Shown here piece after piece: positions 1 to 47,560 of a stretch of DNA of 47,560 nucleotides; the stretch's first letter is position 1; every line of letters starts with the position of its first letter. This DNA is from Prochlorococcus sp. AG-436-C14 (GTDB lineage: Bacteria > Cyanobacteriota > Cyanobacteriia > PCC-6307 > Cyanobiaceae), in assembly GCA_003209755.1 (NCBI GenBank), contig QCPD01000013.1:1-47560 (forward strand). Reading direction: 5' to 3'. Below the pieces are notes generated by a model. That model was given only the letters and a program-made list of their open reading frames with translations. It ran no database searches and was not told the DNA's origin. Both the position numbers and the translations under genes were made by a program.

Positions 1-258
1 GGATCATATGGATTAGTGGTAGGCCACGTAGCTCCAGAAGCAGCTGTTGGAGGAACAATTGGGTTAGTAGAGGAAGGAGACAGTATTACTGTTGACGCTA
101 ATAAATTGTTAATTCAGTTAAATGTTGAAGACCGAGAACTAGCTAGAAGGAGAGAGAATTGGAAGAAGCCAAAGCCTAGATATAAGACAGGCATTCTTGG
201 AAAGTATTCCAGACTAGTAAGTTCATCAAGCCAAGGAGCAACAACCGATCAAATATAG
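1..258 (+). CDS. ilvD: Dihydroxy-acid dehydratase, C-terminal end (partial)
   Basis: The reading frame is open from the first base, so the gene starts upstream of the window; 85 codons and a TAG stop are visible. The residues [13 protein letters not shown] followed by a (D/E)-rich strand, LNV, LxxRR and a tail with [14 protein letters not shown] are the typical C-terminus of IlvD/Edd-family dehydratases. IlvD is an Fe-S enzyme that dehydrates 2,3-dihydroxy-3-methyl acids in valine, leucine and isoleucine synthesis. The metal and cluster ligands lie outside the window. A GTG at 16 is internal and not a start. The gene converges with the next one with a single base between the stops. Confidence 0.93.
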
Positions 259-259
259 T

Positions 260-655
260 TCAGTTTAACGAAGTCTTAAAAACTGTCCTGAGTCTTCTCG
301 CAAGGGACTCAAAAAGTTTTCCATATGAAGGCGTTTCGCATTGAACACCAGAAGAGCTATCCATCCAAACAGCATGCTTCCCTTGCCATAATATCGGCCT
401 ATCAATTAATGATTTCCAAGATATAGTCATATTTACATCATTTCCACTTTTATACACTTCAAGTTCAATATCCATAGATTCTTCTCTTTCGCCGTCTATA
501 TTTCTAGATTGAATTTTAAAAATCAAGTCAACAAAATCATTATCATCATCTAATTGATTTTCTAAAAATACAGAATGAACATATGGCTTCATACAAAGGT
601 CTGCTGCTTTGGCAACTTCAGCTATCAAGCTATCTTTCGAATCAGGAGTATGCAC
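260..655 (-). CDS. Conserved hypothetical protein (131 aa)
   Basis: Not recognised by name. It encodes a soluble, acidic 131-residue protein with no membrane segment or signal peptide. A central acidic stretch (LDDDNDFVDLIF, about residues 35-46) is followed by beta-strand-like segments and an Arg-rich end (SLARRLRTVFK). It uses a GTG start and overlaps the end of the upstream CIA30-like gene by 14 bp, so the two are probably co-transcribed and translationally coupled. Its stop lies 1 bp from that of ilvD on the other strand. It is probably a picocyanobacterial conserved protein; no function can be given. Confidence 0.75.
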   Translation of the reverse strand: MHTPDSKDSLIAEVAKAADLCMKPYVHSVFLENQLDDDNDFVDLIFKIQSRNIDGEREESMDIELEVYKSGNDVNMTISWKSLIDRPILWQGKHAVWMDSSSGVQCETPSYGKLFESLARRLRTVFKTSLN

Positions 656-1217
656 TAATTGACTTAATTAAGACTTTGATAGGACCAGCAAAAAATCCTG
701 AGTTCATTTTGCCTGGCTGACCAAATTTTGAATGGAGTACTTGAAATCTATTGATACATGTGGGATCAAAACTAAGAGGTAGGTGAACAGGCTTTGCTCG
801 ACGAGCCGGTTCCAAATCTTTGAAAGGTATTTTTATTCTACTAACTCCATTTTTCATTGTGGGTATTGATGCAACCCAACGAATATCACCTTTTAGAAGA
901 TTTGATAGTGATAAAGGTTTCTTTTCACAAGCAATCGCAAATTTCAATGTTCTCCCTTCTCCTTCAACGTCAAGAATTAATCCGGAATATTTGGAAAGAT
1001 TAAAAGGCTTATCAAAAATTGGAGAGCGGCAACTAACAAAGCCACCCCCTTCTTCTACTAAGTTACCCTCAAGAAATAAGCCTTTCTCTGAAGAACGACA
1101 CTTTGCAAGACTTGATCCGCCCATAATTGTGTCATTCAGAGATTTCCAATCTGAAAATTCCGAACCCTGTATGAGAGGAGTTATTGAAATTTCAGTCGTT
1201 AGTGAATCAGGAATCAA
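642..1217 (-). CDS. CIA30-like (NADH:ubiquinone oxidoreductase intermediate-associated 30) domain protein
   Basis: The 191-residue protein matches the CIA30 family: FSDWKSLNDTIMGGSS near residues 21-36, GGFVSCRSP near 58-66, a strand containing GLILDVEGEGRTLKFAI, then an IPFKDL-type strand and a C-terminal SKF...FxAGPIKVLIKSI. In mitochondria CIA30 is a complex I assembly factor. In cyanobacteria and plants related domains occur as stand-alone or fused proteins of unclear role, so complex I assembly is only a possibility here. The start is TTG (MIPDSL...); no better ATG lies nearby. It precedes and overlaps the 131-aa hypothetical gene, suggesting a two-gene unit. Confidence 0.82.
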   Translation of the reverse strand: MIPDSLTTEISITPLIQGSEFSDWKSLNDTIMGGSSLAKCRSSEKGLFLEGNLVEEGGGFVSCRSPIFDKPFNLSKYSGLILDVEGEGRTLKFAIACEKKPLSLSNLLKGDIRWVASIPTMKNGVSRIKIPFKDLEPARRAKPVHLPLSFDPTCINRFQVLHSKFGQPGKMNSGFFAGPIKVLIKSISAYS

Positions 1218-1247
1218 TTAAGAAGTATGCTCTAGTCATACAATAAT

Positions 1248-1967
1248 CTAACAAGAAGATGGGTAAGCATCTTTATCAGCTAAGACGATAATTTTAGAGT
1301 TGGGTGAAACTAATTTTGCAGGTGTTCGTGTCCATGATTCTGATTGATCAAGTAGACGTTTAAGAGCCGTTTGTTTAGCAGATCCACTGATTAGGAAGAC
1401 CACATTGTCTGCTGAACTGAGTAATTTACTGGTAAAGGTAATTCTTTTATGACCTTTACCTTCGCCAACAGTTATTAGGCTATCTCTTTCAAATAATGCA
1501 TCCGAACCAGGAAAGAGGGAAGCTGTATGCCCATCATCTCCCAAGCCCAATAAAATTAAATCAAATTTTGGTGGATCCCCATCCATATTATTTTTCAAAA
1601 TTTTTTCATAATCTTTAGCACTATCCTCTGGCGATGCTAATTCAACGGTTGAAACACTAAAAAATGATGCCTCTAGAGAAGGGTTACCTTCTTTAAATAA
1701 TGAATTATTCAATAGAAAGCAATTACTATCTTGAGATTCATTTTCAACCCATCTTTCATCTCCAAGGAACAAATCGACGTTCATCCAATCAATATTTTTT
1801 TTACCCAATAAAGAATAAGCAGCCTTAGGAGTCGAACCTCCGCAAAGGGCAATTTTTGCTTTATTTTTAATTTTTAAAGTTGATTCAACAATCTGAGCAA
1901 TCAAATCAGAGGCAGCTTGAGCGAGAGAGTTTTTGTCTTCTGAAACTTGAATTTCATATTTAGTCAT
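1248..1967 (-). CDS. pgl: 6-phosphogluconolactonase
   Basis: Hydrolyses 6-phosphogluconolactone to 6-phosphogluconate in the oxidative pentose phosphate pathway, which gives NADPH in the dark. The 239-residue protein has the family motifs: CGGSTPKAAY at 42-51, FLGDERWV at 67-74 and GLGDDGHTASLFPG at 141-154. I chose the ATG at 1967 (MTKYEIQ), which overlaps the gnd stop in ATGACTAA; an in-frame TTG three codons upstream (1976) is possible but less likely. The overlap with gnd implies translational coupling, so consecutive enzymes of one pathway are made together. Length is normal for the DevB/SOL-type lactonase. Confidence 0.94.
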   Translation of the reverse strand: MTKYEIQVSEDKNSLAQAASDLIAQIVESTLKIKNKAKIALCGGSTPKAAYSLLGKKNIDWMNVDLFLGDERWVENESQDSNCFLLNNSLFKEGNPSLEASFFSVSTVELASPEDSAKDYEKILKNNMDGDPPKFDLILLGLGDDGHTASLFPGSDALFERDSLITVGEGKGHKRITFTSKLLSSADNVVFLISGSAKQTALKRLLDQSESWTRTPAKLVSPNSKIIVLADKDAYPSSC

Positions 1968-3387
1968 TAGTATCAATCCATTCAGTGTGAAATGATCCAG
2001 CTTTATCTACGCGCTCATAAGTATGAGAGCCAAAACAATCTCTCATTGCCTGAACCAAGTTTTGGGGAAGTCTAGAGGTTCTAAAGCTATTTAAATAATC
2101 AAGAGTGCTACTTAAACACGGAACTGGAATTCCAGCATTAGCAGCAGAAGAAACAACCTGAGTCAGACCAGAAAGACGATTATTGACCTGTTCAGTAAAC
2201 CAACTATCTAGAATAAGATTGCTTAACTTCGGATCTTTCTTAAATGCATCCTGTATACGACTCAAAAGAGTAGACCTTATTATGCAACCACCTTTCCATA
2301 TTTGAGCTATGGAGGGCATGTCAAGATCGTAATTATATTCATCAGAAGCAAGTCGCAAAATATCCATACCTTGGGCATAGCTAGCTATTGTAGCCAATAC
2401 TACTGCATCCATAAGCAAGGGCATTCCATCAGAAGGCTTTCCAAAATCAACAAACGAAGGCTTATTGCCGTTCAAAATTGTTTCTGCATAATTTCTTTGG
2501 TCTTTCATCGAACTCATAACCCTTCCATTCAAAGATGCATAGATAGTTGGGACAGAAGCTCCAAGTTCAAGCGCGCTGACAACTGTCCACAAGCCAGTAC
2601 CTTTTTGACCCGCCTTATCCATTATCTTTTCGACAAGATCGGAACTATCATCAGGATCCTTAACTCGTAAACATGCCTCAGTAATTTCAACAAGATAGGA
2701 GGAAAGTTCTTCAGTTTTATTCCAATAACCCATAACAGATGCCATCTCATCACCACTCATTCCACAAACTCTCTTCATCAAGTCATACGCCTCAGCCAAA
2801 ATCTGTTCGATACCATATTCAATTCCATTGTGAACTGTCTTAACAAAATGTCCTGAACCCCCTGGACCGATGTAAGTCACACAAGGTCCATCTTCAACCT
2901 GAGCAGCCATTTTGTTCAACAAGCTCTCTATTGCGTCATAAGAAATCTTTGTCCCACCAGGCATCATGCTAGGTCCTTCCAACGCCCCTTTCGCTCCACC
3001 GGACACCCCCATTCCGATGTATCCAAAACTCTTGCTCTCAAGTTCTTTTACTCTTCTTTCTGTATCCATAAACTGGGCATTTCCTCCATCTATGAGCAAG
3101 TCACCTTCCTCGAGGAAAGGCGAAATTTGATTAATAACAGCATCAGTAGCTGCTCCAGCTTTAACCATCATTAATACTCTTCTTGGACGTTCCAGCTTTG
3201 ATACAAATTCTTGAAGATCCTTCGCTCCTTGAATTGATTTATTTAATCCTCTGCCTAAAAGAAAATCTTCAGTTTTTTGATAAGTACGGTTATAGACCAC
3301 ACTAGAAAAACCATTTCGCTCTGCATTAAGAACAAGGTTCTCTCCCATTACTCCAAGACCGACTAATCCAAAATGTGCCTTGGTCAT
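1960..3387 (-). CDS. gnd: 6-phosphogluconate dehydrogenase, decarboxylating
   Basis: Oxidatively decarboxylates 6-phosphogluconate to ribulose-5-phosphate with reduction of NADP+. The 475-residue length is normal for the long form. The N-terminal Rossmann motif GLVGLGVMG (residues 7-15) is followed by the substrate-binding stretch GGSGHFVKTVHNGIEYG, which carries the catalytic Lys and the HNG motif, and by the C-terminal tail ERVDKAGSFHTEW that closes over the neighbouring subunit's active site. It starts with ATG and ends overlapping pgl. The product, Ru5P, is the substrate of Rpe, encoded about 4 kb away. Confidence 0.97.
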   Translation of the reverse strand: MTKAHFGLVGLGVMGENLVLNAERNGFSSVVYNRTYQKTEDFLLGRGLNKSIQGAKDLQEFVSKLERPRRVLMMVKAGAATDAVINQISPFLEEGDLLIDGGNAQFMDTERRVKELESKSFGYIGMGVSGGAKGALEGPSMMPGGTKISYDAIESLLNKMAAQVEDGPCVTYIGPGGSGHFVKTVHNGIEYGIEQILAEAYDLMKRVCGMSGDEMASVMGYWNKTEELSSYLVEITEACLRVKDPDDSSDLVEKIMDKAGQKGTGLWTVVSALELGASVPTIYASLNGRVMSSMKDQRNYAETILNGNKPSFVDFGKPSDGMPLLMDAVVLATIASYAQGMDILRLASDEYNYDLDMPSIAQIWKGGCIIRSTLLSRIQDAFKKDPKLSNLILDSWFTEQVNNRLSGLTQVVSSAANAGIPVPCLSSTLDYLNSFRTSRLPQNLVQAMRDCFGSHTYERVDKAGSFHTEWIDTND

Positions 3388-3548
3388 TAAGTTAATAAGT
3401 TTCTACTTGAGCCAGTGTGACGACTGTGGAATCATTTCGCTGCATTAAGAAGCTCAATGTCAGGAATGAAGGATTCTTTCAATAAATATTTGATAATAAA
3501 ATCTTGCAAAAACTAGGCTTATTAAATTTCTAGAACATTAAATAAAAA

Positions 3549-4844
3549 TCAAATAATAGTTCCATCAGGAATTGTGGCATTTTTGACTATGACAACTATT
3601 CCATTACGAATATAAAAGCCTTGCTCTGCTCGATCAGCTTCTTCCACATTGTCTTTATTAACTATCGTCACATTGTCACCTATTCGAGCGTTTTTATCGA
3701 GAATTGCTCTTTTAACAGTTGTCCCTTGACCAACACCTAAGGGTATCCCTCCCCCTTTTCTTAGAGCTATTCTCTCTTCATAAGACTCATAAAAATCAGA
3801 TCCCATAACCAGGGTTTCATTTAAAACAACGTCACTTTCAATTCGACTCCTTACTCCCAATACACAATGATGAATGCTACAAGACTTTAGTATTGAGCCT
3901 TCGGAAACTATTGAATCAGTTATTTGCGTATCTACAATTTTTGAAGGTGGTAAATATCTAGGCCTCGTGTAAATAGGAAACTTCTCATCATAGAAACTAA
4001 ACGGAGGAGTCGGTTGCTGAGTTAAGGCTAAATTTGATTCAAAGAATGCACCAATGGTTCCGATATCTTCCCAATAATCATTAAAAACATAACTTTTAAG
4101 TTTGTCACCTCTACCTAAAGCCTCAGGAATAATTTCTTTTCCAAAATCTGTATAGGAAGGAAATTTATTTAATAAATCAAAAAGAGTGGAACGACTAAAA
4201 ACATATATACCCATAGAGGCCAAATAAGGTTTTTCTTTAGCCTCATCTGCTTCCAAGCCAAACCTAGAAGTATCTACAGCCATTGCTTTCAATGAATCAC
4301 CAGTTGGCTTTTCACGAAATTCTTTAATATTTCCTGATTCATCAGTACGCATCAAACCAAACGCCTCAGCTTGCTTTGTGTCAACTGGCAAAGCTGCAAC
4401 AGTTAAATCAGCTCCGCTTTTTCTATGCTGCTCAACAAATAAGCTGTAATCCATGCGATAAAGCTGATCTCCAGAGAGAATCAAATATTCATCAACATCC
4501 CACTCTTGAAAAAGCCATTGATATTTTCTTACAGCATCAGCAGTACCCTCAAACCAAGATGGGGTTTCGGGTGTTTGCTGAGCGGCTAAAACCTCAACGA
4601 AACCCTGGCCAAAAGGTCCGCTCAAATTATATGTCTGTGCAATATGTCTGTTAAGTGAAGCGCTATTGAATTGCGTAAGAACATACATTTTACTGATGTC
4701 CGAATTTATGCAATTACTTATGGGAATATCTATTAATCGATATTTACCCGCCAATGGAACAGCAGGCTTTGCCCTCATCTTCGTTAATGGATATAGGCGT
4801 GATCCTTTTCCACCTCCAAGAATGATGGCAAGTACTCTCTTCAT
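3549..4844 (-). CDS. glgC: Glucose-1-phosphate adenylyltransferase (ADP-glucose pyrophosphorylase)
   Basis: Makes ADP-glucose from ATP and glucose-1-phosphate, the committed step of glycogen synthesis. The 431-residue protein begins with the nucleotidyltransferase signature [13 protein letters not shown] (about 9-21), followed by [20 protein letters not shown] and later [14 protein letters not shown] with the catalytic Asp. The last ~120 residues form the left-handed beta-helix repeat region of the family. Full length matches cyanobacterial GlgC, which is activated by 3-phosphoglycerate and inhibited by Pi. It lies between gnd and hemA on the same strand, but gaps of about 160 and 106 bp suggest its own promoter. 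Confidence 0.97.
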
Positions 4845-4950
4845 AAAGGCACTATTAATCGGCTATTCGGAGCAAACCTACTGGATAGAGTGCTCATTAA
4901 TCCAGAAAAAAGTGATATGTAGTAAGAAATTCAAAAGTAAATAACAATAA

Positions 4951-6276
4951 TCAGTTGTTTTTAGGCTTGTTTAAAGAACTAGAAACATCAAGATTAAAAA
5001 GTTTTTCAATCACATCAAGAGCATCTCTGCGATCATTCCTTGATTGAGGTGCTCTCAATTTTGTGACTGGCGTATGAAGTATTTTGTTAATAATGCCCTT
5101 GCTTAATGCCTCAACAACTTTTCTTTCTCTAGCAGAGAAATCAGGTCCCATTCTGCTTAATGCTTTCTGAAGTTCTTCTTTTCTAATTGCCTCCAAGCCA
5201 GATCTAAGGCAATTAATGGTTGGAACTGCCGCTAAACTATCCCACCATTCTAAAAAAATACGACATTCTTCCTCTATCAAACCTTCTGCTTCGAGAGCGA
5301 GCTTTTGTCTTGCCTCTTGATTTCTTGAAACGACTTCTTGAAGGTCATCAACATCGTGAGATTCAATTCCAGAAACAGATTTTGCATCAGAAGAAATATT
5401 TCTAGGAACTCCAATATCAATAAGCCTTAACAAAGGTTTTCTATCTATTTTTATCAATTTTTCAGCATCAATAATTGGCTCATTAGCTGCTGTACTTGTA
5501 AATACAAGGGTACTTATAGAGAGACAACTATCAAGCTTATCGATTAATTGACAATCAATTTGAATATCGGGAAACGCTGCTGAAAGATCCTCAGCCCTTT
5601 TTTTGGTTCTATTTAAAAGAGTCAATGAACAACATCCTTTCGATTGGAGATGCTGTAGCAATAAACGGCTCATTCGACCTGCGCCAACAACTGCGACCTT
5701 TTCAGTCTCTAAAGTCATCAATTGATCTTTTCCATGCGCTTGACCAAGTTTTAATTGAGCTAGTTCTACTGCCGCAGAACTTATAGAAACTGCTCCAGTT
5801 CCAAGATTCGTCTCGCTTCTAACGCGTTTACCAGTACTAACTGCTTGAGTTAATAATCTATTCAAAATAGGGCCTAGACTTTGATGGTCTTGACCAAGAC
5901 GAACCATTTTTTTTACTTGAGAAAGGATCTGTCCTTCTCCTAAGACCAAACTATCCAAGCCAGCGGAAACTCTCATCACATGAGAAACAGCTTTCTCTTG
6001 GACAAAGTTAAATAAGTGTGGGGAAAGAATGTCCTCCTCAAGGCCCGAAAACTCAAGAAGAAAAGATTTAATAGCTTCTATTCCTAATTGCGGATCCTTA
6101 ACTAAGCTATATATCTCAAGCCTGTTACATGTACTCAATATAGAAACTTCAAGTATTTGATCAATTTTCTTTAAATTATTAAAAGATTTTTCAACGAGTT
6201 CTTCTGGGATACTTAGCTTTTCGCGCACTTCGACTGGGGCCGTGCGATGGCTAAGACCGACGACAGCAATATGCAT
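4951..6276 (-). CDS. hemA: Glutamyl-tRNA reductase
   Basis: Reduces glutamyl-tRNA(Glu) to glutamate-1-semialdehyde with NADPH, the first committed step of tetrapyrrole (chlorophyll, haem, bilin) synthesis by the C5 route. The N-terminus carries GLSHRTAPVEVREKLSI (8-24) and the STCNRLEIY motif with catalytic Cys50. Next come GEGQILSQVKK, an NADPH-binding GAGRMS motif near residue 200, and the C-terminal dimerisation helices. The 441 residues are typical for cyanobacteria. The gene starts with ATG and ends 33 bp downstream of glpX on the same strand, so the two may share a transcript. Confidence 0.97.
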   Translation of the reverse strand: MHIAVVGLSHRTAPVEVREKLSIPEELVEKSFNNLKKIDQILEVSILSTCNRLEIYSLVKDPQLGIEAIKSFLLEFSGLEEDILSPHLFNFVQEKAVSHVMRVSAGLDSLVLGEGQILSQVKKMVRLGQDHQSLGPILNRLLTQAVSTGKRVRSETNLGTGAVSISSAAVELAQLKLGQAHGKDQLMTLETEKVAVVGAGRMSRLLLQHLQSKGCCSLTLLNRTKKRAEDLSAAFPDIQIDCQLIDKLDSCLSISTLVFTSTAANEPIIDAEKLIKIDRKPLLRLIDIGVPRNISSDAKSVSGIESHDVDDLQEVVSRNQEARQKLALEAEGLIEEECRIFLEWWDSLAAVPTINCLRSGLEAIRKEELQKALSRMGPDFSARERKVVEALSKGIINKILHTPVTKLRAPQSRNDRRDALDVIEKLFNLDVSSSLNKPKNN

Positions 6277-6308
6277 AAATAGCCCCTTACTTCATTTTTA
6301 ATTAAATT

Positions 6309-7313
6309 TCACTTCAAAGAGATGCTTTGAGCACCATCTTTGATGTGAACCGTATTGGTAAATCTTGCTGTCTGATCAAGCGTACTAATAACTAGACTAC
6401 TAGTTCTGGTGCAATCTTTTTCAAATTTAACACCATCAAAAAGCAATCCATCTGTTATTCCGCTACCAGCAAAAACGACATTTTCTCCTGAGGCAAGTTC
6501 ATTTGCTTCATAGATCTTGTCGATATCAGTTATGCCCATTTCGTTCAATCTTTTGATATTTCCCTCTTTTGTATAGTCTGCCCATTCTGATGTTTGAGCG
6601 ATAGCTGGATCATAAACAAGTTGTCCCTGAAAATGTCCCCCAAGTGCCCTCATGGCAGCGGCTGAGATGACACCCTCAGGAGCAGCACCAATACCCATTA
6701 AACAATGGGTGCCAGTCCCTTCAAATCCGCATGCAATTGCGGCCTGAACATCTCCATCTGAAATAGGTTGAATCCTAGCGCCAGTAGATCTGATTTCGGA
6801 AACTAAATTTTTATGCCTAGCTCTATCCATAACAACAATAGTTAAATCACTTATTGCTATACCAAGGCAATCACTCAGGATTTTTATATTTTCTGTAGGG
6901 GTCTTTCTGATATCAACTTTGCCCTTAGCTGCTGGTGGAGCAGCTAATTTATTCATATAAAAATCTGGAGCATTAAATAAACCGCCCCTGTCTGAGGCCG
7001 CCAGGACGGCCATAGATCCACGCTGGCTATTCGCACATAAATTTGTCCCTTCACATGGATCTACAGCAAAGTCAACTCCAGGGCCTGTGCCTGATCCAAC
7101 TTCTTCTCCGATATAAAGCATTGGAGCTTCATCTCTTTCTCCTTCTCCAATTACGATCCTTCCTTGCATCTGAATCGTTCCCATTCTCTTTCGCATTGCC
7201 TCAACGGCAGCGGCATCAGCCTCATCTTTTTGACCCAAACCAGTCAATTGAGCAGAAGCAATTGCAGCTTGCTCAACTACTTCAAGAATTTCTTGGACGA
7301 GAGTACGATCCAC
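6309..7313 (-). CDS. glpX: Class II fructose-1,6-bisphosphatase / sedoheptulose-1,7-bisphosphatase
   Basis: Dephosphorylates fructose-1,6- and sedoheptulose-1,7-bisphosphate in the Calvin cycle; in cyanobacteria this bifunctional GlpX-type enzyme is the main form. The 334-residue sequence contains [18 protein letters not shown] (metal site), [10 protein letters not shown] (a DPxEGT-like phosphatase motif) and [14 protein letters not shown]. The start is GTG ([15 protein letters not shown]), which matches the conserved N-terminus of cyanobacterial homologues. It is divergent from rpe across a 199-bp intergenic region containing a perfect 9-bp inverted repeat. Confidence 0.96.
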
Positions 7314-7451
7314 TTTTTGCAGCTAGGTAAAGAAATTTACGCCTTAAGGCAGACAATATTGTAAGTAATTGAGGGCATTGAAAAATGCTCAGAAAAAAGT
7401 ACTCACAAAAAACTTATTATCTGTTGATAAGCGATAATTACTGTATCAGTG

Positions 7452-7479
7452 CATGGTCACACTAGAACTTGTGACCATG
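7452..7479. repeat. Perfect 9-bp inverted repeat in the rpe leader
   Basis: CATGGTCAC (7452-7460) and GTGACCATG (7471-7479) form a perfect dyad around a 10-nt spacer, 33 bp upstream of the rpe start in the glpX-rpe divergent region. No T-run follows on either strand, so it is not a classic terminator. It could be an operator or an RNA hairpin in the rpe 5' leader. One half site, ATGGTCAC, also occurs at 15985-15992 upstream of chlP, which may be chance. Confidence 0.5.
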
Positions 7480-7512
7480 AATTAATAGAATCTCTGCCAA
7501 AAGACAAAAACA

Positions 7513-8265
7513 ATGATTCAATCCATTTCGTCAGCAATTTTTTCTGAACACCGTCCAGTTCAAATAATCCCTTCAGTCTTGCCAGCAGACTGGGCAAATA
7601 TGGGCCAGTGCGTAAAAGACCTTGAATTAGCAGGTGTAGATAGAATTCAATTTGATGTGATGGATGGGAACTTTGTTCCAAATCTCACATTCGGGCCAGA
7701 AATGATTTCCGCATGCCGAAAGTATTGCAAAGTTCCATTTGAGACTCAGTTAATGGTTAGTCAATACAATTGTGAAACAATGCTTGAGGGATATGTAGAA
7801 GCAAGTAAGGGTGCAAATGGAGAGCCTGGAGTTGTAATTGCTCATGCTGAAGCTAATGTTCACCTTCATCGAATTCTTGGAAGGATTCGTCAACTAGGAG
7901 GGTCTCCCTCAGTAGCCCTTAATCCTCATACTCCAATGGATATGGTCAAGGATGTGCTTGATATGGTTGATCACGTACTAGTAATGACAGTTAACCCTGG
8001 ATTTGGCGGGCAAGCTTATATTCCGACAATGCTGAACAAAATCACTCAATTAAGAAAAATAATTTTAGAAAATGGATACAACGTAGATATAGAAGTTGAT
8101 GGAGGAATAAAAGCAGATTGGTCATTATCTCAATGTTGCGCTGCAGGAGCAAACTGTTTCATAGCAGGCAGTGGTATGTTTGCTTATCCATCACTTAAAG
8201 AAGGTTGTGATGCACTAAGAAAAGTTGCGAATGACGCACAGAATGGAATCATTATGGAGAAATAG
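7513..8265 (+). CDS. rpe: Ribulose-phosphate 3-epimerase
   Basis: Interconverts ribulose-5-phosphate and xylulose-5-phosphate in the Calvin and pentose phosphate pathways. The 250-residue TIM-barrel protein shows IIPSVLPADWANMG near residues 19-32, the DVMDGNFVPNLTFGP metal and catalytic motif near 53-67, the flexible loop motif MTVNPGFGGQ near 160, and EVDGGI with the second catalytic Asp. The ATG at 7513 gives MIQSISS; the conserved region begins around residue 16. It converges on ccsA, with only 10 bp between the two stops. Confidence 0.97.
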   Translation: MIQSISSAIFSEHRPVQIIPSVLPADWANMGQCVKDLELAGVDRIQFDVMDGNFVPNLTFGPEMISACRKYCKVPFETQLMVSQYNCETMLEGYVEASKGANGEPGVVIAHAEANVHLHRILGRIRQLGGSPSVALNPHTPMDMVKDVLDMVDHVLVMTVNPGFGGQAYIPTMLNKITQLRKIILENGYNVDIEVDGGIKADWSLSQCCAAGANCFIAGSGMFAYPSLKEGCDALRKVANDAQNGIIMEK

Positions 8266-8275
8266 TCAATGTTAA

Positions 8276-9223
8276 TTAAGCATCAAAGAACCAACCATAG
8301 CTATGCAAGCCAACCCCAAGAAGGTTAACTCCTATATAGCAAACAATAATAACGAAGAAGCCTGCTATAGCAAGCATTGCAGGCTTCTTTCCTTGCCATC
8401 CTCTTGTTAGCCTAGTGTGCAAATAAGCCGCATAAACCAACCAACAGATTAAAGCCCAGGTTTCTTTAGGGTCCCAACTCCACCAACTACCCCAAGCTTC
8501 ATTAGCCCAAACAGCACCGCTAATAAGACCAACTGTAAGCAACAAGAATCCAGCAGTTATTGATCTATAACTTAAAGAATCAAGTTGCTCAGCATTTGTA
8601 AATTCCACTGGTTGTATTGAATTTAAGTTCTCATTTCTTTCATCAATATATATTTCAGAACTTTGCCTAAATGAACCTGAGCCAAAGGAGCTATTACGGA
8701 TATTGAATTGCTTTTTTCCATCTACAAGAAAGACGCCAAAAGACAAAATTGAACCTATTAGTAATGCAGCGTAAGAACTCATAATTACACTCACATGCAT
8801 TACCAACCAACTAGAACGAAGTGCTGGAACTAAAGGAGCAGAAGATTGCAAATTCTCTGGTAAAACAAAGCTAGCAAAACCTATTGAAAGCAATGAGATA
8901 GGAGTCGCAACTGCAGAAACTATTGGCGACCTCCATGCCCTTTCTACAAAAAGCTGAGTCAAGGTACAACCCCAAGTCAAAAAACAAAGTGATTCATAGA
9001 GATTACTAATTGGAAAATGTCCTGATTGCCACCATCTCAGGATCAATTGAGTAGTAAGAAAAAGATTGGATATTGCGACTAAAAATCTAGCTATGGAAGA
9101 ATCACTGCTACCAGCAACTGACCAAAAAGAAATAGGCAATGCAATTAATAAGAAAAGAAAGGCTACAAACCCAAGAGAAACAACAAGGTCAAAGGAAAAA
9201 TTATTTAACTGAAAATCAAACAT
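8276..9223 (-). CDS. ccsA: Cytochrome c biogenesis protein CcsA (System II)
   Basis: Membrane component of the System II (Ccs) haem export and ligation machinery, which attaches haem to c-type cytochromes on the lumenal side; cytochrome f and c6 need it. The 315-residue protein has about eight hydrophobic segments and the haem-handling tryptophan-rich motif [15 protein letters not shown] near residues 240-260. Conserved His residues (VMHVSV, and HSYG close to the C-terminus) fit the external and internal haem ligands. The ATG gives [15 protein letters not shown]. It lies 36 bp downstream of the LptF/G-type permease on the same strand; this may be simple co-transcription. Confidence 0.95.
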
Positions 9224-9259
9224 TGATAAAGCAACTAGAGATTATTTAGAAAGACCAGA

Positions 9260-10447
9260 TCATTTGCTTGCCTGTTTTAACAAAAAACCCCCTCCTAACA
9301 TAGACAAAAAAACAGGCGACCAAGCAGCAAAGAAAGGATTTATTATTCCTTTGACTCCTAGAGAGCTAAAACTAAAACTCAAAATATAATAGATAAGTAT
9401 CAAAATAATACTTAATCCAAAACTTTGACTTCTACCACCTCCTTTTTTTTGCATTACCCCAAAACTACAACCAATCAAAGCAAAAACTGAACAAGCGATT
9501 GGCAAAGTAAATTTTTCCTGAATTCTTACTTTCATTCTTCTTGCTTCTTTAATATTGCCGCTACTTTGATATAACTCCATAGCCGTATTCGCTTCGCCAA
9601 GATTCATATCATTTGCATCTTTTGGCAGTTGTGCAATATTTGTAAGTTCAGTACCTAATGGATATAAAAAGCTCAAGAATTTAGTTCTCGTATTACTGCC
9701 ATCAGGACTAAGTGTCAAAATATCTCCTTCAAAGAATTCCCAATTATTTTTGTCACTATTCCAAATTCCTTTTTTAGCCTTAAGCATTTGAGTAAAACCT
9801 AATCTTGAGAAATCAATAACTGTGACATCCAACATCTGTCCGTCAATAAATTTCCAGGCATAAAAAAGATGAGTAACTCCTCTTTTTTTATAACTTGAAT
9901 ATGGATCTATAATTTCTCCTTTCTTTGAAAAGATAATATCTTCTCCCTTTTCATTCGTAAAAGATTTACCTAAAGAATTAGCCAAGATGATTTCAGCATT
10001 TTTATTTGTGCTTGGAACAATATTATTATTAAAAATGAAGGTCATATACGTCATAAATATTGACAAGATTAATCCTGGTAAAATAAGTCTATAAATTGAT
10101 ATACCAATACTTTTTAATGCCTTAATTTCACTATTATCATTAAGACTTCCATAAGCCAACAAAGTTGAAAGTAACATTGCCATAGGGAAAGATATAACAA
10201 TAAAACTAGGTAGCTTTAGCAATAGAATCTGAATAGCTATAGAGAAAGGAAGTCCAATCTCAACTATTTTCCTTATAAGATCAAAAATAACTCCTACTGA
10301 AAGAGAAACGACGGTAAAAGCGGCTATTGAAAAAAATAAAGGTGGCAATAATTCAAAAAGTATCCATCTATCTAACAAAGGAATTATTTTCCAAACCCTT
10401 TCTACTAAATTATGAAATCTAGATAATAAGAATAAATTATTAGGCAT
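9260..10447 (-). CDS. LptF/LptG-family (YjgP/YjgQ) permease
   Basis: A 395-residue permease with about three N-terminal membrane segments (LLDRWILFELLPP..., IAIQILLLKLPSFIVI, MAMLLSTLLAYG), a periplasmic beta-rich domain (about 120-270) and three C-terminal segments. SFPMAMLLSTLLAYGSLNDNSEI is diagnostic of LptF/LptG. In proteobacteria LptF and LptG form a heterodimer with LptB2 that extracts LPS from the inner membrane. Only one permease gene sits here, so either it works as a homodimer or its partner is elsewhere. It starts 6 bp after the lptB-like stop, so the two form an operon. Confidence 0.9.
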   Translation of the reverse strand: MPNNLFLLSRFHNLVERVWKIIPLLDRWILFELLPPLFFSIAAFTVVSLSVGVIFDLIRKIVEIGLPFSIAIQILLLKLPSFIVISFPMAMLLSTLLAYGSLNDNSEIKALKSIGISIYRLILPGLILSIFMTYMTFIFNNNIVPSTNKNAEIILANSLGKSFTNEKGEDIIFSKKGEIIDPYSSYKKRGVTHLFYAWKFIDGQMLDVTVIDFSRLGFTQMLKAKKGIWNSDKNNWEFFEGDILTLSPDGSNTRTKFLSFLYPLGTELTNIAQLPKDANDMNLGEANTAMELYQSSGNIKEARRMKVRIQEKFTLPIACSVFALIGCSFGVMQKKGGGRSQSFGLSIILILIYYILSFSFSSLGVKGIINPFFAAWSPVFLSMLGGGFLLKQASK

Positions 10448-10453
10448 AGCTAA

Positions 10454-11179
10454 TTAATCAAATGAATTTCCAAGATAACTCTCTTTAACAACTTCATTTC
10501 TTTTGAGTTGACTTGAAGTTCCATTAGCAAGGATTTCGCCTTGATTAAGAATATAAGAGCGTTCGGTTATAGCCAATGTCGCTCTAACATTGTGATCAGT
10601 AATTAATATGCCTATATTCTTATTTTTTAACTTCATAATTAAATTTTGTAGATCATTAATAGCTATAGGGTCAACTCCTGCAAAAGGCTCGTCTAAAAGT
10701 AAAAATTTCGGACCTAAACGTCCCACAGCCAAAGCTCTCGCTACTTCACATCTGCGTCTTTCCCCTCCGGAAAGTTGATGACCAAAACGATCAAGGAAGG
10801 AAACCAAATTAAATTCCTCAATTAATTCCTCACGTTTTTTCCTAAATAAAGAAATTGATAAATTAGCCTGAGAAAGCGCAATATCCAAATTCTCAATAAC
10901 TGTAAGATTTCTAAAAACACTTGGCTCTTGAGGCAAATAACCTATTCCTAATTGAACTCTTTTTGTCATCGAAAAATTTTTTATGCTATTTCCCTCCAAG
11001 TAAATATTGCCTCTATTTGGCTTAATCAAGCCAACGATCATATTAAAAGTACTAGTTTTACCTGCACCATTTGGTCCCAAAAGGCCAACAACCTCCCCAG
11101 GTTTAACATTTAAATTAACGTTTTTAACAATGGTTTTACTGGATAAGTTTAAGTCCAAACTCTCAATAAGTAGAGTCAT
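10454..11179 (-). CDS. lptB: LptB-like ABC transporter ATP-binding protein
   Basis: The 241-residue ATPase has Walker A GPNGAGKT (35-42), the signature LSGGE (136-140), Walker B FLLLDEP with catalytic Glu (159-165) and the switch His in ITDHN (about 196). The GERRRCEVARALA signature and LLDEPFAGVDP are typical of LptB rather than of amino-acid transporter ATPases, and the adjacent LptF/G permease supports this. It should power lipopolysaccharide transport to the outer membrane. The start is ATG (MTLLIESLDL). Confidence 0.9.
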   Translation of the reverse strand: MTLLIESLDLNLSSKTIVKNVNLNVKPGEVVGLLGPNGAGKTSTFNMIVGLIKPNRGNIYLEGNSIKNFSMTKRVQLGIGYLPQEPSVFRNLTVIENLDIALSQANLSISLFRKKREELIEEFNLVSFLDRFGHQLSGGERRRCEVARALAVGRLGPKFLLLDEPFAGVDPIAINDLQNLIMKLKNKNIGILITDHNVRATLAITERSYILNQGEILANGTSSQLKRNEVVKESYLGNSFD

Positions 11180-11254
11180 TTCAATAAGACCTATCAGTGG
11201 GAAGCTTATACATAAGAATTCTCAGATAATAAACTATACCTCTCATATATAAGG

Positions 11255-12811
11255 TTATTCAACAATCCTCTCAACCCAATATAAGTAGAACATCTCTGAA
11301 TCATGAAAGGAGTTCTCAAATTTTGAATCAGCAATTACTTTAAATTTTTCAAAGTAAAGAGATTCTCCTGGCTCCAAATTCTTAATAGATGAGCGGTTAC
11401 TTAATAGTAGTAATAATTTATTTATATTAGGAAATTTATCTAAATAAACTTGGACTTCATCAAGTGTTTTAGTTCTGTCTAATATAATCCGATTAGCCCA
11501 CTGAGCATAAGTTCCAAATCCATTCAATTCAGGCAAGTAGAATTCTCTATCGAGATATCCAGATACTGTCGCCACTTCAACATCTCTAGTCGCAAATATT
11601 GGAGAATCCTCCCATCCTTTACTCTGTATATATTGAGCAGTTTCCTTTCCACTAGAATACGGTACGCGAAAATCATTAACGACCATATGGATCCCAACAA
11701 CCAAATGTATAGTTAAACAAATAGTAAGTAATTTAGGGAAATAAAATAAATTACCTTTAGTGAATAAATTTTGGTGATTAGGAACCGTAAGTTGCTGATC
11801 TTGCTTAGATAGTGCTAACCATAATGAGGAGATAATTAAGAGATAGTAATATCCATAATGTCTTGAACCATCGCCCAAAAATAAAAAATAGTTAAAAAGA
11901 AATAAAAATATAATACCGCTAAAAAAATAAATTAATGCTGGACGATAAAATTTAATATATGTAATTGTACTAACAAGCAAAATTAAAGTTATTAAAGAAC
12001 ATAAAACCAAATCAAAAAACCTACTTGAATTAGGAATAATAAGCATATATCCACCAAAGATCTGTCCAACTACTCTAAAGAAGTGGCGAATATCTATGAA
12101 GGAAGAAAGCAACTTAACTGAATCTCTTACTTGAAGAAGACTAAAAGCTCCAAAACACAATAATGTGGAGGAAATAGCGATACTAGAAGTTAAATCAAAA
12201 ATCCAATTTTTATTTCTTTTATAATTTTTTCTTTGATTAGGGTTGAAAAACCAATCCATGGCTAGAGTCATTCCGATAGCAAATGCTAAAGACCAAGACA
12301 AAGCTTGTGTATTAGCCAAAAGACCAATACATAAAGAAAATGGTATGTAAGTTTTTTCTTTTAAATGATAAATAGAACAAAAAGTAAATATTAGTAATTC
12401 TGCGATAACATAATGACGACACACAAAGAAATATTCCCAAAATGGAAAGTATCCAAAAGTAAACAGAGCTTTAGTAGTTACATTAAAAGGACTAAATCGC
12501 CAAAAAATTAAAATTGCAGAACTGCCTAAAAACCAATGCATCAGTTGCATGCTTATAGGTGTACCAGTAATATTTTTTGAAAAATAAATTAATAATGACC
12601 AGAGGACAGGATGTCCAGATGGTGCGTTATTATTCCATAAATCTATTAAGTTATCACTTTCCCAAGCAACCAGCCATCCTTGCATCTCATCTCTCCAAAG
12701 AGCATGATTAAATGCACCAAATAAACCTATAATTATAAATAAAATAGGTAAAAATATCTCATAAAATCTTCGATCAGGTAATTGTATTTGATTGATTCTT
12801 TTAAATTCCAT
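11255..12811 (-). CDS. Polytopic membrane protein, probable GT-C-fold glycosyltransferase
   Basis: A 518-residue protein with about ten hydrophobic helices. The first extracytoplasmic loop holds WRDEMQGWLVA (about residues 39-49), an acidic pair at the position where GT39/GT-C glycosyltransferases keep their catalytic Asp/Glu. The C-terminal ~130 residues are soluble (TRDVEVATVSGYLDREFYL). GT-C enzymes move sugars from polyprenyl-phosphate donors to lipids or proteins on the outer face of the membrane. The donor and acceptor here are unknown. It lies 75 bp upstream of lptB on the same strand, so a role in envelope glycan is plausible but is inference. Confidence 0.65.
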   Translation of the reverse strand: MEFKRINQIQLPDRRFYEIFLPILFIIIGLFGAFNHALWRDEMQGWLVAWESDNLIDLWNNNAPSGHPVLWSLLIYFSKNITGTPISMQLMHWFLGSSAILIFWRFSPFNVTTKALFTFGYFPFWEYFFVCRHYVIAELLIFTFCSIYHLKEKTYIPFSLCIGLLANTQALSWSLAFAIGMTLAMDWFFNPNQRKNYKRNKNWIFDLTSSIAISSTLLCFGAFSLLQVRDSVKLLSSFIDIRHFFRVVGQIFGGYMLIIPNSSRFFDLVLCSLITLILLVSTITYIKFYRPALIYFFSGIIFLFLFNYFLFLGDGSRHYGYYYLLIISSLWLALSKQDQQLTVPNHQNLFTKGNLFYFPKLLTICLTIHLVVGIHMVVNDFRVPYSSGKETAQYIQSKGWEDSPIFATRDVEVATVSGYLDREFYLPELNGFGTYAQWANRIILDRTKTLDEVQVYLDKFPNINKLLLLLSNRSSIKNLEPGESLYFEKFKVIADSKFENSFHDSEMFYLYWVERIVE

Positions 12812-12947
12812 TTTAATTTATGCAGAATGTTGATCTATATAATTTGGATTAATCAAAATTGAAGCAAAGCAAAAAATCATAACAAGAAAAATAATAAGAA
12901 ATCATCGCTCTTTCAATAGCAAAACTGTAAGAGACTTAACAAAATTT

Positions 12948-13328
12948 TCAAAGGAAACTGAGAACGGGCAAGCTGCAAGAAGATAAATCCTTACCAATTT
13001 GTAAAAATTCCAATCTCCTTGAAACGCAGGTAGAAAGTCCTTTAATATCTAATCCAAAATTAGCTAAATGAAATCTTTTTAATCTACCCAATGCTTCTCC
13101 GTAAAGTATTGTCGCCCCATTTAAATTTCTATTTTCTAGATGAACTTGTGCAACAGCCACTTGTAAGATGCCCTGTATCAACTGCCTTTCAGATCCTCCA
13201 GTCTCATGCCAAATCTCTTCAAAAACATCATGAGATTTATACCACTGACAAGAATTAAATAATTTCATTCCTATTTCAAAACGAGAATCATTAATAAATA
13301 AATCATCATGTTTATCTATAAGAGTCAT
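12948..13328 (-). CDS. DUF309 family protein
   Basis: A 126-residue helical protein carrying the DUF309 core: FNSCQWYKSHDVFEEIWHETGG (about 24-45, shown in parts elsewhere as YxxHDVxEExW) followed by QLIQGILQVAVAQVH. Function of the family is unknown; the conserved His, Asp and Glu residues suggest a helical bundle with a possible metal or ligand site. The ATG overlaps the typA stop by one base (TAATG), so its translation is probably coupled to typA. Whether it has any part in ribosome function is not known. Confidence 0.85.
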   Translation of the reverse strand: MTLIDKHDDLFINDSRFEIGMKLFNSCQWYKSHDVFEEIWHETGGSERQLIQGILQVAVAQVHLENRNLNGATILYGEALGRLKRFHLANFGLDIKGLSTCVSRRLEFLQIGKDLSSCSLPVLSFL

Positions 13329-15130
13329 TATTTTTTCAAATTTTTCTTTGCATTAATTTTTCTCAGCCTTATTGATTCAGGAGTAACTTCTAACATCTCC
13401 CCTGGCCCAATATATTCAAGAGCTCTTTCTAATGTCATTTCAATAGGGGATTGCAATTGATCTAACTCATCCGCACCAGCTGATCGCATGTTGGTAAGTT
13501 GTTTAGCCTTGCAAATATTTAATTCAAGATCTTGTGGGCGATTATTCTCTCCAATAATCATTCCTTTATATACTTTGGCTCCAGGAGTAATAAAAAATTG
13601 TCCACGATCTTCTGCATTTTTTAAGGAATAGAAAGTAGCTACTCCCTCTTCAAATGAGATAAGGACTCCATTTCTCCTTTGTTCAAAATCTCCTACGGAT
13701 GGCCTGTATTCAAAAAACGAATGACTCATAATCCCTTCACCTCTTGTTGCACGAATAAACTCACCCCTAAATCCAATTAAGCCTCTTGATGGAATAACAA
13801 ATTCAAGTTGAGTTCGATGATCAGTACCCGTTTCCATATTTTGCATTTCACCCTTTCTTATCCCAAGGCTTTCAATACAAGCCCCAATAGAAGCTTCAGG
13901 GACATCAAGGACTAGGGTCTCAACCGGTTCGCATTTAATTTCATCAATAGTCCTAAAAATTACTTGTGGTTGAGAAACTTGAAATTCATACCCCTCTCTT
14001 CGCATTGTCTCTATAAGAATTCCTAAATGTAACTCTCCTCTTCCGCTAACAGAAAAACGATCAGGTGAATCTGTATCCTCGACTCTTAATGCAACATTTG
14101 TAAGAAGTTCTTTGTTTAAACGATCCTTCAACTGACGACTGGTTACAAATTTCCCCTCTTTCCCTGCAAATGGAGAATCATTTACAACAAAGGTCATCTG
14201 CAATGTTGGCTCATCTACCTTTATTAGAGGTAAAGGCTTCGGTTCATCAGGACAGGCTACGGTTTCTCCAATAGAAACATCTTCAAATCCAGCCAAGGCA
14301 ACTATATCTCCAGCATTTGCTTCATCAATTTCAATTCTTTTTAATCCCTTAAATCCTAATAGTTTATTAATCCTTCCTTTTTTCAAACTCCCATCTTCCT
14401 TTATCAAACAAGTTCTTTGACCATTTTTAATCACACCATTATGCACTCTTCCAATGATTATCGTTCCTAAAAAATCTGAGTAATCAAGAGTGGTGACTTG
14501 TAATTGCAAAGGCTTATTCTGATCGCCTACAGGGGGAGGAACTTGCCTAATAATTGCATCAAATAAAGGTTTCATATTATCACTTTCACTTTTAACTTCA
14601 GTCTTTGCGAAACCACCTAGTCCACTGCCAAATAAATAAGGAAAATCACATTGATCATCATCAGCTCCTAACTCCAAAAAAAGATCTAAAACTTTGTCTA
14701 CCGCAGTTTCAGGTTCTACTCTTGCACGATCAATTTTATTAACAAACACAATAGGTCTTAAACCCTGCTCTAAAGCTTTTTTAAGAACGAAACGAGTTTG
14801 TGGCATTGGTCCCTCGTTGGCATCAACAACAAGAAGACAGCCATCTACCATACCCAAAACCCTCTCAACTTCCCCTCCAAAATCAGCGTGACCTGGAGTA
14901 TCAACAATATTTATACGTGTGTCGTTATATGTAACAGCTGTGTTTTTCGAAAGAATTGTTATACCTCTTTCACGTTCCAAATCATTTGAATCCATAGCAC
15001 AAGTTGGGACTTCCTCGTTATCTCGAAAAGTCCCAGATTGATTTAAAAGGGCATCAACCAAAGTTGTCTTACCATGATCGACGTGAGCAATTATTGCGAT
15101 ATTCCTAATGGCCTGTATATCAAAACTCAT
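13328..15130 (-). CDS. typA: Ribosome-binding GTPase TypA/BipA
   Basis: Translational GTPase that binds 70S ribosomes and helps 50S assembly and stress adaptation. The 600-residue length is normal. GTPase motifs are AHVDHGKTT (G1, 15-23), RERGIT (G2), DTPGH (G3, 77-81) and NKID (G4, 131-134). They are followed by EF-Tu-like domain II, EF-G-like domains III and V ([19 protein letters not shown]) and the TypA-specific C-terminal domain ([22 protein letters not shown]). The start is ATG at 15130. The downstream DUF309 gene overlaps its stop. Confidence 0.97.
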
Positions 15131-15262
15131 AATTTAAAAAAATTAAAATTTCTTTGTTTAATAGAAAGCTAAAGAATATCTCACCATGACTTCATTTAGC
15201 TGTTTTAAATGCGAATTAAAATATCGAATAAAAAATTGGAAATAAAAAAAATTAAGTTGCAA

Positions 15263-15973
15263 TTATTTGAATTTTGTAATTTTATTGGCAGCTTCAAATT
15301 TCCTCAAAGCATTAACAGTCCCTTCAAATCTCCAATGCCAAGGCTCATAAGTTACTCCTTGTTTGTTATTGGGTGGAAAAGAAAGAACGAAATGATATCT
15401 AGGGGCAAACCTCTTCATCCATTTAAAAGCAGGCGTTTGTTCAAATTCAACCTCAAAATGAGTATCTGGATAATTCCCATCACCAACATCGATTGCATAT
15501 CCCGTGCTGTGTTCAGAATAGCCAGGTGGAGCTGAAACCATAGAACGCTCAACAGCAGTTTGATTTCTAATAGATTTATTTTCATAAAAAATATCTCTTT
15601 GCAAATCAATTGATCTATAACCACTTAATAGTTGTAAAGAAATCCCTCTTTGGGCCGCCATAAATTGCATTTCCTTAAAATTTTCATAAATTTCTTTATG
15701 AACGTAAATACCTGGAGAGAAAAGAATTAACTCATTTTTTGAAGCCTCAGGGTAAGGAAGATGGCCTAACAAACTTTTATTTTGATTTATCTCAGTGGAC
15801 TTAATCGAATCATCTAAAGATTTTGTTTGGCGAAATAATGATTTATCAATTAAAAACGTTAACGATATGCCAAGTCCAAAGAATAGAAGTCCTAAACGCA
15901 AAAAAGACTTGGCAGTAAGGGTTTTTATGGATTTTATCCTTTTGGCCAAAGGGATGTCATCTTGGTAATTCAT
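15263..15973 (-). CDS. Membrane-anchored D-alanyl-D-alanine carboxypeptidase, VanY type
   Basis: A 236-residue peptidase with an N-terminal membrane anchor (about residues 24-43) followed by an M15B/VanY catalytic domain. GYRSIDLQRDIF (118-129) is the substrate Arg region. Zinc ligands are His155 and Asp162 in EHSTGYAID and His213 in EPWHWR, with Glu210 as the catalytic base. VanY enzymes remove the terminal D-Ala from peptidoglycan pentapeptides outside the cytoplasmic membrane. All catalytic residues are present. It lies upstream of typA on the same strand with a 132-bp gap and is divergent from chlP. Confidence 0.9.
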   Translation of the reverse strand: MNYQDDIPLAKRIKSIKTLTAKSFLRLGLLFFGLGISLTFLIDKSLFRQTKSLDDSIKSTEINQNKSLLGHLPYPEASKNELILFSPGIYVHKEIYENFKEMQFMAAQRGISLQLLSGYRSIDLQRDIFYENKSIRNQTAVERSMVSAPPGYSEHSTGYAIDVGDGNYPDTHFEVEFEQTPAFKWMKRFAPRYHFVLSFPPNNKQGVTYEPWHWRFEGTVNALRKFEAANKITKFK

Positions 15974-16110
15974 ACGATCTACTTATGGTCACAACAATTG
16001 GAATTCACAAAAATGATGTTTCGATAGTAACGAGTATCTCCAATCTTTATACTTTCTATGAGATAACGATGTAAGTTTTATATATAGAGAACTAAATTTT
16101 TCATCCAAAG

Positions 16111-17445
16111 ATGTTAAGAGTTGCTGTTATTGGTGGTGGTCCAAGTGGATCATGCGCTGCAGAAATTTTGGCTAAAGCGGGAATTAAAACTTGGATTTTC
16201 GAGAGAAAGCTTGATAATGCAAAACCATGTGGAGGAGCGATTCCATTGTGTATGGTTTCTGAATTTGATCTTCCTGAATCAATTATTGATAGGAAAGTAA
16301 GGAATATGAAAATGATATCTCCATCAAATAGAGAAGTAGATATTATTTTGGATGATATTTATCCAGGAAGCGACAAGGAATATATAGGAATGTTGAGGAG
16401 GGAAGTAATGGATTCATTTATGAGAAATCGAGCTGCAGAACTTGGCGCAACATTAGTAAATGGATTGGTATCTAAAATAGAAACTGGTAGTAACAAACAA
16501 GGTCCATATACTCTTCATTACACAGAAATCCTGAGCGACCAATCTGAAGAAAAAGGTAAGCAACTTGAGGTGGATTTAATTGTTGGGGCAGATGGTGCTA
16601 CTAGCAGAGTTGCAAAAGCAATGGATGCTGGTGATTACAACTATGCAGTAGCAATTCAAGAAAGAATAAAACTTCCTAAAGAAGAAATGAAGTATTACGA
16701 AGACAGAGCCGAAATGTATGTAGGCACAGATGTATCACCTGATTTCTATGGTTGGGTCTTTCCAAAATACGACCACGTTGCAGCGGGAACAGGAACAATG
16801 AAACAAAATGGTGGTTTAATAAAAAGCCTCCAAATTGGTGTCAGAGAGAGAGCAAAGAAGAGACTAGTAAATGGAGAAGTCATCAAAGTAGAAGCTCATC
16901 CAATTCCTGAGCATCCCAGGCCAAGAAGAGTTGTTGGAAGAATGGCTCTAGTTGGAGATGCCGCGGGTTATGTAACCAAAAGTTCCGGAGAAGGAATTTA
17001 TTTTGCTGCCAAAAGCGGAAGGATGTGTGCCGAGCAAATTGTTGAATCAAGTCAAAATGGGAAAATAATACCCACAGAGAATGATCTCAAAAAATATTTA
17101 AAGAAATGGGACAAAAAGTATGGGACCACATATACAGTCCTAGATATTCTCCAAAGAATTTTCTATACCAGTGATGGTGCAAGAGAGGCTTTTGTCGAGA
17201 TGTGTGGTGACATGGATGTTCAAAGACTTACATTTGATAGCTATCTATATAAAACTGTGGTGGCAATGAAGCCGCTTCAACAATTAAAACTTACCCTATT
17301 AACAATTGGTTCTGTTTTAAGAGGGAAGGCACTAGCACCTAGTACATACAAGCCAGTACCAAGTGCAGTAAGAGATGATAAAGAGGTTAATAAAATGTTA
17401 GCAGTAAGTTCAATTAAAGGGGGTATAAAAACAAGTAAAAAATAA
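16111..17445 (+). CDS. chlP: Geranylgeranyl diphosphate / geranylgeranyl-chlorophyll reductase
   Basis: Reduces three double bonds of the geranylgeranyl chain to phytyl, supplying phytol for (divinyl-)chlorophyll and tocopherol. The 444-residue flavoprotein begins with the FAD dinucleotide fold VIGGGPSGSCAAEIL (7-21). It also carries KPCGGAIP (a family motif), GADGATSRVAKA (second FAD motif) and ALVGDAAGYVTKSSGEGI (third FAD motif). Length and motifs match cyanobacterial ChlP. The start is ATG. It converges on glyS, whose last codons contain a hairpin that may end transcription. Confidence 0.96.
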   Translation: MLRVAVIGGGPSGSCAAEILAKAGIKTWIFERKLDNAKPCGGAIPLCMVSEFDLPESIIDRKVRNMKMISPSNREVDIILDDIYPGSDKEYIGMLRREVMDSFMRNRAAELGATLVNGLVSKIETGSNKQGPYTLHYTEILSDQSEEKGKQLEVDLIVGADGATSRVAKAMDAGDYNYAVAIQERIKLPKEEMKYYEDRAEMYVGTDVSPDFYGWVFPKYDHVAAGTGTMKQNGGLIKSLQIGVRERAKKRLVNGEVIKVEAHPIPEHPRPRRVVGRMALVGDAAGYVTKSSGEGIYFAAKSGRMCAEQIVESSQNGKIIPTENDLKKYLKKWDKKYGTTYTVLDILQRIFYTSDGAREAFVEMCGDMDVQRLTFDSYLYKTVVAMKPLQQLKLTLLTIGSVLRGKALAPSTYKPVPSAVRDDKEVNKMLAVSSIKGGIKTSKK

Positions 17446-17464
17446 TAGAAAATCAACTAAATAA

Positions 17465-19627
17465 TTAATTAAGCTTGCTGAAATCGGCAAGCTTCAAAGA
17501 CTGATTCCTTAGGATTGTAAGTAAATTTAGTCTGTTATTTCTTAGATTAATATCATCCGTCATAACCATTACACTTCCTTCTCCATCAAAAAAGTTGGCT
17601 AGGGTTTCAGCGCTTGAGGCTAGACCATCAGCTAACAATTTATATTTAGCACGCTCACCACTTACAGCTAGAGGTTTTAATTTCTCCAAAACATTAAACA
17701 TTTCGTTTTCACAATCCTTCTCAAATAGTGATTTATCTACAAAAGCTGAAGGGTCTATCACATCTTTGGGAATAGAACTTTTAGCTGCCAACTTAGAGGC
17801 TCGAGTCACTACAGCTTGCAACAAATTAAGTGTATTATTTTTCCTCATTTCCATTAATAATGAAGTGCGAAAATAAACGTCAGTTGGATCATCTAATAAT
17901 TTTGATGTTGAATATGTATCTCCTGCAATTGCCTGAATAATATCAAAGTCGATATCTTTCTCTTCCAACAAACTAATTATTCTTTGACGAAAGAATTCCA
18001 TTATCTCGCTTGAAAGACTAGTGATTTCAAAAGGGAGAGTAGGGAAAATTTGCTGCCAAAAAATAAGTGAATCATTTTGTATTTCATTGATATTTAATTG
18101 CCAATCTTTATTCCATAAAATCAACAATATTCCATTAGCAGCCCTTCTCAAGGCATATGGATCAGATGAGCTAGAGGGCCTTTCGCCCTTAGCAAAGATA
18201 CTAAAAAGCAATTCAAAACGTTCAGCTAATGAAACCGCATTGCCCAGGTCGTTTGATGGAAGAAAGTCTGAAGTTCCTTTAGGTTTGTAATGTTCCAAAA
18301 CACCAAGGCATACATCTCTAGCTTCACCTTCATGAAGTAAGTATTTAGATCCAATAGTTCCTTGTAATTCGGGAAACTCGCCAACCATGTTGCTAACTAA
18401 ATCATGTTTAGAAAAATGTGCAACTTTCAAAGATTTCTCAATATCTTCTTGATCAAATTTAAGTTTTGTTGTAACTAATTTAGTAAGCCATTCAATCCGA
18501 TTAACACGCTCATATAAGGAACCTAATCCGTCAACAAAAGTTACATCTTTTAATTGATTAATACGAGAAGAGCTGCTGATTAATAAATCTGACTTTATAA
18601 AAAATGAAGCATCAGAAAACCTTGCCTTTAATACTTTTTCATTACCTAAAATAATATTTTCTTTTGCTGAAGATAATCCATTACTAATACACAAAAAACT
18701 AGGAAGTAAAATATTTCTTGAGTCGAGTGATAATGGATCAAACTCAACATTTACTTTGTATAAAGGTATGTACCTTTGATGAACCTTCATCACTGTGGAC
18801 AAAACCTCAGGGGGTAAATCGAGGAAAGATTCATCAAAACTTCCAGTCACAAGTAAAGGAGACTCAACTAAATCAGTCAGCTCATTTAAAAGGGGTTCAC
18901 TAAGATCAGGCTTAACTTTTTTATTTTTTTCATGATTAATAACTGAATTTTTAATATTTGAAAGACGACTATTCCTGTCAACTATTACTCCAACATCCTG
19001 CAATTGATCTAAATAAGTTTTTGCATTTTTTATTTCTAGTGTTGTCCCATGCAACCTATGTGGCCTTGAGATATTTCCAATTTGAATTTCCGGATCACAC
19101 CCTGAAATTCTAAAAGGTAAAACTTCTGAATCAATCAAAGAAACAATCCAACGGATAGGTCTCGAAAAGCGAAAATCACCTTTCCCCCATCTCATAAACC
19201 TTCTACCTTGAATTTTGCTGATCCATCCAGGTAAATAGTCAGCTAACAAACTCCCCACGGGCTTGCCTTTCTCGATTAATTTAGCGAAAACGAATGAACC
19301 CTTTGGCGTTTCACGAACCTCTAATTTTTCAGGAGAAATCTCATATCTTCTAGCAAAACCAATTGCTGCTTTTGTAGGTTCTCCATCATGAAAAGCTTGA
19401 GAAACAGGAGGACCTTTTCTTTCTAAAATATTATCTTCTGAAAAAGGCGAAATCCCTTCAATTCTTAATGCAATTCTTCTAGGAGTAGTAGTAACTCTTA
19501 TTTCACTAAATTTTATTTGAGAAGAATTCAAGTCATTATTTACATTTAACTCAAGCTGGGAAATAACGGATTCAGCCAAATCAGCTGGTAGTTCCTCAGT
19601 GCCGATTTCTAAAAGGTAAGTAGACAA
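17465..19627 (-). CDS. glyS: Glycyl-tRNA synthetase beta subunit
   Basis: Beta chain of the alpha2beta2 bacterial glycyl-tRNA synthetase; the alpha chain (glyQ) is not in this window. The 720-residue protein starts with YLLEIGTEELPADLAE and contains TPRRIALRIEGI, RFMRWGKGDFRFSRPIRWIVSL (shown by its parts) and KARFSDASFF, all family signatures. The C-terminal ~100 residues form the anticodon-binding-like DALR domain. The start is TTG (MSTYLLEIG), with no ATG nearby. Its last nine codons contain an 8-bp perfect inverted repeat. Confidence 0.96.
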   Translation of the reverse strand: MSTYLLEIGTEELPADLAESVISQLELNVNNDLNSSQIKFSEIRVTTTPRRIALRIEGISPFSEDNILERKGPPVSQAFHDGEPTKAAIGFARRYEISPEKLEVRETPKGSFVFAKLIEKGKPVGSLLADYLPGWISKIQGRRFMRWGKGDFRFSRPIRWIVSLIDSEVLPFRISGCDPEIQIGNISRPHRLHGTTLEIKNAKTYLDQLQDVGVIVDRNSRLSNIKNSVINHEKNKKVKPDLSEPLLNELTDLVESPLLVTGSFDESFLDLPPEVLSTVMKVHQRYIPLYKVNVEFDPLSLDSRNILLPSFLCISNGLSSAKENIILGNEKVLKARFSDASFFIKSDLLISSSSRINQLKDVTFVDGLGSLYERVNRIEWLTKLVTTKLKFDQEDIEKSLKVAHFSKHDLVSNMVGEFPELQGTIGSKYLLHEGEARDVCLGVLEHYKPKGTSDFLPSNDLGNAVSLAERFELLFSIFAKGERPSSSSDPYALRRAANGILLILWNKDWQLNINEIQNDSLIFWQQIFPTLPFEITSLSSEIMEFFRQRIISLLEEKDIDFDIIQAIAGDTYSTSKLLDDPTDVYFRTSLLMEMRKNNTLNLLQAVVTRASKLAAKSSIPKDVIDPSAFVDKSLFEKDCENEMFNVLEKLKPLAVSGERAKYKLLADGLASSAETLANFFDGEGSVMVMTDDINLRNNRLNLLTILRNQSLKLADFSKLN
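17471..17494 (-). terminator. Possible weak terminator hairpin inside the glyS 3' end
   Basis: AAGCTTGC (17471-17478) and GCAAGCTT (17487-17494) pair perfectly around an 8-nt loop. In the minus-strand transcript the hairpin is formed by the last codons of glyS and is followed by an AU-rich tail (AAUUAAUUAUUUA). There is no continuous U-run, so termination strength is doubtful. It sits in the 19-bp gap and overlap zone between the convergent chlP and glyS stops. Confidence 0.4.
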
Positions 19628-19753
19628 AAAAATTTCCTTATATTCACAACAAGATTAGATCTAAATTTGAATTAGTTCTACATTCTGTGTCCTAGAAAAA
19701 ATTTAATCTTCAATGAATGGGGTTTTGCTCACCCATAGCTTTATTTGAACAAT

Positions 19754-19785
19754 TTGACACTAACTAACACGAAAAATGATACAGT
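19754..19785 (+). promoter_or_regulatory. Putative promoter of the integrase-sir fusion gene
   Basis: A perfect consensus -35 hexamer TTGACA (19754-19759) lies upstream. A candidate extended -10, TG-A-TACAGT, has its hexamer at 19780-19785 with a long 20-bp spacer; a 17-bp spacer would instead give TGATAC. Transcription would start close to the tandem repeats at 19784-19806 and leave a very short leader before the TTG at 19808. Boxes were read by eye only. Confidence 0.4.
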
Positions 19786-19806
19786 GTAGGTACCGGTGTA
19801 GGTACC
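19784..19806 (+). repeat. Tandem direct repeat GTGTAGGTACC x2 next to the start codon
   Basis: GTGTAGGTACC occurs at 19784-19794 and again at 19796-19806, giving a period of 12 bp. The second copy ends one base before the TTG start of the fusion gene. Each copy contains the palindrome GGTACC. Position at the predicted transcription start and beside an integrase-like N-terminus suggests an operator or a remnant of an integrative element; neither is proven. Confidence 0.7.
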
Positions 19807-19807
19807 A

Positions 19808-21952
19808 TTGCCTAAGATCATACAAATTCCAGGAAGATCAGGCTTCTACCTAAGGGTTGCTGTGCCAAGAGGTAAATTAAGGGATGCTTTTGGAACATGC
19901 GATGTAGTAAAGAAAATAGGTAACACTAAAGAAGAAGCTGAGGAGAACATAAGCTCAGCAGAAATAGCTATTCAACAAAAATTCGATGAGAAGCTCAGAG
20001 AAGAAGAGGCCAAGCAGATCAACAAGTCCTTGCCTAAGGGAATAAAACTAGAGGCTATTAAAAATAGCAATTCAAAAGAATCTCCAAAAAATATAGAAAA
20101 AGATTTAAAAGATGCTGGATTCAGCAATGCAGCTATTGAAGCTCTGATGAATTTTGAGAAAAATGGAAGTACAAATATTGAAGAAATAGAAAAGACTGTT
20201 CCTTCACCTTGCATAGCTAATAATTCCCCTCGAGCTAAATTTGAACAATTTAAAGCCGATAGTAATTACTTAAAAGAACCTCTACAAAGTGAATTATTAA
20301 ATGACAGTGATCACTTTACAAACGACGCAGTACAGCTTTTAAAATTTCATGGTAGTTATCAGCAAGATGATAGGGAACATAGAAAGAGAGGTGGCACAGG
20401 TAAAGATTGGCAAATGATGCTGAGGCTAAGAAATCCAGCTGGTTTAGTACCAGCCCCCCTATTTGTAGCATTAGATGATCTCTCTGATCGGCTAGGCAAT
20501 AAAACTCTTAGGGCGACCACTCGTCAATGCTTTCAAATGCATGGAATAAAAAAAGGGAATATTAAAGAAGTAATCGGAACAATAGTAAAGGCAATGGGAT
20601 CGACCCTCGCTGCTTGTGGAGACGTCAACAGAAATGTAATGGCGCCAGCAGCTCCCTACGAAAAAGGATCTTATCCTGCTGCGAGAAAATTAGCTAACGA
20701 TATTGCCGATGTTTTATCGCCTCAAAAGGCAGAGAAAACATACATTGATCTATGGGTTGATGGCGAGATAAAATATGCTATCAAGCCAACTTCTGAAGTC
20801 AAAAAGAACAGAAAGCTTCAACGAAATCCTGGTATTTTTAGTGGTGACAAAAATGAACCTTTATATGGTGCAACATACTTACCAAGAAAATTCAAATGTG
20901 CGACTACAGTACCTGGAGACAATTCGGTGGATATTCTTACTCATGACATAGGTCTTGTTACGTTTACAAATAGTAAAGGAGCTATGGAAGGATGTAATGT
21001 CTATGTAGGAGGAGGTATGGGCAGAACACATAACTTGGATACGACATTTGCAAGGACTGCAGATCCCATTGGTTTTGTAGAAGGTAAATATATTTTAGAG
21101 CTTGTTCAAGCCATCCTAGCGCTGCAAAGAGATTATGGAGATAGAAAAACTCGAAGACACTCAAGACTTAAATATGTTTTACATGACATGGGTGTCGATT
21201 GGTTTAAGAAACAATTAACCACGAAATATTTTACAAAACACATTGGTACCTTAAGGAACGAAGGGGATACAATACTTGAAGATTATTTAGGCTGGCATCA
21301 ACAATCTGAGAAACTATGGTTTGTTGGGCTTCCACTATTATCAGGTAGACTTACCGGAGAGATAAAGAAAGAGCTGAGAAATATAGTTGAAAAATTCGCC
21401 TTGGATGTACGTTTAACTCCCAACCAAGACTTACTTTTATGTAATATTGGTAATTTTCAAAAAGCCAGTGTAAAGAATGCTCTTATTAATATTGGTTTTA
21501 GTAATCCAGAAAGTCCCGAGCCAATAGCTAGACATGCAATGGCTTGTCCAGCTCTACCATTATGTGGACTCGCAATGACAGAGGCAGAGAGATTTTTACC
21601 AGAGCTTTTGGAGCGAATAAACACTCAATTAAAAAAACTAGAGATTAATAAATCAATATTAGTAAGAGTTACAGGCTGTCCAAACGGATGTGCCCGCCCA
21701 TACATGGCAGAATTAGCGCTGGTTGGTAGCGGTCTAAATCAATATCAACTATGGCTTGGTGGTAGTACTAATTTACAAAGATTGGCGACTCCATATCTAC
21801 AAAAGATGCCTATTAATGAACTAGAGAAAACATTAGAGCCTTTATTCCTTAGCTGGAAAGATACTGGAACATCTTCTAGTCTTGGAGATCATGTGACTAA
21901 GCTTGGATCTGAAAGTGTAATGTCTTTACTTACCTCAAGTGCAGCTCCATAA
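19808..21952 (+). CDS. sir: Ferredoxin-sulfite reductase with an integrase-like N-terminal extension
   Basis: Reduces sulfite to sulfide with six electrons from ferredoxin in sulfate assimilation. The conserved enzyme starts at about residue 139 (SPRAKFEQFKADSNYL) and runs to the end. It has LLKFHGSYQQDDRE, TTRQCFQMHGIKKGN, ACGDVNRNVMAPAAP and the four ligands of the 4Fe-4S/sirohaem site, Cys580, Cys586, Cys624 and Cys628. About 576 residues of Sir is the normal size. Residues 1-65 (MPKIIQIPGRSGFYLRVAVP, then LRDAFG and KKIGNTKEEAEE) instead resemble the N-terminal arm of tyrosine recombinases; residues 66-138 are a charged linker of unknown origin. TTG at 19808 is the only likely upstream start because an in-frame TAG lies at 19799. 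An internal ATG at 20147 (Met114) is the one alternative. The 3' end overlaps the opposed vanX-like gene by 64 bp. Confidence 0.92.
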   Translation: MPKIIQIPGRSGFYLRVAVPRGKLRDAFGTCDVVKKIGNTKEEAEENISSAEIAIQQKFDEKLREEEAKQINKSLPKGIKLEAIKNSNSKESPKNIEKDLKDAGFSNAAIEALMNFEKNGSTNIEEIEKTVPSPCIANNSPRAKFEQFKADSNYLKEPLQSELLNDSDHFTNDAVQLLKFHGSYQQDDREHRKRGGTGKDWQMMLRLRNPAGLVPAPLFVALDDLSDRLGNKTLRATTRQCFQMHGIKKGNIKEVIGTIVKAMGSTLAACGDVNRNVMAPAAPYEKGSYPAARKLANDIADVLSPQKAEKTYIDLWVDGEIKYAIKPTSEVKKNRKLQRNPGIFSGDKNEPLYGATYLPRKFKCATTVPGDNSVDILTHDIGLVTFTNSKGAMEGCNVYVGGGMGRTHNLDTTFARTADPIGFVEGKYILELVQAILALQRDYGDRKTRRHSRLKYVLHDMGVDWFKKQLTTKYFTKHIGTLRNEGDTILEDYLGWHQQSEKLWFVGLPLLSGRLTGEIKKELRNIVEKFALDVRLTPNQDLLLCNIGNFQKASVKNALINIGFSNPESPEPIARHAMACPALPLCGLAMTEAERFLPELLERINTQLKKLEINKSILVRVTGCPNGCARPYMAELALVGSGLNQYQLWLGGSTNLQRLATPYLQKMPINELEKTLEPLFLSWKDTGTSSSLGDHVTKLGSESVMSLLTSSAAP

Positions 21953-22647
21953 ATAGCATTGCCTTTCTTAGTTAACCAAGACCATAACTGATCTCCATAG
22001 CTAAAATGCCACCACTCATTTGGGTGCTGAACAAAACCAGCCTGTTTCATAACTGAAAGCAAAAGAGATCTTCTATACTGAAAAACCTGATGTTTTGTAT
22101 AAGGCTTCTTATAAGAGTCTTTCTTATAAAAGTCAGGACTAGATTCAGGTCCAATAAAATCTATTTCTCCACCTAGATCTAATGGTTTACTAGTCATATC
22201 AGCAAGAGTCAAATCAATAGCAGCACCTGTACTGTGCGGAGGCGGCGTAAGAGGATCAGAAGATGGTTTTGCCCAGAAACGACCAACCTCCTCAATTACA
22301 TCATTGATGCATTCATTGACAGGAAGATCATTAATATCAATTCCCTTCGACTTACAAGTTTCTTGGATAGTGTAATTAAACATGAATTTTTGGACAGGTA
22401 TCGGTCTCCAAGCATCAAACAAAGCCAACTGCAATTGGGGGTTAATCTCGGAAAGGTGTTGTTGCGCAAGTATTAATCTTTTTAAAACACTTCTACGTAA
22501 AACCCATGGATCTGCTCCAGTTAAATATGGAGCACCTAACGACATATAAGGATGAGGTGTTAACCGAAATATTGATTTTGGAATAGAAATTAAAGGCTCA
22601 TTACATTCATTTATTTTGATATTATTCCAGGGTCTCAACTTTATCAT
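21889..22647 (-). CDS. D-alanyl-D-alanine dipeptidase, VanX/DdpX type
   Basis: A 252-residue zinc dipeptidase of family M15D. FDAWRP (77-82) holds the substrate Arg81. Zinc ligands are His138 and Asp145 in HSTGAAID and His214 in EWWHFSYG, with Glu211 as catalytic base. No signal peptide is visible, so it is probably cytoplasmic and would hydrolyse free D-Ala-D-Ala, as in peptidoglycan turnover; there is no vancomycin-resistance cluster here. The ATG gives MIKLRPWNN. Its last ~21 codons overlap the 3' end of sir on the other strand; the overlap lies beyond the conserved core of this protein. Confidence 0.9.
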   Translation of the reverse strand: MIKLRPWNNIKINECNEPLISIPKSIFRLTPHPYMSLGAPYLTGADPWVLRRSVLKRLILAQQHLSEINPQLQLALFDAWRPIPVQKFMFNYTIQETCKSKGIDINDLPVNECINDVIEEVGRFWAKPSSDPLTPPPHSTGAAIDLTLADMTSKPLDLGGEIDFIGPESSPDFYKKDSYKKPYTKHQVFQYRRSLLLSVMKQAGFVQHPNEWWHFSYGDQLWSWLTKKGNAIYGAALEVSKDITLSDPSLVT

Positions 22648-22744
22648 TTGTAGAAAATATAAGTATTAAATTTTAATCACTTAAAAAGTATAATTAAGTT
22701 TACCAAAAAAACGAATGACTTCAATAGCAAGAAGCTTTCAAAAG

Positions 22745-25285
22745 CTAATTTAATTTATTACCAATTCTAAGTTTCTCCCACTGATCTTTTATTAGCAAAC
22801 GAAGCATAGAGTTATTTGTAAGAAAAGGATCAGAATCTAAAATTTTTCGAGACTCATTCCGCGCAAGTTCAAGGACATCAGCATCATCAGCTAATGATGC
22901 CAAGGCGAAATCAGGTAGGCCCGATTGTTTAGTACCTAAGACTTGTCCTGGCCCACGAAAACGCAAGTCAATTTCGGAAATTTCAAATCCGTCATTTGAA
23001 TTAATCAAGACTTCCAATCTTTGTCTAGATAATTTATTTTTATTTTGATGGCTCAACAGACAATATGACTTAGATGCCCCCCTCCCAACACGGCCTCTTA
23101 ATTGATGCAATTGAGCAAGGCCAAAACGATCAGAATCTTCTATTAACATTACACTGGCATTTGGAACATCAACACCTACTTCAATAACCGTAGTAGAAAC
23201 TAGTATGTCACATTTTTTGTTAAGGAAATTACGAATGACCTCTTGCTTTTCTACACTTTTCATTTTTCCATGAAGTAATTCAACAGTAAATTCTGGGAAA
23301 ATTTCAGTAGACAATTTATAATATACGTCAACAGCTGAGCTGAGTTTTAGTTTTTCGGATTCTTCAATTAAAGGAAGAACAACATAAATTTGATGTCCTT
23401 TATTGATTTCACTCCTTATCAAATCAAATGCATACTTTTTATCATTAGGTGATATCAACTGAGTATTTATAGGAGTTCGACCAGGGGGAAGCTCATCTAA
23501 TTGACTAACATCGAGATCCCCATGCAAAGTAAGTGCCAAGGTTCTAGGAATGGGTGTAGCAGTCATAGTTAGCAAATGAGGTTGCAAGCCTTTATTCAAA
23601 AGTTTGTTCCTCTGCTTAACACCAAAACGATGTTGCTCATCTACAACTACAAGACCAAGTCGCTCAAAAACAACTGGTTCTTCAAATAATGCATGCGTTC
23701 CTACAAGAATTTTTGTAGAGCCATTAGCTAAATCAGTAAGAATTTCTTTACGGCGAGACTTGGGAGTAGAACCAGTCAACAAATCTACGTTTAATTCAAG
23801 CTGAGGAATCCATTTACTTAGTGTTTGATAGTGTTGTGTTGCAAGTACTTCTGTCGGTGCCATAAAAGCACCCTGCCATCCTGATTGAACTGCGGTGAGG
23901 AGTGCTGAAATGGCGATAACTGTTTTACCACTCCCAACATCGCCTTGCAATAGTCGTGACATTGGTTCGGCTTTTACTATATCTGATTCAATTTCCTTCA
24001 AAACCCTTTTTTGCGCACTTGTGAGGGAGAAAGGAAGAATACTCAAAAATTTGCCAACCAGGCTATTACTACTTTGCTCAATACTTAATTTAGGAGAATT
24101 AGATTTCTTATATAAATCACGTCTTAAAAGAAGACTAAGCTGCAACAATAAAAACTCTTCGAAAATAATTCTTCTTTTTGCTTTAGCTAAAGTTTTTGAA
24201 TTCTCAGGATTATGAATATGAAAAAAAGCTACTTTTTTGTTAGGCAGTTCTAGTCTTTTTAATGTCTCTTTAGGAAGAGGTTCATTTATCTCAGATGTTA
24301 AATAAAGGATTGATCGTACGAGATCTCTGAATTTATCAGCAGTAATTCCTTCAGTTAAAGAATAAACAGGAAGTATTTGTCCAATAGTTGTAGATTTTAA
24401 ATAACTATTTGGACTATCGATAATTTCTATTAAAGGATCATTTAATGATTTTCCATATCTACTTTCCTTAACTAGACCACTTACCGCTACAGTCGCGCCA
24501 ACAGCGTACAAACTCTGCTGAGACTTTATATAAGCAATACTACTATTACGACGACCTGCAAAAAATTTAGTAACTTTCATACTTCCTGTCTTATCTTTTA
24601 TAAACAACTCAAGAATTGTAAGATTTGGATTTTTTGGACTTTTAAATGAACTACATCGTCTTACTTTTGCGACAATCGTTACATTCTGACCTGCTTGAGT
24701 TCTATCTATAGTTTTCAATGAAGTGTAATCAACATAATCACGAGGAAAATAATTTATGAGGTCACGAATTACGATAAGGCCCAATGAAGACAATCTCTCG
24801 GCCTGTTTTGGACCCACACCTTTAATAGCAGAAATCGAACTTCCTAAACTTAATGAACCTATCGAACTACTTCGCTTAAAGACAAGAGAATCATGCGATC
24901 TTCTTACGTTTAATGTATTCGCAACTGTTTTCTCCGCACCTTCTTGATACTTGTATAAAATATGAAGAGCCTGTCTGGTCTGAACTATTAATCTACGTCT
25001 ATCATCTATAGACATAGTTGAATATTTTTCATAATCTAAAGCTAATCCCTTTAATTTAGAGAAATCACACTCGTCAAGAGCTGTGGATGGAGCGCTTGAT
25101 AAATATCCCTTTACAAAATAAGAAAATTTGTTTGTTCTTCCTTGTATATTAGTAAACCCGTGATCAACCTCAACTGTTAAAGCTTGTTGTAATGATCGAA
25201 TCCAAGCTTTTAGTTCACTTAATTGGTTATCAGTAGTAGATTCTGAATCAGGGCTACTTATATGTTTGTTGTATCCTTCCACCAT
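22745..25285 (-). CDS. recG: ATP-dependent DNA helicase RecG
   Basis: Superfamily 2 helicase that remodels stalled replication forks and branch-migrates Holliday junctions. The 846-residue protein has an N-terminal cyanobacteria-style extension of ~150 residues, a helix-hairpin-helix-like IKGVGPKQAERL (154-165) and an OB/wedge domain (about 180-300). Helicase motifs include I, GDVGSGKT (448-455), II, DEQH (549-552), TMTATPIPRT, and VIEVGVDVPNA with HQLRGRVGRG in the second RecA domain. Its ATG lies 28 bp inside the end of the upstream hypothetical gene, showing tight coupling. Confidence 0.96.
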   Translation of the reverse strand: MVEGYNKHISSPDSESTTDNQLSELKAWIRSLQQALTVEVDHGFTNIQGRTNKFSYFVKGYLSSAPSTALDECDFSKLKGLALDYEKYSTMSIDDRRRLIVQTRQALHILYKYQEGAEKTVANTLNVRRSHDSLVFKRSSSIGSLSLGSSISAIKGVGPKQAERLSSLGLIVIRDLINYFPRDYVDYTSLKTIDRTQAGQNVTIVAKVRRCSSFKSPKNPNLTILELFIKDKTGSMKVTKFFAGRRNSSIAYIKSQQSLYAVGATVAVSGLVKESRYGKSLNDPLIEIIDSPNSYLKSTTIGQILPVYSLTEGITADKFRDLVRSILYLTSEINEPLPKETLKRLELPNKKVAFFHIHNPENSKTLAKAKRRIIFEEFLLLQLSLLLRRDLYKKSNSPKLSIEQSSNSLVGKFLSILPFSLTSAQKRVLKEIESDIVKAEPMSRLLQGDVGSGKTVIAISALLTAVQSGWQGAFMAPTEVLATQHYQTLSKWIPQLELNVDLLTGSTPKSRRKEILTDLANGSTKILVGTHALFEEPVVFERLGLVVVDEQHRFGVKQRNKLLNKGLQPHLLTMTATPIPRTLALTLHGDLDVSQLDELPPGRTPINTQLISPNDKKYAFDLIRSEINKGHQIYVVLPLIEESEKLKLSSAVDVYYKLSTEIFPEFTVELLHGKMKSVEKQEVIRNFLNKKCDILVSTTVIEVGVDVPNASVMLIEDSDRFGLAQLHQLRGRVGRGASKSYCLLSHQNKNKLSRQRLEVLINSNDGFEISEIDLRFRGPGQVLGTKQSGLPDFALASLADDADVLELARNESRKILDSDPFLTNNSMLRLLIKDQWEKLRIGNKLN

Positions 25286-26463
25286 TCTTTATTAATCTCT
25301 TCTGCTATAGAGCGACCTTGCCAGTAACGTTGTTGTTTAATCATACCCAAGAGTACATTTTGATAATACTTGATATCAGTTCTATTTTTTCTAAGTCTTG
25401 GATTATCAAATTCCATATCGGAAGGAGTAATTAGCAAACAATCAATTTCTAAGGCTCCTGAAGCTAATGGATTATTCGTTGGTAATTTAAAAGTAAGAAT
25501 ATTGGATATGGATTTAGTAGAGATTAATTGGCCTGATAAAGCAGCATCTAAAATATTAATTGGAACAAGTGTATTTACTAAACCAGATTTTAAAAGCTCA
25601 GTATTAATGGAATGTGAAAGGTCACGCAATCTTCTTACCAAAGCTGTATCTATAGAAATCATCCATTCATACAGTCCAATTGGGGATTGTGGTAAAAACC
25701 GATTATTTTTTCCATTTTCAGAAGAGCTATTCTCATGAGATGAATCTTCTATTTTAAAATCTAAGTCACTTGAATTTGATTCATCAGTCAATGCAAATAT
25801 TGATTGTAAAATTTCAATATCTTTACTTCTCAAATTAAAAGTATCGGAATTCTTCATATCATCTTTTGATGAATCATATTCATTGTTTATATTTTCAATT
25901 AGATCGTCACTTTCTAATATTTTACTCTTCAAATAAGGTTCTTGATCATCTATTGAATATGAAGATTTTAATTCTCCATTCCAACCTTCAGTAATTGATA
26001 AGTTCTCCAAGGGAGGACTGGAACTTATATTAATTGAATTAGGACCACTAAATGATTCTGATTTATCAGAATTATTTTTCTGATTAAGTGCCTTTGACAT
26101 TTCATCTTTAGCATTATCTAAATGACGAATATTTTCTTCATCAATTTTCCTAGCCAACTCATTTAAATGTTCAATTGTTATTAGTGATATATTATCTGAA
26201 ACTAATTTATCAATTTTTATCTGAAATATTTTTCTTGAGTTCACTGTTGAGAAGCCAAAATCTTCACCAGGCCTATCAGTAATAAGAGAAAATAATGACG
26301 CTTTTATTGTTTGAGGAAGGAATTTCCTTAGTTCCTCAAGATAAAAAGAATTTACCCTATATAAATAAGGAGATATATTATTACATTTTTTTTTAAGTAA
26401 ATTTATTTGATTTGAAGGATCAAAATCAGAATCAAAAATAAATTCTTTTTCAGACAAAATCAA
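25258..26463 (-). CDS. Conserved hypothetical protein between tsf and recG (401 aa)
   Basis: Not recognised. A folded-looking N-terminal part (about 1-115) and a C-terminal part (about 265-401, [20 protein letters not shown] ... [16 protein letters not shown] ... [17 protein letters not shown]) are joined by an acidic, Ser/Asn/Asp-rich region (about 115-260) that is probably disordered. No membrane segment is seen. The start is TTG, overlapping the tsf stop in TTGA, and the end overlaps recG by 28 bp, so it sits in a tsf-orf-recG operon. Residues 84-105 are helical ([13 protein letters not shown]). A role in translation or DNA repair cannot be inferred beyond position. Confidence 0.78.
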
Positions 26464-27116
26464 CCTGAAGTCATAGATGCGACCTCTTCTGCAAAGTCAG
26501 AACCTTGAACCTCAATCCCCTCTCCAAGAGTATATCGAGTAAATCTACGAACCCTTATATTTTCTCCTATTTTACCAGCAACTTGTTTGACTAACTCTTC
26601 AACATTTATTGAACTATCTTTTATAAATGGCTGTTCTAAAAGAGCCATTTCTTTTAATCTCTTGCCTATTCTTCCTTCAACAATTTTAGATTTTATTTGA
26701 TCAGGCTTACCTGAAAGGTCATCTCTTCCCATCTCTATTTCTTTCTCCTTGTTGGCAATTGATTCAGGAATTTGATCAACGCTTACATATTCAACACTTG
26801 GGCAAGCGGCTACTTGCATAGATAAGTCTCTCAAAAGGCCTTGGAATAAATCCCCTCTAGCAACAAAATCAGTCTCACAGTTCAATTCGAGAAGAACACC
26901 TACACGAGAACCTGTGTGTATGTAACTACCTACAGCACCCTCAGCAGCTACTCTACCTGATTTCTTTTCAGCACTAGCAATGCCTTTTTGTCTTAACCAC
27001 TCAATAGATTTATCCATATCACCCTTATTTTCTATTAGGGCTTTTTTGCAATCCATCATTCCTGCGGATGTTTTATCTCGCAGTTCTTTTACAAGTTTAG
27101 CTGTTATTTCCGCCAT
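26460..27116 (-). CDS. tsf: Elongation factor Ts
   Basis: Nucleotide exchange factor for EF-Tu. The 218-residue protein shows the N-terminal UBA-like region [19 protein letters not shown] (9-27), [16 protein letters not shown], and [13 protein letters not shown], the EF-Tu contact region. The short single-core form is usual in marine cyanobacteria. The start is ATG. It follows rpsB by 57 bp, the classic rpsB-tsf pair, and its stop overlaps the next start by four bases. Confidence 0.97.
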
Positions 27117-27173
27117 TTTATTTTGAGGTAGTGAGAAAAAAGTAAATAAGTTTGTATTAAATAAATATGCTAA

Positions 27174-27866
27174 CTACTCATTGGGACCATGTCTCCCTTC
27201 ATTGATAGCATCAGCTAATCTACCCAAAACTAGTTGAACAGATCGGACAGCATCATCATTGCATGGTATTGGAATTTCACAAAGATCTGGATCACAATTA
27301 GTATCAAGCATTGAAACCAATGGAATATCAAGTTTTCTGGCCTCTAGCACTGCGTTTGTTTCTCGCCTTTGATCAACTAAAACGACAACATCAGGCAGAC
27401 GTCTCATTCCTTTAAGGCCACCTAGATATTTTTGCAATCGTTCTAATTCTCTACGTAAAACGGCTCCTTCCTTTTTTGGGCGCATTGCAATAGCACCACT
27501 CGATTCCATTCTTTCAAGATCTTTTAGACGATCGATTCTGGCTTTCATTGTTGTCCAATTTGTAAGCATTCCTCCTAACCATCTTTGATTGACATAGGAA
27601 GCTCCACACCTAGTAGCTTCTTGAGCAACTACTTCGGAAGCTTGCTTTTTAGTACCTACAAAAAGGAATCTTTTACCGCTTCTTGCCGCTCCTCTTGTCC
27701 ATTTATAGGCGCTGTTCATACAAACAGCTGTTTTAACTAGATCTATAATGTGTACCCCATTACGAGCCGAATAGATGTAACGGGACATCTTGGGGTTCCA
27801 TCTTCTTGTCTGATGCCCAAAGTGAGCACCAGCTTCCATCATCTCTGAGAGAGAAACTACAGCCAT
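27174..27866 (-). CDS. rpsB: 30S ribosomal protein S2
   Basis: Small-subunit protein needed for S1 docking and late 30S assembly. The family N-terminus [20 protein letters not shown] starts at the ATG at 27866, which I chose; an in-frame GTG ten codons upstream (27896) would only add a non-conserved [10 protein letters not shown]. Typical motifs include [32 protein letters not shown] and [10 protein letters not shown]. The upstream leader can form two hairpins. It is followed by tsf on the same strand. Confidence 0.97.
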
Positions 27867-27911
27867 GTTTTTTGTGGGTTCCGGGTTTGCCTCCACCCAA
27901 CAGGGATAACT

Positions 27912-27963
27912 TAAATAGTGATTAAAAAAACACTATTTATTTATCACCCGAAACAGTCAGGTG
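27912..27963 (-). promoter_or_regulatory. Two hairpins in the rpsB leader
   Basis: In the minus-strand RNA the first hairpin pairs CACCUG with CGGGUG (27958-27963 with 27945-27950, one U-G pair, 7-nt loop). The second pairs UAAAUAGUG with CACUAUUUA (positions 27931-27939 and 27912-27920, 9 bp, 10-nt loop). The first pairs fully only as minus-strand RNA, which suits an rpsB leader. No U-run follows. It could be an autoregulatory S2 leader or a processing site. Confidence 0.4.
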
Positions 27964-28003
27964 TGCGGTTTTAAATTACGATACTAATCTAACAAACTAT
28001 GGT

Positions 28004-28936
28004 TCACCGAAGTCCAATTAATGATGCTTCTCTAAAAATTTGTCTCACTCCGATCAAATTAAGAGGAAGTCTTAACAATTCCATAGCTAAACTAGATTGA
28101 CCATTCTTGATTAGAAAAGCCAATAGAGGTCTAAGTGTATTTGTATTAATAAGTCCACCTAAAGTTAAAAATTCCCAGAGAAAACGATGAAAAAAAGTGT
28201 ATTGGATTATAAATTTAACTCTCAAAGTTGGGTGCTTGTTATAAAAAACTAATCCCATCTTTGCTCTCTCTTTTTCAATTCTAATCAACTTAGGAATTTG
28301 TTCAATAGCTAGTGCTGGATGCCAATGATATCCAATAGCTCTTGGACATTTGATAAGTTTAACTCCCATATTTCTTAGCCTTTCTCCTAATTCCAAATCT
28401 TCCCAGCCGTATAGACGAAAAGATATGTCAAAAAGACCTGATATTTCTAAAACCTTTTTATCAATAGCAACATTTCCAGTAGCGAAGTAAGCCCACGACA
28501 AGTCTTGAAGTTTAAAAGGTTCAGAATTTGGATTTTTAAAATTAGAAGTATTTATGACAGATCCATAGGTAAAACATTTTCTATTACCAAGTTTTTTCCA
28601 AGCTTTTAACAAAGAATCAACATGGCTTCTTAAGAAAGATCTATCAACAATTAGATCACTATCTATAAAAACAATTAGTTCACCCTTTGACTTCTCAACT
28701 CCAAGATTTCTTCCTAGAGCAGCACCTCCATGTGATTGTTCAAAAATTCTTAAATGAGGATAAGTCTCAAAATTATCTCTTAGCCAGTCAACTGTCCCAT
28801 CTGTCGATCCATCATCAACTAAAACAATTTCGAAATTATAAATTTCATCATTCAAAATTTGTTTTTCTAATGCATCTAGACACTTTCTTAGTATCGGAAG
28901 TCTGTTATAAGTGGGTATAACAACGCTAATTAACAT
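28004..28936 (-). CDS. Family 2 glycosyltransferase
   Basis: A 310-residue GT-A-fold transferase. VVIPTYNRLPILRKCLDAL (5-23), VLVDDGSTDGTVDWL (nucleotide-binding Asp) and the DXD-like IDSDLIV mark family GT2. GWEDLELGERL is the acceptor-side ED motif found in chondroitin-polymerase-like and rhamnosyl transferases. C-terminal hydrophobic helices (about 235-280) may lie at the membrane surface. Donor and acceptor cannot be told. The start is ATG. It lies about 90 bp downstream of the 51-aa basic protein gene and 138 bp upstream of rpsB. Confidence 0.88.
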   Translation of the reverse strand: MLISVVIPTYNRLPILRKCLDALEKQILNDEIYNFEIVLVDDGSTDGTVDWLRDNFETYPHLRIFEQSHGGAALGRNLGVEKSKGELIVFIDSDLIVDRSFLRSHVDSLLKAWKKLGNRKCFTYGSVINTSNFKNPNSEPFKLQDLSWAYFATGNVAIDKKVLEISGLFDISFRLYGWEDLELGERLRNMGVKLIKCPRAIGYHWHPALAIEQIPKLIRIEKERAKMGLVFYNKHPTLRVKFIIQYTFFHRFLWEFLTLGGLINTNTLRPLLAFLIKNGQSSLAMELLRLPLNLIGVRQIFREASLIGLR

Positions 28937-29026
28937 CCCTAATTAAAAAATAAACTCAAGTTTTTGTTCAAACACTTTAAATTAAAAGACTTAAAATGAA
29001 TATTTTTTGATTTGAATTGCGATTTA

Positions 29027-29182
29027 TTAATCAGCAGCTCCACCATTATTGGCCGTGCCGGTAACACCATTACCTGCTCCTTCTCCCCTACCATCATTGC
29101 GAAGCTTGCGTTTCTTAAATTTCCTGGCATAAGCTCGGTTTCTTTCTTGCTTTTCTTTCTTAAGATTTCGTCTTTTAGACAT
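29027..29182 (-). CDS. Small basic conserved protein (51 aa)
   Basis: A 51-codon frame starting with ATG at 29182. The first 28 residues are extremely basic (MSKRRNLKKEKQERNRAYAR, then KFKKRKLR). The tail is Gly/Ala/Asn-rich (GRGEGAGNGVTG...AAD). It is too short for usual ORF cut-offs, but the sharp Lys/Arg head and the Gly-rich end look like a real nucleic-acid or ribosome-associated peptide. It begins 38 bp after devA and precedes the GT2 gene. I recall similar small proteins in marine picocyanobacteria but cannot name a function. Two longer overlapping frames here are shadows. Confidence 0.75.
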   Translation of the reverse strand: MSKRRNLKKEKQERNRAYARKFKKRKLRNDGRGEGAGNGVTGTANNGGAAD

Positions 29183-29219
29183 AATAAATTCCTACAAAAT
29201 TTTATTTCTATCTAATTTA

Positions 29220-29912
29220 CTAAACAGAGTGCAATATTTGGCCATCTTCCATTCTCAAGAGACGATCTGCTACATCCAATATTCTCGGATCATGAGTAAC
29301 CATCAACACTGAACAGGATTGTTCTAAAGCTAGTTTTTTTAACAAATCAACAATTTCTCTACCAGTTGAACTATCTAATGCAGATGTTGGTTCATCAGCT
29401 AGAAGTAATTTTGGTCTAGCGGCTAGAGCTCTGGCAATTGCAACTCGCTGTTTTTGCCCACCTGATAAATCATGTGGAAGCTTAGACAAGTGGTCTTCTA
29501 ATCCAACAGCTCTCAACCACTCTCTAGACTGAGACCTTCTAGACTTGTATGAAAAACCATTTAAAAGATCAGCACCCATTTGGACATTTTGTTCAGCGGT
29601 AAGACATCTCAAAAGATTATGCCCCTGAAAAATCATTCCAATATTTTTTCTAAGATTCTGTCTAGTTTTTCTACTGGCTCCAAAAAGTTGCTTACCAAAT
29701 ACTTTAAGGTCGCCATCTTGAACTTTACGAAGAGCTCCAATCAAAGTTAAAAGAGTGGTTTTGCCACATCCGGAAGGTCCTGTCAATAAAACAACCTCGC
29801 CAGGAGAAATTTCCATTGATATCGACTGGAGAACATGCCTTCTCATTTCTCCATGCCCATACCAATGATTCAAAGAAGAAATAGTTAAAGTATTATTATT
29901 TATATAATTCAT
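29220..29912 (-). CDS. devA: DevA-type ABC exporter ATP-binding protein
   Basis: The 230-residue ATPase of a DevBCA-type exporter has Walker A GPSGCGKT (45-52), the signature LSGGQ (149-153) and Walker B LLLADEP (169-175). The DevA-like start SSLNHWYGHGEMRRHVL and SALDSSTGREIVDLL support the DevA (MacB-like) subfamily. In Anabaena DevBCA works with TolC to export heterocyst glycolipids; unicellular cyanobacteria carry paralogues of unknown substrate. It follows devC by 33 bp in a pcyA-devB-devC-devA series. Confidence 0.9.
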   Translation of the reverse strand: MNYINNNTLTISSLNHWYGHGEMRRHVLQSISMEISPGEVVLLTGPSGCGKTTLLTLIGALRKVQDGDLKVFGKQLFGASRKTRQNLRKNIGMIFQGHNLLRCLTAEQNVQMGADLLNGFSYKSRRSQSREWLRAVGLEDHLSKLPHDLSGGQKQRVAIARALAARPKLLLADEPTSALDSSTGREIVDLLKKLALEQSCSVLMVTHDPRILDVADRLLRMEDGQILHSV

Positions 29913-29945
29913 AAATTATTTAAATTAAAACATTCAATTTGTTTT

Positions 29946-31121
29946 TCAAAATATCTCAGCAGGATCTGCATCCGCCAACTTTTTCATAGCTGCTAGTGCT
30001 GATCCCATACACATAAAAAGTATCAAGCAGAATATAATTGAAGCTCTACTAAAACTCATTTCAACAGGCAGTTTAGTTGATGATCTAACCAAAGCATACA
30101 AAACCTGTCCTGAAACATAAGCAGGAATATATCCCATAATTGATAAAATAAATCCTTCTCTAGCCACTACTCCTAAAAGGCTTCTTAAGTTATAGCCCAT
30201 AGCCATTAAGGTTGCATATTCAGGTAAATGATCACTTACATCACTATAGAGAATCTGGTAAACGATTACACACCCAACAATAAATCCCATTGCAGCTCCC
30301 AATGTAAAAATAAATCCAATAGATGTACTACTTTTCCAATAATTCTTTTCAAAATCTATAAAAGATTTCAAAGACATAACCTTAACGTCACTAGGCAAAC
30401 TTAAATTCAAAGAACGAACAACTTTTTCAATATCAGATCCCTTCTTCAACCTAACTAAACCAATTTCAATACTTCCTTTAGGATTACCTGGAGATAATTC
30501 TAAGTATGTCTCACTGCTAGTTATTAAATTGCCATCTGCGCCAAAAGAAGGACCTAAACTTACAATTCCAGAAACTCTTACTCTTTTACCTGCGACTTCA
30601 GTTTCAACTATACGCCCTGAATTAAACCATGTAGAGATAGGACCAAATTCATCTCTGGAAAGATCATCAAACAAAACCCTGCCTTTAATTTTTAAGGTTT
30701 TAGCCTTTCTTTCAAATTCAGAATCAATCAATAGTGGATTACTTGGCTCAAATCCTAAAGCAAGAATAGATCTTGTGGATAAATTTTCAGGATTTCGCCA
30801 AAGCAGAAAATTCCAATTAACAGCAGTTGTTCCAACAACATCCCTTTGTGCCATTGCTTGAACTAATCTCCTCCGAGGAAACCCACTCATACTTATTGAA
30901 CTTTTTGAGCGAGGACTAATTAAAACAAGATCTGCATCAAATAACTTATGAACAGTAACACTTGCGTCAAACAAACCATCTCTAAAACCTAATTGCATAA
31001 ACATCAAAATCCCAGCAAATGCTATTCCTGCGATAGCTACCAATATTCGTAAGGGTTGTCTTGTTAGCAAAAGCCAAGCAAGAGGGATTTTTCTTTTTTT
31101 TACAAAATTATTTAATTCCAC
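29946..31121 (-). CDS. devC: DevC-type ABC exporter permease
   Basis: A 391-residue MacB/FtsX-type permease. It has one N-terminal membrane helix (about 16-42, LAWLLLTRQPLRILVAIAGI), a long extracytoplasmic domain (about 45-260) and three C-terminal helices (about 270-385). AWLLLTRQPLR and MQLGFRDGLFDASV near the N-terminus and YATLMAMGYN before the third helix are DevC hallmarks. It shares one base with the devB stop and is followed by devA. It should form the inner-membrane channel of the exporter. Confidence 0.9.
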   Translation of the reverse strand: MELNNFVKKRKIPLAWLLLTRQPLRILVAIAGIAFAGILMFMQLGFRDGLFDASVTVHKLFDADLVLISPRSKSSISMSGFPRRRLVQAMAQRDVVGTTAVNWNFLLWRNPENLSTRSILALGFEPSNPLLIDSEFERKAKTLKIKGRVLFDDLSRDEFGPISTWFNSGRIVETEVAGKRVRVSGIVSLGPSFGADGNLITSSETYLELSPGNPKGSIEIGLVRLKKGSDIEKVVRSLNLSLPSDVKVMSLKSFIDFEKNYWKSSTSIGFIFTLGAAMGFIVGCVIVYQILYSDVSDHLPEYATLMAMGYNLRSLLGVVAREGFILSIMGYIPAYVSGQVLYALVRSSTKLPVEMSFSRASIIFCLILFMCMGSALAAMKKLADADPAEIF

Positions 31122-32038
31122 TATGGCTGAAAACGAGCAATAACTTTCATTCCAGTTAGATGAGAAACCTTTTTGGCTGATGCATTATCAAGCTTGACTC
31201 TAACCTCAATCACTCTTGAATCTGCATCTCCTGTTGGATCAGTTGAAAGTACTCTTCTTTGCCTGACCTGTGGACTGATCAAACTCACTTGGCCTATTAG
31301 GGAGCCATTAAAGCCTCCATTCTCACTAATTAAATCAACAGCTTGACCCATTCGAACTCTATCTATATCGGATTCATACACTTCAATGAGCGCTTCCATT
31401 AATTGGTTAGCACCAACATTCATTACACCAGTCGAGTTTGGTCTCTCTCCCTCGCGAACTAAGATTTGCAAAACAATTCCATCAATTGGACTTTTTAATT
31501 GTGTTTGGTCTAAATCAACATTAATTCCATCAATAGAAGATTTAAGCATTAAAATTCTGCTCTCAGAAATCAACAAATCATCTTTCATCTTTTCTAAAAC
31601 AATTAGTGCCACTGCACCTTTATCAACAAGTTTTTGATATCTATTGATTTCCCTTTTTTTAATCCTAATTTCACTCATTAATATATTTAAACTAGCTTGC
31701 TCAGATTTTAAATTAGCTTCAAGCTTAGGACGGTTATCAAAAACAGCTAAAATTTGATCCTTAGTAATAACATCACCTTCTTCAATTAATAATTTAGATA
31801 ATCTTGGAGTGCCTCCCTTTCCACTTGTTGGAGCTGCTAATTTTCTAACTTCTCCCAGAGGGTTTAATTTACCTAATGCTGCTACACCTTCTATCCTATT
31901 AACAAATTCATTATTCTTAGGGGTTTGATTTACTTCTAAGTCTTTATTATCACATCCACTTATTAAGAGCAGATAAAAGGGTGTAATACTGATACTAAAT
32001 AGGAATTTAAAAGATAAATATTTAAACATAGTTAACAT
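31121..32038 (-). CDS. devB: DevB-type membrane fusion protein, probable lipoprotein
   Basis: A 305-residue HlyD/MacA-like adaptor that would link the DevCA pump to an outer-membrane TolC. The N-terminus has a hydrophobic signal ending in a lipobox, ISGC, with Cys29 as the predicted lipidated residue. A lipoyl/barrel-sandwich half motif (KLAAPTSGKGGTPRLSKLL), a helical hairpin (about 105-175) and the second half QLKSPIDGIVLQILVREGE follow. The ATG at 32038 overlaps the pcyA end by seven bases; a second ATG at 32029 is also possible. Confidence 0.88.
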   Translation of the reverse strand: MLTMFKYLSFKFLFSISITPFYLLLISGCDNKDLEVNQTPKNNEFVNRIEGVAALGKLNPLGEVRKLAAPTSGKGGTPRLSKLLIEEGDVITKDQILAVFDNRPKLEANLKSEQASLNILMSEIRIKKREINRYQKLVDKGAVALIVLEKMKDDLLISESRILMLKSSIDGINVDLDQTQLKSPIDGIVLQILVREGERPNSTGVMNVGANQLMEALIEVYESDIDRVRMGQAVDLISENGGFNGSLIGQVSLISPQVRQRRVLSTDPTGDADSRVIEVRVKLDNASAKKVSHLTGMKVIARFQP

Positions 32039-32757
32039 TCAAAAAGGATTTTGTTGATGTATTCATCTGCCCAGGATGAACCAAAAAATTTCGTTAATAT
32101 ACCTCTGGTCTTATTATTACGTTTTTGATTTGAGCAATATCGTTTTTGATAATTAAATCTTTCCATCGTATCCAACGAATCAATCTCGTCTGCAACTACA
32201 TTAACTAATAAAGATAATAATAGTGACAAATATTGATCAATGAGTTTTAAAAATAATTTTTCTTCGGAAAAATCAACTGGACGAATAAAGCACACATACG
32301 GAGAAAAGATAACTCCCCATTCTGGGAGCTTACAAGGTTCATTAAATTTTGGGATATATAATGACCTCATTTGAGAAACCAGTGAATCGGATAAATGTTT
32401 ACCAACAGGTGACAAATCAACAATTGCGGCAGAAATAGTATTTGAATTAACTACCAAATCAGCGCCAAATATGGGGAGTTCATAACATGGATCAGGGAAA
32501 AAGACACAATGGAGTATTTGCAATGATTTTCCAAGCTTTGCAACTTCCAAATGAATTTTTCTAAATCCTTTTGCTTGATAAAACTCGTTGAAAATAAATA
32601 ATTCCTCCTTATTTTGGTTGCTAAAAATCCGACTCGACCTAGGGTCAATATTTAGAACTTCAAGATCAGTCAAAGAATTGATTCTATTCTTGATAAGTTC
32701 GAAAGCTTCAAGTAAAAGAGGATTTAATTTACTTTGATTGCAAAAAACTGACTTCAA
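32032..32757 (-). CDS. pcyA: Phycocyanobilin:ferredoxin oxidoreductase
   Basis: Four-electron reductase that turns biliverdin IX-alpha into phycocyanobilin using ferredoxin. The 241-residue sequence carries the PcyA catalytic set with exact spacing: Glu71 in HLEVAK, His83 in LHCVFFP and Asp100 in PIFGADLV correspond to Glu76, His88 and Asp105 of the Synechocystis enzyme. Prochlorococcus lacks normal phycobilisomes but keeps bilin reductases, probably for phycoerythrin remnants or phytochrome-like uses. The start is ATG. The gene overlaps devB and may lead the devBCA operon. Confidence 0.94.
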   Translation of the reverse strand: MKSVFCNQSKLNPLLLEAFELIKNRINSLTDLEVLNIDPRSSRIFSNQNKEELFIFNEFYQAKGFRKIHLEVAKLGKSLQILHCVFFPDPCYELPIFGADLVVNSNTISAAIVDLSPVGKHLSDSLVSQMRSLYIPKFNEPCKLPEWGVIFSPYVCFIRPVDFSEEKLFLKLIDQYLSLLLSLLVNVVADEIDSLDTMERFNYQKRYCSNQKRNNKTRGILTKFFGSSWADEYINKILFEC

Positions 32758-33120
32758 AACTAAGAACTCAAGCTAAAAGGGTTTGGCTAAGATTCATAGA
32801 AACAGTTTATTTATATTCTCACACAATATTATATTATTATAAAGGCTAAAAGAATTAAAAAAGAGAATTTTTATGCAAAGATAAGTGAATGTTCACCAAA
32901 GGCTCAAAGGTTGGATTTAGAGTAAGAATAATATACTAATAATAAAGCAAGTAAATAACGATAATTTAAATATATAATAAAATATAGATATAAAAATAAT
33001 ATAAATATTAAATTAATTTTTTCAATTTAATAAATTTCAAACCATCAGATTTAGATTTATTAATCTTATTCGCATAGATTCATATAGCATAAGGGAATAA
33101 CGTCCTTTAAGATATATGGA
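32758..33120. other. 363-bp AT-rich divergent intergenic region (pcyA / M16 peptidase)
   Basis: The longest gene-free stretch in the window. It is AT-rich, above all 32925-33030. It should hold the promoters for the minus-strand pcyA-dev series and the plus-strand peptidase pair. I see no tRNA, no convincing hairpin with a T-run and no coding frame beyond a 16-codon start at 32889. No sharply defined regulator site was found. Confidence 0.6.
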
Positions 33121-34353
33121 ATGAAAGTAAATCATTGGACATTATCTAATGGTGCTACATGTGTTGTAGCTAATATAGAAAAATCAACATTGACTTGTAT
33201 TGACTTTTGGTGCAAAGGAGGAAGTCTTTATGAAATGAAAAATGAAGAAGGAATGGCACATTTCCTTGAGCATATGATTTTCAAAGGAAGCAAGAACCTT
33301 AAAGAGGGTGAATTCGACTTAAGAATTGAATCTCTTGGTGGAAGTAGTAATGCCGCAACGGGATTGGACGATGTTCACTTTCACGTTCTTGTTCCTCCAG
33401 AAAAAATGGAAGAAGGTCTAAAGCTGATATTAGAATTATTATTATTTCCTAAAATTGAACAAGAAGCCTTTGAAATGGAGAAAGAAGTAGTTTTAGAGGA
33501 AATCGCACAAAATATAGAGCAACCAGATGAAATTATTTATTTGAAATTATTAAAGGAATGTTTAAAACCACATAGATATTCTAAACCAATACTCGGTGAT
33601 AAAAATACGGTAAAAAGTATAAATACTAAACAAATGAAACTATTCCACCAAAATCATTATGTAGGTAAAAACTGTACACTATGTATAGTAGGAGAAATAC
33701 CAAAAGAAATACATTCGATAATTAACAATAGTAAACTTAAAGAATTAAATACAATCTCAGAAGAAAGAAATATAATTCCAAAACCCACTTTTAATAAAGG
33801 TTATATAAAAGAGACTATTCCAAGACTTGAGGGCGGAAGAATATTGAAAGCCTGGAAATTACCCCCTGCAAAAGAGCAGATCTTAATTTTAGGAGCTGAA
33901 ATTGCAGCTACAATATTATGCGAAGGTAAAAGTAGTCTTATTGTTAAGAACCTAAGAGAAGAAAAACGTATTATTGAATCAATAGACATAGATTTACAAA
34001 TTCTTGAAGAGGGTGGATTAATCCTTCTAGATGTCAGTTGCCCTCAGGAAAATCTTAAAACTGCCGAAAGTGAAGTCAATAGCATTCTTAAAGAATTAAA
34101 TATGGATTTAGTTACTAATAAAGATTTGGACCGTGCAAAAAAATTAGTCATAAACAACATTTATTTTAGTCTAGAGTTGAGTAGTCAAATCGCCTCAACA
34201 CTAGGAAATCAAGCTCTATGGGGGCGGCACCAATCAATATTAAAGTCAATAGATGATATTTCATATTGGACAACTTCTCGCTTAAATGAATTAATTTTTC
34301 CATTATTTAATCCAGAAAATGCATTTACATTAATTGCCGAACCTGAGGAATAA
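33121..34353 (+). CDS. M16 family zinc peptidase, catalytic member
   Basis: A 410-residue processing-protease-like protein. The inverted zinc motif HFLEH (47-51) is followed 76 residues later by the third ligand Glu127 in the EKEVVLEEIAQ helix, the HxxEH...E pattern of family M16 (MPP/pitrilysin). LGGSSNAATGLDDVHFHVLV is also typical. Such 'M16B' pairs in bacteria act as heterodimers with an inactive partner. No signal peptide is visible. The gene begins with ATG and is followed after 2 bp by the second M16 gene. Confidence 0.93.
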   Translation: MKVNHWTLSNGATCVVANIEKSTLTCIDFWCKGGSLYEMKNEEGMAHFLEHMIFKGSKNLKEGEFDLRIESLGGSSNAATGLDDVHFHVLVPPEKMEEGLKLILELLLFPKIEQEAFEMEKEVVLEEIAQNIEQPDEIIYLKLLKECLKPHRYSKPILGDKNTVKSINTKQMKLFHQNHYVGKNCTLCIVGEIPKEIHSIINNSKLKELNTISEERNIIPKPTFNKGYIKETIPRLEGGRILKAWKLPPAKEQILILGAEIAATILCEGKSSLIVKNLREEKRIIESIDIDLQILEEGGLILLDVSCPQENLKTAESEVNSILKELNMDLVTNKDLDRAKKLVINNIYFSLELSSQIASTLGNQALWGRHQSILKSIDDISYWTTSRLNELIFPLFNPENAFTLIAEPEE

Positions 34354-34355
34354 AT

Positions 34356-35618
34356 ATGAAAATAATTCTAGACAAACTTAATAGTAAAAATATCATGTCC
34401 GCAAAATTATGGATAGAAAACGGTAGTAGAAATGATCCAAAGGATAAAAAAGGTATTCATCAAATTTTAAGCTCAACAATGCTTAGAGGTTGTGGGCCAT
34501 ACAACAATAGCCAAATTGCAGAAATAGTAGAAAATTCTGGAGCAAACTTAAACAGTGAAACTTACGAAGATGGTCTTCTAATAAGTCTTAAATGTATAGA
34601 AAGTGATGCTTATAAACTTCTTCCTTTAATTGGGTGGATGATTACAAAACCTTTACTTCAAATAGATCAAATAGAATTAGAAAAAGATCTAACGATAAAA
34701 GCCATTAGAAGACAACAAGAAAGTACATATCAATTAGCTTTTGATGGATGGAGAAAGATGGTATACGGTGATGGTCCATATGGTCACGATCCAATGGGAT
34801 CAATCGATAATATAAATAAAATCAATAAAGAACATATATTACCAATCGCAAGCTCATTAATTCATAGAAAAAAAAACTTAGTAATTTCAGGTAAGTTTCC
34901 CATTAACATAGACAATTATATAGAGAATGCAATTGCATTTAAGGAGATTAATGAAAATTCCAATAATCAAAAGAAAAGATATGAAAAGAAGAATAAAATT
35001 GAGATTCCGTATAAACAAAGATCAAGTATTTATACACGGTCATTAAATACAAAACAAGTCATTCTGCTTCTAGGTAAAGCAACAATTAGATATGATAATG
35101 AATCAGACATTATGCTTAGATTATTATCATGTTACTTAGGATATGGAATGTCAAGTTTATTATTTAAGGTTCTAAGAGAAAAGTATGGAGTAGTTTATGA
35201 AACAGGAATTTATCATCCAATTAGAGAGAATCAAACACCCTTTATTATGCATGCATCTACAACTGAAGATAAAGCAATCCTTACTCTTCAATTACTAAAT
35301 GAGTGTTGGGAAAAAATTATTAATACCGAAATATCACCTGAAGAATTAGATCTTGTAAAGATAAAGTATCAAGGTCAAATTGCTCATTCATTGCAAAGTG
35401 TTAGTCAAAGAGCTGAGCATCAAGCTCATCTTTTAGGAATTGGACTAACAAAAGATCACGATAAAGAATCTCTACTAAGGCTCAAAACTATAACTAGTAA
35501 AGAAATCAAGGTTGCTGCTAATAAATACTTAAAAAAACCAATGCTAAGCGTTTGTAGCAACAAAGAAGTTATTCAAAAAATAAATAAATACTGGAAAATT
35601 CAATCAAGTCACATTTAA
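34356..35618 (+). CDS. M16 family peptidase homologue, non-catalytic partner
   Basis: A 420-residue M16-fold protein without the HxxEH zinc motif; the matching place reads GIHQILSSTMLRGCG. The C-terminal half keeps the substrate-binding loop pattern LREKYGVVYETG (Arg/Tyr pair) near residues 269-280 that complements the active partner. Together with the preceding gene (2-bp gap) it should form an alpha/beta-type heterodimer, as in mitochondrial processing peptidase and Sphingomonas SPH2681/2682. Substrate unknown. It converges with the sipA-like gene 3 bp away. Confidence 0.88.
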   Translation: MKIILDKLNSKNIMSAKLWIENGSRNDPKDKKGIHQILSSTMLRGCGPYNNSQIAEIVENSGANLNSETYEDGLLISLKCIESDAYKLLPLIGWMITKPLLQIDQIELEKDLTIKAIRRQQESTYQLAFDGWRKMVYGDGPYGHDPMGSIDNINKINKEHILPIASSLIHRKKNLVISGKFPINIDNYIENAIAFKEINENSNNQKKRYEKKNKIEIPYKQRSSIYTRSLNTKQVILLLGKATIRYDNESDIMLRLLSCYLGYGMSSLLFKVLREKYGVVYETGIYHPIRENQTPFIMHASTTEDKAILTLQLLNECWEKIINTEISPEELDLVKIKYQGQIAHSLQSVSQRAEHQAHLLGIGLTKDHDKESLLRLKTITSKEIKVAANKYLKKPMLSVCSNKEVIQKINKYWKIQSSHI

Positions 35619-35621
35619 TTG

Positions 35622-35843
35622 TCAGATATCTTTACCTAAAATTTTAAGTCTTTCAGAAGGAACCAAGAAATTTCCCCTTCTAAATCTCACTTCTAATAAA
35701 TCATTTGGTCTTATTCCAATAATTACTCCAACCTCATCTAAAGATACTAGGTCTGGAGGTCTAAGCATTGTTATCGAATCTGCTGTCTTCAAATATGGCA
35801 AAGGAACTTGTAAGGATACTTTTTCTCCGACTGAAAATTTCAT
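35622..35843 (-). CDS. sipA: SipA-like regulator (NblS/Hik33-interacting, DUF3148)
   Basis: A 73-residue SH3-barrel-like protein. PYLKTADSITMLRPPDLVS (20-38) and the end VRFRRGNFLVPSERL match the cyanobacterial SipA/Ssl3451 family. In Synechococcus and Synechocystis SipA binds the sensor kinase NblS/Hik33 and tunes its autokinase activity in light and nutrient stress. Neither NblS nor RpaB is encoded in this window. The start is ATG. The family call rests on the PYLKTAD...MLRPPD block, which I recognise; NdhO was considered and fits less well. Confidence 0.78.
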   Translation of the reverse strand: MKFSVGEKVSLQVPLPYLKTADSITMLRPPDLVSLDEVGVIIGIRPNDLLEVRFRRGNFLVPSERLKILGKDI

Positions 35844-35927
35844 TATGACTAAATAGTACTAAATGATCTTATTGACATATCAATCAATTTGTAAATAATA
35901 ATGTATGAGAACTGGTAATTAAATTCT

Positions 35928-36500
35928 TTGCACAAATTTAGTAGCGGGGTAAAAGCTATAACAGGAGTGATGTTAATTATAATATGCGCAATGATACCAT
36001 CATCTATAATTTTTCCTCAAGAAGACCTAAATCTCTCTCTTATCCCACTACATAGCAATTGGCAAATCCAGGGAGTTCTTTTGACATCATTGCTGTGTGG
36101 CCCTCAAATAGGAACAATTTCTGCAATATGCTATCTCATTATAGGTTTATTCTATTTACCTATTTTTCATGGAGGGGGTAGTGTTGGTTATATCTTAACT
36201 CATGAATTTGGTTACTTATTAGGATTTATTCCTGCTGCTTGGACATGTGGTTTTTTAGCTAAAAAAAATTCAAATACTAATTTAATTAATTATTCAATTT
36301 TTACGGCCATATCTTTATGCATTGTGCATATTATAGGTATAATTTATCTAGTTATCGGTAAAACGCTTGGGAATTGGTCAGATAATTTATTCGATCTTAT
36401 CTTTATAAATACTTTTATACCACTCCCAACTCAATTATTACTATGCATATCAATAAGTCTATTATCAATAGTATTAAAAAGTATATTAATAGTAAAATGA
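35928..36500 (+). CDS. bioY: BioY-family biotin transporter S component
   Basis: A 190-residue membrane protein with about six hydrophobic helices. WQIQGVLLTSLLCGPQIGTIS and FHGGGSVGYILTHEFGYLLGF are BioY family signatures. BioY binds biotin with high affinity and works alone or with an ECF (BioMN-type) energy module. No energy module is seen here. The start appears to be TTG at 35928 (MHKFSSGVKAI), since no ATG/GTG lies upstream in frame close by; the exact start is uncertain. The stop overlaps the lspA ATG in ATGA. Confidence 0.85.
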   Translation: MHKFSSGVKAITGVMLIIICAMIPSSIIFPQEDLNLSLIPLHSNWQIQGVLLTSLLCGPQIGTISAICYLIIGLFYLPIFHGGGSVGYILTHEFGYLLGFIPAAWTCGFLAKKNSNTNLINYSIFTAISLCIVHIIGIIYLVIGKTLGNWSDNLFDLIFINTFIPLPTQLLLCISISLLSIVLKSILIVK

Positions 36501-36982
36501 ATTCATTAAATAATAGAAGAGTAAGAATATTAGCTTTCTCTTTTTTTATTATTTTTTTAGATCAAGTTAGTAAGTTTTTAGCATTAAGTACATTAGGCTT
36601 TGAAAAGACTAAAAATATTATTCCTAATTTATTAAATTTCACACTAGTAAAAAACAAAGGTGCTGCATTTAGTCTTTTTAGCAACTCGACAAACATTCTT
36701 ACAATTATAAGTATTCTAACCGCATTATCATTAATTACTATTATATTAAAATTCCCACCGAAATCTTTTTGGAATTTAATTGGACTTTCATATCTATTAG
36801 GAGGGACTTTGGGTAATGCAATTGATAGGTTTTTTAAAGGTTATGTTCTGGATTTTGTAGAAATAGTCCCAATTAATTTTCCAATTTTTAATGTAGCAGA
36901 TATATCAATAAACATTGCTGTATTATGTTTTATAATAGATATAATTAAATCTAAAGAGATCTCAAAAATAAATTATAAATAA
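36497..36982 (+). CDS. lspA: Lipoprotein signal peptidase (signal peptidase II)
   Basis: Aspartic membrane protease that cleaves prolipoprotein signal peptides after diacylglycerol transfer. From the ATG at 36497 the protein has 161 residues and four membrane helices. The catalytic pair is Asp110 in GNAIDRF and Asp135 in FNVADISI; LDQVSKF (21-27) and NKGAAFSLF are also family motifs. A longer frame beginning at 36443 lies inside bioY and is unlikely. The ATGA overlap with bioY indicates coupling. A lipoprotein substrate, the DevB-like protein, is encoded nearby. Confidence 0.95.
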   Translation: MNSLNNRRVRILAFSFFIIFLDQVSKFLALSTLGFEKTKNIIPNLLNFTLVKNKGAAFSLFSNSTNILTIISILTALSLITIILKFPPKSFWNLIGLSYLLGGTLGNAIDRFFKGYVLDFVEIVPINFPIFNVADISINIAVLCFIIDIIKSKEISKINYK

Positions 36983-36998
36983 AAATGATCGTAATTAT

Positions 36999-38552
36999 AT
37001 GAAAATATATACTTCAAAAAAACTATTATTTTATATATTAATAGTTTTCATTAGCTTAATATTTGTAGGCTTAATTGGAGCAATAATTAGATTAATAAAC
37101 TTACCTGCAATAATAATTACACTGTTAATAATATGTGGTTTAAGTTATTCAAAAAGACTAGATTGGTTGCAAAAATATCTAAAATCAATATTTAAAATTA
37201 AAAGTGAAAAAAAATCAATAGATTTTTCTTTAATAAGCAAAAAGCAAGCTGCAGATAAATCTTTAAAAAGTATTGATCAATTAATCACATTAATTAATGA
37301 TAAAGTAAAGGCCAAAGCCCTCAAGGATGAAAAGGATAGAGTTTCATTAGAATTAGAAAGAGGGGATATTATTTTAGTAGTTTTTGGAATTGGCTCTAGT
37401 GGAAAAACTTCACTTATAAGAGCTCTTTTAAAAAGAATAATAGGTCAAGTCAGTCCTGAAATGGGTTCAACAAGATCAAAAGAAACCTTCCGACTAAAAC
37501 TTAAAGGACTTACAAGAGGGATAAAAATTATAGATACTCCAGGAATATTAGAATCGGGGAAAGGTGGCAGAGACAGGGAAAAAAGTGCGTTAATAGAAGC
37601 ACGTAAATCTGATTTAATCTTAGTAGTAATCGAAGGTGATTTACGTTCTGAAGAGACAAAAACAATTAGGAGTTTATCTAAATTAGGGAAAAGACTTTTA
37701 CTTGTTCTTAATAAGATAGATTTAAGAGGAGAGAATGAAGAAAAAAGATTAATTGAAATTATTTGTTCTAGATGTAGTGATTTTATTGAACCAAAAGATA
37801 TTGTTTGTACATCCGCGTCACCTCAGACAATTGCAATCCCTGGCCAAAAACCCTATCAACCAGAGCCTGAAATCAATAGTTTAATTAAAAGATTAGCAAA
37901 TATCTTACATGAAGAAGGTGAAGAGTTAATTGCAGACAATATTTTACTTCAATGTAGCAATCTGGGTAAAGAAGGAAAAAAATTATTAATTAAACAAAGA
38001 AGTCAATCAGCTAAAAAATGTATCGACAAATATGGTTGGCTCAGCAGTGGGATATTAATACTAACTCCTCTACCTGTAATAGATATGATTGCTGCAGCGG
38101 CTGTAAATGCACAAATGGTAATTGAAATAGCAAAAATATATGGTGTAAAGATTACAAATGAAAGAGCAAAAAGTTTGGCGCTTTCGGTAGGGAAAATACT
38201 TGCAACTATGGGTTTAGTTAAAGGTGGAGTTTCAATAATAAGCTCTACATTAAGCCTATCACTGCCAACATTAGTTGTTAGCAAAGTAATTCAAGGTGTA
38301 AGTGTATCTTGGCTTACTAGAATTGCTGGAGCAAGTTTTATAACTTATTTCCAACAAGACCAAAACTGGGGAGATGGAGGAATACAAGAAGTTGTTGAAT
38401 ATCACTACAACTTAAATAAAAGAGATGAGTATTTTAAAGGTTTTATTCGTAGAGCTTATGAAAGGGTTATTGATCCTTTAGTTGAAAAAAAATTCAAAAA
38501 ATTACCGCCGAGATCAAAGCCTCAGAGGGTGGAGGACTCATTGGACCTCTGA
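36999..38552 (+). CDS. Membrane-anchored GTPase with DUF697 (YcjF/Der-like) C-terminal domain
   Basis: A 517-residue protein with two N-terminal membrane helices (about 8-30 and 34-49), a coiled linker and an Era/YihA-like G domain: G1 GIGSSGKT (130-137), G3 DTPG (179-182), G4 NKID (238-241). The C-terminal part (about 335-470) holds hydrophobic helices of the DUF697 type (ILILTPLPVIDMIAAAAVNA), then a positively charged tail. Cyanobacterial and plastid relatives are thought to act at membranes, but the function is unsettled. It follows lspA by 16 bp and may be co-transcribed. Its last 59 bp overlap a small opposed gene. Confidence 0.88.
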   Translation: MKIYTSKKLLFYILIVFISLIFVGLIGAIIRLINLPAIIITLLIICGLSYSKRLDWLQKYLKSIFKIKSEKKSIDFSLISKKQAADKSLKSIDQLITLINDKVKAKALKDEKDRVSLELERGDIILVVFGIGSSGKTSLIRALLKRIIGQVSPEMGSTRSKETFRLKLKGLTRGIKIIDTPGILESGKGGRDREKSALIEARKSDLILVVIEGDLRSEETKTIRSLSKLGKRLLLVLNKIDLRGENEEKRLIEIICSRCSDFIEPKDIVCTSASPQTIAIPGQKPYQPEPEINSLIKRLANILHEEGEELIADNILLQCSNLGKEGKKLLIKQRSQSAKKCIDKYGWLSSGILILTPLPVIDMIAAAAVNAQMVIEIAKIYGVKITNERAKSLALSVGKILATMGLVKGGVSIISSTLSLSLPTLVVSKVIQGVSVSWLTRIAGASFITYFQQDQNWGDGGIQEVVEYHYNLNKRDEYFKGFIRRAYERVIDPLVEKKFKKLPPRSKPQRVEDSLDL

Positions 38553-38658
38553 AATCTAATACGAAAACTAATGCTAAATAAATGAAGCCAATCAAAATTG
38601 ATATGAAAGCTGTTATTAAAGCCAATATATTTTTTTTATTAAAAAAATCTTTATTCAT
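38494..38658 (-). CDS. Small single-pass membrane protein (54 aa)
   Basis: A 54-codon ATG frame that begins 6 bp after the stop of the PLP decarboxylase gene. A Lys/Asn/Asp head (MNKDFFNKKN) is followed by one membrane helix (about 11-34, ILALITAFISILIGFIYLAL) and then by LDFRGPMSPPPSEAL, a polar Pro-rich motif that I recall from small proteins of marine picocyanobacteria. The last 59 bp overlap the 3' end of the opposed GTPase gene. No function is known. It is likely co-transcribed with the decarboxylase. Confidence 0.68.
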   Translation of the reverse strand: MNKDFFNKKNILALITAFISILIGFIYLALVFVLDFRGPMSPPPSEALISAVIF

Positions 38659-38664
38659 CTAAAG

Positions 38665-40035
38665 TCAAGTAGTTGAATTGTTAATAAGATTAGCTAAAAG
38701 TTTTAAATCATCAAATTTAGTATTAGGGTTTCCCAAAACAGCTTTTAAATAATATCTATCTCCATATAGAGGTCTTGAAAGCATAAACTTTTTGGCTAAT
38801 AATAAGTTTCTTGTTTGTACAGACCAATCAGACGCTTGAGAATAACTATAGTTGATAGGTGTAAAAGCTAAAAGGTGAAGTGGTCCTGATATTATTTTAA
38901 ACTTTGATGAATCAATTATTGATTCTAAATAACATCTTCGTCTAATAGAATCCAAAAGTATTTTTTCAATACCCCCTTCACCCAATTGTCTTAAACCAAT
39001 CCACAATTTCAATGACTCTGCGGATCTAGTACCTTGAATTCCAAGTTCACCTCCATGAAAGTCATTTCCTGTAATTGGTTCGGTATAAGGTAGTCCAGTT
39101 GAAAAAGTAGAAGAAAGATGTTTTTTATTAGCGACAAGTAGTAGGGAAGAAGTTTTTGCGATACCCAATAGTTTCTGTGGATTAACAGTTATGGAGTCAG
39201 CAGAACCTAAGCCATGAACAATTTCTGAAGTAATTTTTGATAGGCCATATATGCCACCAATTGAGCCATCAATATGAAGCCAAACTTTCTCTTTTTTGCA
39301 GAACTGAGCGATTTCAGAGAGTGGGTCAATAGATCCTCTGACAGTAGTTCCTGCTGTCGCGACGATAGCAAAACATTTCTTGCCCTCAGATTTTATTTTT
39401 TTCAAACTTGAAGACAGGCTAGAAATTTTCAATTCACCTTTTTCATCTGTAGGAACTTTAAGTAAAGATTCTTTCTCTAAACCCATAATTTGTACTGCTT
39501 TTGAAAATGAGACATGGCAATCCTCACTTGCAAAAAAGACGGCACTTGGATCACTTGCCAGACCAGAAATATTTCTTGCCATTACTAAAGCCATTAAATT
39601 ACTAAGGCTTCCCCCGCTAGCTGCAACACCACCAGACAAATTACCAAAACCTAATTTTTCACAAAACCACTTACAAAGGTTTCTTTCCAAGGATGACAAG
39701 CTAGGTGATAACTCTTCCGCTAAAAGATTATTATTTAAACCTGCGCAAATTAATTCTCCCACAATTGAAGCCGATAAAGGAGGTGGATCCAAATGAGCAA
39801 GTGATCCTGGATGGCATGGTCGATATGAACCCTTCATTAATAGTTGGAGTTCGCTCAATAAAACTTTATTAGAAACACCTTCTTTTGCTGGAGAAGCTTC
39901 TGGCAAATCAAATGAATCTGGCATTGGTCCTTGACTGCCAGATTCAGCAAACCACTCACAAAGATTACTTGATGCTTCAGCAAGCAAAGAATAAAGCTCT
40001 TTATCTAAATTGTGAGGTGAAGCAAAAGGGTCCAA
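38665..40035 (-). CDS. Group II pyridoxal-phosphate-dependent decarboxylase
   Basis: A 456-residue fold-type I PLP enzyme related to glutamate, aromatic amino acid and diaminobutyrate decarboxylases. HPGSLAHLDPPPLSASIVGEL (shown in part; 75-95), TAGTTVRGSIDPL (227-239), HIDGSIGG with the PLP Asp256, and NPQKLLG with the likely Schiff-base Lys288 are visible. His174 would stack on the cofactor. The usual HxDAA and HKW motifs read HIDGS and NPQKLL, so the substrate cannot be inferred; beta-alanine or polyamine supply are possible. The start is TTG. The 54-aa membrane protein gene follows immediately. Confidence 0.87.
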   Translation of the reverse strand: MDPFASPHNLDKELYSLLAEASSNLCEWFAESGSQGPMPDSFDLPEASPAKEGVSNKVLLSELQLLMKGSYRPCHPGSLAHLDPPPLSASIVGELICAGLNNNLLAEELSPSLSSLERNLCKWFCEKLGFGNLSGGVAASGGSLSNLMALVMARNISGLASDPSAVFFASEDCHVSFSKAVQIMGLEKESLLKVPTDEKGELKISSLSSSLKKIKSEGKKCFAIVATAGTTVRGSIDPLSEIAQFCKKEKVWLHIDGSIGGIYGLSKITSEIVHGLGSADSITVNPQKLLGIAKTSSLLLVANKKHLSSTFSTGLPYTEPITGNDFHGGELGIQGTRSAESLKLWIGLRQLGEGGIEKILLDSIRRRCYLESIIDSSKFKIISGPLHLLAFTPINYSYSQASDWSVQTRNLLLAKKFMLSRPLYGDRYYLKAVLGNPNTKFDDLKLLANLINNSTT

Positions 40036-40117
40036 AAAAGTAAGTCTCTATTTGTAGTATTGGAAGATCCAGTTCAAACCAAAAAAAAAATGATTAATCT
40101 CTAGATAAACATTTTAT

Positions 40118-40633
40118 TTGATAATTCTCCAAACATCTAAAAAATTGTCAAAAACAATCGCACTGAGTCAGGAAGAAAAAACAAGATGGATGACAAGATT
40201 GCTAATCAAAGCAAAGCTTGTAGGCGAGGGAGGAGAAGTTCCTATTGCTGCAGTTATTCTCGATAAAAGAGGTAGATGTATTGGCTATGGAGGGAATAGA
40301 AGGGAAGCAATGAAAGATCCTTTAGGTCATGCTGAGTTAGTTGCTCTACGACAAGCTTCTTGGATAAATAATGATTGGAGATTTAATGACTGTACATTGA
40401 TGGTAAATCTTGAGCCATGTCCAATGTGCGCAGGTGCTTTGATTCAAGCAAGGATGGGGAAGATTATCTATGGATCTGAAGACCCCAAAAGAGGGGCTCT
40501 AGGCGGAACCATTAATCTCGCGGAACATAAAAGTTCACATCACAAAATGTTGATTGAAGGAGGAATAATGGAAGAAGAATCTAAAAAGATTATCGTAAAT
40601 TGGTTTAGAGATAAAAGAATTTTGTCTAGATAG
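40118..40633 (+). CDS. tadA: tRNA-adenosine deaminase (A34 to I34)
   Basis: Zinc deaminase that converts wobble adenosine 34 of tRNA-Arg(ACG) to inosine. In the 171-residue frame the zinc and catalytic motif HAE is at 71-73 and the PCxxC motif PCPMC gives Cys101 and Cys104; GALIQARMGKIIYG follows as in TadA. The frame's first codon is TTG (40118). No ATG occurs before Met25, so the true start may be this TTG, the TTG at Leu10, or another near codon. It converges with the aminotransferase gene 6 bp away. Confidence 0.93.
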   Translation: MIILQTSKKLSKTIALSQEEKTRWMTRLLIKAKLVGEGGEVPIAAVILDKRGRCIGYGGNRREAMKDPLGHAELVALRQASWINNDWRFNDCTLMVNLEPCPMCAGALIQARMGKIIYGSEDPKRGALGGTINLAEHKSSHHKMLIEGGIMEEESKKIIVNWFRDKRILSR

Positions 40634-40639
40634 AGTTTA

Positions 40640-41878
40640 TTATCTAAACTTAGGTAATTCAGTTTCAAAAATATTTATTATCTTATCTACATTTGTAGAA
40701 TTTGAGTTGTATCCCATTAAACCAATTCTCCATACTTTTCCTGCCAGATCACCAAGGCCACCTCCAATTTCAACACCAAAATTATTTAGTAAATGTTTGG
40801 TAAAGGCCTTACCATTAACACCCTCAGGTATTTTCACTGTTGTTAGTGTGGGTAAACGCAATTCTTCTTTAACGTGTAATTCCAATCCAATATTTTCTAT
40901 AGAATCCCAAAGTGATTTAGCATTTTTCCTATGTCTATCCCATGAAACTTCCAATCCTTCTTTCGCCAACAATCTGAGTGCTTCTCGAATGCCAAAATTC
41001 ATGTTCACAGGAGCCGTATGATGATATACACGATCACTTCCCCAGTATTTATTTAGTAAAGAGACGTCTAGATACCAGTTAGGAACCTTATCTTTTCTAT
41101 TATTCATTTTATTTTCAGCTCTCTCATTCATTGAAAAAGGACCTAGACCAGGAGGGCAACTTAATCCTTTTTGACTGCAACTATAAGCTAAATCAATTTT
41201 CCACTCATCCAAATAAAGAGGGACGCCTCCCAAAGAAGTAACTGTGTCGACAAGAAGTAAACAATTATATTTTCTACACAAATCACCAATTCCTTCCATA
41301 GGTTGACAAACACCTGTTGAGGTTTCTGCATGAACAATTGCTAATACAGCTGGAGAATGTTTTTTCAGAGCATCTTCTATTTCCTCAAGAGAGAATGCAT
41401 TACCCCAATCTTTCTGAATGGTTTCAACATTTGCCTTATATCTTCCTGCCATGTCCGCAAGTCGATGTCCAAAATATCCTTTGATAGCAACTAAAACGGT
41501 ATCCTCCGGCTCAATAACATTTGCTAACGTTGCTTCCATTGCAGCACTTCCTGTACCACTCATTGGAAGTGTTAAGCGATTACTAGTTTGCCAAGCATAT
41601 CTGAGCAACTCTTGAACCTCACTCATTAAGTCCACATAAAAAGGATCCAGATGACCAATGGGAGGCTGAGAGAGAGCTTTCAACACCGCAGGATCTGCAT
41701 TTGATGGGCCAGGCCCAAGCAATAACCTTTCAGGAGAAACAGTTGGACCAAAATCTTTACGATGTTGATTATCAACAGAAGGAAGAATTTGAGTGGCCAA
41801 GAAAACAGATCGGTTAATATATCCTCCGAGCCTAAAAGGCGATAGGCAAAGTCGGGGTGTTTTTTTTAGGGATTGCAA
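40640..41878 (-). CDS. Alanine-glyoxylate / serine-pyruvate type aminotransferase
   Basis: A class V PLP aminotransferase of up to 412 residues. LLLGPGPSNADPAVLKAL (52-69), GTGSAAMEATLAN, HAETSTGV, LLVDTVTSLGG and the Schiff-base motif SCSQKGLSCPPG with Lys237 are family marks. It probably transaminates glyoxylate with alanine or serine in photorespiration. The first ~28 residues are not conserved; the frame starts at a TTG (41878), while a TTG at Leu27 (41800) would give MATQILPSVD, closer to the usual N-terminus. It is divergent from glnA. Confidence 0.92.
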   Translation of the reverse strand: MQSLKKTPRLCLSPFRLGGYINRSVFLATQILPSVDNQHRKDFGPTVSPERLLLGPGPSNADPAVLKALSQPPIGHLDPFYVDLMSEVQELLRYAWQTSNRLTLPMSGTGSAAMEATLANVIEPEDTVLVAIKGYFGHRLADMAGRYKANVETIQKDWGNAFSLEEIEDALKKHSPAVLAIVHAETSTGVCQPMEGIGDLCRKYNCLLLVDTVTSLGGVPLYLDEWKIDLAYSCSQKGLSCPPGLGPFSMNERAENKMNNRKDKVPNWYLDVSLLNKYWGSDRVYHHTAPVNMNFGIREALRLLAKEGLEVSWDRHRKNAKSLWDSIENIGLELHVKEELRLPTLTTVKIPEGVNGKAFTKHLLNNFGVEIGGGLGDLAGKVWRIGLMGYNSNSTNVDKIINIFETELPKFR

Positions 41879-41947
41879 TAGGAATTAGCTAGATTTCACA
41901 AATAAGACAGAAAACAATCAAAGTTTTCTCTTAAAAGTCTAAAAAAA

Positions 41948-41989
41948 GTGCGTGTCGATACAAAAATAGATACGAACGCTTATTACGTT
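41948..41989 (+). promoter_or_regulatory. NtcA-activated promoter of glnA
   Basis: GTG-N8-TAC at 41948-41961 differs from the NtcA consensus GTA-N8-TAC by one base. Exactly 22 bp after it comes TACGTT (41984-41989), which fits the -10 box TAN3T. This is the spacing of class II NtcA promoters, with the site centred near -41.5. Transcription would start about 41996, some 30 nt before the glnA ATG. NtcA activates glnA under nitrogen limitation in cyanobacteria. Confidence 0.8.
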
Positions 41990-42025
41990 CATAATTAATT
42001 ATCTCTGTTGCAAATTAATTTCATC

Positions 42026-43447
42026 ATGAGCAAGACCTCTCAAGATGTTCTTCGTCAAATTAAAGATGAGGGCATTGAGCTAATAGATCTAAAATTTGCT
42101 GACCTTCATGGTAAGTGGCAACACTTAACCGTAGCTTCAGACCTCATTGAAGAAAGCTCTTTCTCTGAAGGACTTGCTTTTGATGGCTCTTCTATTCGCG
42201 GTTGGAAAGCTATAAATGAATCAGATATGGCGATGGTCCCAGATCCATCAACAAGCTGGATAGATCCTTTTTATCACCATAAAACTCTTAGCTTGATTTG
42301 TTCAATTCAGGAGCCAAGAAGCGGAGAGCCATATGCCAGATGTCCAAGAGCATTAGCACAAAAAGCATTGGATTATTTAGGAAGCACAAGTGTTGCAGAT
42401 GCTGCATTCTTTGGACCTGAACCTGAATTCTTTATTTTTGACGATGTCCGATACAACTCAGGGGAAGGTGGAAGTTTTTATAGCGTAGATACAATAGAAG
42501 CCCCATGGAATACAGGCAGAGTTGAGGAAGGAGGAAACCTTGGATACAAAATTCAACTAAAAGAAGGATATTTTCCTGTCTCCCCTAACGATACAGCTCA
42601 AGACATGCGGTCCGAGATGCTACTACTTATGGGTGAATTGGGAATACCAATCGAGAAACATCACCATGAAGTAGCAGGAGCTGGCCAACATGAATTGGGG
42701 ATGAAATTTGCGCCCCTAATCAACGCAGCTGACAATGTAATGATTTATAAATACATCGTCAGGAATGTAGCCAAAAAATATGGAAAGACCGCAACTTTTA
42801 TGCCTAAACCAGTTTTCAATGACAATGGAACAGGAATGCATGTCCACCAAAGTTTGTGGAAAAGTGGTCAGCCCTTATTCTATGGAGAAGGCACGTATGC
42901 AAATCTTTCTCAAACAGCTAAATGGTACATAGGTGGAATCCTTAAGCATGCGCCTTCTTTCCTTGCATTTACTAATCCAACTACCAACAGCTACAAAAGA
43001 TTAGTTCCAGGTTTCGAAGCACCTGTAAATCTAGTTTATTCGCAAGGTAATAGATCAGCTGCGGTAAGAATTCCTTTGACTGGGCCAAGTCCTAAAGCAA
43101 AGAGACTTGAATTCCGTTCTGGTGATGCGTTGGCTAACCCTTACATTGCTTTTTCAGCAATGATGATGGCAGGTATAGATGGAATTAAAAATCAAATTGA
43201 TCCCGGAGATGGTGTTGATGTTGATCTGTTTGAGCTTCCTTCTGAGGAATTATCAAAAATAGATACTGTTCCTTCTTCATTGAACGATGCTTTAGAAGCA
43301 TTAAAAAGTGATAACAAATATTTGACGGAGGGAGGCGTATTTACCGAAGATTTCATTGACAACTGGATAGAGCTTAAATACGAAGAAGTTCAACAGCTAA
43401 GACAAAGACCTCATCCTCATGAATTCACTATGTACTACGACGCATGA
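42026..43447 (+). CDS. glnA: Glutamine synthetase type I (GSI)
   Basis: Joins ammonium to glutamate with ATP, the entry of nitrogen into carbon skeletons. From the ATG at 42026 the protein has 473 residues, the normal GSI length; an in-frame TTG at 42008 would fall within the short leader and is less likely. [13 protein letters not shown] (N-terminal beta-grasp), [28 protein letters not shown] (metal ligands), [12 protein letters not shown] and NRSAAVRIP (active site) are present. The position of the adenylylated Tyr of enteric GS reads DLFELP, Phe402. An NtcA promoter precedes it and a strong terminator follows. Confidence 0.97.
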
Positions 43448-43479
43448 AATAAATCCTTTTTTAATTTTTTAGAGTACAG

Positions 43480-43523
43480 AATTAAGGTCTATGTACAAAT
43501 ATTCATAGACCTTAATTTTTTTT
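43480..43523 (+). terminator. Rho-independent terminator after glnA
   Basis: AATTAAGGTCTATG (43480-43493) and CATAGACCTTAATT (43504-43517) form a perfect 14-bp stem around a 10-nt loop, followed by an unbroken T-run through 43523. It lies 33 bp after the glnA stop and separates glnA from the methyltransferase gene, making glnA a single-gene transcript. Confidence 0.92.
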
Positions 43524-43582
43524 AGATAAGTCGTCACTAATCAATCAAATCTGTTAGATAATAAATAATTAATAAATGGTTT

Positions 43583-44644
43583 ATGGCAGCGCCAAGCCTT
43601 AAAAAAATTGCATATCACACTCTTCAACAAGGAAAAACTCTTGCTGGACTAGCTCATAAAGAGTTGAGTACAAAGTTAATGGAAGTATTTGCGCCTGAAG
43701 CAGCCCCAGGAAAATTTCCAATCAATCAGGATCTAATAAAAGAAGTTAGAAGATCAATGGAAAATCTAGAAAGTATTGATTGGAAAGAAGCAGAGGCTGG
43801 CATTTATCCCAAATCACAACTATTCGAAGCGCCATGGTTGGAATGGGCAAAGAAATATCCCTTGGTTTGGCTAGATATGCCTCAAACTTGGCAGAGGCGA
43901 AAAAAAAATAAAACCAGAGAAATCCCCAGAGAGGTAAACGAGGAAGATTACCCTGACTACTATTTGCAAAATTTTCATCACCAAACAGATGGCTACCTAA
44001 GCGAACATTCTGCTGAAATTTATGACTTACAAGTTGAAATTCTTTTCAATGGAACGGCCGATTCTATGAGAAGAAGAGTTTTATCTCCTTTGAAAACAGG
44101 TCTGAAAAAATATTTAACGGAAGGATCAAAGAAAGTCAAAGTTTTAGATATCGCTACAGGAACTGGAAGAACACTCCAGCAAATTCAAAGTGCTTTGCCT
44201 CAAGTTGAACTTTATGGTCTTGATTTATCAGGTTCTTACCTAAAGCAAGCAAGTAAATATCTAAGTTCAAGAAGTGGTGATCTTGTTCAACTGACTAAAG
44301 GAAATGCAGAAAAAATGCCTTATGCCTCGGAGACATTTCAAGCTTTAACTTGCGTTTTTCTATTTCACGAACTTCCTAGAGATGCTCGGCAGAATGTTTT
44401 GAACGAATGCTTTAGATTGCTAGAACCTGGAGGAACTCTTGTTCTTGCTGACTCTATTCAGATAGAAGATTCTCCAAAATTCACTCCAATAATGGAAAAC
44501 TTTCATAAAATTTTCCATGAACCTTTTTATAGGGACTACATAGTAGATAACATAAACTTTAGATTAGAAGAAAGTGGATTTTCCTCAATAACTTCTGAAT
44601 CCCATTTCATGACTAAAGTCTGGAAAGCAAACAAACCAGTTTGA
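43583..44644 (+). CDS. SAM-dependent methyltransferase (class I, UbiE-like)
   Basis: A 353-residue protein with a cyanobacteria-type N-terminal region (about 1-160, with FAPEAAPGKFPINQDLI and YPDYYLQNFHHQTDGYLS) and a Rossmann methyltransferase domain. Motif I is VLDIATGTG (187-195), the acidic loop is YGLDLSG (211-217), and LLEPGGTLVLADSIQ is the post-III motif. It resembles methyltransferases annotated near UbiE/type 11; the substrate, perhaps a quinone or pigment, is unknown. The start is ATG just after the glnA terminator. Confidence 0.85.
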   Translation: MAAPSLKKIAYHTLQQGKTLAGLAHKELSTKLMEVFAPEAAPGKFPINQDLIKEVRRSMENLESIDWKEAEAGIYPKSQLFEAPWLEWAKKYPLVWLDMPQTWQRRKKNKTREIPREVNEEDYPDYYLQNFHHQTDGYLSEHSAEIYDLQVEILFNGTADSMRRRVLSPLKTGLKKYLTEGSKKVKVLDIATGTGRTLQQIQSALPQVELYGLDLSGSYLKQASKYLSSRSGDLVQLTKGNAEKMPYASETFQALTCVFLFHELPRDARQNVLNECFRLLEPGGTLVLADSIQIEDSPKFTPIMENFHKIFHEPFYRDYIVDNINFRLEESGFSSITSESHFMTKVWKANKPV

Positions 44645-44688
44645 TTTATTGAAAAAATGATGTCAAAATTCAGAAACAAATTTATACC

Positions 44689-44946
44689 ATGCTAAAAAAA
44701 AATAAATACATTTGGCCAGAAAAAGTACAATTACTTGTAAAAGAACTCCATAATGAAATCAGTCTCAAAAATTACAACTGGCATAAATTCAGGGGAAACA
44801 AACAAAGAAGAAGTGCTGAATTAATTATTTCCGCATTTTCGCAATTAATTAACAATGGAGATGATGCCGATATAGAAAACTTGCTTAATCAAGCAATATT
44901 ATGGATAAAAGAAGAAATAAAAGATAAAGGATGTGAAAGTCATTAA
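44689..44946 (+). CDS. Small conserved cyanobacterial protein (85 aa, possibly DUF6439)
   Basis: An 85-residue helical protein. YNWHKFRGNKQRRSAELIIS (34-53), a pair of acidic residues, then LLNQAILWIKEEIKDKGCESH at the C-terminus (given in part) fit a short family limited to cyanobacteria; I believe it is DUF6439, but without a search this is tentative. No membrane segment or catalytic motif is visible. The ATG is at 44689, 44 bp after the methyltransferase, so both may share a transcript. It converges on the ATPase gene 4 bp away. Confidence 0.72.
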   Translation: MLKKNKYIWPEKVQLLVKELHNEISLKNYNWHKFRGNKQRRSAELIISAFSQLINNGDDADIENLLNQAILWIKEEIKDKGCESH

Positions 44947-44950
44947 AGAC

Positions 44951-45343
44951 TCATTTCTTTAGTGATAACTGAAGTCTATTCCCTTTAGGACTCCATCTTA
45001 CATCATCAAAACACTTATGAATCAAATAAATTCCTCTTCCACTATTAACATCAATATTCAAAGGTAAAGAACTTACCCTTTTATTTTTAACTATGCCTAA
45101 TCCTTCATCTTGAATTTGCCAAACAAACCATTTAGGAGTAAGAATTCTTCTAACACGAATAACTTTGTTAGGGTTAGACAAGTTTCCATGTACTACAGCG
45201 TTAACAAGAGCCTCATGCAATCCCAATTCTATTTTTTTTGCAGTTTCTTTGCATAATACAGGCTCTAAAAGAGTTTCAATAAATGACGCTAATTTTAAAG
45301 TAGAGGGATGAATAAATACAGCCCAATTTTTAGAAGACCCCAC
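44951..45343 (-). CDS. Anti-sigma factor-type ATP-binding protein (HATPase_c_2, RsbW-like)
   Basis: A 130-residue GHKL ATPase fold on its own. The N-box reads HEALVNAVVHGN (43-54), the G1 box QDEGLGI (78-84) and the G2 box GRGIYLI (102-108). This is the pattern of RsbW/SpoIIAB-type serine kinases that bind sigma factors or anti-anti-sigma (STAS) partners. No STAS protein or PP2C phosphatase is found beside it, so its partner is elsewhere. The start is GTG (MGSSKNWAVF). A 134-bp gap separates it from the GUN4 gene on the same strand. Confidence 0.87.
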   Translation of the reverse strand: MGSSKNWAVFIHPSTLKLASFIETLLEPVLCKETAKKIELGLHEALVNAVVHGNLSNPNKVIRVRRILTPKWFVWQIQDEGLGIVKNKRVSSLPLNIDVNSGRGIYLIHKCFDDVRWSPKGNRLQLSLKK

Positions 45344-45477
45344 AATTAATTAAAACATTCTTTGTAAATTACTCTTTTGATAAAAGAATTAGTATGGAAA
45401 TTAAAAACATATTTTAAACTTAAGTCATAAAAAGTATTCTATGAGAAAAATTAACCATAAATAATTAAATTTTAGCT

Positions 45478-46188
45478 TTAAGCTTTAAGTCCTTGATGGT
45501 TTAGCAAAGCATCCATCAATCGAACTCCTCTTAGTTGATTTACTAAAGGCATATGACCATTTGGTGCTTCAATTGACCAATCAAATGCCCTAGGATATCT
45601 GGTCCATATTCCATCTTTTTTCCAACCTATTCGAGGCCAAAGTTTGTCATATCTTCCCCCTAGTGACTCTAATATTTTTGCTTGAACTGTAAAGCCAAAT
45701 TTTCCCCTGGAGTAAACAATCCATAACTTATCCAAAGTTGATAAATCTATAGAGGGTATTGATTCAACCTCAGAGAAATAAACATATCCTCTTTTTACTG
45801 CCTTTTCTCCTGCAAGCTCTCTAAGTTTTGAGCTTGTAAAACGGTCAGCATCCTCATAGCATTCATTTAATAAATACCTCTGTAGTGGTGAATAATCAGA
45901 ACCAACTTCTGATGGAGCATTGAACCAAGAAAGATCATCGCAATTGAGGGTATTTTTTATGAAATTCTCATCAGTTTTATGAATCAGTTGCAAAATGAAG
46001 CCAGGAGTCCAGTCACTAACGTCCGGATCAAAACCAGACATTAAAGTTGCTCCAAGGCTAAGAAGCTCCTCAACCCTTTCCTCTAAACCATTTAACAACC
46101 CGAGTCGTTTTCTTTCTGAAGCCATCCGAAAAGACTCCAAGAACTCCTCTATGCTCTCTTTATTTGGATGTGTTTTTTCTTCAGTCAT
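45478..46188 (-). CDS. GUN4-domain protein
   Basis: GUN4 binds protoporphyrin and Mg-protoporphyrin and stimulates Mg-chelatase in chlorophyll synthesis. The 236-residue protein has an N-terminal helical region (about 10-90, like the Synechocystis GUN4 bundle) and a C-terminal GUN4 core: DYSPLQRYLLN (98-108), DRFTSSKLRELAG (115-127), KLWIVYSRGKFGFTVQAKI (154-172) and TRYPRAFDWSIEAPNGHMP (197-214). The domain order and length match authentic Gun4 more than kinase-linked GUN4 domains. The start is ATG. It is divergent from the selenouridine synthase gene. Confidence 0.92.
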   Translation of the reverse strand: MTEEKTHPNKESIEEFLESFRMASERKRLGLLNGLEERVEELLSLGATLMSGFDPDVSDWTPGFILQLIHKTDENFIKNTLNCDDLSWFNAPSEVGSDYSPLQRYLLNECYEDADRFTSSKLRELAGEKAVKRGYVYFSEVESIPSIDLSTLDKLWIVYSRGKFGFTVQAKILESLGGRYDKLWPRIGWKKDGIWTRYPRAFDWSIEAPNGHMPLVNQLRGVRLMDALLNHQGLKA

Positions 46189-46227
46189 GATCTACTGCAG
46201 GCCTAAAATGACCTAAGCACTAATACT

Positions 46228-47280
46228 ATGTCAGAGAAACCTACCAATTCGAGTTATCCCGTAACGGATTTTCGAAATTTAATCAGTCCAATTGTTGATG
46301 TAAGAAGTCCTGGAGAATTCTGCCAAGGTCATTTGCCAGGTGCTATTAATATTCCTTTATTTTCTGATATTGAAAGAGACACAATTGGTAAAAGCTATAA
46401 AAAAGAAAGTCGTATAAAAGCAATATTTAATGGCTTAAAAGTAACCCTTCCTAAAACATCAAAACTATTAGGAATAATCCTTCAAACTACTACAATAAAA
46501 GATGGGGTAAATAATTCATTACGAATATATTGCTGGCGAGGGGGTATGAGATCTAATGCTTTTGCCTGGCTTGCACGAACAATTGGTATTAATACATATT
46601 TATTAAAAGGGGGATACAAAAGCTATAGGAAATGGGTTTTAAATCAATTTGAAGCTGATTTACCCATAAGACTTATAGGAGGTAAAACAGGGACAAGAAA
46701 AACAGATCTGCTGAATCACATCAAAAAAGAAAATATATATGTGATTGATCTAGAAGGGATTGCTAATCATAGAGGGAGTAGTTTTGGTTCATTAGGTATG
46801 GGGGATCAACCTACCACTCAACAATTTGAAAATACTCTCGCAGAATCTCTTGATAACTTTCACAAAAGCAACGCCATTGAGATATGGCTTGAAGCTGAAA
46901 GCCCTAATCTTGGAAAATGTCGCATACCAAATAATTTGTTCACAAAAATGAAAAAAGCTCCGATTATCGAAATAATTAAAACTAAAAATGAACGTGTGGA
47001 AAATTTAGTCAATCTATATAGTCAAAATTCTCAAACTGAATTAAAAGATGCTGTAAATAGAATAAGCAAAAGATTAGGGCCACAAAGAACAAAAGAAGCC
47101 TTGACTGCAATAGAGACAAAAGAATGGTCAAAAGCCTGTGAAGCTATGCTTGAATATTATGATAAGTGCTATGAATACGAACTAAAAAAAACAAAGAATA
47201 TAAATTCAATTAATCTCAGTGGGCTATGCTTAAAATCTTCTATAAATAAAATTTTAAACGAGAGCCTCAATCCTTTATAG
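46228..47280 (+). CDS. selU: tRNA 2-selenouridine synthase
   Basis: Swaps sulfur for selenium at wobble 2-thiouridine (also known as MnmH/YbbB). The 350-residue protein has an N-terminal rhodanese domain (DVRSPGEFCQGHLPGAINIP, 24-43) with the catalytic Cys102 in YCWRGGMRS, and a C-terminal P-loop domain with HRGSSFGSLG (181-190) and QPTTQQFEN. The P-loop reads GGKTGTRKT (151-159): the Gly before Lys is Arg157 (codon AGA), unlike the usual GxTGSGKT. The start is ATG. psb28 follows after 42 bp on the same strand. Confidence 0.9.
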   Translation: MSEKPTNSSYPVTDFRNLISPIVDVRSPGEFCQGHLPGAINIPLFSDIERDTIGKSYKKESRIKAIFNGLKVTLPKTSKLLGIILQTTTIKDGVNNSLRIYCWRGGMRSNAFAWLARTIGINTYLLKGGYKSYRKWVLNQFEADLPIRLIGGKTGTRKTDLLNHIKKENIYVIDLEGIANHRGSSFGSLGMGDQPTTQQFENTLAESLDNFHKSNAIEIWLEAESPNLGKCRIPNNLFTKMKKAPIIEIIKTKNERVENLVNLYSQNSQTELKDAVNRISKRLGPQRTKEALTAIETKEWSKACEAMLEYYDKCYEYELKKTKNINSINLSGLCLKSSINKILNESLNPL

Positions 47281-47313
47281 TTTTTTGCAAGTATATGTCT
47301 ATTGATTAAATCC

Positions 47314-47319
47314 AAGGAG
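47314..47319 (+). promoter_or_regulatory. Shine-Dalgarno of psb28
   Basis: AAGGAG at 47314-47319 lies three bases before the ATG at 47323 (AAGGAGAAGATG). Strong Shine-Dalgarno matches are uncommon in this window, so it helps to fix the psb28 start. Confidence 0.7.
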
Positions 47320-47322
47320 AAG

Positions 47323-47560
47323 ATGACTCAAATCAACGAGAATGTAGCAATTCAATTTATTAAAGGTAAAAACGAAAAAGATCATCCTGAAATTCGCCTA
47401 TTTAGAAATCTAGATGGCAAAAAAGGTAAAGTAATTTATAAATTTTATCAACCTACAACAATAACACTAAAGAATTTCAAAACGATACAAAAAATGTATC
47501 TAATTGATTCCGAAGGTGAGCTTTCAACGAAAAAAATAGATTTATCTATTTCAGAAGATC
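47323..47560 (+). CDS. psb28: Photosystem II assembly protein Psb28 (partial, 5' part)
   Basis: Seventy-nine codons are visible before the window ends. AIQFIKGKNE (9-18), PEIRLFRNLDGKKGKVIYKF (23-42) and KMYLIDSEGEL (about 57-67) match Psb28 (Psb13/Ycf79), a small cytoplasmic-side factor that binds CP47-containing photosystem II intermediates. About 30-40 residues are still missing at the C-terminus if the length is normal. The ATG is preceded by AAGGAG at three bases. Confidence 0.93.
   Translation, partial: MTQINENVAIQFIKGKNEKDHPEIRLFRNLDGKKGKVIYKFYQPTTITLKNFKTIQKMYLIDSEGELSTKKIDLSISED

Follow-up and report, generated by a model that had tools for sequence, protein, structure and literature searches.

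Sulfite reductase of one Prochlorococcus lineage carries an integrase-derived N-terminal domain behind a putative arm-type operator

Trigger enzymes of the PutA type are enzymes fused to a DNA-binding domain that represses their own gene, and the DNA-binding domain of PutA is a ribbon-helix-helix. A PutA-like layout is predicted for the sulfite reductase (Sir) fusion described here, in which a putative DNA-binding N-domain precedes a redox enzyme and a putative operator lies at its own gene; in contrast with PutA, however, both the domain and the putative operator come from an integrase and its attP arms. The fusion also resembles picocyanobacterial tyrosine recombinases with a DUF6538-like N-domain (L072-L077 and L106), with which it shares this N-domain, a TTG, GTG or ATG start codon and tandem repeats upstream, whereas their SAM-like core-binding and catalytic domains are missing from it. 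As for plastid SiR, to our knowledge it has neither an integrase-derived domain nor a specific operator. The chloroplast sulfite reductase DCP68 has a DNA-related second role, as proposed for the Sir fusion, but it compacts DNA, unlike the operator-specific role proposed here (review PMC4154389).

KplE1 IntS, and by prediction the Sir fusion too, is a DNA-binding protein whose gene directly follows arm-type sites lying over or next to its promoter and start. The IntS promoter is repressed about 5-fold by IntS itself; its -10 element coincides in part with the P'1 arm site, and single mutations in the other arm-type sites did not relieve this repression (PMC2951348). With respect to KplE1 IntS, the Sir fusion is devoid of recombinase domains and bears the arm-binding domain on a metabolic enzyme, with a binding that is putative. 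No description of an integrase-sulfite reductase fusion was found among the open-access papers listed on Prochlorococcus sulfite reductase with integrase, on NATL2A sulfite reductase and on DUF6538.

Layout and integrase ancestry of the Sir fusion

The window analyzed here is a stretch of 47,560 nucleotides from Prochlorococcus sp. AG-436-C14 (contig QCPD01000013.1). The sir fusion gene occupies positions 19808..21952 on the forward strand and encodes 714 aa from a TTG start codon (19808..19810, forward strand; 28 TTG and 2 GTG among the 30 same-genus loci in which the 5' end of the gene is present). The in-frame TAG noted near this codon in the first-pass annotation was located at 19799..19801 on the forward strand, three codons 5' of the start, and an in-frame stop occurs at equal spacing in 23 of the 30 loci. 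Six of the 30 have one or two additional T immediately before the start codon, with the downstream coding frame kept. The extension of 138 residues, previously described as free of stops, is open in 30/30 same-genus loci with the 5' end, and no ATG, GTG or TTG occurs between Met114 and the conserved Sir region.

Sulfite reductase proper spans residues 139-714 (20222..21949, forward strand), as indicated by HMM matches and cysteines. The PRK13504 match (744.4 bits, cut-off 457) begins at residue 135, in agreement with the earlier placement of the conserved Sir region near residue 139. TIGR02042 sir scored 728.1 bits, slightly below its cut-off of 731.5, and the NIR_SIR Pfam match had an E-value of 1.1e-39. 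The Pfam matches of the whole fusion protein comprised NIR_SIR, NIR_SIR_ferr and a weak DUF4473, with neither the Phage_integrase catalytic domain nor any other integrase domain among them, and NCBIfam returned reductase-type matches only. The DUF4473 matches (19 of 20 members, best E 0.0011; 0.025 for this protein, residues 93-126) were taken as chance. Residues C580, C586, C624 and C628, which we take to form the motif of the [4Fe-4S]/siroheme site, are invariant in 16/16 aligned fusions. By family HMM the C-terminal part of the fusion is thus assigned as an assimilatory sulfite reductase, with both its activity and ferredoxin as donor predicted.

The divergent neighbour, presumably glyS (17465..19627, reverse strand), lies next to sir. 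The same divergent glyS/sir adjacency was found in all 28 loci with unfused Sir that were examined, which come from 25 other genera (in one of these, L178, the frame walk was halted by a stop), and the unfused proteins begin aligning only at residues 105-143 of the fusion protein. At the other end, sir converges with an ORF at 21889-22647 on the reverse strand, which looks D-Ala-D-Ala dipeptidase-like by eye, and the two share 64 bp at their 3' ends.

A recombinase-like arm had been read by eye in residues 1-65, and profile-profile comparison upheld this reading: residues 1-63 of Sir aligned with 17 integrase N-domains with an hhalign probability of 99.6 and an E-value of 5e-24, showing homology to the N-domains of full-length picocyanobacterial tyrosine recombinases. 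By blastp the extension matched a full integrase (49% over 59 aa, E 3e-13) and a 422-aa free recombinase of the same-genus genome G002 (43% over 63 aa, E 6e-13), and a genome-wide search returned a 424-aa frame in a same-genus genome (E 7.4e-9), pairwise E-values referring here to a single pair and those of whole-genome searches to a single genome. The G002 recombinase itself showed Phage_integrase and SAM-like matches, with DUF6538 below cut-off. Since the matches to integrases extend over residues 1-118 in one full integrase (29%, E 2e-11) and over residues 1-114 in another (33%), the helical segment 93-118 is probably integrase-derived too. Nine of the ten columns invariant in Sir and integrases (alignment A1) were checked and all were kept in 30/30 loci; the 17 integrases taken by themselves have eight invariant columns, all of them among these nine.

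Residues 1-138 alone, scanned against domain HMMs, gave nothing significant in Pfam or PHROGs; the integrase link is visible only through relatives. DUF6538 (gathering cut-off 27 bits) did not match residues 1-138 at E up to 10, scored 13 bits (E 0.083) with the N-domain of the fusion from a second genus, and reached 12.1-26.2 bits, none at 27, in seven of the eight free integrases scanned, the eighth giving no match. Two scans of viral contigs yielded 0 relatives, four records matched in a phage collection, none spanning the N-domain, and the best hit of the integrase N-domain profile in a PDB sequence search was a designed protein (E 0.0039). An AF2 model of residues 1-138 (mean pLDDT 78, pTM 0.50) placed strands at residues 3-5, 13-18 and 32-38 and helices at 23-28 and 41-74, with pLDDT down to 60-77 per ten-residue block from residue 71 onward. 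This model is compatible with a small DNA-binding domain; fold searches returned no significant match.

Distribution, single origin and selection

A search with residues 1-73 detected them, at 85-100% identity, in the own genome and in 29 of 40 others of the same genus (30 in total), and the fusion is present in 30/30 of the same-genus genomes holding the Sir 5' end (41 searched). The 11 same-genus genomes without the extension are 54-88% complete; ten have no Sir at E 1e-50 and one has a C-terminal piece only. Six of the 30 fusion genomes are single-contig. The named carriers (23 loci, one from the second genus) are Prochlorococcus single-cell genomes, e.g., AG-402, AG-311 and AG-409; the second genus is represented by one genome, Prochlorococcus AG-404-P15, in which the fusion also lies next to glyS.

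Sir is present in at least 362 of 400 family genomes. In a family draw of 400 genomes, the N-domain profile, run down to E 0.001, detected the domain on Sir in two genera only (30 rows and 1 row). Two other long frames with the N-domain (615 and 631 aa) were integrases by eye, and six odd-length or weak profile matches considered as possible enzymes other than Sir were likewise integrases or integrase fragments by eye; the remaining non-Sir rows were read individually or judged by frame length alone. In a maximum likelihood tree built from the catalytic region of Sir (35 rows, of which 8 are fused and 27 unfused) a single branch, supported at 100/98, separated the fused set from the rest; of the 32 inner branches of this tree 14 are open, and its bootstrap had not fully settled. 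The tree gives the fusion a single origin. An extension common to all picocyanobacterial Sir proteins and devoid of recombinase likeness, which the first-pass annotation had named as an outcome against its reading, is contradicted on both counts, the extension being limited to two genera in the family draw and homologous to recombinases.

Nei-Gojobori dN/dS values were calculated on 29 full-length same-genus genes. The integrase-derived N-terminal, putatively arm-binding, domain (residues 1-66; 19808..20005, forward strand) showed a value of 0.063 over residues 2-66, and is followed on the same strand by a variable linker, where the model pLDDT drops (residues 67-92; 20006..20083; 0.168), by the conserved helical segment, with modelled helices at 94-102 and 107-119 (residues 93-118; 20084..20161; 0.083), and by a fast-evolving junction, around which the alignment of unfused Sir starts (residues 119-138; 20162..20221; 0.388). 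Sir residues 139-700 ranged from 0.058 to 0.097 and the last 14 residues gave 0.298. Residues 2-66 are under strong purifying selection and as constrained as the catalytic parts. This value and the frame open in all 30 loci support expression as a fusion protein, one of the two modes suggested earlier. The other, a start at Met114, is unsupported, because this residue is replaced in 4/30 same-genus loci and absent from the second genus and because residues 2-66 are under purifying selection.

As a separate observation, Cys31 (19898-19900) is invariant in 20/20 aligned Sir fusions and represents a possible redox lead; it is no more than a lead since, by eye, one of the 17 aligned integrase N-domains, that of the truncated free integrase L084, also has Cys at this position.

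Tandem repeats at the sir start and in free integrases

Two arm-type-like repeats, both GTGTAGGTACC, precede the sir start on the forward strand at 19784..19794 and 19796..19806, and the tandem pair stops one base short of the TTG. The 9-mer TGTAGGTAC within each is also present in the arm repeat of L077 (9/9 bases agree), one of the two integrases closest to Sir by N-domain. The motif TGTAGGTACC occurs twice in the block, 12 bp apart, with both copies exact in 28/30 loci and a single substitution in one copy in the other two (one variant per repeat); the second genus has TGTTGGTACC in both repeat copies. In the own genome assembly exact TGTAGGTACC was found twice, solely at the two sir repeats, and 10 further genomes contained 8 copies away from sir versus 21 for a reversed control. 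The repeats fall within a conserved 30-bp block before the start codon, GATACAGTGTAGGTACCGGTGTAGGTACCA (19778..19807, forward strand), with 97-100% mean identity per ten-base bin over 30 loci, whereas the preceding 70 bp reach 75-91%. A candidate extended -10 element, TGATACAGT (19777..19785, forward strand), is exact in 28/30 loci; a strict sigma-70 scan returned no promoter. Elsewhere in the glyS-sir gap, a further conserved stretch at 19658-19697 (about -150 to -111; 94-98% mean identity) probably belongs to glyS, likely as its promoter.

Tandem repeats near the start (at least 9/10 matches, spacings 12-13) were detected in 11 of 16 non-redundant free integrases, in 3/144 control ORFs and in 0.7% of shuffles; the 16 are the non-redundant ones among 19 that passed the filter, which itself left out other integrases, some with visible repeats, such as L074, L083 and L086. 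By this count, tandem repeats of 9-12 bp shortly before the start codon are common among picocyanobacterial integrases (L072-L126). The G002 repeat, TGGTAGGACC, is present in two copies ahead of the integrase and in three more some 7 kb distant (reversed control 0). With one mismatch allowed, this far array shows spacings of 13/13/12, then +147, then +58 inverted; that of G185, TGGTTGGGAC, shows 13/13/12, +168 and +58 inverted, with one stray copy, and that of G279, ATGGTCCTGCA, 13/25, +135 and +58 inverted, against shuffle means of 0.1-0.3 per locus.

In G002, G185, G279 and the G099 remnant, which holds one repeat copy per end, the far repeats begin 60-61 bp beyond a 6S RNA match. The 6S-end sequence recurs on the integrase side in G002 and G099 by eye and in G279 as runs of exact 12-mers, the sequence examined for G185 being too short to show it. 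Full integrases are carried by G002 and G185, and N-terminal pieces only by G279 and G099. Because the elements share their array geometry while each has repeat letters of its own, present at both of its ends, the repeats of the free elements are read as arm-type attP sites, and the N-domain would therefore be the arm-binding domain. No support was added by G219 and G427 (integrase-side pair only, within the sequence examined), by G332 (far-end candidates consisting of three scattered one-mismatch matches; 5 in all, shuffle mean 1.5) or by G177 (2 + 2 copies with up to 2 mismatches allowed, against a shuffle mean of 1.7). Similarity of repeats and of N-domains was correlated among 15 sequences (Spearman 0.34, Mantel p 0.0012), a value to be read with shared ancestry, hand-picked repeat windows and L076 (8/9 repeat bases at 34% domain identity) in mind.

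Some further features of the free elements were recorded. The short stretch that contains integrase L077 (L158:7142-10779) has arm-like pairs of the TTGTAGGTACAG type at both ends (2 + 2 with up to 2 mismatches allowed, where shuffles average 1.7) and, by eye, an adjoining exonuclease III-like gene; its attachment core was looked for and not found. No tRNA or tmRNA gene was detected as a target in the 10 free-element loci scanned, four of which contain 6S RNA (RF00013) according to Rfam. Integrase elements or remnants lie directly past the 6S RNA 3' end at L159:12926-13419 with L062:2981-4274, at L163:4192-4708 and 9960-9982, at L164:6031-6516 and 8941-8964, and at L165:5347-5601 and 8827-8836. 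Three 6S-adjacent elements have a common far-array geometry (13/13/12 bp and an inverted copy +58 from the last single copy) with different repeat letters, and one copy of the L164 far array is degenerate. The open-access papers listed on the subject yielded no description of cyanobacterial 6S RNA as an integrase attachment site.

Proposed autorepression and alternative readings

The earlier idea that a mobile-element remnant drives sir from a captured integrase promoter and start is supported as regards the integrase start codon and 5' sequence. Capture of the promoter itself is plausible, since the position of the start and the arm-like sites are of the kind seen in free integrases, but the strict scan recovered no promoter. 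The captured piece includes arm-type sites, overlooked earlier, and this makes an autoregulatory DNA-binding module, in place of a promoter donor, its likely function.

The homology, the single origin, the selection on the domain, the conservation of the sites and the behaviour of arm sites in the free elements were computed; what we infer is that Sir binds DNA, that it acts as a repressor and that the fusion came about through a deletion. An L077-type integrase element would once have resided between glyS and sir, and a deletion would have joined roughly the first 120 integrase codons to the sir start, retaining the integrase start codon and two P'-arm-type sites, so that translation of Sir would now begin at the integrase TTG and yield a fusion protein. 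The N-domain kept in it may bind the arm pair overlapping the start region of its own gene, and bound Sir would repress its own expression, leading to homeostasis of a sulfur-assimilation enzyme. By analogy with integrases, we regard such binding and self-repression as rather probable, since the putative target pair of an arm-type domain overlaps the start region of the gene encoding it. Autorepression is favoured also because the layout resembles that of KplE1 IntS (candidate -10, two arm-like sites, start codon) and because the nine integrase-invariant residues are kept in 30/30 loci. As expected for a trigger enzyme, a putative operator matching the N-domain by sequence is located at its own gene. 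A more tentative extension, which we hold to be possible and no likelier than that, is that Sir is a trigger enzyme derived from a mobile element, with the attP-arm pair as operator, the arm-binding domain as repressor and binding gated by the state of siroheme/[4Fe-4S], sulfite reduction thus setting its own supply.

Expression capture only, in which sir took over the integrase start and 5' region and the N-domain is a tolerated leader devoid of DNA binding, is the alternative that survives best, albeit an unlikely one. Free integrases have start codons and 5' repeats of the same kind, and a weak AGG Shine-Dalgarno lies by eye inside repeat 2, so the block could be retained for translation alone. 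A mere leader is, however, at odds with residues 2-66 being constrained like the catalytic parts and with the retention of all checked integrase-invariant residues, and translation does not account for repeat 1, which is farther from the start and yet conserved equally to repeat 2.

Two further readings appear improbable to a similar degree. In the former, the N-domain would tether Sir to the nucleoid, to DNA in general or to a protein partner, as suggested by its inferred DNA-binding ancestry and by chloroplast SiR, which compacts the plastid DNA to which it binds and acts as a repressor of transcription (DCP68; PMC4154389). General tethering leaves the conserved arm pair at the own start unexplained, together with the lack of any other exact copy of the motif in the own assembly. 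In the latter, the block would act as RNA, a GGUACC/GGUACC hairpin hiding the ribosome-binding site as an attenuator or sensor. Both GGTACC cores are kept in 30/30 loci and the predicted energies are -10.7 kcal/mol here and -13.1 in the second genus, but this folding is not clearly better than that of shuffled sequences (z -0.51, and -1.57 for the second genus), direct repeats and not that hairpin are present in the three free integrases that were folded, and the conserved unit includes TGTA, whose first copy lies beyond the stem and whose second lies in the loop.

Element immunity, in which the Sir arm domain would occupy the arm sites of related incoming elements and block their integration or excision, would suit the arm-binding type of the domain and the 9-bp arm core shared with integrase L077; it is nonetheless very improbable, as conservation of the sites at sir itself would be unexplained and the own assembly, having no further exact TGTAGGTACC copy, contains no element with such arms. 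Least credible is an artefact of mis-assembly or a real start at Met114 or later, which the non-ATG start and the upstream TAG might suggest, given that the same fusion in 30 same-genus genomes and a second genus refutes the assembly part, and that Met114 is not conserved and residues 2-66 are under purifying selection.

The autorepression favoured here would be a small circuit, with one apparent exact site in the genome. The comparison with free integrases also brought to light how the attP arms are arranged in a family of picocyanobacterial elements adjoining 6S RNA genes. If true, the Sir fusion would be a clear case of the recognition system of a mobile element, both domain and DNA sites, domesticated to regulate a core enzyme.
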